From Lachnospiraceae bacterium (GTDB lineage Bacteria; Bacillota; Clostridia; Lachnospirales; Lachnospiraceae), in the NCBI GenBank assembly GCA_024698145.1, contig JAILRO010000012.1, forward strand, positions 1-64,000: DNA of 64,000 bases, given 5' to 3'. Positions 1-64,000 of the stretch are shown here, in pieces. Under the pieces are notes generated by a model. It made no database searches, was not told the DNA's origin, and worked only from the letters and a program-made list of their open reading frames with translations. Within the stretch, counting starts at the first letter, position 1. Every line of letters begins with the position of its first letter. The translations under genes and the position numbers were made by a program.

Positions 1-438
1 GCCTATTTATCAAAAAAGATAAAACTAAAAAATAAACTCTCTATTATTGGAGTATGCTTGTTTATTGTGCTTACATACATGGTTGCTTGTAATGGTTTGA
101 AATTCGGAATACATACTGACAATATCAGTGGATATTTGTGGCATTCATTGATGGCACTTTGTTTAGGTGGTATTATCTTTTTCTTTCAACTATTAGATTT
201 TGAAACTAATAATTTTATTATGAAATTAATATTGTTTATATCAAAATATGAATATGGAATTTATATTGTTCATTTGGTTTTGATGCTTAATTTATTGCAG
301 GGTTCAGAAATAATACAATTTGTTCAAACTAAATCTATTTTAATTACTATTTTTATTTTAACCTTTTTATCATTGATGTCTGGAATTGTTTATAGTTTTT
401 TGGTTGATGGTGTTAGAACCTTTTTTGGTGCGGAATAA
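1..438 (+). CDS. Acyltransferase family 3 protein, C-terminal part (5' truncated by window edge)
   Basis: The reading frame is open from base 1 and stops at 438, so the gene begins outside the window. About 145 residues are visible, made of four to five hydrophobic segments with a short charged tail. The motif 'KYEYGIYIVHLVLML' near the end matches the late conserved element of acyltransferase-3 proteins ('S...LYIYLIH'). Family knowledge: these polytopic enzymes O-acylate cell-surface sugars. The N-terminal catalytic His motif lies outside the window, so activity cannot be judged. The next gene is also an acyltransferase-3, so this is one of at least three in the cluster. An internal TTG at 58 is not a credible start because the protein homology continues upstream of it. 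Confidence 0.7.
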   Translation, partial: AYLSKKIKLKNKLSIIGVCLFIVLTYMVACNGLKFGIHTDNISGYLWHSLMALCLGGIIFFFQLLDFETNNFIMKLILFISKYEYGIYIVHLVLMLNLLQGSEIIQFVQTKSILITIFILTFLSLMSGIVYSFLVDGVRTFFGAE

Positions 439-493
439 ATAGTATGTTATTATAGTAATGGTGCTTTCGTATAAATATTGGGGGAATTATTTT

Positions 494-1543
494 ATGCAAG
501 ATAAAAAAATATATATATCTTATTAAGATATTATCAATAATATGCGTAATATATAATCATACGGGAGAAAGAGGTTTTTTGTTATTTTTGAATAAATATG
601 AAGCTGCGCATATAATGATAATTAATATATTTGTTTCTGTTATTTGCAAAAGTGCTGTTCCACTTTTTTTTATGTGCTCAGGTGCTTTGTTGATTGGAAA
701 GGAAAAACCGATAAAGGTTTATCGAAAAAAATAATTAAGTTCACGCTGATATTAGTTGCTGTTTCAGTAGTTTATTATTTTTATGTTTCGTTAATTGAAG
801 ATTCTCCGATATCGTTGTTTTGGATTTTGAGGTATATTTATTCTAATAATAACTTTTCATATGCTGGTTGTTATTGGTTTTTGTATGCTTATATAGAATT
901 TCTGCTTGTTTTACCTCTTATAAATATACTAGTGAAGGGGATTACGGAAGAGTTTGTTAAATTATATTATGATATAATAATAATTTTTTTTCTTATACTT
1001 CCGGCAGTAGAGGTTTTGCTATCTAAGGACATACATTTGGCATTAAGAGTGCCGTTGTTTGCCAATTCAGCGTGTTTGTATCCTATTGTGGGATACTATG
1101 GGGATAAAAAAGAAGTATTGATAAAGAACATAGTAGTTGTTAATATTATATCTATAGTAGTTGTTATTGCAAATATTATCAATAGTTATAATAGTGTAAA
1201 AAATGGTGAATTTAAACAAGAAAACTTAAGCTTTCTTATTCTTATTATATCAATAGCAATATTTTTAGATATTAAATTGGTTACGAAGCATGTAACGCAA
1301 AAGGTGTTTGTTTCTTTTATAACTAAAATTGGTAATTTTACATTTGGAGTCTTTTTACTACATGGTTTTGTTATGTATGCTTTTGATAAGTATTATTTAA
1401 AAGGAATTACATGGGGCTTAAAAAAGCTTTTTTGTTATGTTTTTATTATATACGGTATTTGCATTATTATTAGTTGCGTATTCTCCAAGATGGCAAGCTT
1501 GTTTTGCGATAAAGTAAATTATTTTATAAAAAATACTTTTTGA
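494..1543 (+). pseudogene. Acyltransferase family 3 gene broken by two compensating homopolymer frameshifts
   Basis: A continuous acyltransferase-3 protein can be read only by changing frame twice. ATG 494 opens in one frame and stops after ten codons. The family-like segment 'CVIYNHTGERG' (around 540-570) and 'VPLFFMCSGALLIGKEK' (around 658-708) lies in a second frame. From about 732 to the stop at 1541-1543 the polytopic remainder returns to the first frame. The shifts fall at A7 runs (503-509 and 725-731): removing one A from the first and adding one A to the second restores an intact protein of about 350 residues. It may be a true pseudogene, a slippage-switched (phase-variable) gene, or a pair of sequencing errors. 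The His of 'NHTGERG' matches the N-terminal catalytic-His region of the family. Confidence 0.65.
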
Positions 1544-1940
1544 AAAGTGCTTTTATTTGTTGGAAGCATGAATGGTCTGGAGCATTAAATCCGGGAAACA
1601 CCGCAAATGTAGATGAAAACATGGATGGAAAAACAAGAGTGGCAGATTGCAGACAGGCAGTAATTCTAATCATAGAGGTGCGCCTTTGGGTTAAGAACTT
1701 TGTTGAATGGTACAACAGTGGACAAAAAGACATAGTGGAATTCAATTTGTTACACCGTTGGAGAGACACGTAGTATCAGAAACTGAGAGTATTCAGATGA
1801 TGAATGGCTGAATCCAAGACAAGTAACTGAAGATAAGCAGGAGGCAGAAGCCTCCTAAGAATAAAAGTAGAAAGGAACGGGTAGGGTGAAGACTACCCAA
1901 AAAGTTTCGAATAGTAGATTTTTTAAAGAATTACTATAAA
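1544..1940 (+). mobile_element. IS3-family (IS150-like) transposase relic, copy 1
   Basis: No intact gene is present. Between about 1675 and 1775 the C-terminal integrase-core end of an IS3-family OrfB can be read across one frameshift: 'RLWVKNFVEWYN' in one frame followed by 'KRHSGIQFVTPLERH' in another. After it come a 7-bp hairpin (1839-1856, AGGAGGC/GCCTCCT, loop AGAA) and a tail ending near 'AAAAAGTTTCG' (about 1900-1911). The tail and hairpin recur almost identically at 4512-4611. The relic ends directly before a DUF2142 gene, as does the second copy, so relic and gene were probably duplicated together. The 1544-1670 stretch is unassigned. Confidence 0.65.
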
Positions 1941-1957
1941 TGAGATAAGGAGAAATA

Positions 1958-3979
1958 ATGAGAAAGTTGTCATTTTGTCTATGGAAACATAAGAGGAATA
2001 TTTTGAATTGGTCAGGTTTATTGGTATTTTTATCGCTTATTGTTGGGTATACATATTATACATATATTACCTATGTTGTGCCAACATCCAAAAGTACTAC
2101 TACAAATCCCGTGATTGATAACTCGGCGTTTGAATCTTCAATGGTAAAAATCTCTGACGATTATACAGTAAAACAATCATTTGTGGGTGGAGAAACAGGG
2201 GTATCAGAAATAAAACTGAAGTTTTTAGTTAAAGACGAATCTAAATACGGAAGAATAAAAATACGTTTAGTAGACTCAGATTCAAGTATTGTAATTGATG
2301 AGTGGAATATAAAAAGTAAAAAAATAAAAGAGGAAACGGTTCTCAAATTACATACTGAAATCTCTAATGCAGCGGGGAAAAAATTCATGTTACAAATTGA
2401 GGGCAACAATTTATCTGGCGATGAAATATGCTTGTATATCTCAGATCAGGATTCTTATGGTGATGGCTGCATGTATTTGGATGATAATCAATTAATTGGT
2501 GATTGTGTCTTTATTGTTGTTCCTGCCACGGTAGATAACAGTTTTATTACAAAGCTATTTTGTTTTGTTTTTGCGTTACTACTTTTTCTTTTGTGTTTTT
2601 TGTGGGGAACAGAGAATACAAAAAAAAGCATTTCGATAGAAAATGTGTTTCTGATTTCCGCGAGTATTATAGGAATGGCATATTTGCTTATTTTACCAGC
2701 ATATTCTGTGCCAGATGAAGGAACGCATTTTTCGACGGCATATGAAATATCAAATAGGATAATGAAGTTTGATAAGCAGCTGGAATCGGATGATTTATAT
2801 GTGATTGGAAGAGATGGGGATGTCTCTAAGGACATAAATTATATGACAACTTTAACAACATATAGATACATATATAATAATCTTTTTAATTCAGTAGACA
2901 ACGAGGCTTTTAACAACAATGTTTTGAGGGAAAAAAGGATTAAAAGGTTTCCTATGATTGCCCACCTTCCACAGGCTTTGGGAATTACAATAGCGCGTGC
3001 TTTTAATTTGAGTTATTCATTAGTGTTATTTATGGGACAGTTTTTTTCACTCATAAGTTTTGTTATATTGACATATTTGGCAATTCGAGTTACACCAATA
3101 GGAAAGCACATTTTTTTTGCAGTTGCAGGTTTGCCGATGATATTACACGAAGCTACATCTTTTTCGTATGATGGAATTATATGCGGTTTTGCTTTTTTGC
3201 TTATTGCATACTTATTAAAACTAATATACGACAATAATTCAATCAGATTAAGAGATTATATATATACGTTTTTGGTTGCCATAATTCTTGCACCGTGTAA
3301 AATGGTATATAGTTTTATTTCTGTTATTGCTTTTTTGATACCTCACAAGAGATTCAATAATAAAAAAATTGAGTATTTTTTTAAGTTTGTAATAGTGATT
3401 GTTTCTATTTCGTATGCTGTTTGGTATAATATGGGAGAGGTTTCTAACACAACTGCAGGAGTACATATGGTAGAGTGGGCAGGTGAAGAAGGGTATACTG
3501 TTTCATATTTATTACATAATATAGATAAGGCCATTATGATTTATGTTACAACTATTCATGAGCAGACGGGGTATTTTATTGATGGCATGCTTGGAGGGTC
3601 TCTTGGATGGTTTGACGTGGATGTTCCAATTGAGTTAACAATGGCATCTATACTGTTACTGATGATATCCATGAATGAAAAAGAATATGTTTATATAAGA
3701 TATAGAGAAAAATTGATGTTTTGTATAGTGTTTTTGGTTATATCGGTTTTGATTTTTGCAACAATGCTTTTGGCATGGACACCAATTTCTAGAGACTCAA
3801 TTGTTGGAGTTCAAGGGAGATATTTTATACCAGTATTGCCAGTACTGTTATTGCCGTTTATAAATAGTGTAACTCCACAAAAATCAATTAAATATAAAAA
3901 AGCATTAGTTGTTGGAAATTGCATTTTGAATTATTTAGTCTTGCTTAGAGTTTTTGAAATAAATGTTTCAAGAATATGA
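1958..3979 (+). CDS. DUF2142 polytopic membrane protein, long form with extracytoplasmic insert
   Basis: This 673-residue protein has a good SD (AAGGAG about 1947) before ATG 1958. One membrane segment (about 18-38) is followed by roughly 160 mostly soluble, beta-rich residues, then about ten membrane segments. DUF2142 hallmarks are visible: 'YSVPDEGTHFSTAYEIS' near residue 248, an acidic loop motif, and 'GVQGRYFIPVLPVLLLPF' near the C-terminus. DUF2142 proteins belong to the GT-C-like membrane group and occur in polysaccharide and teichoic-acid clusters; a lipid-linked-sugar transferase role is likely but unproven. A shorter paralogue follows at 4623 and lacks the soluble insert. An IS3 relic lies on each side. 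Confidence 0.75.
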   Translation: MRKLSFCLWKHKRNILNWSGLLVFLSLIVGYTYYTYITYVVPTSKSTTTNPVIDNSAFESSMVKISDDYTVKQSFVGGETGVSEIKLKFLVKDESKYGRIKIRLVDSDSSIVIDEWNIKSKKIKEETVLKLHTEISNAAGKKFMLQIEGNNLSGDEICLYISDQDSYGDGCMYLDDNQLIGDCVFIVVPATVDNSFITKLFCFVFALLLFLLCFLWGTENTKKSISIENVFLISASIIGMAYLLILPAYSVPDEGTHFSTAYEISNRIMKFDKQLESDDLYVIGRDGDVSKDINYMTTLTTYRYIYNNLFNSVDNEAFNNNVLREKRIKRFPMIAHLPQALGITIARAFNLSYSLVLFMGQFFSLISFVILTYLAIRVTPIGKHIFFAVAGLPMILHEATSFSYDGIICGFAFLLIAYLLKLIYDNNSIRLRDYIYTFLVAIILAPCKMVYSFISVIAFLIPHKRFNNKKIEYFFKFVIVIVSISYAVWYNMGEVSNTTAGVHMVEWAGEEGYTVSYLLHNIDKAIMIYVTTIHEQTGYFIDGMLGGSLGWFDVDVPIELTMASILLLMISMNEKEYVYIRYREKLMFCIVFLVISVLIFATMLLAWTPISRDSIVGVQGRYFIPVLPVLLLPFINSVTPQKSIKYKKALVVGNCILNYLVLLRVFEINVSRI

Positions 3980-4622
3980 TAGAATTATCAAACGGTTTGT
4001 GAATGAATATGGTATGTTAATTGAAGAAATACAGACAGCAACTATATAGATAAGTGCATGATATGTGAGCGACCGGAACCGGCTAATAAGCTGAAGACGG
4101 AAGAAAGACAGTTGATACTAGATACGATGAATTCATAAGAATTCTCTTCGAAAACACCTTGTGAAGTTGTACTAATACTGGCTGATAGAGGTATTTATAT
4201 TGCCAGTGAGAGTAGTTGCTATAAGGTTATAAAAGAGGCCAATGAGCTGGCACATAGAGGGAGGAATCATGCTATGACAAAACGTATTGTATCAACACAC
4301 AAAGCAACCGGACCTGATTAGGTTTGGATGTGAGACGTCACATATTTATACGTACCAATCAAGGGCAAATGCTATTATCTGTATTTATTTTCGGATTTAT
4401 TTAGCAGAATGATAGTTGGTTGGGAAGTATATGCCTAACTGTCTGTCAAAGGGATTTAGTGATATCATAGAGGCACGCCTTTGGGTTGAGAATTTTGTTG
4501 AATGCTCGAAACCAAGACAAGTAACTGAAGATAAGCAGGAGGCAAAAGCCTCCTAAGAATAAAAGAATAAAGGAACGGGCAGGGCTACAACCACCCCCCA
4601 AAAAGTTTCGGATGGTGAGTAA
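3980..4622 (+). mobile_element. IS3-family (IS150-like) transposase relic, copy 2
   Basis: This 640-bp gap between the DUF2142 paralogues holds a heavily decayed OrfB. Recognisable pieces across stops and frame changes are 'ADRGIYIASESS' (about 4180-4218), 'AHRGRNHAMTKRIVSTHKAT' (about 4252-4310), the DDE-domain segment 'DVTYLYVPIKGKCYYLYLFS' (about 4334-4394) with 'LFSRMIVGWEVY' (about 4398-4433), and 'ARLWVENFVEW' (about 4471-4502). The 3' tail (4512-4611), including the hairpin 4537-4554, matches copy 1. Relative to copy 1 about 120 bp are missing between two GAATG repeats, as expected for a slippage deletion. No functional gene remains. Confidence 0.7.
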
Positions 4623-6179
4623 ATGAAAGTTGATTTTTTTTTGTGGAAAAATAAAAACAGTATATTGAAATGCTTGGGAGGATTTCTTATTCTTGTTGTT
4701 CTCGCGGGATACTCGTTCTATACTTATAAGAATCTGAGTGATGTATTAAAAAAAGATAATACTTTTATTCTTAATTTGTTTACAGGCTTATGTGCTTGGA
4801 TGTTGTTTTTTATCGTGTTCCTGTATTATTGTGTTAATAAGAAAAAACATTTGTCTATAGAAAAAGCATTTGTCATTTCGATGTTTTTTTTAGGCTTTTC
4901 TTATTTAATTGCCACACCGGCATTTTCTGTACCAGATGAGTTAGTGCATTATGGAACGTCATATAGATTATCAAATCAATTAATGGGTATTAAAGACACT
5001 AATGAAGATTATGCGTTATGTAGAAGTTGTGATACTGCACCGGAAATAACACATATTACAACGCTCCAAACATACAAGTATTTTTATAATAATGTGTTTA
5101 AAAAACCTTTAGAAAATGATGAGGTTGTAAATAGTCCGGAAGTAATTAAACATATAAGTGTTATTTCCCATCTTCCACAAGCAATAGGAATAACAATTGC
5201 AAGGCTATTTCATTTTAGTTATGCAGGATTATTGTATACAGGACAATTCTTTACGTTGATAGCTTACACTTTATTAACGTATTTTGCAATTAAGATTATA
5301 CCTTTCGGTAAGAATATTCTATTTGTCATTTCGGGTTTTCCGATTGTTTTACACGAGGCCACATCTTATTCATATGATGCAATTGTTTATGGATTATCTT
5401 TCTTGTTGATTGCCTATATTATAAATCTTGTTTACGTTGAGAAGAGAATAACGATAAAGCATTGTGTGGTTTCATTTATTATTGCAATGGCTCTAGCACC
5501 ATGTAAAATGATTTATGCATTTATCACATTGCTGGTTATTCTTATTCCAAATAAGAAGTTTAAGGACAAATGGTATGCAAGAGTATACAAGTTCTTCATG
5601 ATTGTTTGTTCGGTGCTTTATGCGTTCATTTCTAATATGGGTGAGGTATCTAATACATCATCGGGAAAACACATTGTTGAATGGGCCGGTGAAGAAGGAT
5701 ATACGGTTTCGTATGTATTTCACCACATTAGCGGAATAATAAAGCTTTATGTGGCCACATTTCACGAACAGATGGGATATTATTTGGATGGGATGCTAGG
5801 CGGATTGTTGGGATGGCTGAATATTGATATTCCTGTTGAACTAACAATGTGTTCATTGGTACTTTTAGTTTTGTCTATTCGAGAAGAAAGAAAATATAAT
5901 ATAAAGCTTACGCACTCTTTGTTGTACATAGCTGATTTCTTTTTTATATCTCTTTTGGCTTGTGCAACAATGTTGTTGGCATGGACACCATTGTCATATC
6001 CATTTATTGCAGGTGTTCAAGGTAGATATTTTATACCTGTATTACCTTTGTTTTTGCTACCGTTTATCGATGCCACAAAGGAACAGGAGGAATGTACAAG
6101 AAAGGTGTTAATAATTGGTAATTGTATTGTTAATTATTTGGTTATCTTACGTATTATAGAGATTAATGTTATGAGATAG
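4623..6179 (+). CDS. DUF2142 polytopic membrane protein, short form
   Basis: This 518-residue paralogue of the gene at 1958 has the same membrane core: 'FSVPDELVHYGTSYRLSNQL', 'ISHLPQAIGITIARLF', 'HEATSYSYDA', 'EWAGEEGYTVSYVFHHISG' and 'GVQGRYFIPVLPLFLLPF'. It lacks the ~155-residue extracytoplasmic insert of the long form, going from membrane segment 1 almost directly to segment 2. About eleven membrane segments are predicted by eye. The function is inferred as for the paralogue: a GT-C-like membrane protein in wall-polysaccharide assembly. The upstream relic and the parallel arrangement point to an ancestral tandem duplication. The SD before ATG 4623 is poor (GGATGGTGAGTAA). Confidence 0.75.
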   Translation: MKVDFFLWKNKNSILKCLGGFLILVVLAGYSFYTYKNLSDVLKKDNTFILNLFTGLCAWMLFFIVFLYYCVNKKKHLSIEKAFVISMFFLGFSYLIATPAFSVPDELVHYGTSYRLSNQLMGIKDTNEDYALCRSCDTAPEITHITTLQTYKYFYNNVFKKPLENDEVVNSPEVIKHISVISHLPQAIGITIARLFHFSYAGLLYTGQFFTLIAYTLLTYFAIKIIPFGKNILFVISGFPIVLHEATSYSYDAIVYGLSFLLIAYIINLVYVEKRITIKHCVVSFIIAMALAPCKMIYAFITLLVILIPNKKFKDKWYARVYKFFMIVCSVLYAFISNMGEVSNTSSGKHIVEWAGEEGYTVSYVFHHISGIIKLYVATFHEQMGYYLDGMLGGLLGWLNIDIPVELTMCSLVLLVLSIREERKYNIKLTHSLLYIADFFFISLLACATMLLAWTPLSYPFIAGVQGRYFIPVLPLFLLPFIDATKEQEECTRKVLIIGNCIVNYLVILRIIEINVMR

Positions 6180-6213
6180 TTTTTTAATCTGATAGATAAG
6201 GATAATTTGGCAT

Positions 6214-7254
6214 ATGAAAAAAGATTCACTTGTTGAAAAAATAGGTATAAATAGTAATAACGTTAATTTGGTTAGGTTTGTTGCGGCACTCACGGTTATT
6301 TTTAGCCATGCATTTTATGTTAGCGAAGCAAAAGAAGATCCACTGTCTGTTCTTACAAAAGGGCAAGTTAATATGGGTGGAATTGCTGTAGGTGTGTTTT
6401 TTTTCTTGAGCGGACTGTATGTATCAAAATCATTCTATAAATCAGGTTGTGATGTAAAGAATTATATGATAAAGAGATGTAATAGAGTTTTCCCTCAGTT
6501 GTGGAGCGTTGTTTTTATCTCTGTTTTTATTTTAGGAGCGTTATGTACGACTAATAATATAGTATCTTATTTTACTAATCGTGGTACATATCTATACCTA
6601 TTGAATGGTTTTTTGATTCCAATTCATAACTTACCGGGTGTGTTTTCCGGTAATGTGTATATTAGTACGGTGAATGGTCCGCTGTGGACAATGCCGGTTG
6701 AATTCTTTGGATATATTCTGATAGTAGTAATATATTTGATTGCAAAAAAGATAAGGCTTAAGTCTGTTAGTTTTAAAAGTTTATTTTTACTATGTATGAC
6801 GGGACTCTTGGTTTTGTTATTTGCTTTTTCTTATATAATCAAAAGTTCTTTTCTTGTTGCTGCAGTCCGTGCATTTTTATTTTTTGTAATAGGGGTATTG
6901 TTTTATTGTTACAAGGATTCAGTCAAGTATTCGCGGGTTTTGTTTTTTGCTTTTGTTTGTATGCTTGTGTTGTTAGTAAAACTTCCTGTATATAATTTTG
7001 TGTTGATAATATGTTTGCCGTATGTTATCTTAGCAATATCATTGTTTGTTAGACAGATTCCTAAAACGTGGGATATGTGGAAATGCTCCTATGAAATGTA
7101 TTTGGTTGGATGGCCGATACAACAGGTGATAACAATGATGTTTGGTGGAAAGATGTCTGCGCTTATGAACTTTGTACTGACGGTTCCGTTTGATTTGATA
7201 ATTGCGTATTTATTATATAAATCGTTTGAATATATACAATCAAATAATAAATAA
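6214..7254 (+). CDS. Acyltransferase family 3 protein (surface polysaccharide O-acyltransferase)
   Basis: This 346-residue protein is typical in length for acyltransferase-3. The N-terminus carries 'NLVRFVAALTVIFSHAFYV' (residues about 14-32), with the His that is catalytic in this family, then 'GGIAVGVFFFLSGLYVSKSF', the usual helix-2 motif, and 'NRVFPQLWSVV'. Around ten membrane segments follow. The predicted role is transfer of acetyl or another acyl group to a membrane-exposed glycan. Unlike the acyltransferase at 494 this gene is intact. It lies 34 bp after the short DUF2142 gene and 34 bp before a GT2 gene, consistent with one transcript. Confidence 0.8.
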   Translation: MKKDSLVEKIGINSNNVNLVRFVAALTVIFSHAFYVSEAKEDPLSVLTKGQVNMGGIAVGVFFFLSGLYVSKSFYKSGCDVKNYMIKRCNRVFPQLWSVVFISVFILGALCTTNNIVSYFTNRGTYLYLLNGFLIPIHNLPGVFSGNVYISTVNGPLWTMPVEFFGYILIVVIYLIAKKIRLKSVSFKSLFLLCMTGLLVLLFAFSYIIKSSFLVAAVRAFLFFVIGVLFYCYKDSVKYSRVLFFAFVCMLVLLVKLPVYNFVLIICLPYVILAISLFVRQIPKTWDMWKCSYEMYLVGWPIQQVITMMFGGKMSALMNFVLTVPFDLIIAYLLYKSFEYIQSNNK

Positions 7255-7288
7255 TGGATTTATATGAGTACAGAAAAGGAGAAGTGTT

Positions 7289-7978
7289 GTGAAAAAGTTG
7301 GTTATTATTCCTGCTTACAATGAGCAGGCAAGTATCAAAAAAACAGTACAGGACATCAGGGATAATGCTCCTGAATTTGATTATGTAGTAATTAATGATT
7401 GCTCGACTGATGATACACTTAAGGTTTGCGTAGAAAATGGGATAAATGTCCTTAAACTTCCTATTAATCTTGGAATAGGCGGAGCTGTTCAGTCAGGTTA
7501 TTTGTATGCTTATCGGAACGGTTATGATGTAGCCGTTCAGTTTGATGGTGATGGACAACATAGTGCAAAATATCTTGAAAACATGGCTGCTGCAATTGAG
7601 GAAAATGATGCAGATATGGTTATTGGTTCAAGGTTTATAGAGAATAAAGGTTTTCAGTCATCATTTATGAGAAGAGTGGGTATTAAGCATTTTAACGTTC
7701 TTATTAAAATGCTTACCGGAAAGGTAGTAACAGATCCAACATCAGGCATGAGGATGGTTAATCGTGATATAATCAAACTCTTTTCAGAAGATTACCCAAA
7801 GGATTATCCGGAACCAGAGAGTGTTGTTCAGATAATCACAATGGGAAAGAAGGTTGTAGAGATACCGGTAATAATGAATGAACGTACAGAAGGGGTGTCA
7901 TCTATTTCTCCATTAAAGTCTATATATTATATGATTAAAGTTACTATAGCAATGGTTATTGCAAGAATTAGGGGGTAG
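7289..7978 (+). CDS. GT2 glycosyltransferase, DPM1-like (polyprenyl-phosphate sugar synthase)
   Basis: This 229-residue cytoplasmic enzyme starts with GTG at 7289 behind AAAAGGAG. The GT-A fold motifs are clear: 'LVIIPAYNEQASI' at the N-terminus, 'VINDCSTDDT' (nucleotide-binding Asp), and 'AVQFDGDGQH' (DXD-like metal site) near residue 88. The sequence resembles the dolichol-phosphate mannose/glucose synthase group and has no C-terminal membrane helices. Such enzymes charge a polyprenyl phosphate with one sugar for later use by GT-C enzymes outside the membrane. The next gene (DUF2304) is a common partner of this subfamily, which supports the assignment. Confidence 0.85.
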   Translation: MKKLVIIPAYNEQASIKKTVQDIRDNAPEFDYVVINDCSTDDTLKVCVENGINVLKLPINLGIGGAVQSGYLYAYRNGYDVAVQFDGDGQHSAKYLENMAAAIEENDADMVIGSRFIENKGFQSSFMRRVGIKHFNVLIKMLTGKVVTDPTSGMRMVNRDIIKLFSEDYPKDYPEPESVVQIITMGKKVVEIPVIMNERTEGVSSISPLKSIYYMIKVTIAMVIARIRG

Positions 7979-7983
7979 AGGAC

Positions 7984-8337
7984 ATGACAATACGTTTACA
8001 AATTGTAATTGGTGTAATACTTGTATCATTCATGCTTATTATTGTCAATATGATAAGAAAGAAAAAATTTGATCTTAGATATGCGCTCAGTTGGTTGACC
8101 ATGTTAGTTGTAGCCTTGATATTAGATATTTTCCCGAGGATAGTTTTTGGACTGGCGCATGTGATAGGTATTGATATTCCTTCTAATATGGTTTTTTTTG
8201 TTGGACTAATACTAGCTATTATTATGATTTTTACAATAGCTGTTTCGGTAAGCAGAATGTCTAATAGAGTAAAAAAACTTACTCAGGAGTTAGCTTTATT
8301 GCAGAAGGAATTGGATGAAATAAAAGGCAATAAGTAG
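7984..8337 (+). CDS. DUF2304 small membrane protein
   Basis: This 117-residue protein lies five bases after the GT2 gene. It has three membrane segments (about 5-22, 32-50, 66-86) and ends in a short coiled coil ('RVKKLTQELALLQKELDEIK'). The motif 'FDLRYALSWL' between helices 1 and 2 is the DUF2304 signature. Family members nearly always sit beside DPM1/GtrB-like glycosyltransferases and are thought to anchor or assist the enzyme or to help handle the lipid-linked sugar; no biochemical role is established. Adjacency indicates translational coupling with the glycosyltransferase. Confidence 0.8.
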   Translation: MTIRLQIVIGVILVSFMLIIVNMIRKKKFDLRYALSWLTMLVVALILDIFPRIVFGLAHVIGIDIPSNMVFFVGLILAIIMIFTIAVSVSRMSNRVKKLTQELALLQKELDEIKGNK

Positions 8338-8351
8338 GTTGGTATTATAAT

Positions 8352-9611
8352 ATGAGAGAGTGGATTATTGGAAAAAAGCAGCCTGATGACAGGCAGCTTT
8401 TTCTTTGGAATATGATAGGTAGTGGTGTATACGCATTATCATCCATGATTCTTACATATCTTACGATACGTGTGATCGGACCGGAAGAGGGCGGTATATA
8501 TGCCATAGGTCTTACTCTTGCACAGATGTTTATATATATAGCGTATTATGAGATGCGTAATTTTGAGGTTACTGATGCAAAAAATCTATATACATTTACA
8601 GACTATCATGTGGTAAAGATTATTAATTGTATTTTGATGATGCTTGTATGCGCCGGCTATGTGTTGCTGAAGCAATATGATTTTCACAAAGCAGTGGTCA
8701 TACTTCTCGTTTGCTTATACCGTATGCTAGATGGCTATGCGGATGTGTATGAGGCGCAATTCCATAAGGATGGGAGACTTGATCTGGCAGGCAAGTCTAT
8801 GGCATACAGAACAATAGTATCAGTTGGAGTGTATTTTGTTTTATTAATAGCTACCAATAATCTTACATTTGCTCTCTGTGGAGCAGTAATAAGTGGGATA
8901 ATCTCTCTTGTGGTATGTGATATATGTATATATAAAGTATTTGCAAAGATTAAGTTAGAAGCAAACAATAAAGCAATGGTTGGTATATGGAAGGATTGTT
9001 TTCCACTTTTTATAGGAATGTTTTTATGGACTTATCTGCTTAGTGCATCGCGAATAGCGGTTGATGATGTGATGACAAGCGAATACCAGTCATATTACCA
9101 AGTGTTATTCATGCCCGTAAGTGTAATCAATCTCTTTGCGGGATTTCTTATTCGTCCAAGTCTTATACCGTTGACGGATAATCTAAAGAATAAGGAATTT
9201 GGAAAGTTTTGGAAAACTATAGGAACGATTTTATTAGAACTTTCAGTGATTACTGTAGTATGCATGGCAGGGGCTTATCTTGTAGGTATACCAGTGCTTT
9301 CAATTATAGTCGGATGCGATTTGTCTGATTATCGTATGTTACTTACATTTCTTATTTTTGCCGGTGGATTTAATGCAGCGGCATATACACTATATTTTGT
9401 ATTGACGATATATAGAGATAGAGTAAGTATTATAACAGGCTTTGGTTTGTCGTCGTTACTTGCGTTGGTTATTTCCAAGTCTCTTACAAGTAGATACGCA
9501 TTGTGGGGGGCAGCAGGAAGCTATATGATTTCGGTGATTGTATTAACTGTAATATTTGTATTATGTATTATAATAAATAATAAAAGAAAAAAAGTTATAA
9601 AGATTGATTAG
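8352..9611 (+). CDS. Wzx-like polysaccharide flippase (MOP superfamily)
   Basis: The 419-residue polytopic protein has about twelve hydrophobic segments and starts with an amphipathic N-terminus ('RQLFLWNMIGSGVYALSSMI') followed by 'YLTIRVIGPEEGGIYAIGL', the typical opening of O-antigen/teichoic-acid flippases. Predicted role: flipping the undecaprenyl-linked repeat unit across the membrane. It sits directly after the GT2/DUF2304 pair and before a GT2 gene. The family is diverse in sequence, so the substrate cannot be told. No strong SD is visible before ATG 8352. Confidence 0.8.
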   Translation: MREWIIGKKQPDDRQLFLWNMIGSGVYALSSMILTYLTIRVIGPEEGGIYAIGLTLAQMFIYIAYYEMRNFEVTDAKNLYTFTDYHVVKIINCILMMLVCAGYVLLKQYDFHKAVVILLVCLYRMLDGYADVYEAQFHKDGRLDLAGKSMAYRTIVSVGVYFVLLIATNNLTFALCGAVISGIISLVVCDICIYKVFAKIKLEANNKAMVGIWKDCFPLFIGMFLWTYLLSASRIAVDDVMTSEYQSYYQVLFMPVSVINLFAGFLIRPSLIPLTDNLKNKEFGKFWKTIGTILLELSVITVVCMAGAYLVGIPVLSIIVGCDLSDYRMLLTFLIFAGGFNAAAYTLYFVLTIYRDRVSIITGFGLSSLLALVISKSLTSRYALWGAAGSYMISVIVLTVIFVLCIIINNKRKKVIKID

Positions 9612-9624
9612 TGGAGGTGTTAGA

Positions 9625-10413
9625 ATGAAAGAACAGCACACTTTTGTAATTTGCGCATATAAAGAAAGTCCCTATCTTGAGGAATGTATTCAGTCATTAG
9701 AAAAGCAAAAGGTTAAAAGTATAATAAAACTTGTGACATCGACACCTTGTGAGTATATTCATAATATAGCGGAAAAGCATGGAATTGAGTATATAATTAA
9801 TACAGGAAAAAAGGGAATCTCAGAAGATTGGAATTTTGCCTATTCACAGGCTGATACTCCGTACATGACTATTGCTCATCAAGATGATATATATCTTCCG
9901 GATTATACAAGGGCATTTCTTAAATACATCGAGAAAGAAAAGAAGCCAATTATATTTTTTACAGACTATGCGGAATTAAGAGATGGACAGGTTGTTAAGA
10001 ATAATGAATTACTGAAAGTAAAACGTATAATGCTTGTTCCGTTAAAGAGCAGGATGTTTTGGAATAGTAGATGGATGAGGCGAAGGGTTCTTTCCTTTGG
10101 ATCACCTATTTGTTGTCCGTCAGTTGGTTATTGTAAAGATAATATATTAGAAAAGCCATTTAGACAACATTTTAGAAGTTGTGAAGATTGGGAAGCATGG
10201 GAGAAACTTTCTAAATACAAAGGAAGTTTTGTGTATTGTAACAAAATATTGACTTATCACAGAATTCATGAGGATTCCGAGACTACAGCTATTATTCAGG
10301 ACAAGGGTAGAAGTGCTGAAGAATTAGAAATGTACAAAAAGTTTTGGCCTACACCTATTGCTAAGTTATTGGTTAGAGCCTATGCTAGAGGACAGAAGTC
10401 GAATGGAATATAA
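9625..10413 (+). CDS. GT2 family glycosyltransferase
   Basis: About 262 residues. The chosen start is ATG 9625, preceded by GGAGGTG (9613-9619); an upstream TTG would overlap the flippase gene. N-terminal 'TFVICAYKESPYLEECIQSL' and 'YMTIAHQDDIYLPDYT' (DXD-like 'HQDD') mark a GT-A enzyme. Cys-rich stretches ('SFGSPICCPSVGYC') and the downstream 'SCEDWEAWEKLSKYKGSFVY' resemble wall-polysaccharide GT2 enzymes, with Glu/Asp of 'EDWE' a likely catalytic-base region. No membrane segment. Probably adds one sugar to the lipid-linked repeat unit in the cytoplasm. Confidence 0.8.
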   Translation: MKEQHTFVICAYKESPYLEECIQSLEKQKVKSIIKLVTSTPCEYIHNIAEKHGIEYIINTGKKGISEDWNFAYSQADTPYMTIAHQDDIYLPDYTRAFLKYIEKEKKPIIFFTDYAELRDGQVVKNNELLKVKRIMLVPLKSRMFWNSRWMRRRVLSFGSPICCPSVGYCKDNILEKPFRQHFRSCEDWEAWEKLSKYKGSFVYCNKILTYHRIHEDSETTAIIQDKGRSAEELEMYKKFWPTPIAKLLVRAYARGQKSNGI

Positions 10414-10536
10414 ATCATCTAAAATCAAATAGCCTCATTTGTTGTGTGGAGTTGCAATATTATACCGCTAATTGATGAACTTGATATTGACATTATTGGT
10501 TTAGACTATTAGGTTAACATTTAAAGGGAGAAAAAA

Positions 10537-11295
10537 ATGAAGCTATATAGATATATACCATTTTATAGATTTGAAGAGATGTGTAAGGAATCTGCTCTGT
10601 CTTTTGTTAATCCTTTTACTAATTGGGACGATAAGAAGGAAGGCTTTTTATATAGGCTTGCAAAAGAAGATATAGGAGAAATTGAGTCGTATTTAAAAAA
10701 TAAAAAATATGGTGAGCAGCAGATGAAACAATTAATAAACGGCGGATTGTTTAAAGGAGAATCAGATTGCGAACAGAGTTGGTTTTCTATGCGATGCCAG
10801 TCTTGGTGCAAATCTGAAAACAGTCGATATATGTGGGAAGAATATGGAAAAGAGGATGGGGTCTGCATAGCAGTTGATAGTTCGTTACTTTGTCGGTTAG
10901 AATATAACGGACATAAAGTTGAGGGTTTTGATGTGCAATATGTTGAAGAGAGAAATCCTAAAAAAGAGATTGATATGTTAAGAGGAAAATGTGGTGAGTT
11001 TTATTTTGCAAAAGTTCTACAATATAAAGACAGAGAGCCATATTCTAAAGAGAATGAATACAGATTGTACGTTGTATTACTTGACGAAAATGGGAATCCA
11101 CAAGATGGAATTGATAATATAATTAAAATACCAATAAAAAATGAGCTAGATTCTTTTTTTCACAAAATATATATTTGTCCAAAGGCAAATTCTGAAGTGT
11201 ATGATAAATTAGTTGATAAATGCTCTGAATATAAGATAGACATTTCCAAAATAGACAAAGGTATAAGTGGCGCACACTTTTGTAAAGATTTGTAA
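10537..11295 (+). CDS. DUF2971 family protein
   Basis: This 252-residue soluble protein has SD AAAGGGAG before ATG 10537. It carries family-like features: 'LYRYIPFYRFEEMCKESALS', 'FVNPFTNWDDKKEGFL', 'WFSMRCQSWCKSENSRYMW' and 'YGKEDGVCIAVDSSLL'. DUF2971 proteins have no fixed biochemical function; they occur in accessory and phage or defence contexts and share a fold-like pattern with ADP-ribosyl/toxin-like domains only by speculation. Here the gene stands alone between a glycosyltransferase and an LRR protein, with 123- and 127-bp spacers, and has no link to sugar metabolism. It is probably inserted cargo. Confidence 0.7.
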   Translation: MKLYRYIPFYRFEEMCKESALSFVNPFTNWDDKKEGFLYRLAKEDIGEIESYLKNKKYGEQQMKQLINGGLFKGESDCEQSWFSMRCQSWCKSENSRYMWEEYGKEDGVCIAVDSSLLCRLEYNGHKVEGFDVQYVEERNPKKEIDMLRGKCGEFYFAKVLQYKDREPYSKENEYRLYVVLLDENGNPQDGIDNIIKIPIKNELDSFFHKIYICPKANSEVYDKLVDKCSEYKIDISKIDKGISGAHFCKDL

Positions 11296-11363
11296 AATTA
11301 ACTAATCAGTATTGGATGTTTTTTAGCTCCTATTAAGAACAAGGCTAGAAGAATAGGACTTGT

Positions 11364-11390
11364 TTGACGTTTAATAAAAAAGCATACAAT
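11364..11390 (+). promoter_or_regulatory. Sigma-A type promoter for the LRR protein gene
   Basis: TTGACG (11364-11369) and TACAAT (11385-11390) are separated by 15 bp, or 16 bp if the -35 is read one base earlier. The promoter lies 33 bp upstream of ATG 11423, with SD AAGGAGGG near 11407. This suggests the LRR gene and the overlapping downstream genes form their own transcript. It is a sequence match only. Confidence 0.5.
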
Positions 11391-11422
11391 AGAAACCGAT
11401 CAAAAAAAGGAGGGTATTTGAC

Positions 11423-12349
11423 ATGAAAAAGAAACTGTTAACAATGGCTGTTGCTGCTACGATTGGACTTTCATCAGTTGCTATTGCTGTGTCAGCAAAT
11501 GGGATCAACTATTTTCAAAGTCAAGCTTTGAACGCAACTGGAAATGCAACTGGTAATACAACAGGAAACGCTACCGGTAATGCTACGGGTAATGCAACGG
11601 GTGATGCCCCGGTTAATCCTGTTAAGCCGGAACCAAAACCGGAACCAAAACCGGAACCGGAACCGTCTACAACACAGTCAACAACACAAGCTAATACTGA
11701 GTCAACAACACAAGCCGCTACTTCTACTAAGCCGGCAGAGGTTGGAAATACTGTAGCAAGCGTTAATTCTAAAGATAAATCTGAGTATAAGGTAGTAAGC
11801 TCTGATGAGAATGCTCCTGCAGTTTCATATGAGGGTACTATAGATACAAAGTCAAAGAAGGTTGCTATTCCTGATACTATTACGGATGCTAATGGAGTTA
11901 CATATGCCGTTACCAAGATTGAGGATGGTGCTCTTTCGGGCAATAAGAGTGTTAAAGAAGTAACTATTGGAAAGAACATAAAGGAAATCGGCGCCAATTC
12001 ATTTAAGGGATGTACTAGCCTTAAGACTATTAAGATTAACAGTAAGCAGGTAGAAACAATAGGTGCTTCAGCATTTAGCGGAGACAAAGCACTCAAGTCT
12101 GTTGATCTTTCTAAGACTAAGATTAAAAAGATTGGTAAGAATGCATTTTCAGGATGTAAGAACTTAAAGACAGTCAAGCTTAATGGAAATACGATTAAAA
12201 CAATCAGCAAGGATGCATTTAAAAATGTCAACAAGAAGGCTACATTTACAATCAGCGCTAAAAACAGGAAAGTTTATGACAAGATTGTCAAGTTGATAAA
12301 GTCTTCGGGAACTAAGAAAGTAAAGTTTAAGTTTAATAAGAAGAAATGA
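11423..12349 (+). CDS. Secreted leucine-rich-repeat (BspA/LRR_5) surface protein with NATG and PEPK repeats
   Basis: The protein has 308 residues. Residues 1-26 form a Sec signal peptide ('LLTMAVAATIGLSSVAIAVS'). Then come six NATG/NTTG tetrads (about 37-60), a Pro/Glu/Lys spacer (about 66-80), a Thr/Gln/Ser-rich linker, and an LRR_5 domain (about 140-280) with units such as 'IKEIGANSFKGCTSLKTIKI' and 'IKKIGKNAFSGCKNLKTVKL'. The C-terminus is very basic ('KVKFKFNKKK') and no LPXTG motif is seen, so retention on an anionic wall polymer is possible. Its stop overlaps the next start (ATGA), coupling it to a Wzy-like gene, which is unusual for a surface adhesin. Confidence 0.85.
   Translation: MKKKLLTMAVAATIGLSSVAIAVSANGINYFQSQALNATGNATGNTTGNATGNATGNATGDAPVNPVKPEPKPEPKPEPEPSTTQSTTQANTESTTQAATSTKPAEVGNTVASVNSKDKSEYKVVSSDENAPAVSYEGTIDTKSKKVAIPDTITDANGVTYAVTKIEDGALSGNKSVKEVTIGKNIKEIGANSFKGCTSLKTIKINSKQVETIGASAFSGDKALKSVDLSKTKIKKIGKNAFSGCKNLKTVKLNGNTIKTISKDAFKNVNKKATFTISAKNRKVYDKIVKLIKSSGTKKVKFKFNKKK
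11531..11602 (+). repeat. Six 12-bp tandem repeats encoding NATG units
   Basis: Six consecutive 12-base units encode N-A/T-T-G. Nearly all codons differ between units (AAC/AAT, GCA/GCT, ACT/ACA/ACC/ACG, GGA/GGT), while the peptide stays constant apart from one Ala-to-Thr change. The array is therefore old, and the amino-acid pattern appears to be kept by selection. Confidence 0.85.
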
Positions 12350-13776
12350 TTTATTTTTTTGAAGCACTTAAGATTAGAATGTCACAAGTGTATTTCGTGA
12401 TTGTGTTTTGTGTATTGACGTTGTATGTTCACGATGGATACTATGACCTTATTGAAGCAAAGGGGGTAATGTTGTTGTGGACTACAATTGTCTATGTTAT
12501 CACTATGCTTGTTTCTGACGTTGTATTATTGTGTAATAATTCAAAGAATAAGGCAACATTTGGCGTGTTCGAATGTTGCCTTCTTGTATTTGTTGCAATA
12601 TGCATTGTGTCAGCTTTATTGTCACCTATGAGAGCGGTGGCATTTTTCGGCAGTGATGGGTGTTGTGTTGGGGCACTGACTATATTCTTAGCTGGTGTGT
12701 CGTGTATATCTTTGTCGCGCTATTTGGTTGTTGAAAAAGCCATGATTGCTGTTGTTGCTGTAGTTGGTATCGTTGTTTTTGCACTTGGAATAACTGATTG
12801 CTTTGATCTTGATCTTTTTGGATGGCATCAGGGTATTGCTGCGTCTCATTATGATTATTTATCCACGATAGGTAATAGGGATTTTATGGATGGTTATCTG
12901 GCACTTGTGCTTCCGTTTTTTGCTGTTTTATTTGTATTTGAGAAAAATGTGAGATGGAGGTTGTTTTATGGGCTATATTTGTTTGCTGGATTTATTAACC
13001 TGTATATAGCAAAGAATGACGGTAATTTGCTGGCGTTTGGTTGCGGAATATTCTTGGTTTACTATCTGATTAGGGAAAGAGTCCATATTGATAGAACAAT
13101 TGCTTTGTTGTCGATTTTTATTGCTGCAAGTTTTTTCGTCTGGTTGATGTGCTTGTTTATAGAGCCGGAGAATGTTGTAGGGCATTCAATATTGGGAATG
13201 CTTATACATTTTAATTGGCATATTGGACTGGTTATTGTTGCTTTTATTATGTGGCTATTTAGAAAAAGAAAAATGCCTGAGTGTGCATTGAAAATATGGA
13301 TTGTTTTTTCGGTATCGGTTATTATCGGATTATTTTTGATTGTGGTTATCAACTTTGATTTGTCATTTGCAACGGATAGGGGCTATATATGGAGTTATGG
13401 ATTGGAATCATTTGCAAAGTCATCTGTGAGATATAAGCTTTTTGGCTGGGGGCCTGATTGTTACAAAACAGCTGTATATTCGCTTGTGGGGGAAAGGATT
13501 GCATCTACATGGCCTGAAGCAACGGTGATAGCTAATGCTCACAATGAGATAATACAATACCTTGTTACAACGGGTGTCTTTGGAATGCTATCATATATTG
13601 CGGTGTTTGTTTCGGCTCTGTTTTCAAAAAATAGTTCGTGTAATGTAATGTCGATGGCTGCTAAGTGTTCGGTATTTGCGTATTTTTGTACTGCGCTTGG
13701 AAACAACCCGATGGGGCTTAATTACGGAATCCTCTTCGGTATGATGGCATTAGGAAATGCTTGTCGGGATTATTAA
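12346..13776 (+). CDS. Wzy/O-antigen-ligase-like polysaccharide polymerase
   Basis: The 476-residue polytopic protein has about eleven to twelve membrane segments and a large loop late in the sequence. The signature near the C-terminus, 'AHNEIIQYLVTTGVFGMLSY', matches the O-antigen ligase/polymerase family (Wzy_C: H-N-E...G..G). It likely joins lipid-linked repeat units, or ligates the chain, on the outer membrane face. ATG 12346 overlaps the stop of the LRR gene. A decayed paralogue, split by IS21, lies at 16346-19357 and aligns with the C-terminal half of this protein, so the cluster once carried two copies. Confidence 0.8.
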   Translation: MIYFFEALKIRMSQVYFVIVFCVLTLYVHDGYYDLIEAKGVMLLWTTIVYVITMLVSDVVLLCNNSKNKATFGVFECCLLVFVAICIVSALLSPMRAVAFFGSDGCCVGALTIFLAGVSCISLSRYLVVEKAMIAVVAVVGIVVFALGITDCFDLDLFGWHQGIAASHYDYLSTIGNRDFMDGYLALVLPFFAVLFVFEKNVRWRLFYGLYLFAGFINLYIAKNDGNLLAFGCGIFLVYYLIRERVHIDRTIALLSIFIAASFFVWLMCLFIEPENVVGHSILGMLIHFNWHIGLVIVAFIMWLFRKRKMPECALKIWIVFSVSVIIGLFLIVVINFDLSFATDRGYIWSYGLESFAKSSVRYKLFGWGPDCYKTAVYSLVGERIASTWPEATVIANAHNEIIQYLVTTGVFGMLSYIAVFVSALFSKNSSCNVMSMAAKCSVFAYFCTALGNNPMGLNYGILFGMMALGNACRDY

Positions 13777-13789
13777 AAGGTGTTATACT
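13761..13789 (+). promoter_or_regulatory. Sigma-A type promoter at the end of the Wzy gene
   Basis: TTGTCG (13761-13766), 17-bp spacer, TATACT (13784-13789). It overlaps the end of the wzy-like gene and would drive the gtrA-like gene at 13817 (SD AGGAGG about 13803). The same -35/-10 pair with the same 17-bp spacer is found after the wzy pseudogene (19359-19387). Confidence 0.6.
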
Positions 13790-13816
13790 ATGCGATGAAA
13801 TTAGGAGGTAATAGTA

Positions 13817-14338
13817 ATGCCGAAGGTTGCTGGAAAATATTGGAGTTTAATTGAAGTGATAGCACATGGTGTGCTTGGTTTTTGTTTTAAGTTGATACAT
13901 AAGGAGTTGACTGATGAAGCATTTGCTTCATTTATGCAGTTTGTTAAGTTTGGATTAATAGGTGTGACTAATACGGTTCTTTCATATGTGATTAATGTCG
14001 CAGCATTGTTAAGCTTTCAGAAGATAGGTATGTCACCAAAGTATGATTATCTGGTTGCACAATTTGTGGCATTTGTGCTTAGTGTAGCTTGGTCATTTTA
14101 CTGGAATAACAAGTTGGTGTTTAAGGAAGATGAGACCGGACAACGTGTTTGGTGGAAGGCACTTATCAAGACATATATATCTTATTCATTTACTGGAATC
14201 TTTCTAAATAGCCTTCTTTCCTGGATATGGGTAAGCCTGTTCCACATCTCTAAGCTTGTTGCGCCGTTAATTAATTTGGTTATAAGTGTTCCGATTAATT
14301 TTCTGATTAATAAGTTTTGGGCATTTAAGGGAGAATAA
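13817..14338 (+). CDS. GtrA-family membrane protein
   Basis: This 173-residue protein has four membrane segments, starting with the family signature 'FMQFVKFGLIGVTNTVLSY' (about 36-54). Later elements 'LSVAWSFYWNNKLVFKE' and 'INLVISVPINFLINKFWAFK' are also typical. GtrA-like proteins are thought to move a polyprenyl-phosphate sugar across the membrane for GT-C enzymes. There are about 35 extra N-terminal residues before the conserved core. A second, 5'-decayed copy at 24771 is highly similar, including its C-terminus, so the pair is a recent duplication. Confidence 0.85.
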   Translation: MPKVAGKYWSLIEVIAHGVLGFCFKLIHKELTDEAFASFMQFVKFGLIGVTNTVLSYVINVAALLSFQKIGMSPKYDYLVAQFVAFVLSVAWSFYWNNKLVFKEDETGQRVWWKALIKTYISYSFTGIFLNSLLSWIWVSLFHISKLVAPLINLVISVPINFLINKFWAFKGE

Positions 14339-14339
14339 T

Positions 14340-15248
14340 ATGGCAAAGGTTGCTGTTTTGCTGTCCTCTTATAATGGGGAGCAGTATATAGAAGAGCAGA
14401 TAGAAAGTATTTATAAGCAGAGCTTCAAGGATTTTTCTTTGTATGTTCGTGATGATGGTTCGAGTGATGCTTGTAAGGAATTACTTCGCAAGCTTAAAAG
14501 CAAGTATGGATTTGAACTTTTTGAGGGTGAGAATCTTGGTTTTGTCGGAAGTTTTATGTGGTTGCTCAGAAATGTCAAGGATGCTAATTACTATGCTTTT
14601 GCGGATCAGGATGATATATGGAAGGAAGGTAAGCTTAAAAAGGCGGTTGATTGGTTTGAAAAGTCTGAACAAGAAGGCTTCATTAGATCTGATAGACCGG
14701 CTCTTTTTCATAGTGCATATGATGTCATTAAAGATGATGGTAAAGTGATTGATCGGTTTTTCTTTCCTGAGGACGGATATGATTTCAAAAGAAGTATTAC
14801 GGAGAATCACTATTCGGGCTTTTCCATGGTAATTAATAAGCCTTTACGTAATCTTATTATCAGAGGTAATGACGATAAGATAGGCTATCATGATTGGTGG
14901 GCTGCGATGATTGTTCATGCATTTGGAAAATCATATTCTGACCAGGAAGTAATGGCGCTTCACAGAGCGCATGGTGATAATGTAACAACATTTAATATGC
15001 TGACACGAGTCAAATGGTTATGTACAAGCCTCAAAGAAGAATCGGATATTCATAAAAGAGTATGTGAGTTTGAACGATGCTTCGGGGATAAGCTTAAGGA
15101 GAATGATAAAAATGTATTAAAAAGATTTTGTGGTGTTCGTTATAATCTTTTTGCTGCATTGTGGAAATGTTTTTATCCAAGAAGATGGAGACCGATGCTT
15201 TCATCTGAAATAGTTATCAGGTTATTAATGCTTGTTGGTCGAATTTGA
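14340..15248 (+). CDS. GT2 glycosyltransferase, RgpB-like rhamnosyltransferase
   Basis: The 302-residue protein begins one base after the gtrA stop. Motifs: 'VAVLLSSYNGEQYIEEQIES' at the N-terminus, 'VRDDGSSDACK' near residue 40, and 'YAFADQDDIWKEGKLKKA' near residue 88, a pattern characteristic of RgpB-type rhamnan/rhamnosyl transferases; 'YHDWWAAMI' later fits the catalytic-base region. Soluble GT-A fold with a basic C-terminus that may bind the membrane. It is a paralogue of the next gene. A rhamnose-containing wall polymer is a reasonable inference, though no rml sugar-synthesis genes are in the window. Confidence 0.8.
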   Translation: MAKVAVLLSSYNGEQYIEEQIESIYKQSFKDFSLYVRDDGSSDACKELLRKLKSKYGFELFEGENLGFVGSFMWLLRNVKDANYYAFADQDDIWKEGKLKKAVDWFEKSEQEGFIRSDRPALFHSAYDVIKDDGKVIDRFFFPEDGYDFKRSITENHYSGFSMVINKPLRNLIIRGNDDKIGYHDWWAAMIVHAFGKSYSDQEVMALHRAHGDNVTTFNMLTRVKWLCTSLKEESDIHKRVCEFERCFGDKLKENDKNVLKRFCGVRYNLFAALWKCFYPRRWRPMLSSEIVIRLLMLVGRI

Positions 15249-15299
15249 TGTCTTGTTAATTGCTCATATTGAGCAGGCTTGTTAAAGGATAGGTTTAAA

Positions 15300-16196
15300 A
15301 TGATAGCAATACTTATCTCTACCTATAACGGTGATAAATATATAGACGAACAATTGGATAGTATTTTTGCACAGACATATACCGATTTCAAGGTATATAT
15401 CAGAGATGATGGCTCGACGGACAAAACCGTTGATGTGATAGAAGATTACATGAAGCGGAATAAGCTTGACGAGAAGATGGTGTTGTCTAAAGGGAAAAAT
15501 ATTGGATTTTGTGCAAGCTTCTTTGAACTAATGAGGGCTGCAGAAGGTTATGATTATTATGCTTTCTGTGATCAGGATGATGTATGGAAGCCTCAAAAGC
15601 TTGAGTATGCAGTTGAGTGGATGAATGCTAATGACCACACAAAACCAATTCTTTATCACAGTGGATTTGAAGTCGGTAATGAGGATTTGTCGATTCGCAA
15701 AGCGTATCCAAGGGAGAAGTTCAAGTACCAATTCTACAATTCAATCACAAGTAATATTTTCTTTGGTTTCTCAGTTGTTATCAATGAGACACTACGTGAT
15801 ATGTTATTGCAAGCGGAACATTCTAATATCAAGTATCATGACTGGTTTGCAGCTATGATTACGGCTGCTTTTGGAAAGTATCATTTATCGAACAAGATAG
15901 AGGCTATACACAGACAGTATGCTACGAATGCTTCGCCGCTTTATTTTTTTAAGAAGATTCCTCATGGATGGAAACTTCTGTTTGGTGAGCATTTTTACAC
16001 CAAACAGGCAAGAGAGTTTATGAGATTATATGGAGATAGGATTTCGGAAGAGGATAGAAAGGTTCTTTCATGGTTTGTTATGGAAAGATATAGTTTCATA
16101 ACTGCGTGCCACAAGGCATTCTATAGAAAAAGGTGGAATCCACAGATAAAGGTGGAAATAATATTAAGATTGTTAATGTTGATTGGTGTTATTTAG
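15300..16196 (+). CDS. GT2 glycosyltransferase, RgpB-like rhamnosyltransferase (second copy)
   Basis: About 298 residues, paralogous to the gene at 14340: 'MIAILISTYNGDKYIDEQLD', 'YIRDDGSTDKTVDV', 'YYAFCDQDDVWKPQKLEYA' and 'YHDWFAAMITAAFGKY'. ATG 15300 is preferred over the in-frame TTG 15279 because the conserved N-terminus begins there and AAAGGATAGG precedes it. It is predicted to add a rhamnose or similar sugar after its neighbour. The gene is followed at once by a duplicated scrap of the LTA-synthase-like gene. Confidence 0.8.
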   Translation: MIAILISTYNGDKYIDEQLDSIFAQTYTDFKVYIRDDGSTDKTVDVIEDYMKRNKLDEKMVLSKGKNIGFCASFFELMRAAEGYDYYAFCDQDDVWKPQKLEYAVEWMNANDHTKPILYHSGFEVGNEDLSIRKAYPREKFKYQFYNSITSNIFFGFSVVINETLRDMLLQAEHSNIKYHDWFAAMITAAFGKYHLSNKIEAIHRQYATNASPLYFFKKIPHGWKLLFGEHFYTKQAREFMRLYGDRISEEDRKVLSWFVMERYSFITACHKAFYRKRWNPQIKVEIILRLLMLIGVI

Positions 16197-16208
16197 TTTG
16201 GAGATAAA

Positions 16209-16343
16209 ATGAAATCATACAAAAGATTAATTATATTTATAGTCGTGGATACTATACTGGCGGTGTTATCGTGCGCCGCCTCTGTCTATTTAATGAAGCT
16301 TAGAGATAACATGGTTATGAATGTTTATTTTGGAGATAGTCAT
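16209..16343 (+). pseudogene. Truncated copy of the 5' end of the LTA-synthase-like gene
   Basis: About 135 bases are nearly identical to the start of the gene at 29735, giving 'KRLIIFIVVDTILAVLSCAA' and 'KLRDNMVMNVYFGDSH'. The similarity includes part of the upstream leader (TTTGGAGA). It ends abruptly at about 16343, the frame reads into a stop at once, and the sequence continues as a piece of a wzy-like gene. It is a recombination scar, not a gene. Confidence 0.85.
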
Positions 16344-16473
16344 TAATAGAGCCGGATAATGTTGTAGGACGTTCGATATTGGGAATTCTTATACAATATC
16401 ACTGGCATATAGGATTGGTTGTTGTTATTTTTGTTATGTGGTTATTTAGAAAAAAGAAGATGCCAAAGAGTGC

Positions 16474-16575
16474 TGTAAGTGGTAAAATAAAGTACACAGA
16501 TTTTCGCCACTAAACTGCACAGATTTTTGCCAGTAAGTGCACAAATCCTCGCCACAAAGTGCACACTTTCTCTCA
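16474..16575 (+). repeat. IS21 left-end multiple terminal repeats
   Basis: Three to four degenerate repeats of about 22-30 bp are visible, each built as 'GCACA...TTTT/CGCCA' (for example CACAGATTTTCGCCACTAAA and GTGCACAAATCCTCGCCAC). The unit CGCCACAAAGTGCACACTTT occurs here and, inverted, at the right end (about 18884-18906). IS21-family ends carry multiple transposase-binding repeats, and this fits that pattern. Confidence 0.75.
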
Positions 16576-16617
16576 TTGGTGATAGAATCTAACTATCATT
16601 TAATGGAGGAAGCATTA

Positions 16618-18132
16618 ATGAAAGGATATTCTGTGTATAATTCAATTCAACAATTAAAAGAACAAGGGTTTAAGAAAGCTACGGTAGCCCGTAAACTTGA
16701 AATAAACCGTCGGACCGTCGACAGATACTGGAATATGTCTGTCGATGAGTATCAAGAGATGCATTGTAATGTAAGACGTAAGCAAACTCTTGATGATTAT
16801 AAGAATACCATTCTTGGATGGATTCATGATTATCCTGATATATCTGCTTCACAAGTATGTGACTGGCTTAAGGAAAACTATAACCAGCATTTCAGTGACA
16901 GAACCGTATCAAGATATGTTAAAGAACTACGCGAAGAATTCAATCTTCGAAAGCATCCCCACGCCCGTTCTTATGAAGCAATCCCAGAGCTTCCTATGGG
17001 CAAACAAGTTCAAGTTGACTTTGGTGAGACATATCTTAAAAATGCCAAAGGCAAGAAAGTTAAAGTTTATGCTGCTGCATTTCTTTTATCTCATTCCAGA
17101 TATATGTATGTTGATCTACAGAGCAGACCATTTACGTCAGTCGATCTTACTGGTGCCTGCTTCCGTTGCTTTAACTACTTCGGCGGTATGCCCATCGAAA
17201 TGGTATTCGATCAGGACAGCATTCTGTGTGTAAATGAGAATGCAGGCGACATCATCTATACTTATGAATTCGAAAAGTTTCGTCAACAAAGTAAGATGAA
17301 CATATATTTATGCCGTGGCGCCGATCCTGAAAGTAAAGGGAAGATTGAAAATACCGTAAAGTATGTAAAGCATAACTTCCTAGATAACAGGATATTTATA
17401 GATGATAAAACATTAAATATAAGTTGTCTTAAGTGGCTCGAGCGTACTGCTAATTCAAGAGTGCACGGAACCACGAAGCGTATACCTGCAGAAGTTTTCA
17501 AAGAAGAAAGAGAAACTCTTCGACCATTGGATCGTGATATCATGCTTCCTGAAACCAAAATTCTTCGTATGGTTCGTAAAGACAACACCATAATCTATAC
17601 AAGTAATAGATACACTGTACCTTTTGGTACTTACAATAAACATAAAGAAGTAATCATTAAGCCCGATGACTGTACCCTTTATATCCAGACCCCAGATGGT
17701 GTTCCATTATGTGAACACCGCATTAGTGAAGGTCGAGGATTATTGATAAGGAATACCGATCACCTACGTGACAAAACTGGTGCTATTGACCGCATACAGC
17801 AGGATTTGAATGAACGTCTTGATTATAAAGCAGCTGACTTCCTCTCAGCTATTCGTTCAGAAAAAGCAAGATATGCTCGTGACCAATTTAAAATCATTGC
17901 GACATTACTTGATAAGTATGGTCTTATGTTATGTCTTGAGGCTATAGAATTTTGTAATAAAAATAAACTTTATAGCGCAAACACAGTAAAAGACTTTATA
18001 GAACATCTTGAAGCACAGAATACTCCGGAACCACCAATGATTGATATCAAAAACATCGCCTTAGAGGATCCGAAATATCACATAAGTACAGAAAAACGTC
18101 CTTTAGAAGTCTATGCAAAGGTAGGTGAATAA
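16618..18132 (+). CDS. istA: IS21-family transposase IstA
   Basis: About 504 residues. ATG 16618 is chosen because GGAGGA (16605-16610) lies just upstream; the frame is open further upstream but that stretch is the terminal-repeat region. An N-terminal HTH ('[20 protein letters not shown]') precedes the DDE integrase core: first Asp in '[12 protein letters not shown]', second in '[11 protein letters not shown]', Glu in '[19 protein letters not shown]'. All three catalytic acids are present, so the enzyme is probably active. It works with IstB for cut-and-paste-like transposition. The stop is two bases before the istB start. Confidence 0.95.
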
Positions 18133-18134
18133 TA

Positions 18135-18872
18135 ATGATTACATCCACAGAGCATATCAATGGACTGATATCTGACCTTAGACTTCAGGCTGTTGATTTC
18201 AATAAATTATTTAATGGACGCAAGTCCTTAACGCCGCTTGAAAGCGTTGAGTTGTTCCTTAAGGAAGAACTTCAACTTAAAATCGATAAACAAAACCGCA
18301 GTCGACAAAAGAATGCAAAGCTTCCGTATACGAAGACTATAGCCGCCTTTGACTTTGGGTTTCAACGAAGTGTTACAAAGGAACAGATGCTTCAACTGAG
18401 TGATATGACCTGGGTTGAGCAAGCATACAACATATGTTTCTTAGGTCCACCGGGTGTAGGCAAGACGCATCTTGCAATCTCACTTGCAGTCGAAGGTCTT
18501 AACAAAGGTTATATTGTTGCCTTTGAAACGCTTGAGAATCTAATCAAGATACTTAAAACTTGCGAGATTACAACATCTAGCAGGAGAAGACTTAAATATC
18601 TTCAAAAGGCTACCCTGATCATCATAGATGAGGTGGGATTCATGCCACTCAATGCGACAGAAGCAAACCTATTCTTTTCCTTCATATCAGCTATGTCGGA
18701 AAAGACATCATTAATCATCACATCCAATAAAGGATTTGATGAATGGGCTGATTTTCTCGGTGATCAAACCATTACAACCGCGATCCTAGATAGGCTGGTT
18801 CATCACTGCGAAATAATCAACATGACAGGCAACAGTTATCGCCTCGAGCATCACAAATCAATAACTGGTTGA
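18135..18872 (+). CDS. istB: IS21-family helper ATPase IstB
   Basis: A 245-residue AAA+ ATPase with Walker A '[12 protein letters not shown]' (near residue 102), Walker B 'LIIIDEVGF', sensor-1 '[12 protein letters not shown]' and Arg-finger-like 'ILDRLVHH'. IstB loads on target DNA and stimulates IstA. Start ATG 18135 follows AGGTGAA within the istA end, so the two genes are coupled. Intact and of normal family length. Confidence 0.95.
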
Positions 18873-19358
18873 GGATTGATATAAAAGTGTGCACTTTGTG
18901 GCGAAAAAATGTGTATTTTACTTGACTGCTTACAAGTGCATCAAAAATATGGATTGGTTTCTCTGTATCGGTTATTATCGGTTTGTTTTTGATTGTGATT
19001 TTTAACTTTGATTTATCGTTTGCAACTGATAGGGGATATATATGAAGTTACGGATTGGAATCATTTGCAAAGTCGTCTGTCGGGTATAAAATTTTTGGAT
19101 GGGGACCGGATTGCTACAAAACAGCCGTATATACAATGGTTAGAGATAGAATTGCAGACACATGGCCGGAAGCAACAATGATTGCTAATGCACACAATGA
19201 AATAATACAATAACTTGTTACAACAGGAATTATAGGAATGTTTGCGTATTTTTGTACTGCACTTGGGAATAACCTGATGGGGTTAAATTATGGAATGCTT
19301 TTTGTTTTGCTAGCGATGGGAAATGCTCGCTGTGAGGAAAAGCATATGACTAAGTAAC

Positions 19359-19387
19359 TTGTCGGTATTTTTTTATTGTGTTATACT
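19359..19387 (+). promoter_or_regulatory. Sigma-A type promoter after the wzy pseudogene
   Basis: TTGTCG (19359-19364), 17-bp spacer, TATACT (19382-19387), the same boxes and spacing as the promoter at 13761-13789 after the intact Wzy gene. It would drive the GT-C-like gene at 19491 with a leader of about 97 bases. The leader shows no clear structure or regulatory motif by eye. Confidence 0.6.
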
Positions 19388-19490
19388 AATTGCTGGATTT
19401 AATAACAAACATCCAATGTTATAAATTCAAAAGGCTAGTGCTTACTAAAAATGTCAGCATTATTAGGTTTGGTCGAGGAAATGGATAACT

Positions 19491-20936
19491 ATGTCTGAAA
19501 AAAAGTATAATAATATATTCGAACAAATAATGAATAATATAGCTTTCGTTATGTGCATAACCATTTTGGTAACAATATTGGTTTTTGGATTCTTTTATTC
19601 GGCGAATTATAGTTTTATGGACTATCCTTTTTTTTCTAAACTTACTTTTGATAGAGTGGTATATTTGAGTATTTCTGCCTGCTTATTAATCAGTTATATG
19701 CTTATAGGGAAAATGTTTAAATGGGATATAAGAATTAATTTTTTTATTTTTACAGTTATCTCATTGCTTTTTGTTTTTATAATACCTTTGGAACCGTTTT
19801 CAGACATGAAGAATATATATGAAATAGCAATAAACGGATTTAAGGATGAACAGGGGTATCTTTCAAACTGTCCTAATCAGATTCCGATAACGACTTATTT
19901 ATGGGTTATAACAAGCATATTTGGTAAAAACATACTAATACCAAAGATTTTTAATATAATTTGTAATGTTGGAATTATATATTTTTTGTATAAAATTTAT
20001 CTGGTTATTGCTGATACTAATGAGTTATCATCAGATAAGAAGGCTATAATGTGGTTTTCTACACCGATTCTATCGGTTGTTTTATATGAAAACCATATAT
20101 ATAATGATATATTATTTACATTTCTTACAACGATATTGATTTATTTGGTGTTGAAAAAACAAGATACTAATTTAATTTTTGCGATTGTATGTGTGTTATC
20201 TGTTGTGCAGTATGTTATTCGTCCGACAGGAATTATTTATATAATTGCTATTTTTTTGTATATGGTATTATATCAACAACATTATAGAAAAGCATTGGTT
20301 TATGTTTTGTTTTGCGTTAGTCTTATTTTTGGAGTTGGAAAACTTAACAAAAAGATATTTAATGTGGATACAACGAAGGAGTATCCAATTTGGTCATATA
20401 TACAGATGGGGGTTAATGAACAGGAATTTGGTTTTCAGGATGGTTCTCATTCTATGGATTGGACTAAAGAAGACTGCGTTGAAAAGTACAAGGCTCTAGG
20501 AATGAGAAAGTTGTTGAGAATTTATGTAAAGAAAGAAATATGGATGTGGTCAGAGGGAACATATCAAGCTGAAAGATACGGACTTGGTGATTATTATGCC
20601 ACGTTTACGAAAGATAATAAAATCACTGAAACGGTACGTAATGTTGACAATTCAATGATTAGAAAAGTTTTGGAACAGATGATGAAAGCACAGTATTATA
20701 TATATATGTTTTTTGCTCTTGTGGGTTTGTTAACGGTATGGAAGAGGAATAGAAAAGATATGAGATTACAAGTACTGTTGCTCTATGTAATATGTGGATT
20801 TTTCTGTTTTTATTTGGTTTGGGAAATAAAATCGAGATACATATATTCACTATACCCGATTTTTATGATTTACGGATTTATTGGCTTCAGTATTTTTGTT
20901 GATGGCATTGAAAAAATATTTGGGGGAAATAGATGA
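19491..20936 (+). CDS. GT-C-type polytopic glycosyltransferase-like membrane protein
   Basis: This 481-residue protein has about eleven membrane segments. After the second segments lies a loop with acidic residues ('LEPFSDMKNIYEIAINGFKD'), as in GT39-like GT-C enzymes whose first extracellular loop bears the catalytic Asp. Later 'QMGVNEQEFGFQDGSHSMDW' and 'CFYLVWEIKSRYIYSLYPIF' are shared in pattern with the gene at 25284, so both belong to one subfamily. Likely role: transfer of a sugar from a polyprenyl-phosphate donor onto the polymer outside the cell. The stop overlaps the YfhO start (ATGA). Confidence 0.65.
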   Translation: MSEKKYNNIFEQIMNNIAFVMCITILVTILVFGFFYSANYSFMDYPFFSKLTFDRVVYLSISACLLISYMLIGKMFKWDIRINFFIFTVISLLFVFIIPLEPFSDMKNIYEIAINGFKDEQGYLSNCPNQIPITTYLWVITSIFGKNILIPKIFNIICNVGIIYFLYKIYLVIADTNELSSDKKAIMWFSTPILSVVLYENHIYNDILFTFLTTILIYLVLKKQDTNLIFAIVCVLSVVQYVIRPTGIIYIIAIFLYMVLYQQHYRKALVYVLFCVSLIFGVGKLNKKIFNVDTTKEYPIWSYIQMGVNEQEFGFQDGSHSMDWTKEDCVEKYKALGMRKLLRIYVKKEIWMWSEGTYQAERYGLGDYYATFTKDNKITETVRNVDNSMIRKVLEQMMKAQYYIYMFFALVGLLTVWKRNRKDMRLQVLLLYVICGFFCFYLVWEIKSRYIYSLYPIFMIYGFIGFSIFVDGIEKIFGGNR

Positions 20937-23668
20937 TCTATAAAAAACTTACAGAAAAAAAGAGTAATGCACTAATATCATATTTTTTTATATATTCAAT
21001 TACCTTTTTAGTTTTAACGGCTATAGTATTGCATTGGATATGGTATTGGGGATTTGCATTAACGCAGTATGGAGATGATATTGGTCAACATTATATGGTT
21101 TTGCTGTATCTTCATGATTGGTATAGAGAAGTAGTAAAAACCATGTTCGTAGAACATAGTTTGAATATTCCTCATTTTGACTTGGCATTAGGATATGGTT
21201 CTGATATATATACTACTTTTAGTTACTATGGTATATTTGATCCATTTTATGTGCTTTCTGTTTTTGTAGATAAAAGCAAGATGGATTATTTCTTTTGGTT
21301 TTTAATGGTTTTACGTTTATACCTTAGTGGTGTTAATTTTTCTGCTTACTTTTTTACACATACAAAGAAATTAGATGCAGTCCTGTTTGGGGCTATTATT
21401 TACTGCTTTAGTGGTTTTGTACTTAATGCTGCATTTCATCAACTTATGTTTATGAATGCCATGGTCTATTTCCCTTTATTGTTAATGGGAGCAGACAGAA
21501 TCTTTAACAAGGAGAAGGGAACAGGTCTGTTTTCTATTATGGTGGCCGCAACTTTAATCATTAACTTTTACTGGAGTTATATGATGATATTGTTAACGGT
21601 TATTTATTGTGTATTTGTTTATTTGGATAAAGTCGAATTAAATATCAAAACGTTTGTAGGTGTTTTAAGCGATTTTATTTTAAAGGGTATTGTTGGTGTA
21701 CTTATATCAGGTGTGGTTTCAATACCTGTTTTTTACATGTTACATGATTCGGGAAGAATAAAAGCTGAAGTAAATATACCGTTTTTATACGATTTTAGAT
21801 ACTATTTAGATTTATTTTCACATTTCTTTACAACAGAGAGAAATCAGAGTACATACCTTGGGTTTGTGCCAGTTGCATTGGCGGGTATTGTAGTCATGTA
21901 TATAAAACCGGGGAATAAAATGCTTAAAATAGCATTTGCTTTTTTGTCTTTATTATTGTTATTCCCATATTTTGGCCATGTGTTTAATGGTTTTAGCTAT
22001 GTAAGCAATAGATGGACATTCGGTTATGCATTTGCTGTTGCATTTGTGTTTGTTAAGTTATATCCTGTTTTTTTAACATTAAAAGATAAAGAAAAGAATC
22101 TATTACTCGTTGTAACTGTGCTCTTTTCTTTGGTGATTATTTCGAATCGTTTTACAAGAACCGAATGGACGGTGTCAGAACTGTGTTTGGCAATATTATA
22201 CATATTTGTAATTTGTCGATTGAAAGAATCTGAATACAACAAATTATTTTACGCTACAGGTTTAGTAATCGTGGTTGGAGTATTCTTGACAACGACGTAT
22301 GTGTATTCATATAAAGAGGGAAATGATCTTGAATCACAGAGAACAAAATTAGGTCAAACATATAAATGTGTTATGGAAGATAATCCGGCTAATGTAGTAG
22401 ACGTAAAGGATAGTGATAAGTTATATCGGGTTGAAGAAAGGGCTGCTTTAAAGTATAGGAATCAATTCTTTGTCAAAGGTTTAAGCAGTACATCATTTTA
22501 TTATAGTACATCGAATTCGGCAATTGGGTGTTTTAATAAGGAATTGGGTGTGAATGAACCGTTGGATTATTCATATTCTAATTTAGATAATCGTATGATT
22601 TTGAATGCGTTAGCCGGTGTGCGTTATTATCTGGTAAAACAGGGGGATGATAAATATATTCCTTATGGTTTTGTCTATAAGAAATCTAAAGAAATAAATG
22701 GACAAACATATGATTTATACTATAACAATTATTATTTGCCAATGGCGTATAGTTATAAAAATGCTTATCCTAAAAAATATTGGGATAATCTGAATTTTGT
22801 ACAGAAACAAAAAGTAATGATGGAAGCTGCTGTAATTGATGATTCACCTTTGGATGACAATATAGATACTTCGTATAGCGAAGTTGAATATGAGTGCGAA
22901 TGCGGACCGGGAGTTCAGATTTCAGATAGTGAAATAACGGTAAATTATGATGGTGGCGAAATGATTTTGAGATTGTTAGATGCTATTGGTGGATCAGAGA
23001 CATATCTAATAATCGAAGGACTTGAGTTCACTTCGTTGCCAAAGGAATATGACAAAGAGAGATTATACACAAAATATAAACAGAGAATAGACAATAATAA
23101 TATATCCAAAAGTACAGTTTGTGGAATTGCGGTTGAAGCCTCTAATGGGGTAAATAAACAAATTGTTTATATTACGCCTAATAATGAGTTTTATTGTGGA
23201 ATAGATTCTTTTTTGTGTAATGTAGGATATAGTGAAGAGGCTATTGGAGAAATGAAACTTACTTTACCGCAGGGCAAATTCAAATACAAAAAAATAACGG
23301 TAGCATGTCAAAAAGTTGATGAGTGTATCAATAACATTTCAGAAATAAAAAGTCGAGGCTTGAAAAATATTAAATATAAGGATAATATGTTTGAGGCAGA
23401 GATAGCAGAAGAACAACCAAGTTATGTATGTGTAACTATTCCATATAGTAGTGGCTGGAAAGCAGAACTGGATGGGAGACAAACAGAAATTACAAGATGT
23501 AACAGTATGTGGATGGGCTTGAAATGTGATAAAGGGAAACATCAAATAAAACTTAGATATCATACGCCCGGAATGAAAGCGGGAGTAATTTTAAGTGTTG
23601 TAGGTTTATTCTTGTTGATATTACTTAAAATAAAGACATTAATAACTAAAATAGGGAGTGTGCAGTGA
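20933..23668 (+). CDS. YfhO-family membrane protein
   Basis: A 911-residue protein with about twelve membrane segments in the first 500 residues, a long extracytoplasmic part, and a final membrane helix (about 885-905). Hallmarks: 'YGDDIGQHYMVLLYLHDWYR' after helix 1 and 'SGWKAELDG...' with 'KGKHQIKLRYHTPGMKAGVI' before the last helix. YfhO is a GT-C-type protein linked to glycosylation of lipoteichoic acid in Bacillales. Here it probably decorates the wall polymer. It is coupled by ATGA overlap to the upstream GT-C gene. Confidence 0.85.
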   Translation: MIYKKLTEKKSNALISYFFIYSITFLVLTAIVLHWIWYWGFALTQYGDDIGQHYMVLLYLHDWYREVVKTMFVEHSLNIPHFDLALGYGSDIYTTFSYYGIFDPFYVLSVFVDKSKMDYFFWFLMVLRLYLSGVNFSAYFFTHTKKLDAVLFGAIIYCFSGFVLNAAFHQLMFMNAMVYFPLLLMGADRIFNKEKGTGLFSIMVAATLIINFYWSYMMILLTVIYCVFVYLDKVELNIKTFVGVLSDFILKGIVGVLISGVVSIPVFYMLHDSGRIKAEVNIPFLYDFRYYLDLFSHFFTTERNQSTYLGFVPVALAGIVVMYIKPGNKMLKIAFAFLSLLLLFPYFGHVFNGFSYVSNRWTFGYAFAVAFVFVKLYPVFLTLKDKEKNLLLVVTVLFSLVIISNRFTRTEWTVSELCLAILYIFVICRLKESEYNKLFYATGLVIVVGVFLTTTYVYSYKEGNDLESQRTKLGQTYKCVMEDNPANVVDVKDSDKLYRVEERAALKYRNQFFVKGLSSTSFYYSTSNSAIGCFNKELGVNEPLDYSYSNLDNRMILNALAGVRYYLVKQGDDKYIPYGFVYKKSKEINGQTYDLYYNNYYLPMAYSYKNAYPKKYWDNLNFVQKQKVMMEAAVIDDSPLDDNIDTSYSEVEYECECGPGVQISDSEITVNYDGGEMILRLLDAIGGSETYLIIEGLEFTSLPKEYDKERLYTKYKQRIDNNNISKSTVCGIAVEASNGVNKQIVYITPNNEFYCGIDSFLCNVGYSEEAIGEMKLTLPQGKFKYKKITVACQKVDECINNISEIKSRGLKNIKYKDNMFEAEIAEEQPSYVCVTIPYSSGWKAELDGRQTEITRCNSMWMGLKCDKGKHQIKLRYHTPGMKAGVILSVVGLFLLILLKIKTLITKIGSVQ

Positions 23669-23727
23669 GTGGTTTTAGAAATGCACTAATCAGAGATGGG
23701 AAATTAAAGATATAGGAGATAAGTCTT

Positions 23728-24714
23728 ATGAAAAATAATCAAGTAGTTTTGTATATTATAGTCCCTTGTTACAATGAGGAAAAGGTACTGCCACTATCGT
23801 CTGGAATGTTTTTGGATGTTTTGTATGAAATGATTAATGATCGGGATGTATCGGATGAAAGCAGAATATTGTTTGTGGATGATGGGTCCAAGGATAATAC
23901 GTGGAATATCATTAATGAATTGTCGGATAAGGATGATCATTTTATAGGTATAGCACAGAGCAGAAATAGAGGACATCAGAATGCTGTATTGGCAGGACTT
24001 ATGGAATCAAAAGATTATTGCGATATTACTATTAGCATAGATTGTGATGGTCAGGATGACATTAATGCTATGAAAGAAATGGTAGAGGCGTATAAATCGG
24101 GAGCGGATGTTGTATATGGAGTGAGAAAAAGCAGAACCACAGATACTTTTTTTAAAAGATTTACGGCTCAATCTTTTTATCATTTGTTATCATGGATGGG
24201 AGTAGAGGCAATATATAACCATGCGGATTATAGGTTGCTTAGTAGTAGGGTTTTAGAGGCTTTGTCAAAGTTTGAAGAAGTCAACTTGTTTTTGAGAGGA
24301 ATGATCCCATTGGTAGGGTTCAACAGTACCTGTGTTTATTATGATAGAAACAAAAGAATGGCAGGAGAAACACATTATCCATTTCATAAGATGATGAGTT
24401 TGGCATTAGATGGTATTACCAGTTTGTCAATAAAACCGATTCGGTTTATTACGACTATGGGATTTATTGTTGTGTTATTAAGTTTTGTTGGTATTATATG
24501 GGCAATTGTTGGATATTTTAATCATACAACGGTTCAAGGATGGGCATCTACTACATGTGTAATGTGTTTTGTTGCCGGAATACAGTTGCTTAGCATTGGA
24601 ATTATTGGAGAGTATATTGGAAAGATTTATCTTGAAGTAAAGCACAGACCAAGATATATAATTAGTGATAGAGTAGGTATTAGGGATTGTAAAAGTTTAA
24701 ATGATAATAAATGA
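23728..24714 (+). CDS. GtrB-like polyprenyl-phosphate glycosyltransferase
   Basis: This 328-residue protein has a GT-A domain ('LYIIVPCYNEEKVLPL', 'LFVDDGSKDNTW', 'ITISIDCDGQDD') and two C-terminal membrane helices (about 235-258 and 270-293), then 'IIGEYIGKIYLEVKHRPRYI', the standard GtrB ending. It makes polyprenyl-phosphate sugar for the GtrA-like gene 50 bp downstream and the GT-C gene at 25284, forming a classical three-part glycan-modification module. SD AGGAGA is seen before ATG 23728. Confidence 0.85.
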   Translation: MKNNQVVLYIIVPCYNEEKVLPLSSGMFLDVLYEMINDRDVSDESRILFVDDGSKDNTWNIINELSDKDDHFIGIAQSRNRGHQNAVLAGLMESKDYCDITISIDCDGQDDINAMKEMVEAYKSGADVVYGVRKSRTTDTFFKRFTAQSFYHLLSWMGVEAIYNHADYRLLSSRVLEALSKFEEVNLFLRGMIPLVGFNSTCVYYDRNKRMAGETHYPFHKMMSLALDGITSLSIKPIRFITTMGFIVVLLSFVGIIWAIVGYFNHTTVQGWASTTCVMCFVAGIQLLSIGIIGEYIGKIYLEVKHRPRYIISDRVGIRDCKSLNDNK

Positions 24715-24770
24715 ACTCTGTTTTATTTGGGATAATAATAAGCACGATAATAATTAGGAGGGATAACGGA

Positions 24771-25287
24771 ATGCCTAAGGTTCATCAAAATGTTGGAGTA
24801 TAATTGAGGTAATCGCGCATACTTTGCTTAGTGTTTTTTTAAGTTAATACATAAGGAGTTGACTGATGAAGTTTTTGCTGCATTTATGCAGTTTGTTAAG
24901 TTTGGCTTAATTGGTGTAACCAATACAGTACTTTCATATGCGATTAACGTTATTGCGTTACTTAGTTTTCAAAGAACGGACATGTCTTCAAATTATGATT
25001 ATTTGATAGCGCAACTTGTGGCTTTTGTGCTTAGTGTCGCATGGTCATTCTATTGGAACAATAAATTGGTTTTTAAAGAAGAGAGTGGTCAACGCGTTTG
25101 GTGGAAGGTGCTTATTAAGACTTATATATCGTATTCATTTACGGGGATATTTTTAAATAGTGTTCTTTCTTGGATATGGGTAAAATTGTTCCATATTTCT
25201 AAACTAGTTGAACCGTTAATTAATCTTGTTATAAGTGTACCGATCAATTTCCTGATTAACAAGTTTTGGGCATTTAAGGTAGAATGA
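24771..25287 (+). pseudogene. gtrA-like: GtrA-family protein with frameshifted 5' end (core may still be translated)
   Basis: Bases 24771-24858 align with the first 90 bases of the intact gtrA at 13817 but have two single-base losses, so the original ATG 24771 (SD AGGAGGG) reads only ten codons before TAA. From 24859 the frame is open and the 142-residue core is almost identical to the other copy ('FMQFVKFGLIGVTNTVLSY', 'LSVAWSFYWNNKLVFKE'). Possible internal starts are TTG 24859 and ATG 24886, neither with well-placed SD. The four-helix core is intact, so function is possible at low expression. Confidence 0.75.
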
Positions 25288-27458
25288 TTATGAAAAGGAT
25301 TAATGATAAAATTGAATTATTAATGAGGTGTGGAATAACTGTTATTTTTGGAATACTTGTTTTGTATTTGTTTCTTCTTGCTGGATTTTCGACATCTATG
25401 TTGGACTTAGATGAACATTCATATCTTGTAGATGATAGTATGATTATTAATTTTATTTATCTGGTGGGATTCATTTTTTTTCTGATTTTAATAAGTCTAA
25501 TCTTTAGTAAAAGATATCATAAAATTGAGGGTAATATAAAAAGTAAACCTGCAATAAAAAAACAAATCAAACTTAGAAAACTTTCATTGATAATTATTGG
25601 GGTAGAGGCTCTTTTTTTCATATTGCTAATTGACGTAACTCCCAGGGCAGATCAGATGCATATCTGTGAAGTTGCATCGCAGATTATTGATAAAAATTAT
25701 ATAGCGTTTGAACCCGGTGGGTATATTGATAAGTGCACAAATCAATCCGGTATTGTTTTTTTTCTGTATTTACTTTTTTTAATATTTGGTGGGTTTAGTT
25801 ATTCGGTTATAAAATTATTGAATGTAATCTCGCTGGTTTGGTTGTTTAATACTTTGGCAACTATATTTGATTTTGAAACTAGGTCTGAACGAGTTGGGGA
25901 CTATATTGTATTTTTCGGAATGTTTTTTTCTCCGCTCATTCTATATGCCAATTTTGTATATGGAACAATTATTGGATTTGCATTTATAGTGTCCGCAATA
26001 AAGTACAGTTCTTATTATTGTGAGGATTGTAAAATTAAAAATTTAGCTATGTCTTCGGTTTGTATGTTTCTTTCTTTGATGGTTAAGTCAAATTATCTGA
26101 TATGTCTTATTGGTATGCTGATTTATTCGTTTTTTATGCTTGTAAAGACAAATCGATTAAGAATAGTTATATTATCAATAGCAATATTAGTTATTTTATG
26201 TTTTGGAACAAAGTTCACTCAAAAAATGCTTTGCGTGGTAACGGGACAAGAATTAAAGGGCGGTTTATCATCGCTTGCATATATAGCAATGGGTATTCAG
26301 GAAAGCGACATGTTTTACGATGGTTGGTTTAATGGATATAATTACGATACATACATAAGAAATGAATATGAAACAGAAAAACAGGCTGTTGAATGCAAAG
26401 CGTATATAACTGACAGAATCGAAGAGTTTAAAAATCATAAAAGAATGGCTGTTCGTTTTTTTTCAGGAAAGAATGCATCGCAATGGAATTCTCCGGATTT
26501 TGGTGCTTTTTGGATTAATCAAAAAGCAATTGACGATAACCCTATAAATTATTCTATGTTATCGTACAATATGTTTTCTGCTAAGGGAGCGGTTAAGATA
26601 ATTAATATATTCAATAGGATCCAATTTTGTGTTTTGTTTGGAGTATTTATTTTTGTATTTTTATGTAAGAATAAATCAGATATAGCAATCTTGTTTGAAA
26701 TAATTGTTTTTGGAGGATTTCTGTTTCATACATTTTGGGAGGCGAAAGGGCAGTATATACTTACATATTTTGTTTTGCTTATTCCGCTAGCGGTTATGGG
26801 TTATAAAGAAATGGTTATTTTGATAAACAAAATGATATTATCTAACAAGAAGCCTAAACATTTACTGATGAGTTTATATAGGTCATATAGAAGAGAATGG
26901 GTTATAATAATTGCATTGTTAGCGGTTATCACAATTATAGGAATAAGGAAGATAGGTGTTTTAAATGATATTTTTATAAGATGTGAAGATACACAAATAT
27001 TTAATGAGTATCTTGAAAAAAACAATTTTGTATCATTGACAGATGGAGAGTATTATGTGTCGCCACATTCTAATTTATCAAGTTATCTTACTGGATATTT
27101 AGGTGAAGATAATTCGGCAGGGGGAGAATTGGGCCTGACTAATTCGTGTGATAATAATTGTCTGGTTAAGATTAAATCATATGATTATGAATGTTCAACG
27201 GACATGTTATTTTTGTCTAATGACGGATATCTAGATATTCCGGGCAGAATTTTGGGCGAAAATATAGTTGCACAAACATGGAAGGCAGAAGAAGCTAATG
27301 CAATGAGATGGAGATTGTTGAAATCAGATTTAGAAAATGAGTATTATATAATAAATAAAAACTATGCACTAACATATGATGCTGAAAATGGTCAGATAGT
27401 GATAAGAACGTATGAAAGATCGGAGAATCAACTTTGGCATATTATTTCAAATAAATAA
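25284..27458 (+). CDS. GT-C-type membrane protein with C-terminal ricin-type (beta-trefoil) lectin-like tail
   Basis: The 724-residue protein has about twelve membrane segments in residues 10-560, with the acidic first-loop motif 'VTPRADQMHICEVASQIIDK' (about 114-133) as in GT-C enzymes, followed by an extracytoplasmic tail. Residues about 590-724 show the ricin-B pattern: 'LFLSNDGYLDIPGRILGENI', 'QTWKAEEANAMRWRLLKSD', 'YYIINKNYALTYDAENGQ' and 'SENQLWHI' (QxW type). The GT-C part resembles the gene at 19491. It overlaps the gtrA stop (ATGA), so it is probably the transferase of the GtrB/GtrA/GT-C module, with a lectin-like domain to hold the acceptor glycan. Confidence 0.7.
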   Translation: MIMKRINDKIELLMRCGITVIFGILVLYLFLLAGFSTSMLDLDEHSYLVDDSMIINFIYLVGFIFFLILISLIFSKRYHKIEGNIKSKPAIKKQIKLRKLSLIIIGVEALFFILLIDVTPRADQMHICEVASQIIDKNYIAFEPGGYIDKCTNQSGIVFFLYLLFLIFGGFSYSVIKLLNVISLVWLFNTLATIFDFETRSERVGDYIVFFGMFFSPLILYANFVYGTIIGFAFIVSAIKYSSYYCEDCKIKNLAMSSVCMFLSLMVKSNYLICLIGMLIYSFFMLVKTNRLRIVILSIAILVILCFGTKFTQKMLCVVTGQELKGGLSSLAYIAMGIQESDMFYDGWFNGYNYDTYIRNEYETEKQAVECKAYITDRIEEFKNHKRMAVRFFSGKNASQWNSPDFGAFWINQKAIDDNPINYSMLSYNMFSAKGAVKIINIFNRIQFCVLFGVFIFVFLCKNKSDIAILFEIIVFGGFLFHTFWEAKGQYILTYFVLLIPLAVMGYKEMVILINKMILSNKKPKHLLMSLYRSYRREWVIIIALLAVITIIGIRKIGVLNDIFIRCEDTQIFNEYLEKNNFVSLTDGEYYVSPHSNLSSYLTGYLGEDNSAGGELGLTNSCDNNCLVKIKSYDYECSTDMLFLSNDGYLDIPGRILGENIVAQTWKAEEANAMRWRLLKSDLENEYYIINKNYALTYDAENGQIVIRTYERSENQLWHIISNK

Positions 27459-27501
27459 GTTCGGTTTTAATTACTATAAAGAAAAGGAGTATGTATAAAA
27501 A

Positions 27502-28695
27502 ATGGGTAGGATTACCAAAATAGAAACAAAAGTATTAGATTTTATAAAAAGTAACGTTGTATTTGTCTTTATGATTGGAATCACTGTTCTTAGCATGATG
27601 ATTCGCTATTTCTGCAGGAGTTTTATTTCGGAAGATGCACAATATTGTCTTCTGCCGTGGTACGATCAGATTGCAGCATATAAAAGTAGTCAGTGCTTAG
27701 CAGAGCAGATTGGAGATTACAATATTCTTTATCAATTCATAATTTATCTTTTTACTTATTTGCCGATAAAATCACTGTACGCGTATAAGATATTTTCTAT
27801 TATATTTGATTATGCACTCGCCATCGTTGTGGCTATTATAGTAGATGACAAGAATTCTTCTATTAAAGGAAGACTTCAATCAGAAAGGTTTGTGATGGCA
27901 TACTCTGTCATTATTATGAGTCCTCTCGTTTTTCTTAATTCTTCGTGTTGGGCACAGTGTGATGCAATTTGGACTTTCTTTATATTTGCAGCACTATATG
28001 CCTTTGTTAAGGAAAAGTATATTGGGATGTTTGCTCTTTTCGGTATTGCGATTTCATTTAAGTTTCAAGCAATTTTTGTGTTGCCGTTTTTGTTAATTTT
28101 GTATGTGCGTGAGAAGAAATTTTCGATTTTAAATTGTTTGATAGTGCCATTAATGATGATAGTATTGGCTTTGCCGGGAATTATAAAAGGGCGAGGAGTA
28201 TTAGAGCCGTTTTTGATATATGCTAATCAGACGGGAGAGTACAAAGCCGTTTCAATGAATTATCCAAGTTTTTGGAATTGCATTGTCTGCGAATGGTCAG
28301 GAAAAAATGGCGATTATTTTGAGTTCAAATTGGTAGCTGTTTGTTTCACTGTTGCAATACTTGGAGTTATTGCTGTTTGGAAATTGAAAAGTAATGTTAA
28401 AATGGATTTATTCAGACTGATATTTTTGCTACATGTTACCGTTTATACTTGTGTTCTGTTTTTGCCGACTATGCATGAGAGATATGGATATGTTTATGAA
28501 ATAACGGCACTGATACTTGCGATTATGAACAAAAAATTTATTGTACCGGGAATAGGGGTTATTCTTTTGTCGTGTATTACGTATGGACATTTTCTATTTG
28601 GACTAGAATATTCTGTAATGCTTGCATCATTGGTTAATATAGTGTTGTATATATACTATATGATGAGATTGTATAATATAAATAATGCTGAGTAA
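27502..28695 (+). CDS. Gpi18-like GT-C mannosyltransferase-family membrane protein
   Basis: This 397-residue protein has about ten membrane segments. Motifs resemble bacterial Gpi18-like proteins (COG5542): 'SEDAQYCLLPWYDQI' in the first extracellular loop, 'GDYNILYQFIIYLFTYLP', 'SPLVFLNSSCWAQCDAIWTF' and 'GIAISFKFQAIFVLPFLLIL'. It likely transfers a hexose from a polyprenyl-phosphate donor. SD AAAGGAG is 13 bp before ATG 27502. The next gene is GtrB-like and could supply the donor. Confidence 0.75.
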   Translation: MGRITKIETKVLDFIKSNVVFVFMIGITVLSMMIRYFCRSFISEDAQYCLLPWYDQIAAYKSSQCLAEQIGDYNILYQFIIYLFTYLPIKSLYAYKIFSIIFDYALAIVVAIIVDDKNSSIKGRLQSERFVMAYSVIIMSPLVFLNSSCWAQCDAIWTFFIFAALYAFVKEKYIGMFALFGIAISFKFQAIFVLPFLLILYVREKKFSILNCLIVPLMMIVLALPGIIKGRGVLEPFLIYANQTGEYKAVSMNYPSFWNCIVCEWSGKNGDYFEFKLVAVCFTVAILGVIAVWKLKSNVKMDLFRLIFLLHVTVYTCVLFLPTMHERYGYVYEITALILAIMNKKFIVPGIGVILLSCITYGHFLFGLEYSVMLASLVNIVLYIYYMMRLYNINNAE

Positions 28696-28727
28696 CAGAT
28701 CGTTAATGGTTTAAAAGGAGAGATTAT

Positions 28728-29681
28728 ATGCCAAATAAAGAAACAATTTCTATTATTGTACCCTGCTACAATGAGCAGGAGGTTCTTCCTGTTTTTTATA
28801 CCAAGGTAAAAAAAGTTCTGAATACAATGGATGTCGACTATGAAATATTATTAGTCAATGATGGTTCGAAAGATGGCACACTTGACTGCATGAGAGAGTT
28901 GAGCAAAAAGGATGAGAGGGTTGTATATCTTTCATTTTCGAGAAACTTTGGAAAAGAATCGGCTATGTATGCGGGCTTTTGTAATGCAACAGGTGATTAT
29001 GTGGCTGTTATGGACGCTGATTTGCAGGATCCGCCTAGCTTATTGCCGCAGATGATTGATATTCTTAGAAGTGGTGAATATGATAGCGTTGCGACAAGGC
29101 GCGTCAGCAGAGCGGGGGAACCTCATATCAGAAGTTGGTTTGCTAGACAGTTTTACAAGCTTATTAACAAAATATCGGATGCGGATATTGTTGACGGGGC
29201 AAGAGATTTCCGCTTGATGAAAAGACCGATGGTTGATGCTATAGTGGAAATGTGCGAATATAATAGATTCTCAAAGGGTATTTTTGGTTGGATTGGTTTT
29301 AGAACAAAATGGTTGCCATTTGAAAATGTTGAAAGAGTTGCAGGCGAAACAAAGTGGAACTTCTGGGGCTTACTTAAATATGCGATAGATGGAATTATCA
29401 ACTTTTCACAGGCACCGTTATCGCTTGCGTCATGGTTTGGCCTTGGTATGACAGTTTTTTCATTTACAATGCTTTTGGTTGTATTCTTCCGAAAACTGAT
29501 ATTTGGTGATCCGGTTGCCGGTTGGGCATCAACGGTCTGTGTAATTATTTTCATCGGTGGAATCCAGATGTTCTGTTTGGGAATCATAGGCCAATACCTT
29601 GCAAAGACGTATATGGAAGTCAAGAAAAGACCACATTATATTATTGCCGAAAGCAATAGGAATACGAATAAAATCAAGTGA
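28728..29681 (+). CDS. GtrB-like polyprenyl-phosphate glycosyltransferase (second)
   Basis: This 317-residue protein has a GT-A domain ('ISIIVPCYNEQEVLPVFYTK', 'LVNDGSKDGTLD', 'AVMDADLQDPPSLLP'), then 'VERVAGETKWNFWGLLKYAI' and two membrane helices (about 235-256 and 268-290) ending in 'IGQYLAKTYMEVKKRPHYI'. It is the canonical bactoprenol glucosyl/mannosyl transferase layout. SD AAAAGGAG precedes ATG 28728. Together with 27502 it forms a donor-synthase/GT-C pair. Confidence 0.88.
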   Translation: MPNKETISIIVPCYNEQEVLPVFYTKVKKVLNTMDVDYEILLVNDGSKDGTLDCMRELSKKDERVVYLSFSRNFGKESAMYAGFCNATGDYVAVMDADLQDPPSLLPQMIDILRSGEYDSVATRRVSRAGEPHIRSWFARQFYKLINKISDADIVDGARDFRLMKRPMVDAIVEMCEYNRFSKGIFGWIGFRTKWLPFENVERVAGETKWNFWGLLKYAIDGIINFSQAPLSLASWFGLGMTVFSFTMLLVVFFRKLIFGDPVAGWASTVCVIIFIGGIQMFCLGIIGQYLAKTYMEVKKRPHYIIAESNRNTNKIK

Positions 29682-29734
29682 TTATACTATACGCCATTGA
29701 AGTATATAAGTGAAAGGTTTGGAGAAAACAATAG

Positions 29735-31807
29735 ATGAAATCACACAAAAGATTAATTATATTTATAGTTGCGGATATTATATTGGCGGTGTTATCGTGC
29801 GCCGCCTCTGTCTATTTCATGAAGCTTAGAGATAACATGGTTATGAATGTTTATTTTGGAGAGAGTCATGCAGGACAGAGTAATATTGCACAGCTTTATT
29901 ATGCGGAAAATGATAAAGAATTCTCAAACAACCAAGTTTATACTGAGGTGTTTGCGGATACACCATTTACCTTTGATATTAGCGAGATAGATTTTGATAA
30001 GGATATTATCAGGTTTGATCCGTTTAACTTAAAAAGAGATTTTTCTATTGAGAAAATAGAAGTTTGTTATGGCAAGCACGTTGTGCTATCAATTGCCGGA
30101 AAAGATATCAAGAAATATGGCAAGGCGAAAGGCATGAAGAGCAAGGTTGAGGGAGAACTACTTGTTTGCCGTTCGAAGAAGAATAACCCCAATATTGTTT
30201 TTAAACGTTCTTTCTCTGATAAGCTTGCCCGCTATAATTATTTGATTGGTAAAATGCCTTATATAGTAATGGCTTTGGCTGCTTTGCTGCTTGGTTTTAT
30301 TCAGATAGTATTGCTTAAGGGGGGCGAAAAGAAGCATTGGATAATGTTTATTATTTCACAGCTTATTCTTATTGCGTCTGCAACCTTTACGTATGCCATT
30401 AACTATTTTGAGGGGCATTTTGGTCAGGTGCCCTTTGGGCAGCTTGTGTATCATTTACACACTCCGCTTGATGGAACGGATATATCCTCCTACAGAGATG
30501 TTATCGAAGTGGGAGTGTTGCTGGTGGTGGCACTCGTTGTTGTTAATTCGTTTATATACACGTTCCTTAAGAAAAAGCAGGCACATTACGGATACCTGAC
30601 ATGGGTAATTACTGTGACGGTAGTTGTACTTGCAAGTTCACTTTATCGCGGAATTATTCATTACAATGTTATTGAATATTATCAATATACGCATGAAAGT
30701 ACAATGCTTTATGAGGACTATTATGTTGATGGACGAGATGTTTCGATTACAGCACCAAAGGATAAACGTAATCTCATATACATCTTCTTAGAGTCGATGG
30801 AGACAAGTTTTTCTGATAACCAATCGGGTGGCGGTATGCAGGAGGATTTGATTCCAAATCTTACAAAACTTGCCCTTGAAAACGAGTGTTTCTCGGATGG
30901 CACGGTGCTTAACGGAGCACATCACGTGCCGGGCGCAACATATACAATGGGGGCTTTGGCAGCACAGACTTCAGGCGCTCCTATTAATGAGGCAATTGTC
31001 AGCAATGAAACGCTTAACGGTAACTGGGAATCGGAAAACAACTATCTGCCGGGTGTATGGGCGATAGGAGATGTTTTGCAAAAACAAGGTTATAATCAGG
31101 AGTTCCTTATCGGTTCTGATGGCGGCTTTGCAGGAAGGTCATCATACTTCAAGGGACATGGCAATTATGCGGTTGAGGATTATGATGCGGCAATTAAGGA
31201 GCAGAGAATCCCTGAAGATTACAAGGTTTGGTGGGGTTATGAAGACGAGAAACTCTACCAGCTTGCCAAGGAAGATATCAAGAAGCTTGCTAAGAGTGGA
31301 GAACCTTTCAATTTCACGATGCTTACGGTTGATACGCATTTTACTGACGGATATAAATGCCGACTTTGTGACGATAAGTATGATTCGCAGTACAGCAACG
31401 TCATAGCCTGTGCAGACGGACAGGTGGCAGAGTTTATCGAGTGGGTAAAAGCTCAGGACTTTTATGAGAATACAACAATTGTTATCTGCGGGGATCATTT
31501 AACACCGGATTCATTCTATGTTAATGCACAGGGAATTGGCGGAATTGATAGAAGAACTTATACTGCTATAATTAACCCGGCAGAAGGAAAGAAATATACG
31601 GGTGAAGGCAGAGTGTACACAACTCTTGATATGTATCCGACAACGCTTTCGGCTATGGGTTACACAATTGAAGGTAGCAGGCTTGGTCTGGGTGTTGACC
31701 TGTTTTCTGATGTGCCAACGATTGCTGAAGAAAAAGGTCTTGATTACCTTAACCTGGAGTTGTATAAGAACTCGTCTTACTATACGAAACAACTGTTGTA
31801 CAAATAA
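29735..31807 (+). CDS. LTA synthase / MdoB-like phosphoglycerol transferase (sulfatase fold)
   Basis: The 690-residue protein has about five N-terminal membrane helices (first at 8-28, others about 170-325), then an extracytoplasmic alkaline-phosphatase/sulfatase domain: 'RNLIYIFLESMETSFSD' (metal-binding Glu), 'GAHHVPGATYTMGALAAQTS' (nucleophile-Thr region), 'LTVDTHFTDGYKC' and 'TTIVICGDHLTPD' (metal-binding Asp-His). Predicted reaction: transfer of glycerol-phosphate from phosphatidylglycerol to a glycan or lipid acceptor. It closes the polysaccharide cluster. Its first ~45 codons plus leader are duplicated at 16209-16343. A TATACT box is present at about 29693 but without a good -35. Confidence 0.85.
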   Translation: MKSHKRLIIFIVADIILAVLSCAASVYFMKLRDNMVMNVYFGESHAGQSNIAQLYYAENDKEFSNNQVYTEVFADTPFTFDISEIDFDKDIIRFDPFNLKRDFSIEKIEVCYGKHVVLSIAGKDIKKYGKAKGMKSKVEGELLVCRSKKNNPNIVFKRSFSDKLARYNYLIGKMPYIVMALAALLLGFIQIVLLKGGEKKHWIMFIISQLILIASATFTYAINYFEGHFGQVPFGQLVYHLHTPLDGTDISSYRDVIEVGVLLVVALVVVNSFIYTFLKKKQAHYGYLTWVITVTVVVLASSLYRGIIHYNVIEYYQYTHESTMLYEDYYVDGRDVSITAPKDKRNLIYIFLESMETSFSDNQSGGGMQEDLIPNLTKLALENECFSDGTVLNGAHHVPGATYTMGALAAQTSGAPINEAIVSNETLNGNWESENNYLPGVWAIGDVLQKQGYNQEFLIGSDGGFAGRSSYFKGHGNYAVEDYDAAIKEQRIPEDYKVWWGYEDEKLYQLAKEDIKKLAKSGEPFNFTMLTVDTHFTDGYKCRLCDDKYDSQYSNVIACADGQVAEFIEWVKAQDFYENTTIVICGDHLTPDSFYVNAQGIGGIDRRTYTAIINPAEGKKYTGEGRVYTTLDMYPTTLSAMGYTIEGSRLGLGVDLFSDVPTIAEEKGLDYLNLELYKNSSYYTKQLLYK

Positions 31808-31839
31808 TATACGTACAATAGATTGTCTTCATTTTTCGG

Positions 31840-31868
31840 TTGCAAGCAAATACGAAAAACTGTATAAT
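31840..31868 (+). promoter_or_regulatory. Sigma-A promoter for the membrane-anchored hypothetical gene
   Basis: TTGCAA (31840-31845), 17-bp spacer, TATAAT (31863-31868), the best consensus promoter seen in the window. It sits 36 bp before ATG 31904, with SD AAAGGAAG between. It marks the start of a new transcription unit after the polysaccharide cluster. Confidence 0.7.
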
Positions 31869-31903
31869 ATACGAGTATTTTGTATTTCAAAGGAAGAAAA
31901 GTT

Positions 31904-32866
31904 ATGGTTAGATATATTATTTTGGCGTTACTTCTTATATTTCTTATATATTTGATAGTATGGACCATTAAGCTTCATTCTTACAATAACAGGAAGAAGA
32001 AAGTTAAGAGAATCAAGGAACTTCGTGCTAAAGGCAATGAGATTAAGAAGCGTACCATCGATTGTACAAAGGACTACTGGTATAATCTTCGTGAGGTTGA
32101 GGACTGTACCAAGGACGAGGACTTCGAGAAATATTATCACTATTTCATAGGAGTGGAGCAGGGTGTACATGATCTTTTGATGGAGATGTATGACTGCGGT
32201 ATCGTTAGAACTGATGAGTTAGAGCAGATTGCTTACGGAAGCAATCATTACAAAGATGTTGACCTTTCATTCCTAGAGGAGTTTGAGGAAGGTCTCAAGG
32301 AGGAGGGTAAGATTGACCATACCTCCGCGGAGACAATGAAGAAGATTGGTGATATCAGAGATTCTGCCAAGAAAGAGGATCCGATTAAGAAAGCTCTCAA
32401 GGATGCGTCGAAGGACGAGGAGGAACTTTCATTTGATGATGTAATAGAAGTTCAGGGTGGTCTTGATGAGGATTTCTTTGGCGGTGCAATTGTTAAGGCT
32501 GCAAAGAACATGAAGGAAGACGATCCGGGAATTACCGATATCAGAGGAACTTTGTCAGAGGGCGTTAAGAGTGTGATTGCAGCAGTTGATGAAGAGAATG
32601 AAGAAAAAGCACTTGCTGATGAGCCGATTCTTCCGAAGAAGGAGAAGGATGTTGAGCAGGCAATGAAAGCAAGGGAAGCTACTTCCAATGCAGCTGTTCG
32701 CAACAAGATTTATGAGAAATGGGTAAGCTACGTGTTCGAGTTGTACGAGATGGTAAGCATCAATGCTAACGAGGATACTAAACACAAGATTAGAAAAGCA
32801 CTTATGGATTACGGATACAATGATGTAGATGTGTTATTGGAGGATCCTATAGATCCGGAGCTATAA
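31904..32866 (+). CDS. Membrane-anchored acidic protein of unknown function
   Basis: About 320 residues; ATG 31904 is preferred over TTG 31880 because AAAGGAAG lies between. A single N-terminal membrane helix (about 2-22) is followed by a basic stretch ('NNRKKKVKRIKEL') and a long, charged, mainly helical cytoplasmic part with many Glu/Asp/Lys. No catalytic motif or known domain is recognised. A conserved-looking C-terminal block ('YEKWVSYVFELYEMVSINAN') could be a small helical domain. It has its own promoter and ends at a bidirectional terminator, so it is monocistronic. Confidence 0.8.
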   Translation: MVRYIILALLLIFLIYLIVWTIKLHSYNNRKKKVKRIKELRAKGNEIKKRTIDCTKDYWYNLREVEDCTKDEDFEKYYHYFIGVEQGVHDLLMEMYDCGIVRTDELEQIAYGSNHYKDVDLSFLEEFEEGLKEEGKIDHTSAETMKKIGDIRDSAKKEDPIKKALKDASKDEEELSFDDVIEVQGGLDEDFFGGAIVKAAKNMKEDDPGITDIRGTLSEGVKSVIAAVDEENEEKALADEPILPKKEKDVEQAMKAREATSNAAVRNKIYEKWVSYVFELYEMVSINANEDTKHKIRKALMDYGYNDVDVLLEDPIDPEL

Positions 32867-32891
32867 GATGAGACTAAAGATTGATAATAAG

Positions 32892-32918
32892 AAAAGTCGG
32901 GAAGCTATCCCGACTTTT
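32892..32918. terminator. Bidirectional Rho-independent terminator
   Basis: A perfect 11-bp stem AAAAGTCGGGA/TCCCGACTTTT with a 5-base loop, ending in T5 on the + strand and, by symmetry, a U tract on the - strand. It lies between convergent genes at 31904 (+) and 32918 (-) and touches the stop codon of the latter. Confidence 0.92.
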
Positions 32919-33592
32919 TAAAATTCCTGTCTGTGTATTGCAGAAGTACTTACTGCCTGTGAGTATATTATAGAAACAAATGATTCGTCATTGGTACTGG
33001 CGGCTGTATTGATTTCAACATCCATCCCTGCAAAGCCCATGACTCGTTTGACATACTTTCTGGTTTCTTCAAAGGGTGGAATCCCACCGTATTTATCCAC
33101 GTTACCGGGCCCCGCATTGTAAGCTGCAAGGGCAAGAGAAGTATCGCCGTTATATTTGGCAAGCATTTTTGCAAGATACTTTGCTCCGCCAATTATATTC
33201 TCCCTTGGGTCATAAGCATTAGTTACACCAAGTCCTGCTGCGGTATCAGGCATAAGCTGCATGATTCCCATTGCACCTGAACCTGATGTGGCGTTTGGAT
33301 TAAAGTCTGATTCTGCTTTCGCAACAGCCTTAAGAAGCTTAACATCAATACCTGTAATATTGGAGGCTTCCTCAAAATAAGCTTCCAATTCTTCTGGAGA
33401 GACAACTGTATTGGCGTTTCCGTACTGAGCTGTCGTTCCGTTAACCGGTGCCGGGTTTGGATCAGGTTTTGCTGCGATGGTCATTTCCGCATCAAAAACA
33501 GAGTCAAACTCGTTATCGGCTTTGACATTCTTCTTCAAACTCTGGTAATATGCAGTTTCGTCCACGTATCCTACGCCGTCTATGTATCTCAT
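32918..33592 (-). CDS. Lytic transglycosylase (SLT domain, goose-lysozyme-like fold)
   Basis: About 224 residues from ATG at 33592 (SD GCAGGTG upstream on the - strand; the in-frame start at 33619 has none). The N-terminal ~90 residues are low-complexity without an obvious signal peptide. The SLT domain follows: 'ITGIDVKLLKAVAKAESDF' with catalytic Glu in 'AESDFNP', 'SGAMGIMQLMPDTAAGLGV', 'DPRENIIGGAKYLAKML' and 'LALAAYNAGPGNVDKYGGIP'. It cleaves peptidoglycan glycan strands. Lack of a signal peptide resembles flagellar or phage-type export and is worth noting. Confidence 0.88.
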   Translation of the reverse strand: MRYIDGVGYVDETAYYQSLKKNVKADNEFDSVFDAEMTIAAKPDPNPAPVNGTTAQYGNANTVVSPEELEAYFEEASNITGIDVKLLKAVAKAESDFNPNATSGSGAMGIMQLMPDTAAGLGVTNAYDPRENIIGGAKYLAKMLAKYNGDTSLALAAYNAGPGNVDKYGGIPPFEETRKYVKRVMGFAGMDVEINTAASTNDESFVSIIYSQAVSTSAIHRQEF

Positions 33593-33667
33593 AGCACACC
33601 TGCTTTCATAAGTTATCAATATAATGATTATACATTATTATCGGCAAAAAAGAAAACTTTTTTAATG

Positions 33668-33697
33668 TTGTTTTTGAACTTTGCATTGTGCTATACT
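33668..33697 (+). promoter_or_regulatory. Sigma-A type promoter for the carboxyltransferase gene
   Basis: TTGTTT (33668-33673), 18-bp spacer, TATACT (33692-33697), placed 32 bp before ATG 33729, which has SD GGTGGTG. It is in the divergent gap with the lytic transglycosylase, whose own promoter may include ATTATA (TATAAT on the - strand, 33627-33632). Confidence 0.5.
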
Positions 33698-33728
33698 GTC
33701 AATGATTTGAAAAAACGGTGGTGAAATA

Positions 33729-35204
33729 ATGTATATTGAAAAGGTCAATCCATACAACATAGAAAAACAGCATGATAGAGACAAAATGCATATAGTCGAA
33801 AGAATCAATCATTTATTTGATAAAGGCAGTTTCGTCGAGCAGTATCCTGAAGAATATCCCGGATATGACGGCGTTATTACCGGTTACGGAGAAATATTCG
33901 GACGCCGTGTGTATTTCTACGGTCAGGATTTTACGTGCATGGGAGGAACATTCGGTTACCATCAATGTCAGCAGATTATTGCGATTATAAATGAAGCCAT
34001 CAAACACAAGAGACCGATTATTGGCATATACGATGGAGGCGGCGCAAGGATTCAGGAGGGCGCTGCTTCTGTTGTGGGCTGTGCAGAGATGTTTAAAGCT
34101 AATGTCAAGGCTTCCGGATACATACCGCAGATTGCAATTATTGCCGGTACATGTGCGGGTGGTGCGGTGTATTCCCCGGGACTTACTGACTTCATTTTCA
34201 CTATTGAGAATATAAGCAACATGTTTGTTACGGGCGCGAAGGTCATTAACAAGGTACAGGGCACAGATTATCTTATTGAAGAGCTTGGTGGAGCATCAAT
34301 CCATTCAACAATAAGCGGTGTGGCTCATTTTTGCATGAAGAATGAGAAGACCTGCTATCAGAAGGTCAGAGAACTTGTAGATATATTGCCACCTTGTTAC
34401 TCGGAAAGCCGTGCGTATAGAATAAGCAGATACTACGAGAAGGATTTGAGCGATATAGTCAATCTCTATCCGAAGGATAATCAGGAACCCTATGATGTTG
34501 TTCCGGTTATCGAGGAAATACTTGATGACTTTACATTTATTGAGGTTCACAAGGATTTTGCCAAGAACATTGTTGTCGGATTCGGACTTCTTGGTGGAAT
34601 TACCGTTGGAGTCGTGGCAAGTCAGACACTTTACAATAACGGGTCGATTGATGTAGATGCAGCGGATAAGGCTGCAAGGTTTGTCCGGTATTGTGACTGT
34701 TACAACATTCCGATAATTACGCTTGCGGATTCGACAGGTTTTGTCATGGAAGCGGAGCAGGAGCACAAGGGCCTTATAAGGCATGGCGCGAAAATGATTC
34801 ATGCCTATGCGGATGCTACAACCATCCGTCTCGTTGTAATTCTTCGAAAAGCCTATGGCGGACCGTATATATTAAACGGTTGCAGACAGTTAGGAGCCGA
34901 CAGACATTATGTATGGCCTGATGCCGAAGTGGCTGTAATGAAAGCAGAAGGTGCGGTTGCCGTGCTTAGCCACAGCCGGTTGTCGCGTCTTGAGGGTGTT
35001 GAAAAGGAGGAGTTTTTAAAAGAACAATTAGAGAGTTACAAAGAGAAATATATGAATAGCAATATGGTGTTAAACAGAGGATTTGTTGATGGTCAGATTA
35101 AACCACAACAGACAAGAGAAGTACTTTATCAGGAGCTTATTCGTCTTATTGGAAAGCCGGCAGAAGAAATGCCACACAAAAAACACGGTAACATGCCGGT
35201 ATAG
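33729..35204 (+). CDS. Acyl-CoA carboxylase carboxyltransferase subunit (stand-alone)
   Basis: The 491-residue protein spans both crotonase-like halves of a biotin-dependent carboxyltransferase. The oxyanion-hole regions are visible as 'IIAGTCAGGAVYSPGLTDF' (N half) and 'VVILRKAYGGPYILNGCRQL' (C half); 'YDGGGARIQEGAAS' and 'ITLADSTGFVMEAEQEHKG' are also typical. It resembles propionyl/methylmalonyl-CoA carboxylase beta (PccB/MmdA) rather than AccA/AccD, since both halves are fused. No biotin carrier, biotin carboxylase or Na+-pump gene is adjacent, so partners must be encoded elsewhere or the enzyme acts differently. Confidence 0.85.
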   Translation: MYIEKVNPYNIEKQHDRDKMHIVERINHLFDKGSFVEQYPEEYPGYDGVITGYGEIFGRRVYFYGQDFTCMGGTFGYHQCQQIIAIINEAIKHKRPIIGIYDGGGARIQEGAASVVGCAEMFKANVKASGYIPQIAIIAGTCAGGAVYSPGLTDFIFTIENISNMFVTGAKVINKVQGTDYLIEELGGASIHSTISGVAHFCMKNEKTCYQKVRELVDILPPCYSESRAYRISRYYEKDLSDIVNLYPKDNQEPYDVVPVIEEILDDFTFIEVHKDFAKNIVVGFGLLGGITVGVVASQTLYNNGSIDVDAADKAARFVRYCDCYNIPIITLADSTGFVMEAEQEHKGLIRHGAKMIHAYADATTIRLVVILRKAYGGPYILNGCRQLGADRHYVWPDAEVAVMKAEGAVAVLSHSRLSRLEGVEKEEFLKEQLESYKEKYMNSNMVLNRGFVDGQIKPQQTREVLYQELIRLIGKPAEEMPHKKHGNMPV

Positions 35205-35215
35205 TACGAGAAAAG

Positions 35216-35236
35216 GGGGAACCCGGAAGGTTCCCC
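35216..35236 (-). terminator. Terminator hairpin between carboxyltransferase and Cys-rich gene
   Basis: 8-bp stem GGGGAACC/GGTTCCCC with a 5-base loop. On the - strand it is followed by TTTTCTCG, a fair U tract, so it terminates the - strand mini-gene; on the + strand the trailing sequence is not U-rich, so termination of the carboxyltransferase there is weaker. Confidence 0.7.
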
Positions 35237-35256
35237 TGTCTGCATAAGAACCGGAA

Positions 35257-35493
35257 CTAGCAGCCACAACCACATCCGTTATTGCCGTTATTTCCGCAGC
35301 AGCAAAGAAGAAGTAAGATAATGATGATGCAAGAGTTGTTTCCGCCAAAGCCACAACCATCGTTGCCACAGCCGAAACCACCACCCCAGCCGTTGTCATT
35401 TCCACAACAGCAAAGGAGAAGGATGAGGATGATAATCCATGAACATCCGCCTGAATTGCCGCATCCGCAATTTGTTGCTGATAAATCACCCAT
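35257..35493 (-). CDS. Gly/Cys-rich two-helix mini-protein
   Basis: About 78 residues from ATG 35493, with SD GGAGGA eight bases upstream; an upstream TTG would include the SD itself. The protein is a twofold repeat of a hydrophobic helix followed by a Cys block: 'CSWIIILILLLCCCGNDNG' and 'CIIIILLLLCCCGNNG', joined by Gly/Asn/Cys linkers and ending 'GCGCGC'. Fourteen Cys in 78 residues is exceptional. General features recall YjcZ-like sporulation peptides (Gly linker plus short hydrophobic helix) but the triple-Cys motif is different. Function unknown; membrane association, metal binding or palmitoyl-like modification are open. Confidence 0.75.
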   Translation of the reverse strand: MGDLSATNCGCGNSGGCSWIIILILLLCCCGNDNGWGGGFGCGNDGCGFGGNNSCIIIILLLLCCCGNNGNNGCGCGC

Positions 35494-35584
35494 AAGGAAT
35501 TCCTCCAAATTATCTTTGCAATATCATAATATGTTGTGATGTGGAAAGTGTTACAACTTTTTTAAAATTATTTTGAGGTAGAAT

Positions 35585-36433
35585 ATGAAAAATGTATTTA
35601 TAAGAAAATGTTTGCGTATTATTGTATTAAGTAGTGTGTTGATAGCAGGTGGATTAATGTTTAATATCAAGGCTTCTGCCACATCTGCCGAAACAAAGGA
35701 TTTTACAATCAAAGATTTCTTGCAGACAGCAATAAAGCCGATAGGAAGCACGATGTATGTGTGGGGCGGAGGCTGGAACAAAGCAGATACTGCGGCGGGT
35801 AAGGAAGCAAAGACCATAGGAGTATCACCTTCGTGGAAAAAGTTTGCCGACAAGCAGAAGGCTGGCTATGACTATCGCAAATACAGATATCAAATACATG
35901 ACGGTCTTGACTGCTCGGGTTACGTAGGCTGGTGCGTGTATAATGTAAGAAATACGGAGAACAACAAAAAAGGTTATGTATATAGCGCATCAAAGCAGGC
36001 AAAGAAGTTATCAAAGCTTGGATTTGGCAAGTACACCGACAGAAAAAAAGTCAAAGATTATAAGCCCGGAGACATAATGAGTTCAACGTGTGGTTGCTGT
36101 GGCCATGTGTATATTGTGATTGGACGGTGTGATGATGGAAGCGTTGTTCTTGTTCACGCGTCCCCACCGGGCGTGCAGATATCCGGAACGGTAACACCTT
36201 CCGGAAAGAAGAACAGTCAGGCATACAAACTTGCCAACAAGTATATGAAAAAATACTACAAGAAGTGGACAGACAAATATCCGGTAATGTGTAAAGGAAC
36301 AACGTACCTGACACATTACAGTAGGATGCGCTGGAATGTTACCGGAACCAAAGCAGTTTTATCAGACCCCGACGGCTACCTGGACATGAGCCCCGAGGAG
36401 GTCCTTGAGGACCTTTTCGATACGGGGGAGTGA
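35585..36433 (+). CDS. Secreted NlpC/P60-type peptidase
   Basis: The 282-residue protein has a Sec signal peptide (about 1-32, 'IIVLSSVLIAGGLMFNIKAS'). The papain-like core has the catalytic Cys in 'HDGLDCSGYVGWCVYN' (about 110), the His in 'CCGHVYIVIG' (about 175) and a following 'VVLVHASPPGVQI'. Family members cleave the peptide stems of peptidoglycan. 'STCGCCGHVY' just before the His adds extra Cys residues not usual for the family. The divergent neighbour is the Cys-rich mini-protein. SD is GAGGTAG. Confidence 0.8.
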   Translation: MKNVFIRKCLRIIVLSSVLIAGGLMFNIKASATSAETKDFTIKDFLQTAIKPIGSTMYVWGGGWNKADTAAGKEAKTIGVSPSWKKFADKQKAGYDYRKYRYQIHDGLDCSGYVGWCVYNVRNTENNKKGYVYSASKQAKKLSKLGFGKYTDRKKVKDYKPGDIMSSTCGCCGHVYIVIGRCDDGSVVLVHASPPGVQISGTVTPSGKKNSQAYKLANKYMKKYYKKWTDKYPVMCKGTTYLTHYSRMRWNVTGTKAVLSDPDGYLDMSPEEVLEDLFDTGE

Positions 36434-36440
36434 ATTGTGT

Positions 36441-36449
36441 TGGTATAAT
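36441..36449 (+). promoter_or_regulatory. Extended -10 promoter for the subtilase gene
   Basis: TGG-TATAAT (36441-36449) forms an extended -10 with no clear -35 box. It lies 38 bp before ATG 36487, after the NlpC/P60 stop, with SD AAGGAG near 36473. Confidence 0.45.
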
Positions 36450-36486
36450 GTGCATGATAGAACAAGGTGTATAAGGAGTATATTAT

Positions 36487-38238
36487 ATGAATCGTAGTAA
36501 GATAAGTTCGGAAGCTTACATGGCGATAAATGTTCCCAATGACATTAGGGAAAAGAGTCTTAATCTTAACGTGGGATACAACACATATTTTGATGAGTGG
36601 GAACTTATTATACGTTACACCGGAAGTTTAGATGAGATAAAAGATGAACTAAAGATTAATATCGAAGAATTACTTGGGGGATATGCCATTGTGCGTATTC
36701 CCCGTTTTCTTATAGATGAGTTGTCTATGTATCCGCAGATTGATTATATTGAAAAGCCGAAATCACTTTTCTTGTCGGATATGACCGGGGTTAAGGAGTC
36801 GTGCGTGACAAGGGTGCGTTTGCCGGATTACAATCTGACCGGCAAAGATACTATTGTCGCATGCCTTGATTCCGGAGTTGATATCTTTCATTCTGATTTT
36901 CAAAATGATGACAACACCACAAGAATTGTTGCGTTATGGGATCAGACGGTGCCGGGTAATCCGCCGGAAGGGTTTCGAACAGGAAGTCTGTACACGGCCG
37001 AGGATATAAATGCTGCTATAATACAAAACTTATCTCAAGATGAAGAGGAAGGCGAAAATAGTATATACCCATACGACGGCACCGGACACGGTACGGCGGT
37101 GCTTGGAATAATGGCAGGTAATGGCAGAGAATCTTATGGGGATAAAGTGGGTATGGCACCTTTGGCGGATATTGTTGCAGTCAAACTTGGCAATCCCGAG
37201 GATAAAGGTTTTCCAAGAACAACGCAGTTGATGCTTGCAGTTGATTTTGCAATTCGTTATGCGGTTTCTGTTGATAAACCAATAGCAATCAACATAAGTT
37301 TCGGCAACAATTACGGCGCGCATAATGGTAACTCTATATTGGAAAGATATTTAGATACCGTTGCGGGTGCTTACAAAACTTCGATAGTTGTAGGAACCGG
37401 GAACGAAGGTATTACCGCAAGACATGCATCCGGTGTGATAATGCGCGGTCAGGACGAGGTTGCTGAAGTATATGTTGGAGAATACTTAACTACGTTTAAT
37501 ATTCAGATATGGAAAATGTATCAGGACGATTTTGAGGTTTATATAGAGACTCCTTTTGGAAGAAGACTGGGACCGATAAATGATTTGACAGAGATTACAA
37601 ATTTTCAGACGTCAGGCAACGACATTTACGCCTATTATGGAGAACCTACACCGTATAATAATGAGCAGGAAATCTATATTTCTATAAGCGCTGTAAAGAA
37701 TTATGTTTCTTCGGGGGTGTGGAAGATAAGGCTTGTTCCGAAACAGATAGTTTTGGGCCGATACGACATGTGGCTTCCGGTTGCAGGAAGTACTACTGCA
37801 GAGGTTTCATTTATAAGACCTGACACGTTCGGCACGATATCGATTCCTGCAACAGCCCAAAATGTTATATCTGTGGCGGCGTATGATTCCTATAACGATA
37901 CTTATGCTGCATTTTCGGGCAGGGGTGATGAAATCGGTGAGGAGTATACGTCATTCAAACCGGATATTGCTGCACCCGGAGTTAATATCAATTCGACACG
38001 TGCCGGAGGAGGATATGGCGTGTATTCCGGAACATCCTTTGCGGCACCTTTTGTGACCGGTGCGGCGGCACTTCTTATGCAATACGGTATTGTTGACGGT
38101 AATGACAGGTACTTATATGGCGAGAAATTACGGGCATATCTTATCAAGGGTGCAAGACCACTTTCAGTACAGCAATATTTCCCCTCGCCTCTGCTTGGTT
38201 GGGGTGCACTTTGTGTGGCAGACAGCGTGAAAATGTGA
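36487..38238 (+). CDS. Csp-like S8 subtilisin-family protease
   Basis: The 583-residue protein lacks a signal peptide. It has a prodomain-like N-terminus (about 1-100), then the catalytic triad: Asp in 'IVACLDSGVDIFHSDF' (about 137), His in 'GTGHGTAVLGIMAGNG' (about 205), Ser in 'YSGTSFAAPFVTGAAALLMQ' (about 515). Between His and Ser lies an insert of about 130 residues with beta pattern ('GEYLTTFNIQIWKMYQDDFE'), which matches the jelly-roll insert of clostridial Csp proteases (CspA/B/C, spore germination). All three residues are present, so it is likely active. Whether it acts in germination cannot be told from context. Confidence 0.85.
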   Translation: MNRSKISSEAYMAINVPNDIREKSLNLNVGYNTYFDEWELIIRYTGSLDEIKDELKINIEELLGGYAIVRIPRFLIDELSMYPQIDYIEKPKSLFLSDMTGVKESCVTRVRLPDYNLTGKDTIVACLDSGVDIFHSDFQNDDNTTRIVALWDQTVPGNPPEGFRTGSLYTAEDINAAIIQNLSQDEEEGENSIYPYDGTGHGTAVLGIMAGNGRESYGDKVGMAPLADIVAVKLGNPEDKGFPRTTQLMLAVDFAIRYAVSVDKPIAINISFGNNYGAHNGNSILERYLDTVAGAYKTSIVVGTGNEGITARHASGVIMRGQDEVAEVYVGEYLTTFNIQIWKMYQDDFEVYIETPFGRRLGPINDLTEITNFQTSGNDIYAYYGEPTPYNNEQEIYISISAVKNYVSSGVWKIRLVPKQIVLGRYDMWLPVAGSTTAEVSFIRPDTFGTISIPATAQNVISVAAYDSYNDTYAAFSGRGDEIGEEYTSFKPDIAAPGVNINSTRAGGGYGVYSGTSFAAPFVTGAAALLMQYGIVDGNDRYLYGEKLRAYLIKGARPLSVQQYFPSPLLGWGALCVADSVKM

Positions 38239-38244
38239 TATAAT
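38236..38244 (+). promoter_or_regulatory. Extended -10 promoter at the head of the MoxR/vWA operon
   Basis: TGA-TATAAT (38236-38244) spans the stop codon of the subtilase gene. It stands 38 bp before ATG 38283 (SD AAGGAG 38270-38275). No convincing -35 at 17 bp. It probably starts transcription of the gene set at 38283-54175. Confidence 0.5.
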
Positions 38245-38282
38245 ACAAAGGACTATTTTTAATGATTAATAAGGAGCATAAT

Positions 38283-40661
38283 ATGACAGACAAAATTAGA
38301 CAATACATGAGGGTGGTTTTAACCTTATGCCTGATGACAGTGCTTGTTTTTATGCCGGATATTTACGCAAAAGCAGGCAAGAATAGTACAAAAATTATTA
38401 AGGAAAATGATAAATTCAAAGTAGAGGCTGAATACGGTCTTGGTGGCATGATACTCTATGATTATCCTATGCAGGTAAAAGTCACAATTGAAAGTGCGGA
38501 GGATTTTTCCGGAATAATCAGATTGATGCCTTATGCAGAATATGGTGAGAAGTTCGTTGCAAGAGGAAAAAGAATCAGTATTGCAGCGGGAGAGACGAAG
38601 ACATTTATGCTAACCATGGACACGCCGTCTAACTCTTCAGCTGTAAAACTTGCGCTTCTCAATGAGAAGGACAAGGTCGTATATGAGGAAAGAAGTAACT
38701 TAAGTATTCAGAACGCCGGTACGACCACGCTTGTCGGTGTATTATCGGATGATTATTCCGGTCTTGGATATTTCAATGGTGTAAGTGTTGATGTTGGAGG
38801 ATATTCCAATGTAATCAGTACAATAGAACTTACCAAGGATTCCTTCCCGGATGATGCGAGCGTTTTAAGTTCGATGAGTTATATTGTTGTTGATAATTTT
38901 GACACTTCGACACTTTCGAAAGAGCAGTATGCCGCACTTAAGGAATGGGTTAAGAACGGCGGAGTTTTGGTGCTTTCTCTTGGAAGTCATTATCAGACTG
39001 TTTTATCTGGTATCGGTGATGACTTTGTGTCGGGAACAGTTGGTAGTGTTACAGAGAAGACTCTTACATGGTACGGAGTAGAAGAAGATTTTGTACTTGA
39101 GAATGTTGAGTCTGTCGGCTTTGTGTTAAATGATGGTGAGAATCTTACACATTTTGTTTCTGATGGAGCAGCGGCAACAGTTTCCTATGGTATGGGTAAT
39201 GTTGTTGTGCTTTCGTATGCTCTTTCGATGGAGCCGTTTTCAACATATGCAAGAAGAACAGATGTGATTTCACTCATGGTGAAGAATACGGTTAATTCCG
39301 CATACATGAGCATGATAAACGGTTATACATACAACAGACGTATGAATACAGGTTCGGAACTTGCCAAGTTATCGGGCACCAACAAAGTTCCGAGCGCAAT
39401 TCTTTACGGCCTGTTGTTGGTAATTTATGTGGTACTTGTGGGTCCGATATTATATCTGATTTTGAAGAAAAAGAATAAACGTGAGAAAATATGGATTGCA
39501 ATTCCGATTGTTTCTCTTGTGTTTACAGGTGTGATTTACCTTACAAGTTTCATTTATCGTGTCAACAAGCCATTGGTTAACACATTTTCATATATAGATG
39601 TGACGGCTGATTCAGCAGTAGAAGAAACATTTGTTAATGTGATTTGCCCAAGAGCAAAAAGATATAATTTTGCATTGTCCGATAAGTATTCTGATTTTCA
39701 ATGTAGTGTTTACAGTTACGATTACAGCTTGTTTGGCAACAGAACCAATAATGATCAGGATTATAATTTTATGTATGTTGATAATGGAGCCGGCGGTGAG
39801 ATTCAATTTAATGCAGGCTCGACATTTGATAGTTATGACTTTGGTGTTAAAAGAGTGCTTGACGCCGACGCGGGAAGTTTTTCGCTTGATCTTGATTGTA
39901 GTACAACTGCATTATCAGGAAGCGTAACGAATAATACGGCATATGATCTTAAGGATGTTGTTATTAACTATGAGAACCGTTTTTATCTTGCGGGTGATTT
40001 GAAAAAAGGTGAGACAGTGACAATTGATCCAAGTAAGGTACAGCAAAGCTATGGCTACGGATTCTTCACAGACCAGTTAACCACGAATGCGTTTGGAAAC
40101 AAGCAGTTGAATATCGATTCAAATATCGAAAACACATTGGACTACGCGGCATATAATCAGGGATGTGTATGGGGAACAATAGATTCATATTCTTCCCAGG
40201 TTTTTGAAGGAGACAAGTACAAATACAGCGGTTGTGCGGTGGTTATTCAGCAGTACAATCAGTCTTACAGTGACGTTAGTGGCGCGTTTTGCCCCAATAT
40301 TAATACTTTAATGTCAGATGTAATGGGCGACTGTGATACGCAAGTTGGTATGATGTACAATAATGAAGCGGTGATAACATACTCGTTTGCGGGATTCGGT
40401 ACTGTAGAGTCATTAGTGATAGATACGAGTAAGGTAGATACAACATTAAACATTGCAGATGTATATGCTTACAATTATCAAACCGATACGTATGATCTGA
40501 TTTTTGAAAACGGCGATACACTAAGCAGTGGTCAGTTAAGACCATATATAGAGGGTGGCATGCTCAAACTCAAATATGAAAGACCACTTGAAGACAACGG
40601 GGATCCTCAATATTATGATACAGCATTACCACGTATTTCAGCGATTGGCTCGGGTAAATAG
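38283..40661 (+). CDS. Extracytoplasmic membrane protein of the MoxR/vWA-ABC gene set
   Basis: About 792 residues; ATG 38283 is preferred because AAGGAG lies just upstream (an ATG at 38262 is upstream of that SD). The N-terminus is a signal peptide or anchor (about 8-28), followed by ~330 extracytoplasmic residues with a Rossmann-like stretch ('LSSMSYIVVDNFDTSTLSKE', 'LKEWVKNGGVLVLSLGSHY') resembling glutamine-amidotransferase-like/GldG-type folds. Two membrane helices (about 372-392 and 400-422) are followed by ~370 more residues. No enzyme motif is seen. The ABC ATPase gene follows after 15 bp, so this is presumably a partner of the transporter. Confidence 0.75.
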   Translation: MTDKIRQYMRVVLTLCLMTVLVFMPDIYAKAGKNSTKIIKENDKFKVEAEYGLGGMILYDYPMQVKVTIESAEDFSGIIRLMPYAEYGEKFVARGKRISIAAGETKTFMLTMDTPSNSSAVKLALLNEKDKVVYEERSNLSIQNAGTTTLVGVLSDDYSGLGYFNGVSVDVGGYSNVISTIELTKDSFPDDASVLSSMSYIVVDNFDTSTLSKEQYAALKEWVKNGGVLVLSLGSHYQTVLSGIGDDFVSGTVGSVTEKTLTWYGVEEDFVLENVESVGFVLNDGENLTHFVSDGAAATVSYGMGNVVVLSYALSMEPFSTYARRTDVISLMVKNTVNSAYMSMINGYTYNRRMNTGSELAKLSGTNKVPSAILYGLLLVIYVVLVGPILYLILKKKNKREKIWIAIPIVSLVFTGVIYLTSFIYRVNKPLVNTFSYIDVTADSAVEETFVNVICPRAKRYNFALSDKYSDFQCSVYSYDYSLFGNRTNNDQDYNFMYVDNGAGGEIQFNAGSTFDSYDFGVKRVLDADAGSFSLDLDCSTTALSGSVTNNTAYDLKDVVINYENRFYLAGDLKKGETVTIDPSKVQQSYGYGFFTDQLTTNAFGNKQLNIDSNIENTLDYAAYNQGCVWGTIDSYSSQVFEGDKYKYSGCAVVIQQYNQSYSDVSGAFCPNINTLMSDVMGDCDTQVGMMYNNEAVITYSFAGFGTVESLVIDTSKVDTTLNIADVYAYNYQTDTYDLIFENGDTLSSGQLRPYIEGGMLKLKYERPLEDNGDPQYYDTALPRISAIGSGK

Positions 40662-40676
40662 GAAAGGAGGTCATGT

Positions 40677-41606
40677 ATGTTAGACATAAGTCATTTAACA
40701 AAAAGATACGGCAAGTTTCTTGCTGTCAATGACCTTAATCTTCACATAGATAAAGGTGAAATATTCGGTTTTGTGGGACCTAACGGTGCAGGCAAAACCA
40801 CAACAATGAAGATAGTATGCGGACTTTTGGATGCAACGGCAGGAAGTGTTACAGTAGATGGTGTCGATGCACTTAAATGTTCCAAAGATATAAAGAGAAA
40901 AGTAGGTTATGTTCCGGATTTCTTCGGAGTGTATGATAATCTTAAGACAATGGAATACATGGAGTTCTTCGGTTCTATGTATGGCATGGGCAAAGAAGAG
41001 GTTGATGCGGTTGCCGATGGCCTGCTTGAATTGGTCAACCTTTCTGACAAGAAGGATGTGTTTGTAGATACTTTATCAAGAGGAATGAAACAGAGACTTT
41101 GTGTGGCAAGAGCGCTTATTCATAACCCTGATTTGCTTGTTCTTGATGAGCCTAATTCCGGACTTGATCCAAGAGCAAGATTTGAAATGAAAGAAGTTCT
41201 CAAGAACTTAGGCTCAATGGGTAAGACTATTATTATCAGTTCTCATATTCTGCCGGAACTTTCGGAGATGTGTACAAGTATCGGAATCATGGATAGAGGA
41301 CATCTGGTAACTGCCGGTCACGTTGATGAGATTATGAATAAATCAGATGGAGCAAGCAAGATTCATATTCAGATAGTCGGAATGGAAGACAAAGATGATA
41401 TAAGAACATTTATGGCGGAACAGCCCAATGTAACCAAGGTTAATTTCACTGAAGACGAAGTACTTGTATCATTTAACGGCGACGAGATGGCTGTTGCAAA
41501 CCTGCTTAAGAACATTATCGGCAGGGGGATTGCAGTAAGCGGTTTCTATAAGGAAAAGGAGAATCTTGAGTCGTTATTCTTGGAGATTACAGGGGGTAAC
41601 AATTAA
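40677..41606 (+). CDS. ABC transporter ATP-binding protein (ABC-2/CcmA type)
   Basis: A 309-residue ATPase with Walker A 'GPNGAGKTTTMKIV' (about 33-46), signature 'DTLSRGMKQRLCVARAL', Walker B 'LLVLDEPNSGLDP', and H-loop 'IIISSHILPEL'. The C-terminal ~90 residues form the regulatory extension common in CcmA/NatA-like ATPases. SD AAGGAGG precedes ATG 40677. Its stop overlaps the start of the permease gene, giving a fixed pair. The substrate is unknown; the surrounding MoxR/vWA genes suggest a role in assembly or export of surface proteins, similar in layout to gliding-type GldA/GldF pairs. Confidence 0.92.
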   Translation: MLDISHLTKRYGKFLAVNDLNLHIDKGEIFGFVGPNGAGKTTTMKIVCGLLDATAGSVTVDGVDALKCSKDIKRKVGYVPDFFGVYDNLKTMEYMEFFGSMYGMGKEEVDAVADGLLELVNLSDKKDVFVDTLSRGMKQRLCVARALIHNPDLLVLDEPNSGLDPRARFEMKEVLKNLGSMGKTIIISSHILPELSEMCTSIGIMDRGHLVTAGHVDEIMNKSDGASKIHIQIVGMEDKDDIRTFMAEQPNVTKVNFTEDEVLVSFNGDEMAVANLLKNIIGRGIAVSGFYKEKENLESLFLEITGGNN

Positions 41607-42595
41607 TGAAGAACAAAATAAGAATCAATCCTATTCTCAAAAAAGAAATGGTTGTCGGCTCGCGAAGTATGAAAATGTCATGGGCAATCATGGCGGTATC
41701 GGCAATTCTTACTGCGATAGTTGTATTTACGTTGCTTGTCAGTCAGCTTAATGTTGCATCAGGTGCGACCTATGATTATTCTACGCTTATAGTTCTTTTT
41801 CCGGTATTAGGCATTGCCGAATGTATAATGCTTAGCCTTATGGTTCCGGTTATTACTTCGGGATCAATATCGGGTGAAAGAGAGAAGCAGACACTTGATA
41901 TCATGTTAACAACACCGATTTCACCTTTTTCAATCGTGCTTGGTAAGCTTATGTCGGCAATGATGATTGTCATGATGTATATGATTGCAAGTGTACCGGT
42001 TATGGCGATAACTTTCGTTCTTGGTGGACTTTCATGGTGGAATCTTATAGGTTTGTTTATCATCCTTATATACCTTGGTATATATGTGGGAAGTGTTGGA
42101 ATATTCTGCTCGAGTGTAGTTAAGAAATCGATTGCGGCAACAATACTTACGATAGTTATCGGCTTGGCAATCATTATAGGAACATCGCTCATTTACAGTG
42201 TTTCAATAACAATTATGAGTATGTATTACATGACATCAGGTAATATGAGACCGGATAGTTTATTAGGACCGGTAGTTGTTTTTATGTTTAATCCATATTC
42301 GCCGATATTTGATTTCATGGTAAGAGCGCTTAGTGATTCAAGTATCTATGATATGGTTTCAAGTGCCAACATTAATCCGGTTATGGGATTTTTGTACAGA
42401 TTCTGGATACCGATTTCAATGGGAATTAATTTGTTGATTTCCTTTGGTTTCCTTAAACTTGCGGCAGCAAGAGTGGGCAATGTCAAAACAAAGAAAGCCG
42501 GGAAGGTCAATAATAAAGCAGGTAACAAAGCCGTTCAGAATACGGCTACAACCAATAATACAGTAACAGAGAATACTGACAATCAGAATAATTAA
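41606..42595 (+). CDS. ABC-2 type permease
   Basis: The 329-residue protein has six membrane segments and an intracellular loop with 'SGSISGEREKQTLDIMLTTP', the usual ABC-2 (GldF/NatB-like) coupling motif that follows helix 2. The C-terminal ~45 residues are polar and Asn/Thr-rich. ATG 41606 overlaps the ATPase stop (TAATG). It pairs with the upstream ATPase. No substrate can be assigned. Confidence 0.88.
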   Translation: MKNKIRINPILKKEMVVGSRSMKMSWAIMAVSAILTAIVVFTLLVSQLNVASGATYDYSTLIVLFPVLGIAECIMLSLMVPVITSGSISGEREKQTLDIMLTTPISPFSIVLGKLMSAMMIVMMYMIASVPVMAITFVLGGLSWWNLIGLFIILIYLGIYVGSVGIFCSSVVKKSIAATILTIVIGLAIIIGTSLIYSVSITIMSMYYMTSGNMRPDSLLGPVVVFMFNPYSPIFDFMVRALSDSSIYDMVSSANINPVMGFLYRFWIPISMGINLLISFGFLKLAAARVGNVKTKKAGKVNNKAGNKAVQNTATTNNTVTENTDNQNN

Positions 42596-42606
42596 CAGGT
42601 GAAGCA

Positions 42607-44166
42607 ATGGATAAGAAGATAGCAACATTTGTAAGAAAAGTTAGAAAAAGACTTTCTTCGCAGACAATAATTGATACGATGACGATGTCGCTTATTGTAG
42701 GTTTTATTGTTGCTGTCATTGAACTGATAGTTTCCTTATGGGTGCCGATGTATTATGCGATACCGGTTGCGATAGAGATCGTTATTGTTTCTTTGTTTGT
42801 ATCCTTTATCTTGGGCAGAATGAGAACACCATCCCTTGAAAAAGCGGCATTGATGGCGGACTCAAAGGGGCATAAGGAAAAGATTACAACAGCATTGGGA
42901 TTGGCCGGAAAAGAGGACGCTTTTTGCATATTACAGAAGCAGGATGCAATCAAAACGATTGAGAGTTTTAATATCAAAAAAGAGTTCCCTCTAAAGATTC
43001 CGGCAAAAAGAATGGGAGTGCTTTTGTTGTTGGCGTTGGCTTTTTGTGTGGTATCGTTGATTGATACGCCGGCGAAACGTCTTGCTGTGACAAGACATGA
43101 TGTCAAAAAGATAGCCTACGAGGAAGAGAAAAAACTTGAAGAGGTTAAGAAACAAATAGAGAAGGCAGATGCGTTAAGTGCAGAGGAAAAGGAAAGACTT
43201 GAGAAGGAAATAAACGAAGCCTCTCGTGATATGAAGAAGGCAGATTCCTACGAAGACCTGAAAAAAGCAGAAGACAGAGTAACCAAGAAGATCGAAAAAG
43301 AAGCAGAAACACTTAAGGACGCAAAAGCCAAGGAAGCTCTGACAGATGTAACAAGTCAATCCAAGAAGGATTGGGCAAAGCGTGTTGAAGAGACCAGAAA
43401 AGAAGCCGAGCAGGCTCAAAAGAAGGTGGCATATGGGGATGACAAGTCATCGAAAGAAGCATACGAGAGCATGAAAAAACTTGCCCAAATGAGTGGGGAC
43501 GAAAAGCTTAATCAGGCGGCAGAGAATTATAAGGCATCAGGTTATGATAATGATGAATACTTAAAAGCAACCAAGGCTTTAAAGGAATCAGAAAATAAAA
43601 AGTATGCCGAAAATAATGAAGGCAATCAGTCGCAACAGGGACAACAAAGCGGACAAAGTCAGCAAGGACAACAAAGTCAGAATGGCAAGCAAAGCCGGAA
43701 TGGACAGCAGGGACAAAACGGTCAGCAAGGACAGAACGGTCAACAAGGTCAAAATGGACAGCAAGGCCAGAACGGTCAACAAGGCAATCAGGGACAGAAT
43801 GGTCAAGGCCAAGGCGGACAGGGCCAAGGTGGTCAAAACGGAGGAGCCAATAATGGTAACGGTTCGGGACCGGGCTGGAACAAAGGCAGCAAGCAGGGGG
43901 CAGAACGTTCTGCGTATGTTAATGAGAATGTGACAATACCCAAAGGCGAGCTTGGAGATGACGAGAATCTTACAGGTAAGGCCAATGGTAACGATACATC
44001 CAAGAAACAAAAATCAAAAGAATCTGCTACATGGGCGGGCGACAAAGTAAGTTATGGTTCAGTCTCGGCCCAGTATAAGGAGAAAGCATATAAGAAGGTT
44101 AACGGATCTAATTATCCGGGTAGTATGAAGGAGAAGATAAGGCATTACTTTGATGGGTTAGAGTAA
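42607..44166 (+). CDS. Two-helix membrane protein with coiled coil and Gln-Asn-Gly repeats
   Basis: The 519-residue protein has two close N-terminal membrane segments (about 26-45, 48-66) and a third (about 137-155), then a long, highly charged coiled-coil (about 170-330, many E/K/A), a low-complexity Q/N/G array (about 339-418), and a final ~100 residues with 'SAYVNENVTIPKGELGDDEN' and 'YPGSMKEKIRHYFDGLE'. The layout recalls DUF4175-like proteins found beside MoxR/BatA genes. The ending 'IRHYFDGL' is reminiscent of the short terminal motif in such proteins. It is probably a structural partner of the vWA/MoxR set. Confidence 0.7.
   Translation: MDKKIATFVRKVRKRLSSQTIIDTMTMSLIVGFIVAVIELIVSLWVPMYYAIPVAIEIVIVSLFVSFILGRMRTPSLEKAALMADSKGHKEKITTALGLAGKEDAFCILQKQDAIKTIESFNIKKEFPLKIPAKRMGVLLLLALAFCVVSLIDTPAKRLAVTRHDVKKIAYEEEKKLEEVKKQIEKADALSAEEKERLEKEINEASRDMKKADSYEDLKKAEDRVTKKIEKEAETLKDAKAKEALTDVTSQSKKDWAKRVEETRKEAEQAQKKVAYGDDKSSKEAYESMKKLAQMSGDEKLNQAAENYKASGYDNDEYLKATKALKESENKKYAENNEGNQSQQGQQSGQSQQGQQSQNGKQSRNGQQGQNGQQGQNGQQGQNGQQGQNGQQGNQGQNGQGQGGQGQGGQNGGANNGNGSGPGWNKGSKQGAERSAYVNENVTIPKGELGDDENLTGKANGNDTSKKQKSKESATWAGDKVSYGSVSAQYKEKAYKKVNGSNYPGSMKEKIRHYFDGLE
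43621..43860 (+). repeat. Low-complexity CAA/GGN repeat tract encoding QNGQQG units
   Basis: About 240 bases encode imperfect QNGQQG hexamers (18-bp DNA units), bounded by Q/S-rich and G/Q/N-rich stretches. The 18-bp units are close to identical (for example GGACAGCAGGGACAAAACGG-like), so copy number can change by slippage without a frameshift, allowing length variation of the linker. Confidence 0.85.
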
Positions 44167-44188
44167 ATGTAATGAAAGGGGTAAGCCT

Positions 44189-47100
44189 ATGGCGATAAGA
44201 AAAAGGATTGCAGTATTGGTAGGACAGGCTGATGAGTATAATCAGAGCCGATTTATAACAGGGTTAATCGGACGAGCATACGAATATGATATGAATGTAT
44301 GCGTGTTTTCGATGTATAGGAAATACCAGGATGTTGAGAATCGTGAGCGAGGCGAGTCTAACATTTTCAAGCTTTTTAATCCGGACAAGTTTGATGGCGT
44401 TGTATTCATGAAGGATACAATACAAACTGTTGGTGTGGCTGATGAAGTTGAGAAACGTCTTCACGAGGAATATACAGGACCTGTTATTGTAATTGAGAAG
44501 GAAAGTGAATATTTCAAGAGCGTGTACACTGACGGTTACAGTTCTGTCAAGGAGATCGTTGCGCATCTTATTGAAGTGCATGGATTTAAGAAACTAGCAT
44601 TTCTTTCCGGTAAAGAATGGCATCGTCATTCAAAACAGCGATTGGCAGCATTTAAAGACGCTCTTGTTGAACACGGCATAGAGCCGGATGATAATCTTAT
44701 TGTACATGGAGATTTCTGGTATAACAGCGGTGAGAAATGTGCGGACCATCTTATGGAGCTTGAAGAGGGACTTCCGCAAGCTGTTGTTTGTGCCAATGAT
44801 GCCATGGCAATCGGTCTTTGCAAAGCTTTTGAGGAGCGTGGAATAAATGTTCCCGATGACATTGCGGTTGTAAGTTACGATTCTACGGAGGAAGGTCAGA
44901 CAAGTCCAAAGACTATAACTTCAGCAATTGCACCGACGGCAGAATTAGGTGTTTACGCAGTAGATTATATTAAGAGTAAGATAGATGGCACTGAAGAACC
45001 GGAGTTTAAAATCATTCCGCAAATGTTAATTGGTGAGAGTTGCGGTTGCCATGAAACTAATATGCCGTCACTTACAATCAGACGAAAAGAATGGGACACG
45101 GATATTTCAGAAGATGGATTTGCATCAGTTAACAACTTTATGAGAGAGGATGTCATCAGTCAGACAGGACTTATGGAATGTATAAGTACAATTCATTCGT
45201 ATGCCTATCAGATTAAGGGTGTTGACAGTTTCCATTTATGCCTTTGTAATCCATGGAAGTATCTGGATGGAGCCATAGATGAAAATGGTGATAATGCCGA
45301 TATTGGTCTTGGTAATGTATCGACACTTCATGTAAAGCACGATGGTTATACAGACATGATGATTCATGCAATAAGATATAATAATAATCGACAGGGTAAC
45401 CATGTAAGTCTTACAAAGATGTTTCCGGTAAAAGATATTCTGCCGAGTCTTGATGAGGAATCGCCATATCCGAAGGCCTATTATTTCACTCCGGTATTCT
45501 TTGAGGCAGAGTGCTATGGCTATGCAGCGGTTAATTACGGACAGACACCAAGATGTTATGATGAGAATTACCGTCTGTGGCTTAATGCGGTTTGTATCGG
45601 TATAGAAAGTATCAGAAGAAATTGTGTTATTGAATCACTTGAAGAGAAGCTTGAAAGCATGAGGGTAAGCAAGTTTGACATAAGCAGTACTGCTTACGAG
45701 AGCTTAAGCGATGAGGAAAAAAAGGAGTATGAGCTTACGGAGAAGATACTTGATGACAATCTGCTCACATATCATTTCCAGCCGATAGTGAGCGTTTCAA
45801 CCGGTAAGATATATTCTTATGAAGCCCTTATGAGAGCGACAACCGATAAATGGATATCGCCACTCTCAATTATCAAATATGCCAGCATGCAGGGAAGACT
45901 TAAAGACGTCGAACGCGGTACCTTCCTTAACGTTCTTGGTATAGTAGATAAGAATAGGGAAAATTTTGGTGATTCGAAGGTCTTTATCAACAGTATTCCC
46001 GGAGTTAAGTTAAATGATTCCGATTACGATAAGACGAGCGAATTACTTAGCAAATACAGTGATGTTGCGGTTGTTGAGCTTACAGAAGAGGCAGAACTTA
46101 CGGATGAAGATTTAGATAGCCTTAAGGAACATTTTAAGAAAATGAATGTTCAAACGGCAGTTGATGATTATGGAACCGGATATTCAAACATCAGCAATCT
46201 TTTAAGGTACATGCCTAATTACGTTAAGATTGACCGTTCGCTTCTTAGTGAGATTCAGAACAAACCACAGAAGCAGCATTTTGTAAGAGAGATAATAGAG
46301 TTCTGTCATGATAACGGTATTATGGCTCTTGCAGAAGGTGTTGAAACGACGGAAGAGTTACAAATGGTAATTCATTTAGGTGCTGATTTGATACAGGGTT
46401 ATTATACGGGCAAGCCTTCTGCGGATATTATAACGCGTATTGATGAGAAGGTTGCTAGAGAAGTTGTTGACTACTATCAGGAAAGATTAGATGGCGCTAA
46501 TAAGCACATTTATTATGCAGGTAAGTCCAACAGAGTTTCTCTTAACGGCCTTGTCAAGGACGGCTGTACCGACATTGTTGTCGGACAGGATGAAGTGGTA
46601 TTCAAGGACATTGCGATTATTGGTACGCCTTCTTTAAAGACTGATATGCATATGCTAATAGAACCGGGGTATAGCGGAAGAATCGAACTCGAAAATGTAT
46701 ATTTTTCCAACGTTAAGAATCGCCCTTGTATTGAGATTGAACCGGGGGCTGATGTTACGATTGTTTTGAAGGGAAACAACGAGTTGCGCGGTTCGGGAAT
46801 AAAGGTTTCAGAGGGTGCAAAGCTTGTATTTGAAGGTGATGGAACGCTTGATTTAGATATAAATGCACCTGAATATTACGGAATCGGTAATGACCTTAAT
46901 TCAAGGCATGGTGACATTATCTTTGAGCAGGACGGTAAGATTTCGATTCGCAGTAACGGTAAGAAGGGAATATGTATCGGCTCCGGACTTGGTGGTGTCA
47001 TCAAGGTTTTGAAAGGACATTACGTACTTCGGATTAATGGTGATATGTGTGTAGGAATAGGTGCGTATTCAAAAGATGCTGTTTTGGAGTTTGATTCCTG

Positions 47101-47575
47101 TCTGGTTGAGGTTGATTTGGGAGCGCTTCGCTGTGTGGGAATAGGGTCGTATAGTGGCTCGGCTGATGTAAGCATACACATGAGTTCGGTATCGTGCTTT
47201 GGTGGCGGTAATGTTACTATCGGAATCGGTACTGCCGAGGGTGAAAATTGCGATATCAGTATGCTTGATGCAAGTGTGGAAATAGGCATGCGTGGTGAGA
47301 ATTCAACCTGTATGGGTGCATTGGGAGGACGCACGTACATTGATGCCAAGTATGTCGGGCTTCGTCTTGAAAATGGAGGAAGTAAGGCACTTACATTTGG
47401 TGGCTATAATGAAAACTCAAAAGTCAGCTTAATCAGTGCGGATACTATAAGTGATGTTCACAATAATATAGGTGTTGATACTTATACATTGCCGGAGAAT
47501 TTTACTCTTATTAACGGACGAAAGACCTTTAAGGTAAATGATGAAGAGGTGGATCGTAAACTGGAGTATAAGTAG
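44189..47575 (+). CDS. LacI-type sensor / EAL phosphodiesterase / beta-helix protein
   Basis: This 1128-residue protein has no signal peptide or membrane helix. Residues 1-285 are a LacI/PBP1-like ligand-binding domain without the DNA-binding HTH ('VVCANDAMAIGLCKAFEERG', 'IAVVSYDSTEEGQTSP'). Residues 290-490 resemble a GAF-like sensor. After a short coiled coil, an EAL domain (about 520-770) has all key residues: 'YEALMR', 'FINSIPG', 'VVELTEEAEL', 'VDDYGTGYSNI', 'VKIDRSLL', 'ALAEGVET' and 'IQGYYTGKPS', so it is likely an active c-di-GMP phosphodiesterase. Residues 790-1128 are Gly-rich beta repeats ('CIGSGLGGVIKVLKG', 'CVGIGAYSKDAVLEF') typical of a right-handed beta-helix. It is in the middle of the MoxR/vWA set. 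Confidence 0.85.
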   Translation: MAIRKRIAVLVGQADEYNQSRFITGLIGRAYEYDMNVCVFSMYRKYQDVENRERGESNIFKLFNPDKFDGVVFMKDTIQTVGVADEVEKRLHEEYTGPVIVIEKESEYFKSVYTDGYSSVKEIVAHLIEVHGFKKLAFLSGKEWHRHSKQRLAAFKDALVEHGIEPDDNLIVHGDFWYNSGEKCADHLMELEEGLPQAVVCANDAMAIGLCKAFEERGINVPDDIAVVSYDSTEEGQTSPKTITSAIAPTAELGVYAVDYIKSKIDGTEEPEFKIIPQMLIGESCGCHETNMPSLTIRRKEWDTDISEDGFASVNNFMREDVISQTGLMECISTIHSYAYQIKGVDSFHLCLCNPWKYLDGAIDENGDNADIGLGNVSTLHVKHDGYTDMMIHAIRYNNNRQGNHVSLTKMFPVKDILPSLDEESPYPKAYYFTPVFFEAECYGYAAVNYGQTPRCYDENYRLWLNAVCIGIESIRRNCVIESLEEKLESMRVSKFDISSTAYESLSDEEKKEYELTEKILDDNLLTYHFQPIVSVSTGKIYSYEALMRATTDKWISPLSIIKYASMQGRLKDVERGTFLNVLGIVDKNRENFGDSKVFINSIPGVKLNDSDYDKTSELLSKYSDVAVVELTEEAELTDEDLDSLKEHFKKMNVQTAVDDYGTGYSNISNLLRYMPNYVKIDRSLLSEIQNKPQKQHFVREIIEFCHDNGIMALAEGVETTEELQMVIHLGADLIQGYYTGKPSADIITRIDEKVAREVVDYYQERLDGANKHIYYAGKSNRVSLNGLVKDGCTDIVVGQDEVVFKDIAIIGTPSLKTDMHMLIEPGYSGRIELENVYFSNVKNRPCIEIEPGADVTIVLKGNNELRGSGIKVSEGAKLVFEGDGTLDLDINAPEYYGIGNDLNSRHGDIIFEQDGKISIRSNGKKGICIGSGLGGVIKVLKGHYVLRINGDMCVGIGAYSKDAVLEFDSCLVEVDLGALRCVGIGSYSGSADVSIHMSSVSCFGGGNVTIGIGTAEGENCDISMLDASVEIGMRGENSTCMGALGGRTYIDAKYVGLRLENGGSKALTFGGYNENSKVSLISADTISDVHNNIGVDTYTLPENFTLINGRKTFKVNDEEVDRKLEYK

Positions 47576-47616
47576 GGTGTATTTGATAAATAAGATTTAG
47601 AGTAGGAGTAGCAGTT

Positions 47617-48588
47617 ATGGATGAGACAACAATAAAGAATATGATTGATAAGGTTACATCATGTGAGGCGGAAATAGGCAAAGGCATCATTGGACAGAGA
47701 AGCATTATCCGTCAGGTGATGTTAGCAATTCTTGCAGACGGTAATGTTCTTTTAGAAGGTGTTCCCGGACTTGGTAAAACAGAATTGGTTAAGACAATAT
47801 CCAAAGTAATGTCTACATCGTTTTCTCGTATTCAGTTTACGCCGGACCTTATGCCCGCGGATGTAACGGGAACCAATCTTATTATCAAACAGGATGGTAA
47901 TAATGTTTTTCAGTTTGAACCGGGACCTGTGTTTGCCAACATAGTATTAGGTGATGAGATTAACCGTGCTACGCCTAAGACCCAGTCGGCGCTTCTTGAA
48001 GCCATGCAGGAAAAGACCGTAACAGTAGGTAAGACAACATATGAGCTTCCCTCACCATTTATGGTATTGGCAACTCAAAACCCCATAGAGAATGAGGGAA
48101 CATATCCTCTTCCTGAAGCCCAGCTTGACAGATTCCTATTCAAACTGTTGGTGGACTTTCCAACCAAGGAAGAACTTAAGGAAATAATGAATATAACGGT
48201 CACCAATAATCAGGTTGATATTTCACCGGTTATGACAGGTGAAGATATATTGGAAATAAGAAAAGTAATACGTGACATGCCGATTGCGGATGCGGTTATG
48301 GATTATGCAATGAGTTTAGTTGTTGCAACACACCCAGAAACTGCCGACGCACCGGAGGTGACAAAGAAATATGTAGAAGTAGGCTCAAGTCCACGTGCGG
48401 CCCAGGCGATAATTAAAACTGCCAAGGCACGTGCCTTCATGGAAGGCCGCTACAACGTAGCATTTGAGGACATCAAATTCGTGGCCTACCCCGCCCTCCG
48501 TCACCGCCTCGTATTAAATTTTGAGGCAGTATCCGACGGCGTAACATCAGATGATATTATCGATAAAATTATTGAAGGACTTGAATGA
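47617..48588 (+). CDS. MoxR-family AAA+ ATPase
   Basis: A 323-residue AAA+ protein with Walker A 'EGVPGLGKTELVKTISKV' (about 48-65), Walker B 'LGDEINRATPKTQSALLEAM', sensor-1 'VLATQNPIENEGTYPLPEAQ' and sensor-2 'GSSPRAAQAIIKTAKA'. MoxR ATPases act with vWA and DUF58 proteins as chaperone-like factors for metal insertion, envelope or protein-complex assembly. SD TAGGAG before ATG 47617. A 197-bp structured element separates it from the DUF58 gene. Confidence 0.95.
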   Translation: MDETTIKNMIDKVTSCEAEIGKGIIGQRSIIRQVMLAILADGNVLLEGVPGLGKTELVKTISKVMSTSFSRIQFTPDLMPADVTGTNLIIKQDGNNVFQFEPGPVFANIVLGDEINRATPKTQSALLEAMQEKTVTVGKTTYELPSPFMVLATQNPIENEGTYPLPEAQLDRFLFKLLVDFPTKEELKEIMNITVTNNQVDISPVMTGEDILEIRKVIRDMPIADAVMDYAMSLVVATHPETADAPEVTKKYVEVGSSPRAAQAIIKTAKARAFMEGRYNVAFEDIKFVAYPALRHRLVLNFEAVSDGVTSDDIIDKIIEGLE

Positions 48589-48785
48589 GTTGAGCACACC
48601 ATGCAGTTTCCATGAGCAGGTACTTCTAAGCCGCCGGTACTTGACGAACATGAAATGTGAGTTTAGTACCGCTGCGAGCGCAGAGTAGCGAAATCCCCTC
48701 TCTCTTAGCGAATACATTGTATGAGCTTAGAGACAGGGCATGCCTTGTGCTCGTGCCTGCGATGGAATTGCATGGTGTACTCAAC
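48589..48785 (+). repeat. Structured intergenic element, copy A (candidate RNA element)
   Basis: This fills the gap between the moxR-like stop and the DUF58 start. The ends form a ~24-bp stem: GTTGAGCACACCATGCA... (48589 on) pairs with ...TGCATGGTGTACTCAAC (to 48785). Inside is a second stem GCAGGTAC/GTGCCTGC, a hairpin ACAT-GAA-ATGT flanked by tandem G-A pairs, and CGCTGC/GTAGCG. It shares its core with copy B (55866-56005), including CGAGCGCA and TTTAGTACCGCTGCGAGCG. An extra ~60-base arm (48692-48738, with an ATAC-ATT-GTAT tip) is only in this copy. No ORF and no U-tract, so not a simple terminator. Confidence 0.75.
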
Positions 48786-48801
48786 GTATTAGTGGGAAAA
48801 T

Positions 48802-49680
48802 ATGGAAAATATAATCTTTGACGACGACTTTTACTCAAAATTAAATACAATCAAAATGTCTCTTTCAATGCGTATGTCCCAAGGCATGAGCGGTAACAGG
48901 AAATCAACTGCAAAAGGAAGTTCTGTAGAGTTTTCTGATTTTCGTGAGTACATGCTTGGAGATGATATCAGACGAATTGATTGGAATGCGTATGGTAGAA
49001 CGGATAAATTGTATATAAAACAATTTATGGAGGAGAAAGAGGGACATTTCAGATTCTTTCTCGATACAAGTGCATCTATGGATTTTGGACAGGCAAAGAA
49101 ATCAGTTATGGCGCTTCAGATTACAGCGGCACTTTCATACGTTATTCTCAATAATTTAGACAGAGTATTTATCAACGAGATGAAAGGTGACGGTTTGATA
49201 AAGGGTAAAGGAATGGCAGGCGGTGCTGCATTTTCTCATTTGCTTAATAATCTCAAAAATATTAGTTTTGAGGGTAACATTCATATTAGTAAACGCATAT
49301 CGTCATGTTCGGTACCTCGCGGCGGAGTATCATTTATAGTGAGTGATTTCCTTGATCCAGAGGGTATAGAGGGTGCTGTTAAGTACCTTGTCAGTCGCAA
49401 GCAGACGGTAGTCCTCGTACAAGTGCTTGCAAGAGAAGAGATAGAGGTGGACTATGAAGGCACTCTTAACATGCTGGATATGGAAACGGGCGACAAAGTC
49501 AAAATCACTATGTCCACGGCTGCAGTCAACAACTATAACGCGCAGCTTGAAGCTATGAGGACTGGACTTGCCGAATTGTCAAGAAAGTACGGCGCTCATT
49601 ATGTGAGCATCGAATCGGATAAAAATCTGGCGGCAGTGTTGCTTTCTGATTTTTCTGAAATTCTTAGAGGTGTCGCATAA
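48802..49680 (+). CDS. DUF58 family protein
   Basis: The 292-residue protein has the DUF58 core 'GDDIRRIDWNAYGRTDKLYI' (about 53-72) and the vWA-like strand 'FRFFLDTSASMDFGQAKKSV' (about 81-100; DTSAS MIDAS). DUF58 proteins are fixed partners of MoxR ATPases. The start ATG 48802 has only a weak SD (GTGGGA), and the outer stem of element A ends 16 bases upstream, so its translation may depend on that structure. Confidence 0.88.
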   Translation: MENIIFDDDFYSKLNTIKMSLSMRMSQGMSGNRKSTAKGSSVEFSDFREYMLGDDIRRIDWNAYGRTDKLYIKQFMEEKEGHFRFFLDTSASMDFGQAKKSVMALQITAALSYVILNNLDRVFINEMKGDGLIKGKGMAGGAAFSHLLNNLKNISFEGNIHISKRISSCSVPRGGVSFIVSDFLDPEGIEGAVKYLVSRKQTVVLVQVLAREEIEVDYEGTLNMLDMETGDKVKITMSTAAVNNYNAQLEAMRTGLAELSRKYGAHYVSIESDKNLAAVLLSDFSEILRGVA

Positions 49681-49699
49681 CACATAAAAGGAGAACACA

Positions 49700-52600
49700 A
49701 TGACATTTTCAAACTTATGGCCACTGGGATTTCTCGTGTTAATCCCGGTGATTATAATTTTATATATTCTCAAACAAAAGGTTAAAGATCAGCCTTTTTC
49801 TTCGACATTGCTGTGGAAGGAAATCTACAAAAATCTCGAGGCGAAAACCCCATTTGAAAAATTAAAACACAATATCCTTATGTACTTGCAAATCCTTGCA
49901 ATGCTTGTTCTGATACTTTCGCTTATGGCACCGGTTATCCGTAACGGTGGCGTGTTGCAAAAAAATGCAATACTTGTAATTGATACAAGTGCCAGCATGA
50001 AAACGTTGTATAACAGCAAGGATAGTCGTCTTGACGAAGCAAAACAGAGAGCATCGGCATATATAGATGGTCTAAATGATTCCGTTAACGTTACGGTTAT
50101 TTCCTGTGGTGATGAGGCACAGATTATTTATCAGGGACAGGACAAACAGACGGCGCAAAGAAAAGTTAAGGAGATTGAAGCATTAGATGTTTCCGGTAAT
50201 CTTGACTATGCGCTTGCATCAATTGGCTCGATTGCTTCTAATATCGACAATGTAGATGTCGTGTGTTATACGGATTCGGATTTCGACTACGAAACTATCA
50301 AGAAGAATAACGACAAGTTGTCGCTTGTTGTTGAAAGTGTATATAGCAAAGCTGACAATTGTACCGTTGATTATGTAAGTTACAACCTCAAGGAATCTGA
50401 AGGTCAATCGATAATAGAGGCTATTTGTCATGTTACAAATCATGGGGAAGAAGAGCAGACATCTGATGTCAGTTTGTATATTGATGGAAAGATTGAAGAT
50501 GTTCAAAGCATTTCTTTGCCTGCCGGCGAAAGCGACACTGTGTACTTTAATGATGTAAATGTGCCGGATAACGGCAAAAAAGCTGACGGCTTAAAAGGCA
50601 TGGTGCTTAGCGCCGAACTATCGGAAAAGGACGCACTTATAGAAGATAATGTTTCAAAAGTTGCAGTCGGCAAGATCGAGAACAGAAGAGTTCTACTTCT
50701 ATCAGAGGGAAATGTGTTCTTGGAAAAAGCACTTTCTGTAGCAGAGGACACAGAGGTATTTAAAGCGGAGGATACAAGTGTTCTTTCGAAGGATGACACG
50801 TATGATTTGTATGTGTTTGACGGTGTAAAACTTCCTGATGATTTTGATGTGTCAATGTTTGGAAATGCCGGTCTTTTGTTTATCAATTACAAAGAGTTAG
50901 AGGCGTTTTCAGACTACATATCTTATGAAAACAAAGTTTCCGATTGCATGCTCAACTTTGAAAAGACAGCAATTACCGAGTATGTTGAACAGTATTCTTT
51001 TGGTGTGACGGAAGCATTTACATATAATTTGCCTAATTGGGCCAATGCATTCTTAACCGATGGAAGTGGTAATGTGTGCGGTTATTACGGCAGTGTAAAT
51101 GAACAACGGGTTGGAGTGCTTGGTTTTGACATTCATAACACGGATATTGCGTTAAGGACCGAGTTCCCGATATTTATGTCACAGTTTACTGAATATCTGC
51201 TAGGGGATGAACTTCAAGCAGAGATTTCAAACTTTCCGACAGATGAGTCGGCGGTTACCCCGATATCTGATTTGAAATCAAAAGGAATACTCGATAAGAC
51301 CAAGACCGGCGGAAGAGCCATAAGAAATCTTCTGCTTCTACTTGCATTTATAATTCTTGTGATTGAGTGGATTGTGTATTATAAGCAGGTTCATTCTTCA
51401 AAGAAAAATCAGTATCTCATAGTAAGAGCAATTCTTTTGGGCCTGATTGCGCTTGCGATGGCGGGGCTGTCTGTTACAGGAAGACATAGACGTGTAGAAA
51501 CGATATTCCTTGTTGATGTTTCTGACAGTATGTCAGGTAATCTTGAGGATGTGGAGAAATACATAAAAGATAATCTTTCGAAGATGCCCAAGAAAAACAG
51601 TTCGGCGGTTGTACTCTTTGGAAAGAACACGATGGTTGAACAATTCATGTCGGAGAGGAAAACTTTTTTTGGCCTTGAAGCAATGCCGACTACTACGGCG
51701 ACAAATATTGAAAATGCTATAACATCAGCGTGTTCAATGTTTAAAGATGGTTCAACCAAAAGATTGATTCTTATATCGGATGGTTGTGAGAATGAAGGTA
51801 ATATTAATCTTGCGGCTGCAAATGTTGCAAACAACGGTGTAAAACTCTATTGCCTGGAAATGGAGAACTCTGTAACCGGAAGTGAAGAAGTATATATAGA
51901 TGGGCTTGATACGCCCTCTGTTATTCATACAGGAGATCACTACAATGTAACGGTAACGGTTATGTCCAACATAGAAACTGATGCAACCTTGTTCTTGTAT
52001 TCAGGCAGAATATCAAAGGGACAAAAAGAAATACATTTAACAAAAGGCAACAACCGATTTGTCTTCGAAGATGTAGGCGAAGAGGGTACGATTGCGCAAT
52101 ATAAAGCGGTAATAGAACCTGATAAGGATACAATCAGGGTCAATAACACGTATGTAAGTTTCTCACAGATAGAAGCAACACCTAAGGTTTTGCTCATTGA
52201 AGGTAAGGACGGTAATGCTTCAGAGTTTGAAAAAATATTAACTGCAGCTAATATTGGTTTTGATGCTGTGCCGCCTAACAGTGTGCCGATATCGTTATCA
52301 CAGCTTAACACATATAAAGCAGTTATAACACTTGATGTGCATTATGATGATTTAAGACCAGGTTTTGCACAGGTGCTTGAGTCCTATGTCAAGGATTATT
52401 CGGGCGGATATATCTGCATTGGCGGAGATAACAGTTATGCGCTTGGTAGATACAGAAACACAGAACTGGAAGAAATACTTCCTGTCAACATGGACCTTGA
52501 AGGTGAAAAAGAAATTCCTAAAATGGCGATGGTCATGGTTATCGACCAATCGGGAAGTATGACAGCACCTTCGGAGGAAAACTCCTCTGTTACAGGACTT

Positions 52601-54175
52601 GACCTTGCAAAACAGGCTGCGATGTCTGCTGCTTTGGAAGTTAGGGAAGACGATGAGGTAGGTGTACTTGCATTTGATGATAAGTTTAATTGGACGGTGC
52701 CTATCAAGGAAGTAGGAAACGGTGATGATGTCTGCGATGCAATATCAACGATAGGATATGGTGGTGGAACCAGCATTTATCCCGCGGTTAAAGAGGCTTA
52801 CAATCAGATATCACAAAGCGATGCAAAGATTAAGCATATAATTTTGCTGACAGACGGTCAGGATGAGTTCCGGGACTACGAGGATTTGTATGAGAAGATA
52901 AATGATGCCGGAATTACAGTTTCAACTGTAGCGGTTGGCAGTGGCTCGGATAGGAGTTTGTTAGAGAGCATTGCCGATTCGTGTGGAGGTCGTGCATATT
53001 ATACAGATATTAACAATTCGATTCCGAGAATATTTGCAAAAGAGGTTTATTTGTCTGCAAAGACATATCTTATAAATGAGGAGTTTTATCCGACAATTAC
53101 AAGCGATAACGAGGTGCTTTCTGAAGTGTTTGATGAGGGTAGTCCGGCTCTTTTGGGTTATATCGCAGCAACACCAAAATCACGTGCAGATGTTGTTCTT
53201 ACGTCAGACAGGGGGGATCCGATTCTTTCAACCTGGCAGTGTGGCTTAGGAAGGACGGTTGCGTGGAACAGTGACGCGACAGGCGAATGGACGGCGGCAT
53301 ACAGCGAGTGGGAAAACTATCCGCTGTTCTGGTCGAACATTGTGCATTATGTGATAGCAGATAATGACTTCGGAGATGATAATGTCGAAGTCTTTGGAGA
53401 AGGTGAATCGGCAAAACTCATATATGAAACCCCAGAATATAGCAAGGAAACAAAGGTTACGGCAGTTGTGTCCGACGAAAAGGGTGAGTCAAAAGAAGTG
53501 ACGCTTGAACCGACAAAACCGGGAAGATATGAGGCAACACTCGATTCCGATGAAATAGGAATTTATAATATTAATATCAGAAAGAAAGAGAAGGGCGAAC
53601 TTACAAACAACTATAATACGGCATATGCAAACCAGTATTCACCGGAGTACAAGTTCTATGAAAATGACGGCGAACTTGAAAGGTTTGTCAAACAGGTTGA
53701 TGGAACAAGTATCAAGCTAGAGGATGACGTGTGGAATGATGTTGCCAAGAAGGTTAACATGAAGCATCCGATAACCAATTTGCTTATAATACTTTCTATG
53801 CTTCTTCTTATATTTGATATTGTTGCCAGGAGATTTTCTATGGATATTGCCGGCGGCGTAAAGGGAACATTTACAAGTGTTTCAAAGAAAATGCAGGCAA
53901 GAAAAACTGCAAGAAAAGAACGCAAGTTATCAAGAAATAAAACTGCAGAAAATGATAAGAGAAAAGATGCCACATCAGATATGACGGTTGGTGATAATGC
54001 TGTTGATATGAAAGAAGAATACGTTTTAAGCGAAGAACCAAAAGCTGATAATAAGCATAAGAAAAAGGATAAACGCGACAATAACAACAAGAAGAAAAAG
54101 AAGGAATCCGAGGTGACAACAAATACTTTGGATATGAACACGTTGTTGCAGAAGAAAAGGGATAGAAATCAGTAA
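49700..54175 (+). CDS. Giant BatA-like membrane protein with three vWA domains
   Basis: The 1491-residue protein starts like BatA ('LWPLGFLVLIPVIIILYILK', membrane helices about 8-24 and 59-78). It carries three MIDAS-type vWA motifs: 'DTSASM' at 95-100, 'DVSDSM' at about 605-610, 'DQSGSM' at about 949-954. Two helices (about 538-557, 572-592) separate the first from the second, and one helix lies at about 1356-1376. A GATase-like stretch ('SGGYICIGGDNSYALGRY') precedes the third vWA. The tail is Lys-rich and cytoplasmic. It looks like two BatA/YfbK-like proteins fused. SD AAAGGAG before ATG 49700. It is the terminal partner of MoxR/DUF58. Confidence 0.88.
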   Translation: MTFSNLWPLGFLVLIPVIIILYILKQKVKDQPFSSTLLWKEIYKNLEAKTPFEKLKHNILMYLQILAMLVLILSLMAPVIRNGGVLQKNAILVIDTSASMKTLYNSKDSRLDEAKQRASAYIDGLNDSVNVTVISCGDEAQIIYQGQDKQTAQRKVKEIEALDVSGNLDYALASIGSIASNIDNVDVVCYTDSDFDYETIKKNNDKLSLVVESVYSKADNCTVDYVSYNLKESEGQSIIEAICHVTNHGEEEQTSDVSLYIDGKIEDVQSISLPAGESDTVYFNDVNVPDNGKKADGLKGMVLSAELSEKDALIEDNVSKVAVGKIENRRVLLLSEGNVFLEKALSVAEDTEVFKAEDTSVLSKDDTYDLYVFDGVKLPDDFDVSMFGNAGLLFINYKELEAFSDYISYENKVSDCMLNFEKTAITEYVEQYSFGVTEAFTYNLPNWANAFLTDGSGNVCGYYGSVNEQRVGVLGFDIHNTDIALRTEFPIFMSQFTEYLLGDELQAEISNFPTDESAVTPISDLKSKGILDKTKTGGRAIRNLLLLLAFIILVIEWIVYYKQVHSSKKNQYLIVRAILLGLIALAMAGLSVTGRHRRVETIFLVDVSDSMSGNLEDVEKYIKDNLSKMPKKNSSAVVLFGKNTMVEQFMSERKTFFGLEAMPTTTATNIENAITSACSMFKDGSTKRLILISDGCENEGNINLAAANVANNGVKLYCLEMENSVTGSEEVYIDGLDTPSVIHTGDHYNVTVTVMSNIETDATLFLYSGRISKGQKEIHLTKGNNRFVFEDVGEEGTIAQYKAVIEPDKDTIRVNNTYVSFSQIEATPKVLLIEGKDGNASEFEKILTAANIGFDAVPPNSVPISLSQLNTYKAVITLDVHYDDLRPGFAQVLESYVKDYSGGYICIGGDNSYALGRYRNTELEEILPVNMDLEGEKEIPKMAMVMVIDQSGSMTAPSEENSSVTGLDLAKQAAMSAALEVREDDEVGVLAFDDKFNWTVPIKEVGNGDDVCDAISTIGYGGGTSIYPAVKEAYNQISQSDAKIKHIILLTDGQDEFRDYEDLYEKINDAGITVSTVAVGSGSDRSLLESIADSCGGRAYYTDINNSIPRIFAKEVYLSAKTYLINEEFYPTITSDNEVLSEVFDEGSPALLGYIAATPKSRADVVLTSDRGDPILSTWQCGLGRTVAWNSDATGEWTAAYSEWENYPLFWSNIVHYVIADNDFGDDNVEVFGEGESAKLIYETPEYSKETKVTAVVSDEKGESKEVTLEPTKPGRYEATLDSDEIGIYNINIRKKEKGELTNNYNTAYANQYSPEYKFYENDGELERFVKQVDGTSIKLEDDVWNDVAKKVNMKHPITNLLIILSMLLLIFDIVARRFSMDIAGGVKGTFTSVSKKMQARKTARKERKLSRNKTAENDKRKDATSDMTVGDNAVDMKEEYVLSEEPKADNKHKKKDKRDNNNKKKKKESEVTTNTLDMNTLLQKKRDRNQ

Positions 54176-54271
54176 AAACAGGGTAAAAAAATATAGAAAA
54201 AATAGCAATTTTTTGGTAAAATAACAGGTAGTAGTGTTGGGTTTACATCTTAAGAAAAAGGGGGAACGTCT

Positions 54272-55096
54272 ATGGGGAATGACACCACAACAGAAGTAAA
54301 AGAAAACAAACTCAAACGAAGAGGTCTTAGGCTGTTACTTATTGTACTTTTGATTGTTTGCATCGTGTCGGTTGCGGTAATATATTTGCGTTACACAAGC
54401 AAGTCAATCATACTTGTTCCGATACTAATGCTTTGCATAGCGGTTCTTTTGATGTTGCTGTTATTGCATCCGGCGGTAAGTGGACTTGGTGCTAATAAGT
54501 TTCCGGTGCCGGAGAAACGTGAGAAGAAGAAAAAACGCAGACATAATGCGGATCATGAGTATGCATTTCACAAACCCGGCAAAGCAAAAAAGAAATCATC
54601 TGCATATGAGGGTGATAAGATTAATATTGGACTTGCTGATAAGTCCAAAGGTGAAGAGGGCTTTTCGGAGGAGTTATTAAAATCCATTGATAAGGATTTT
54701 ACCGGTAAGAGAGCATTGCTTGTTGAGGATAATGACATCAACAGGGATATTGCGCATCTCGTTCTTACAAAACTTGGTTTTGAAGTTGAGATTGCCGAGG
54801 ACGGCAAGCAGGGTGTTGATATGGTTAAAACTTCTGAACCGGGATACTATGATGTTGTTCTTATGGATATTCAGATGCCGGTAATGGACGGTTATGAGGC
54901 GGCAAGAAGAATAAGGAAAATTAAGAACAAACGCAACGCACAGGTGCCGATAGTTGCACTTACGGTATGTGTAACCAATGAAGATATTAAAGCGTCGAAT
55001 GAGGCAGGAATGGATGGTCACATAGCAAAACCTATAGATATTTCGAAAATGAAAAAGGTGCTTGAAAAAGCATTAAAAAAGGCGTACAATTTCTGA
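54272..55096 (+). CDS. Membrane-anchored receiver-domain protein without output domain
   Basis: The 274-residue protein has two N-terminal membrane helices (about 18-38, 45-65) and a basic linker, then a CheY-like receiver (about 148-272): 'RALLVEDNDINRDIAHLVLT' (acidic pocket), phospho-acceptor Asp in 'VVLMDIQMPVMDGYEAA', Thr in 'VALTVCVTNEDI', Lys in 'GHIAKPIDISKM'. The conserved set is complete, so it is probably phosphorylatable. The 'VEDNDINRDIA' opening is typical of receivers from hybrid kinases. There is no effector domain and no kinase next to it. SD AAAGGGGG precedes ATG 54272; a weak extended -10 (TGG-TAAAAT, 54214-54222) may give it its own promoter. Confidence 0.88.
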   Translation: MGNDTTTEVKENKLKRRGLRLLLIVLLIVCIVSVAVIYLRYTSKSIILVPILMLCIAVLLMLLLLHPAVSGLGANKFPVPEKREKKKKRRHNADHEYAFHKPGKAKKKSSAYEGDKINIGLADKSKGEEGFSEELLKSIDKDFTGKRALLVEDNDINRDIAHLVLTKLGFEVEIAEDGKQGVDMVKTSEPGYYDVVLMDIQMPVMDGYEAARRIRKIKNKRNAQVPIVALTVCVTNEDIKASNEAGMDGHIAKPIDISKMKKVLEKALKKAYNF

Positions 55097-55133
55097 TTGA
55101 AAAAAATACAGTTAAAGCAAAGGAGATGATAAC

Positions 55134-55820
55134 TTGGGAGGACTATCAGCAAGACTGATGGAAGAGTTGAATTGCGAAACGGTTTTCACAATCCCAATCC
55201 TTGGCGGAATAGACGTATATGAATCTGTTGTTGTAACGTGGATTATTTCCGCAGTACTGATATTGATATCTATATTCTTTACAAGGAATCTAAAGGTTCA
55301 CAATATCAGCAAACGACAAGCAATAGCAGAACTTATAGTTACCAAGCTTATGGGAATGGTTGAAAATATGATAGGTGAGGAAGGCAAAGCTTTTGTTCCA
55401 TATTTATCAACGATTCTTCTGTATATTGGTTTCGCTAACATATTCGGATTGTTTGGTTTTAAACCACCAACAAAAGATCTGAATGTGACAATAGCGTTAG
55501 CACTCATGAGTATTATACTTGTTGAGGCAGCTGGTCTTTACTATCTCGGAATTAAGAGATGGTTACACAAGTTTATAGAACCGGTTGCGATTATGGCACC
55601 GTTTAATATTCTTGATATAGTAACAAGACCAATGTCACTTTGTATGCGACTTTTTGGTAACGTACTTGGTGCATTCGTAATCATGGAGTTACTTAAGATA
55701 GCAGTTCCGGTCATCGTACCGGCGGTGTTCTCTTGCTACTTCGATTTATTTGATGGACTTTTACAGGCGTACGTATTCGTATTCCTGACCTCGTTATATA
55801 TTAGCGAAGCCATAGAGTGA
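55134..55820 (+). CDS. atpB: ATP synthase Fo subunit a
   Basis: About 228 residues with five to six membrane helices. Start TTG 55134 follows AAAGGAG (55119-55125); no better start exists. The proton-path Arg lies in 'SLCMRLFGNVLGAFVIMELL' (about residue 180), and 'FANIFGLFGFKPPTKDLNVT' is the usual mid-protein motif. Subunit a forms the ion half-channels beside the c-ring. It is the first gene of the operon; atpI is not present upstream. A 213-bp gap with element B separates it from atpE. Confidence 0.95.
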   Translation: MGGLSARLMEELNCETVFTIPILGGIDVYESVVVTWIISAVLILISIFFTRNLKVHNISKRQAIAELIVTKLMGMVENMIGEEGKAFVPYLSTILLYIGFANIFGLFGFKPPTKDLNVTIALALMSIILVEAAGLYYLGIKRWLHKFIEPVAIMAPFNILDIVTRPMSLCMRLFGNVLGAFVIMELLKIAVPVIVPAVFSCYFDLFDGLLQAYVFVFLTSLYISEAIE

Positions 55821-55865
55821 CATGTGATAATGAAAGATACTTTTTTATTATTATTAAATTTACCG

Positions 55866-56005
55866 TTGACACATATTGTGTTGGTTCCATAAGTAGGTGC
55901 TTATAAGCCGCCGGCACTTAACGAGCATGAAATGCGAGTTTAGTACCGCTGCGAGCGCATAGCAGCGAGAGCGTGCCTACGATGGAACAATACAATATGT
56001 GTCAA
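55866..56005 (+). repeat. Structured intergenic element, copy B (candidate RNA element)
   Basis: This sits between atpB and atpE. Outer stem: TTGACACATATTGT... (55866 on) pairs with ...ACAATATGTGTCAA (to 56005), with inner TTCCAT/ATGGAA. Next stem GTAGGTGC/GTGCCTAC; hairpin GCAT-GAA-ATGC flanked by tandem G-A pairs; hairpin CGCTGC/GCAGCG. The core is ~85% the same as copy A while the outer ~18 bp of the closing stem is unrelated in sequence and still complementary. Paired changes seen: GCAT/ATGC vs ACAT/ATGT and T-A vs C-G in the second stem. The element ends 15 bases before the atpE SD. Confidence 0.75.
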
Positions 56006-56033
56006 ATGAATAACAAAAAAAGGAGAATGAATT

Positions 56034-56255
56034 ATGAGTTTATTAGCAGTTGGAGCAGGAATCGCAGTAGTTGGTGCACTTGGTGCAGGTATTGGTATAG
56101 GTATAGCAACCGGTAAGGCAACAGAAGCCGTTGCAAGACAGCCGGAAGCTTCAGGAGATATTCGTACAACACTTATTCTTGGTTGTGCTCTTGCAGAGGC
56201 AACAGCTATTTATTGTTTCGTTATTGCGTTGATGATTATTATCATGTTGCAGTAA
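56034..56255 (+). CDS. atpE: ATP synthase Fo subunit c
   Basis: A 73-residue hairpin of two membrane helices joined by the polar loop 'ARQPEASGDI', which contacts gamma/epsilon. The ion-binding Glu is in 'ALAEATAIYCF' (helix 2). The helix-1 position that is Gln in Na+-binding c subunits is Ile here ('GAGIGIGIATGKA') and the Ser after the Glu is Ala, so H+ rather than Na+ coupling is predicted. Strong SD AAAAAGGAG before ATG 56034. Subunit c is needed in 9-15 copies per complex. Confidence 0.95.
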   Translation: MSLLAVGAGIAVVGALGAGIGIGIATGKATEAVARQPEASGDIRTTLILGCALAEATAIYCFVIALMIIIMLQ

Positions 56256-56287
56256 TCAGGAGATAGAAGGAAGGACAGGTTGACGAT

Positions 56288-56776
56288 ATGCTGAAAATAG
56301 ATGCATTTAATATAATTGAGATTATAGTTAATCTTCTTGTACTTTTCGTGGCAGTCAAATTACTCTTTTTCAAGCCTATTCTTGCAATTATTGCAAAACG
56401 TCAGGAAGAGGCTGAAACACAGTTTGCTGAAGCTGATAAGAAGAAAGAAGAGGCTGAAGAACTTAAGAGCCAGTATGATACATGCCTTGCAGGTATAGAA
56501 GAAGAGAAGAAGCGTCAGGTCGCAGCTGTTAGAAAAGAGGCAGAGGAAAAAGGCCATAAGATTATAAGTGACGCCAGAGATGAAGCATTTAAGGTACAGG
56601 AGAAAATTGTTGCCGAAGCAAATGCTGAGAAGGACAAAATTATCAAGAGTGCTGAGAAGGAAATTGCAGATATGGTTATGAATGCGACAACAAAGATTGT
56701 TGGAAGCAAGGCCGGTGCAGATCTTGACGCATCTTTATATGATGATTTTTTGGGTAAAGCAGGTGAGGTTAAGTGA
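56288..56776 (+). CDS. atpF: ATP synthase Fo subunit b
   Basis: 162 residues: one N-terminal membrane helix (about 10-30, 'IIEIIVNLLVLFVAVKLLFF') and a long charged coiled coil, ending in 'IVGSKAGADLDASLYDDFLG', the tip that binds delta in normal synthases. It forms the peripheral stalk as a dimer. Its stop (TGA) lies within the alpha-fusion start GTGAGTATG, so the two are coupled. No delta gene follows as it would in most operons. Confidence 0.95.
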   Translation: MLKIDAFNIIEIIVNLLVLFVAVKLLFFKPILAIIAKRQEEAETQFAEADKKKEEAEELKSQYDTCLAGIEEEKKRQVAAVRKEAEEKGHKIISDARDEAFKVQEKIVAEANAEKDKIIKSAEKEIADMVMNATTKIVGSKAGADLDASLYDDFLGKAGEVK

Positions 56777-58518
56777 GTATGGAGGCAGAACTTCGTTATG
56801 TGACCGCGCCTGACGAGAAGCAACTTTCGGGAATTAAGGACTTTTTGAAAAAGGAACTTAATCAGGACGAGGTTAAAATCAATTTAATAGAGGATGCCTC
56901 ACTTAAAAGTGGATTTATTCTTCGTATTGGAACGAAAGAGTATGACTGGAGTGAAAAGGGACGAATTAATCAGCTTAAGAACCGCATCAGTGATGTTGTG
57001 ACGAAGACGGCACAATCCGACCAGGCGGAGAATATCGTCTCTATTCTTCGTGCAAGCATTGATGAGTTTGAACTTGAGGCAAAGACAAGAGAGATAGGTA
57101 TCGTTACATTTGTTGGTGACGGTATTGTAACGGTAGAAGGAATCAATCACTCGTGCTACGGTGAGATTGTTATTTTTGATTGTGGCGTCAAAGGAATGGT
57201 ACAGGATGTTCGTCGTGACGAGATTGGTATTATTCTTTTCGGTCGTGATACAGAAATCTTTGAAGGCAGTCATGTTGTCCGTACAGGCAAAATGGCAGGA
57301 ACACCGGTTGGTGATGCTTTCCTGGGTCGTATTATAGATGCTCTTGGCGCACCGATTGATGGTGCCGGAGAGATTGAGGCAGACGGTTACAGACCGATAG
57401 AGAATCCGGCTCCCGGTATTGTTGACAGACTTTCTGTTGCAGTTCCTATGGAAACAGGTATATTATCGATAGACTCAATGTTCCCGATAGGACGTGGACA
57501 GCGTGAGCTTATTATCGGTGACCGCCAGACAGGTAAGACTTCAATTGCTATGGATACCATTTTGAATCAGAAGGGCAAAGATGTCATATGTATATATGTT
57601 GCAATTGGTCAGAAGGCATCTACGGTTGCAAAGCTTGTTAACACATTTAAGAAGAATAATGCAATGGATTATACTGTTGTTGTTGCGGCTACGGCATCAG
57701 ATCCGGCACCGCTTCAATATATTGCACCTTATTCAGGTACGGCTCTTGCAGAGTATTTCATGTATCAGGGTAAGGATGTTCTTATTGTTTATGATGATCT
57801 TAGTAAGCATGCGGTTGCATATCGTGCAATCTCATTGTTGCTTGAGAGATCGCCGGGACGTGAGGCATATCCGGGTGATGTATTCTATCTTCACTCAAGA
57901 CTTCTTGAGAGATCTTCGAGACTTACACCGGAAGCAGGCGGCGGTTCGATTACCGCACTTCCTATCATTGAGACACAGGCGGGCGATGTATCCGCTTATA
58001 TTCCGACTAACGTAATTTCCATTACAGACGGTCAGATATATCTTGAGAGTGAGCTTTTCAATGCAGGTCAGCGTCCTGCGGTAAATGTTGGTCTTTCCGT
58101 ATCCCGTGTTGGTGGTGCTGCACAGACTAAGGCTATGAAGAAGGCTGCGGGAAGTGTGCGTATCGATCTTGCACAGTATCGAGAGATGGAAGTATTTACA
58201 CAGTTTTCATCTGATCTTGATGAGAATACGAAAAAACAGCTTGCTCACGGACGTGCGCTTATGGAATTACTTAAGCAGCCGCTTGGTAATCCGTTCTCTA
58301 TGGCAGAGCAGGTAATCACACTTACTGCTGCTAATGCGCATATTTTCTCTGATGTTCCTATTACGGAGATTAAGAAGTTCCGTATAGATTTGCTTGAGTA
58401 TATGGCAAGTGAGCATCCGGATATTTATAGTGAGTTAGAGTTCTCAAAAGATTTGACAGATGATACAAAAGAATCAATAGTTAAGGCGTGTGAGGAGTTT
58501 AAGAAAGCACGCTCATAA
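56773..58518 (+). CDS. atpA: ATP synthase F1: delta C-terminal domain fused to subunit alpha
   Basis: The 581-residue protein is ~80 residues longer at the N-terminus than usual alpha. Residues about 5-75 match the C-terminal domain of delta/OSCP ('LSGIKDFLKKELN', 'ASLKSGFILRIGTKEYD', 'EKGRINQLKNRISDVV'; compare the E. coli delta end with its 'G..IR.GD..ID.S..GRL..L'). Residues ~81-102 align with the alpha N-terminal helix, and a full alpha follows: P-loop 'GDRQTGKT' (249-256), 'YDDLSKHAVAYRAISLLLER', 'VSRVGGAAQTKAM'. The start is GTG 56773 or ATG 56779. The delta N-terminal six-helix domain is absent and no atpH is in the operon, so the fusion probably replaces delta. Confidence 0.93.
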   Translation: MSMEAELRYVTAPDEKQLSGIKDFLKKELNQDEVKINLIEDASLKSGFILRIGTKEYDWSEKGRINQLKNRISDVVTKTAQSDQAENIVSILRASIDEFELEAKTREIGIVTFVGDGIVTVEGINHSCYGEIVIFDCGVKGMVQDVRRDEIGIILFGRDTEIFEGSHVVRTGKMAGTPVGDAFLGRIIDALGAPIDGAGEIEADGYRPIENPAPGIVDRLSVAVPMETGILSIDSMFPIGRGQRELIIGDRQTGKTSIAMDTILNQKGKDVICIYVAIGQKASTVAKLVNTFKKNNAMDYTVVVAATASDPAPLQYIAPYSGTALAEYFMYQGKDVLIVYDDLSKHAVAYRAISLLLERSPGREAYPGDVFYLHSRLLERSSRLTPEAGGGSITALPIIETQAGDVSAYIPTNVISITDGQIYLESELFNAGQRPAVNVGLSVSRVGGAAQTKAMKKAAGSVRIDLAQYREMEVFTQFSSDLDENTKKQLAHGRALMELLKQPLGNPFSMAEQVITLTAANAHIFSDVPITEIKKFRIDLLEYMASEHPDIYSELEFSKDLTDDTKESIVKACEEFKKARS

Positions 58519-58532
58519 GGAGGTTTTGACGC

Positions 58533-59489
58533 ATGGCTAATGCGAAGGAAATTTCCAACAGAATAAAGAGTATTAAGGATACCATGAAGATTACGAAAGC
58601 AATGTACATGATGTCCTCTATGAAAATGAGAAAAGCCAGATTGCAGCTTGAAAACACAGAGCCTTATTTCTACGGGATTCAGCAAAATATTTCAGAGATT
58701 TTGCTGCATTTTCCGAGCATTGAGCATTTGTTCTTTGATAACCGTGCTCAAGATCAGAGAGAGTGGGTTAAGAGAAAGGCTGTTATAGTTGTTACTGCCG
58801 ATAAAGGAATGGCAGGTGCTTATAACCAGAGTGTTATAAGAGAGGCAACAGAGTTTTTGAAGCAATGCGAAGATTATAAGTTGTATGTGATCGGTGAGGT
58901 TGGAAGAAGATATTTTTCCGCCAGAGGATATAATATTCAGGAAGGATTTAACTATTCGGTAACCAATCCTTCAATTCACCGTGCAAGGGTTATAACAGAA
59001 CTTATGGTTGAAATGTATAAGCGTGACCAGATAGATAGTGTTCACATTATATATACCAAGATGGTCAACAGTATGAAATCAGAGGTTGATATTCATCAGG
59101 TGCTTCCGCTTAAGACGAAGGATTTTGTTAAGCAGGAGTTGGCGGAAAGAACAGGAGACGGAGCTTTTGATGACAGCGATTATGTTGTTGATCCTTCACC
59201 GGAAAAAGTCGTAGAGAATCTGGCATACAACTATGTGACGGGTATTCTTTACGGTGTTTTGGTAGAGTCTTATGCAAGTGAAGAGAACTCGCGAATGATG
59301 GCGATGCAGGCAGCAACCGATAATGCGGAGGCAATGCTTCATGACCTGTCGATAGAGTTTAACAGAGTAAGACAGGCGGCAATTACTCAAGAGATAACCG
59401 AGGTTATCGGTGGTGCGAAGGCTCTTAAGAAAAAGAAAGAAAAAGCAAAAGCGGCAAGGAAAGCGTTAGCGGCTAAGGCAGAAGCGTAG
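58533..59489 (+). CDS. atpG: ATP synthase F1 subunit gamma, with Lys/Ala-rich C-terminal tail
   Basis: 318 residues. N-terminal 'KEISNRIKSIKDTMKITKAM' and C-terminal 'FNRVRQAAITQEITEVIGGA' are standard. The normal gamma ends right after this motif, inside the alpha3beta3 cavity, but here a further ~20 residues follow, almost only Lys, Ala, Arg and Glu ('KKKKEKAKAARKALAAKAEA'). SD AAGGAGGT before ATG 58533. It is the rotor shaft of the complex. The tail could reach the top of F1, where the delta-like domains sit. Confidence 0.93.
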   Translation: MANAKEISNRIKSIKDTMKITKAMYMMSSMKMRKARLQLENTEPYFYGIQQNISEILLHFPSIEHLFFDNRAQDQREWVKRKAVIVVTADKGMAGAYNQSVIREATEFLKQCEDYKLYVIGEVGRRYFSARGYNIQEGFNYSVTNPSIHRARVITELMVEMYKRDQIDSVHIIYTKMVNSMKSEVDIHQVLPLKTKDFVKQELAERTGDGAFDDSDYVVDPSPEKVVENLAYNYVTGILYGVLVESYASEENSRMMAMQAATDNAEAMLHDLSIEFNRVRQAAITQEITEVIGGAKALKKKKEKAKAARKALAAKAEA

Positions 59490-60911
<1,422 letters not shown>

Positions 60912-60937
60912 GTTTATCCGAAGGAAAGGTAACCGGT

Positions 60938-61354
60938 ATGAATACATTTACTCTTAAAATAATTGCATGTGACCGTATATTTTATGATGGCGAGTGCGAG
61001 ACACTTGTTTTTCCCGGTGCTGACGGCAAGATGGGAATTATGGCCAATCATGAAAGTATGACAACGGCGGTTGAAATAGGTGAGATTAAGTTTCGTACAC
61101 CTGATGGAGAGGAGCATGTTGCTATCACCTCTGACGGAATCCTTAAGGTGGATAATAATCAGGTGGATATGCTGGTGTATTCCTGTGAAAAACCGGAGGA
61201 GATTGATGAGTTCCGTGCCAAAGAGGCTAAGGAACGTGCTATGGAGCAGCTCGCAGAAAAGCAGAGCGTTATGGAGTACCATATTTCGAGGGCTTCTCTT
61301 GCCAGAGCTATGGCGCGTCTTTCGGGAAGAGACAAATACATGGGTGGCAGGTAA
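60938..61354 (+). CDS. atpC: ATP synthase F1 subunit epsilon
   Basis: 138 residues: an N-terminal beta-sandwich ('FTLKIIACDRIFYDGECETL', 'GADGKMGIMANHESMTTAVE') and a C-terminal two-helix part ('ERAMEQLAEKQSVMEYHISR', 'LARAMARLSG'), which is the regulatory helix in bacterial epsilon. Good SD GAAAGG before ATG 60938. It ends three bases before a GH25 gene. Confidence 0.95.
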   Translation: MNTFTLKIIACDRIFYDGECETLVFPGADGKMGIMANHESMTTAVEIGEIKFRTPDGEEHVAITSDGILKVDNNQVDMLVYSCEKPEEIDEFRAKEAKERAMEQLAEKQSVMEYHISRASLARAMARLSGRDKYMGGR

Positions 61355-61357
61355 TAT

Positions 61358-62542
61358 ATGAGCAAAAATACAAAAACACTGGTTTTTTATCTGGTTGGAA
61401 TCTTTATAATGATTGCACTATTGATATTTATTATCTTTGGTGTCAAATCAGTTCTTAATGAGAACGCCAAGAATGATGATGTAGCAATGGCTTCTGAAGA
61501 ACCTTCGACAGAGACTACAACTTTTGAAAAGACAACCGAAGCAATAACAACAGAGATGACAACCGAAGAAGTGACAGAAGAAATGACTACGGAAGAAGTT
61601 GAGGAACTGCCACTTATAGAACTTGGTGTTGCGGATGATGTGACACCACCTGTATTTCTGGGGTGTCCGGAAACAATTGAGCTTAAGGTGGATCAGGCGT
61701 TTGTTGCTGATGCATATGTAAGTTTTGCAGATGACATAGACAGAAATCCCGTACTTACAACAGAAGGAACGGTAGATTATACGGTGCCGGGTAATTATCC
61801 GATAAAACTTACACTTACAGATGAGGCGGGACATTCTACTGTCAAAGATGTAACGGTTAAGGTTGTTGAGGAATATACAGCGTATAATCCGACGGAGAAA
61901 CCAAAGGAGGATTTTTCAACCTTTGCATCAGTTTATAAGAATGACAACACAACTCTTGGAATCGATGTTTCGAGGTGGCAGGAGGATGTCGACTTTAACC
62001 TTGTCAAACAGGCAGGCTGCGATTTTGTAATAATACGTATCGGTGGCTTTGATGAAGGAAGTACATATACTGACAGGTATTTTAAGGATAATATTGCCAA
62101 TGCCAAAGCAGCGGGACTTAAGGTGGGCATTTACTGGCACGCAGAGGAGAGTAACGTAGATCAGGTCAGAGAAAATGTTCGTTATATGTTGGATATTCTT
62201 GGTGGAGAATCACTTGATTTCCCGATTGCCTATGACTGGGAAGATTTCTCTCATTTTCAGGATTATCATATGAGCATTAACGATCTTAATAATTGTCTTG
62301 AGGTGTTCTACGGTGAGGTTAAGAAGTACGGTTATGATGCCTGCATATACGGAAGCAAGAACTACCTTGACAGTGTATGGAAGAACATGGGCGAACATCC
62401 GGTATGGCTTGCCAATTACGTTGACAATACAACATATTCCGGTCAGTATTATATGTGGCAGCAGTCCAATACAGGTAGAATCCCCGGTGTTAACGGTGAT
62501 GTGGATTTAAATATTCTATATAATGACAGATATGTAAGATAA
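61358..62542 (+). CDS. GH25 lysozyme with membrane anchor and DUF5011/Ig-like domain
   Basis: 394 residues: N-terminal membrane helix (about 8-30), Thr/Glu-rich spacer (about 45-85, 'ETTTFEKTTEAITTEMTTEE'), a beta-sandwich resembling DUF5011 ('DVTPPVFLGCPETIELKVDQ', 'NYPIKLTLTDEAGHSTV'), and a GH25 muramidase (about 190-394) with 'LGIDVSRWQEDVDF', 'RIGGFDEGSTYTDRYF', catalytic Asp/Glu in 'PIAYDWEDFSHF', and 'MWQQSNTGRIPGVNGDVDLN'. It cuts peptidoglycan at the cell surface. The start is three bases after the atpC stop with no own promoter seen, so it is probably transcribed with the ATP synthase. Confidence 0.9.
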   Translation: MSKNTKTLVFYLVGIFIMIALLIFIIFGVKSVLNENAKNDDVAMASEEPSTETTTFEKTTEAITTEMTTEEVTEEMTTEEVEELPLIELGVADDVTPPVFLGCPETIELKVDQAFVADAYVSFADDIDRNPVLTTEGTVDYTVPGNYPIKLTLTDEAGHSTVKDVTVKVVEEYTAYNPTEKPKEDFSTFASVYKNDNTTLGIDVSRWQEDVDFNLVKQAGCDFVIIRIGGFDEGSTYTDRYFKDNIANAKAAGLKVGIYWHAEESNVDQVRENVRYMLDILGGESLDFPIAYDWEDFSHFQDYHMSINDLNNCLEVFYGEVKKYGYDACIYGSKNYLDSVWKNMGEHPVWLANYVDNTTYSGQYYMWQQSNTGRIPGVNGDVDLNILYNDRYVR

Positions 62543-62581
62543 AAAAGCATGTTATAAGGTTTGCCCTATAACATGCTTTTT
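62542..62581. terminator. Bidirectional Rho-independent terminator after the ATP synthase/GH25 operon
   Basis: A 15-bp stem AAAAAGCATGTTATA/TATAACATGCTTTTT with a 10-base loop, giving U tracts on both strands. It lies between convergent genes at 61358 (+) and 62583 (-). Confidence 0.93.
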
Positions 62582-62582
62582 A

Positions 62583-63110
62583 TTATCTTAATGAGAGTTT
62601 TCTTGCGTTTCTTACAACAGAACCGTTGCGGTCACTAACTGTTGTAGATGTTACGGGATATTCTTCGATGGAAGTTTCTGTTTTTCTGTAGATTCTTCCG
62701 GAGTTTGCGTCTACAAAAAACTCACCAAACTCTTCACCATCAGCATTTTTGCTTGTGTCATAAAGATAGAAGTGGTACCCCATAGAACCTTCCTGATAAT
62801 CGTTTAGCTTTTTATCTTCGTTTCGAAGCTCAAACTTGGCATCGGAATGGTACGCACCCATTGTATCAAGAAAATAATCATGAGCATCGGCATAGTTATC
62901 AAAGCCACCATCACCGAGCAAATCATCTGTAGCATTTCTTGCACCTTCTGCAATATCATTTGTAGCGTCAGATAAATCCTCTGAAAAATCGTTTTTGTCA
63001 GTGTTGTTGCTCCCGCTTGTAGAGGCTGTTGTTTTGTTACACGCACAAAAAAAGCAAGTCATCAAAACAAGCATAGAGCATACAGTTAAATAATGTGTAA
63101 TCTTTCTCAT
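62583..63110 (-). CDS. Lipoprotein of unknown function
   Basis: 175 residues. Signal sequence 'HYLTVCSMLVLMTCFF' ends in the lipobox FCAC with Cys at about 24, followed by a Ser/Asn/Thr-rich spacer. The mature part ends in a small alpha/beta domain ('GSMGYHFYLYDTSK', 'FGEFFVDANSGRIYRKTETS'), similar to small extracytoplasmic proteins with a PepSY-like strand pattern ('FFVDANSGRIYR'), only a tentative match. SD AAAAGGAG is upstream on the - strand. Expression ends at the terminator 62542-62581. Confidence 0.8.
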   Translation of the reverse strand: MRKITHYLTVCSMLVLMTCFFCACNKTTASTSGSNNTDKNDFSEDLSDATNDIAEGARNATDDLLGDGGFDNYADAHDYFLDTMGAYHSDAKFELRNEDKKLNDYQEGSMGYHFYLYDTSKNADGEEFGEFFVDANSGRIYRKTETSIEEYPVTSTTVSDRNGSVVRNARKLSLR

Positions 63111-63162
63111 AACAAGTCTCCTTTTTGTTTTTTCTGTAGTAGTATGCTACGTGTTTCTTTTT

Positions 63163-63351
63163 TTATTCATTAATATTTTCTAAAACTTCTTTTGATTCTG
63201 TTGTTGATGACGAAACATTGTTTGACTGAGTGACTACAGTTTCTTTCTTTGGGTTTGACATATTTTTAATTCCAAAAAGAAAGACAATGAGAAGTATTGC
63301 AAGAGTTATATATTTCATGTGGTTTGCGGTGAGTGTCAAATCTTTGAGCAT
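63163..63351 (-). CDS. Small single-helix membrane protein
   Basis: 62 residues from ATG 63351. A membrane helix (about 13-28, 'YITLAILLIVFLFGI') is followed by a polar Ser/Thr/Asn/Glu-rich tail of about 33 residues. SD (AGGTAA) is weak; an internal Met (MKY) has none. No known family. It is followed at 52 bases by the lipoprotein gene on the same strand and may be co-transcribed. No function can be inferred. Confidence 0.5.
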   Translation of the reverse strand: MLKDLTLTANHMKYITLAILLIVFLFGIKNMSNPKKETVVTQSNNVSSSTTESKEVLENINE

Positions 63352-63437
63352 AATTTACCTATATATTTTTTGTAAAATATATGTTTGATAACTGCTTTGC
63401 TAGAACCTTTATTTAACAAAGCAAATTGCAATTAGAG

Positions 63438-63465
63438 TTGCGTTGTGATATATTTTTTGTAGAAT
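63438..63465 (+). promoter_or_regulatory. Sigma-A type promoter for the right-end gene
   Basis: TTGCGT (63438-63443), 16-bp spacer, TAGAAT (63460-63465), 47 bp before ATG 63512 with SD AAGGAG (63499-63504). The 160-bp gap (63352-63511) is the divergent promoter region for this gene and the small - strand gene; no other structure was seen. Confidence 0.5.
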
Positions 63466-63511
63466 AATTTATGTGGTATGCAAAGGATATTTGCGTGTAA
63501 GGAGCAGTTTT

Positions 63512-64000
63512 ATGGGACGTATATGGAATGCTCTCCGTTACGGAGATGCAGAGACTAGGAAATGCATCGGAAGTGTTATTCTGTTTTCCGTGATAGGCAT
63601 AGTTCTTATTGTGGTCGCAGGAATAACAAGTATGTTTAATCTTTTTATTCTTGGTATGATATCAGGCGTTGTCGCTATTATTATTTCGCAGACATTTACA
63701 TTAGTTGAAGATGATTTTGTTGCCGAGGTTGACAGCAGTGGTTCTAAAGATAGTGTGAGGTCGGTTTCGGTCAAACGTAACGGTGTTACGGGACAACCCA
63801 AGAAGCCGGATAAGAAAAATAAGTCGTCTGAAACAGAGGGTGGCATGGAAGATGATGATTTAGCCGAGGGTGAGAAAAAGGCTGATGACGGCAAGGAGGA
63901 TGAGCCTGCCGATACGGAAGAGGAGAAGAAAGATCCGGACAGATTCGAGCATTATGATAAGTCAAAACTTAGAAAGATAAAGAAGAAGTTCCATGTTAAA
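63512..64000 (+). CDS. Membrane-anchored acidic protein (3' truncated by window edge)
   Basis: ATG 63512 with SD AAGGAG seven bases upstream. The frame is open to the last base (163 codons), so the gene continues outside. Two membrane helices (about 21-41, 45-63, 'VILFSVIGIVLIVVAGITSM', 'LGMISGVVAIIISQTFTL') are followed by a long charged cytoplasmic tail rich in Lys/Glu/Asp/Ser ('KKPDKKNKSSETEGG', 'DEPADTEEEKKDPDRF'). Function not recognised. The layout recalls the membrane-anchored receiver protein at 54272, so a cytoplasmic signalling domain may follow beyond the edge. Confidence 0.8.
   Translation, partial: MGRIWNALRYGDAETRKCIGSVILFSVIGIVLIVVAGITSMFNLFILGMISGVVAIIISQTFTLVEDDFVAEVDSSGSKDSVRSVSVKRNGVTGQPKKPDKKNKSSETEGGMEDDDLAEGEKKADDGKEDEPADTEEEKKDPDRFEHYDKSKLRKIKKKFHVK

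Follow-up and report, generated by a model that had tools for sequence, protein, structure and literature searches.

The closest described system is an engineered Bacillus PS3 FoF1 (9JC1; Ueno et al., 2025, PMC12229609), in which delta residues 2-104 were removed and the remaining C-terminal domain (CTD) was joined to the N-terminus of alpha, giving a deltaDeltaN-alpha chain. In the passages of that paper that describe the enzyme, up to three peripheral stalks and a-subunits attach to one F1; particles with 0, 1, 2 and 3 stalks made up 15, 51, 26 and 8%, respectively, with an average of 1.26 stalks by cryo-EM, H+/ATP was 5.8 vs 3.0, ATP was synthesized at low driving force, and the delta N-terminal domain (NTD) was identified as the limiter of stalk number. 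The same passages discuss a natural deltaDeltaN-alpha operon of Acidaminococcus fermentans (also UniProt G4Q3K6 and A0A1I2C5T3) and name Acidaminococcus as a natural case that is likely, though unverified; by that text description, through which we compared it, it shares with our locus a delta-alpha fusion without the delta NTD. Full-length delta-alpha fusions are not mentioned in those passages, and the titles and abstract openings of open-licence PMC articles reported no other natural multi-stalk or delta-alpha fused enzyme. A looser parallel is the mycobacterial b-delta fusion (7jg5_d), in which delta is likewise covalently joined to another stator subunit, named as of the b type, whereas in our locus the delta CTD is joined to alpha. 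The kind of enzyme described here was already proposed in 2025 (PMC12229609), and ours is a new member of it. What appear to be new are its spread within a family, the existence of full-length intermediates and the repeated losses of the NTD.

The window, a stretch of 64,000 nucleotides from a bacterium related to rumen Lachnospiraceae, contains on its forward strand a single operon encoding the F1Fo subunits a, c, b, alpha, gamma, beta and epsilon. The genes follow the order that an earlier sequence-only reading had given: a, c and b come first, the fusion stands next without an intervening atpH, and gamma, beta and epsilon close the operon. The operon comprises atpB (subunit a, 228 aa, 55134-55820, PF00119 E 4.1e-41), atpE (subunit c, 73 aa, 56034-56255, PF00137 E 2.5e-19), atpF (subunit b, 162 aa, 56288-56776, PF00430 E 5.1e-13), the delta-CTD/alpha fusion (581 aa, 56773-58518), atpG (gamma, 318 aa, 58533-59489, PF00231 E 8.5e-92), atpD (beta, 471 aa from a TTG, with an in-frame ATG at codon 10, 59496-60911, PF00006 E 2.1e-75) and atpC (epsilon, 138 aa with both domains, 60938-61354, PF02823 and PF00401). 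Rather than a separate two-domain delta, the operon has a delta CTD only, in fused form.

According to the ORF listing the fusion begins with a GTG. Residues 3-71 (56779-56985) matched positions 103-171 of the 172 in the PF00213 OSCP profile (E 8.4e-9, 36.2 bits, the cut-off being 22.3 bits), which bears out the claim that the first ~75 residues are the CTD of delta/OSCP; the assignment is also supported by an EYDWS..GR..QL signature, by the junction alignment described below and by the predicted fold. In the AlphaFold2 model (mean pLDDT 73.1, with parts of the nucleotide domain below 50) this N-domain has the order strand-helix-strand-strand-strand-helix, with 10-residue pLDDT means of 72-88, and is followed at residues 85-97 by the alpha N-terminal helix, which we place at approximately residues 84-100 (57022-57072) from the model and from the conservation of its hydrophobic stripe in the alignment. 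The beta-barrel, nucleotide-binding and C-terminal domains of alpha (PF02874, PF00006, PF00306; residues 105-576, 57085-58500) are all present after the OSCP part, so that a complete alpha, its N-terminal helix included, is joined in frame at its N-terminus to the delta CTD, as had been proposed. Directly 5′ of the GTG lies a TAA codon in the same frame, and the start codon and the atpF stop codon overlap in the sequence GTGA; therefore, no delta NTD could be encoded in frame upstream. With the OSCP match confined to profile positions 103-171, the NTD is absent from both the fusion and its operon, which supports the earlier suggestion that fusion was accompanied by loss of the six-helix domain. 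Judged by its sequence, the window gene is a natural deltaDeltaN-alpha fusion.

Comparison with the engineered chain agrees with this assignment. In a sequence search 9jc1_I aligned continuously with the window fusion (14-578 to 15-574, E 1.4e-183), and among the matches listed it was the sole chain spanning both the delta and the alpha parts; three plain alpha chains scored higher, over the alpha part alone. Foldseek placed 9jc1 chains I, K and J at ranks 1-3 for the window model. The two chains are 580 (9JC1) and 581 (window) residues long and can be aligned with one gap of 3 residues, located at the junction. They differ in the signature, which is DWS in the window and DGS in 9JC1, and the 9JC1 enzyme was designed and had its epsilon C-terminal domain removed, whereas the epsilon of the window is complete. 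The mycobacterial 7jg5_d gave a weak profile match (E 0.0084).

To place the gene in context, we fetched 80 loci, one each from 80 distinct genomes (loci are labeled L and genomes G, G000 being the genome of the window). The alpha frame was fused in 79 of them, including L054, where b is in the same frame, and L090, which is cut by a contig end; in the one exception, L047, the CTD is on b. Gene order matched that of the window wherever the contig reached, other than in L047 and L054, and a separate delta gene was not found in any of the 80 loci. Between the last codon of b and the P-loop of alpha lie 237-295 codons in 46 of the 48 NTD-less loci (the other 2 had no b within reach), whereas 31 full-length loci have 331-347 codons there; the NTD-less fusions thus leave no room upstream for a hidden NTD. 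A few Pfam matches (e.g., in G076 and G304) did suggest an upstream NTD; these cross stop codons, b is too close in all 46, and we rejected this possibility. In a junction alignment of 39 diverse sequences (A1, the window and 38 others, omitting the divergent L049, L050, L080, and L081), the E-Y-D-W-S..G-R..Q-L signature was conserved, and the alpha N-helix retained its hydrophobic stripe in 85-100% of the NTD-less rows (26 in number) and 77-100% of the full-length rows (13). Retention of the stripe suggests that the helix probably still has a partner when the NTD is gone. In the four omitted fusions, inspected by eye, the helix pattern was not clearly kept. A structure model of a full-length fusion had six NTD helices followed by the CTD; we used its delta part alone because confidence in the whole was low (mean pLDDT 62.5).

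Within the genus, 16 of 26 genomes carried the fusion, 5 with a full-length delta (frames of 674-684 aa) and 11 with just the CTD or little more; the remaining 10 had no delta other than a full-length one encoded separately. These absences are weak, as 10 of the 26 genomes are <90% complete or >5% contaminated. We then searched 396 genomes of the family, each ≥90% complete, and searched again two subsets: 77 genomes that for the most part had a single weak match (run together with 3 genus members, and leaving out 7 others), and 80 with two or three matches (1 was left out). Fusions proved common in the family: judged by frame length, at least 42 of the 396 genomes had CTD-only fusions (the b-delta-alpha frame of G079 included; the G099 fusion, cut by a contig end, stands apart from these) and at least 26 had full-length delta-alpha fusions. 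Gamma genes were tallied in 58 genomes, namely G077, where the CTD is on b, and 57 that have an alpha fusion. A single gamma together with an NTD-less fusion as the sole OSCP match was found in 16 genomes, each ≥90% complete (G237, G205, G219, G082, G336, G231, G216, G076, G208, G241, G135, G059, G089, G117, G146, and G270; the OSCP match of G270 falls just under the Pfam cut-off and is recovered by A1 at 1.6e-32), and 10 genomes had one gamma and a full-length fusion only. Given the one gamma and the lack of any other OSCP match, the fused enzyme is the only F-ATPase detected in those genomes, and the 16 NTD-less cases show that such an enzyme does not require a complete atpH. Fusions also occurred in two other families of the order (L122-L126 and L128) and, among 398 genomes of the phylum, in six additional families, one of them within the class. 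The fusions elsewhere in the phylum (L152-L160) may or may not have arisen separately. Outside the order the signature read DWS in L151 and DGS, DAS or DGT in the other readable fusions.

The genome of the window (71 contigs, 99.85% complete) yielded two OSCP matches at E ≤ 0.001, one in the fusion and one in a full-length delta encoded on contig C7 (PF00213 1-172, E 7.2e-40). Contig C7 holds a second, complete and conventional F1Fo operon that contains this atpH, and the genome has two gamma genes. The claim that there is no separate delta gene thus stands for the window operon and fails for the genome, and the atpH found elsewhere, which the sequence-only reading would have held against itself, belongs to a different ATP synthase. 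The sodium-ligand residues of subunit c are a Q in helix 1 and an S or T after the key E. By alignment, the c subunit of C7 has Q-E-T at positions where that of the window has I-E-A, lacking the sodium ligands; we take the former to indicate a sodium-type and the latter a proton-type enzyme. A conventional enzyme with a sodium-type c, as far as its residues indicate the ion, therefore coexists in the cell with the fused one. I-E-A was found in 38 of 62 NTD-less operons (the remainder being 20 M-E-T, 2 M-E-S, and 2 Q-E-A), in 29 of 31 full-length fusion operons and in 12 of 12 unfused operons of the DWS type, and conventional operons had Q-E-T in 18 of 22 cases and E-E-T in 4. Enzymes with fusions are not all of the proton type, since three fusions outside the order have Q-E-S. 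In 21 of the 62 CTD-only operons the c frames were 117-194 codons by length; the long c frames of L046, L052, and L099 have a signal-peptide-like N-terminus, and subunit a of these loci is very divergent. RnfD is present in the genome of the window, and a profile search of that genome with PF00346 gave no match to a complex-I/Ech large subunit, so that Ech is not an evident source of a proton gradient, a point against the proton-enzyme reading. An Rnf/Ech pairing has been predicted for butyrivibrios in PMC4478896; with PF00346 unmatched, we dropped Ech as the partner of the window enzyme.

Two trees were built by a quick method. In the alpha-core tree (122 sequences, N-terminal region excluded, 6 duplicate loci omitted), fused and DWS-type unfused sequences formed one group of 95 rows with an SH-aLRT of 100; five sequences with long branches (L049, L050, L080, L081, and L047) fell outside this group, and the conventional ones were more distant still. 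To account for the CTD-only label, 20 changes were required on this tree, at least 8 of them forced by starred branches, and 18 changes, at least 12 of them forced, on an alpha+beta tree (LG+G4, 119 rows, 13 long-branch or near-duplicate sequences omitted). If the NTD cannot be regained and the tree is rooted on L119/L120 (no bootstrap), the minimum number of NTD losses was 20 on the full tree, 15 when branches with SH-aLRT <95 were collapsed and 7 when those <99 were collapsed; 18, 13 and 5 of these fell inside the main clade and two of each count in outside lineages. Recombination between fused copies could inflate these counts. Under these assumptions, the trees imply that the NTD was lost repeatedly after fusion, suggesting that its loss is tolerated or favored. 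A fusion-first order, with the NTD lost afterward, fits the five full-length fusions of the same genus and the case of L026, an NTD-less fusion in which, compared with its full-length sister L024, delta helix 1 is all that remains of the NTD. The unfused deltas of L109-L118, L121, and L127 lie directly before alpha or overlap it, and their alphas are nested in the fused clade; these loci may reflect either several fusions or the re-splitting of a fusion.

Taken together, we lean toward the view that this is a proton-type F1Fo in which delta was fused whole to the alpha N-terminus and then lost its NTD, and which most likely carries more than one stalk on average. Each of the three alphas would then bear its own stalk-binding delta CTD, processing permitting, and each CTD, freed of the NTD, could in theory bind one b2 dimer along with an a subunit. 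By analogy with the engineered enzyme, the assembled complex would carry more than one peripheral stalk on average, which would raise the H+/ATP ratio and allow ATP to be made at low proton-motive force. We give about even chances to the idea that H+/ATP gearing is changed here through the number of stators rather than the size of the c-ring. Multi-stalk assembly is the best-supported, and unproven, reading of the mechanism; we infer the stoichiometry, H+/ATP ratio, ion and physiological role of the natural enzyme. How a single stalk could be attached to three CTDs had been seen as a puzzle, the premise of which may be wrong, since the engineered layout takes up to three stalks in the account of PMC12229609.

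The most substantial alternative, which we consider possible and clearly the less probable of the two, is that all three alphas carry the CTD and only one binds b2, either because a and b are limiting or because the c-ring and a subunit admit one stator, and that fusion merely secures the attachment of F1 to the stator. The window operon and most fetched loci have a single gene each for a and b, and expression could thus limit the stoichiometry, which counts against multi-stalk assembly. The modest occupancy of the engineered enzyme itself, with its mean of 1.26 stalks and just 8% of particles bearing three, points the same way. In ordinary enzymes, the delta NTD sits on the pseudo-threefold axis. 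Three NTDs of a full-length fusion presumably cannot all occupy this axis, and such fusions are common enough (at least 26 of the 396 family genomes) to suggest that a fusion can live with redundancy and does not by itself need multi-stalk assembly. However, extra stalks do bind in the engineered enzyme without the NTD, as described in PMC12229609, and the repeated NTD losses after fusion also weigh against a single stalk. Alternatively, internal initiation or proteolysis could yield approximately one fused and two free alphas and thus one stalk per F1. Proteolysis is compatible with the sequence, and when we scanned the junction stretch of 86 fused genes for in-frame ATG, GTG or TTG codons, 54 had at least one. 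The other 32 had none, however, and the best internal codon had a Shine-Dalgarno energy ≤ -5 in 27% of the 86 genes; the corresponding share was 29% for single non-start codons of that stretch (n = 2743) and 78% for presumed operon starts (n = 331), for which we took each frame's first ATG. In L027, a gene of the window type, the one GTG candidate had an energy of only -0.3. No conserved internal start was found in the junction stretch of these 86 genes, and the comparison of codons and Shine-Dalgarno energies does not support internal initiation as a conserved mechanism, which we therefore reject. For this reason all three alphas should, as predicted from these genes, carry the delta CTD, and we regard a mixed population as improbable.

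Still less credence is due to two further explanations. The fused enzyme might borrow the full delta of C7 for its NTD, given that a complete atpH is present in the same genome; yet in the 16 relatives named above the NTD-less operon holds the only gamma and the only delta match, so borrowing is not needed, and we reject it for these relatives and consider it very improbable overall. Although many relatives are metagenome assemblies, the recurrence of the fusion in 16 of 26 genus genomes, and of the fused alpha frame in 79 of 80 loci from distinct genomes, led us to reject an assembly or sequencing artefact joining delta and alpha, to which we assign a negligible chance. Natural multi-stalk assembly could be tested directly, as could gearing by stator number, in the many species of the family that are available: the layout of the window is shared by at least 42 of the 396 genomes and is, in 16, that of the only F-ATP synthase. 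One genus offers species with and without the NTD for comparison, and the domain repeatedly lost is the one said in PMC12229609 to limit the number of stalks.

Several loci and features deserve separate mention. In L054 (2629-4989, G079:C33), b, the delta CTD and alpha share one 787-codon frame, which includes a charged linker, and b was not found separately in the locus. This is possibly a b-delta-alpha triple fusion, known from one genome of its genus; a search with this one protein gave no second match in its own genome, the sole genome of that genus in the comparison. In L047 (G077:C15), the CTD is joined to b rather than alpha at 2593-3285, and gamma and beta share one 767-codon frame at 4814-7114, which could be due to misassembly or to the absence of a stop codon, as a true fusion of these subunits would be mechanically puzzling. 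The full-length frame of L071 (G271) has 758 codons, ~80 above most others, with the extra length after the P-loop. In the window itself, the region between atpB and atpE contains a strongly folding element (55866-56005, z -7.9) with 18-nt inverted ends, which is single-copy within the window and gave no Rfam match that reached the gathering score. The genes for a and c are separated by 213 nt in the window and by 63-351 nt in five loci of the same genus. Directly after atpC, at 61358-62542, lies a gene for a GH25 lysozyme-like protein with an Ig-like domain.
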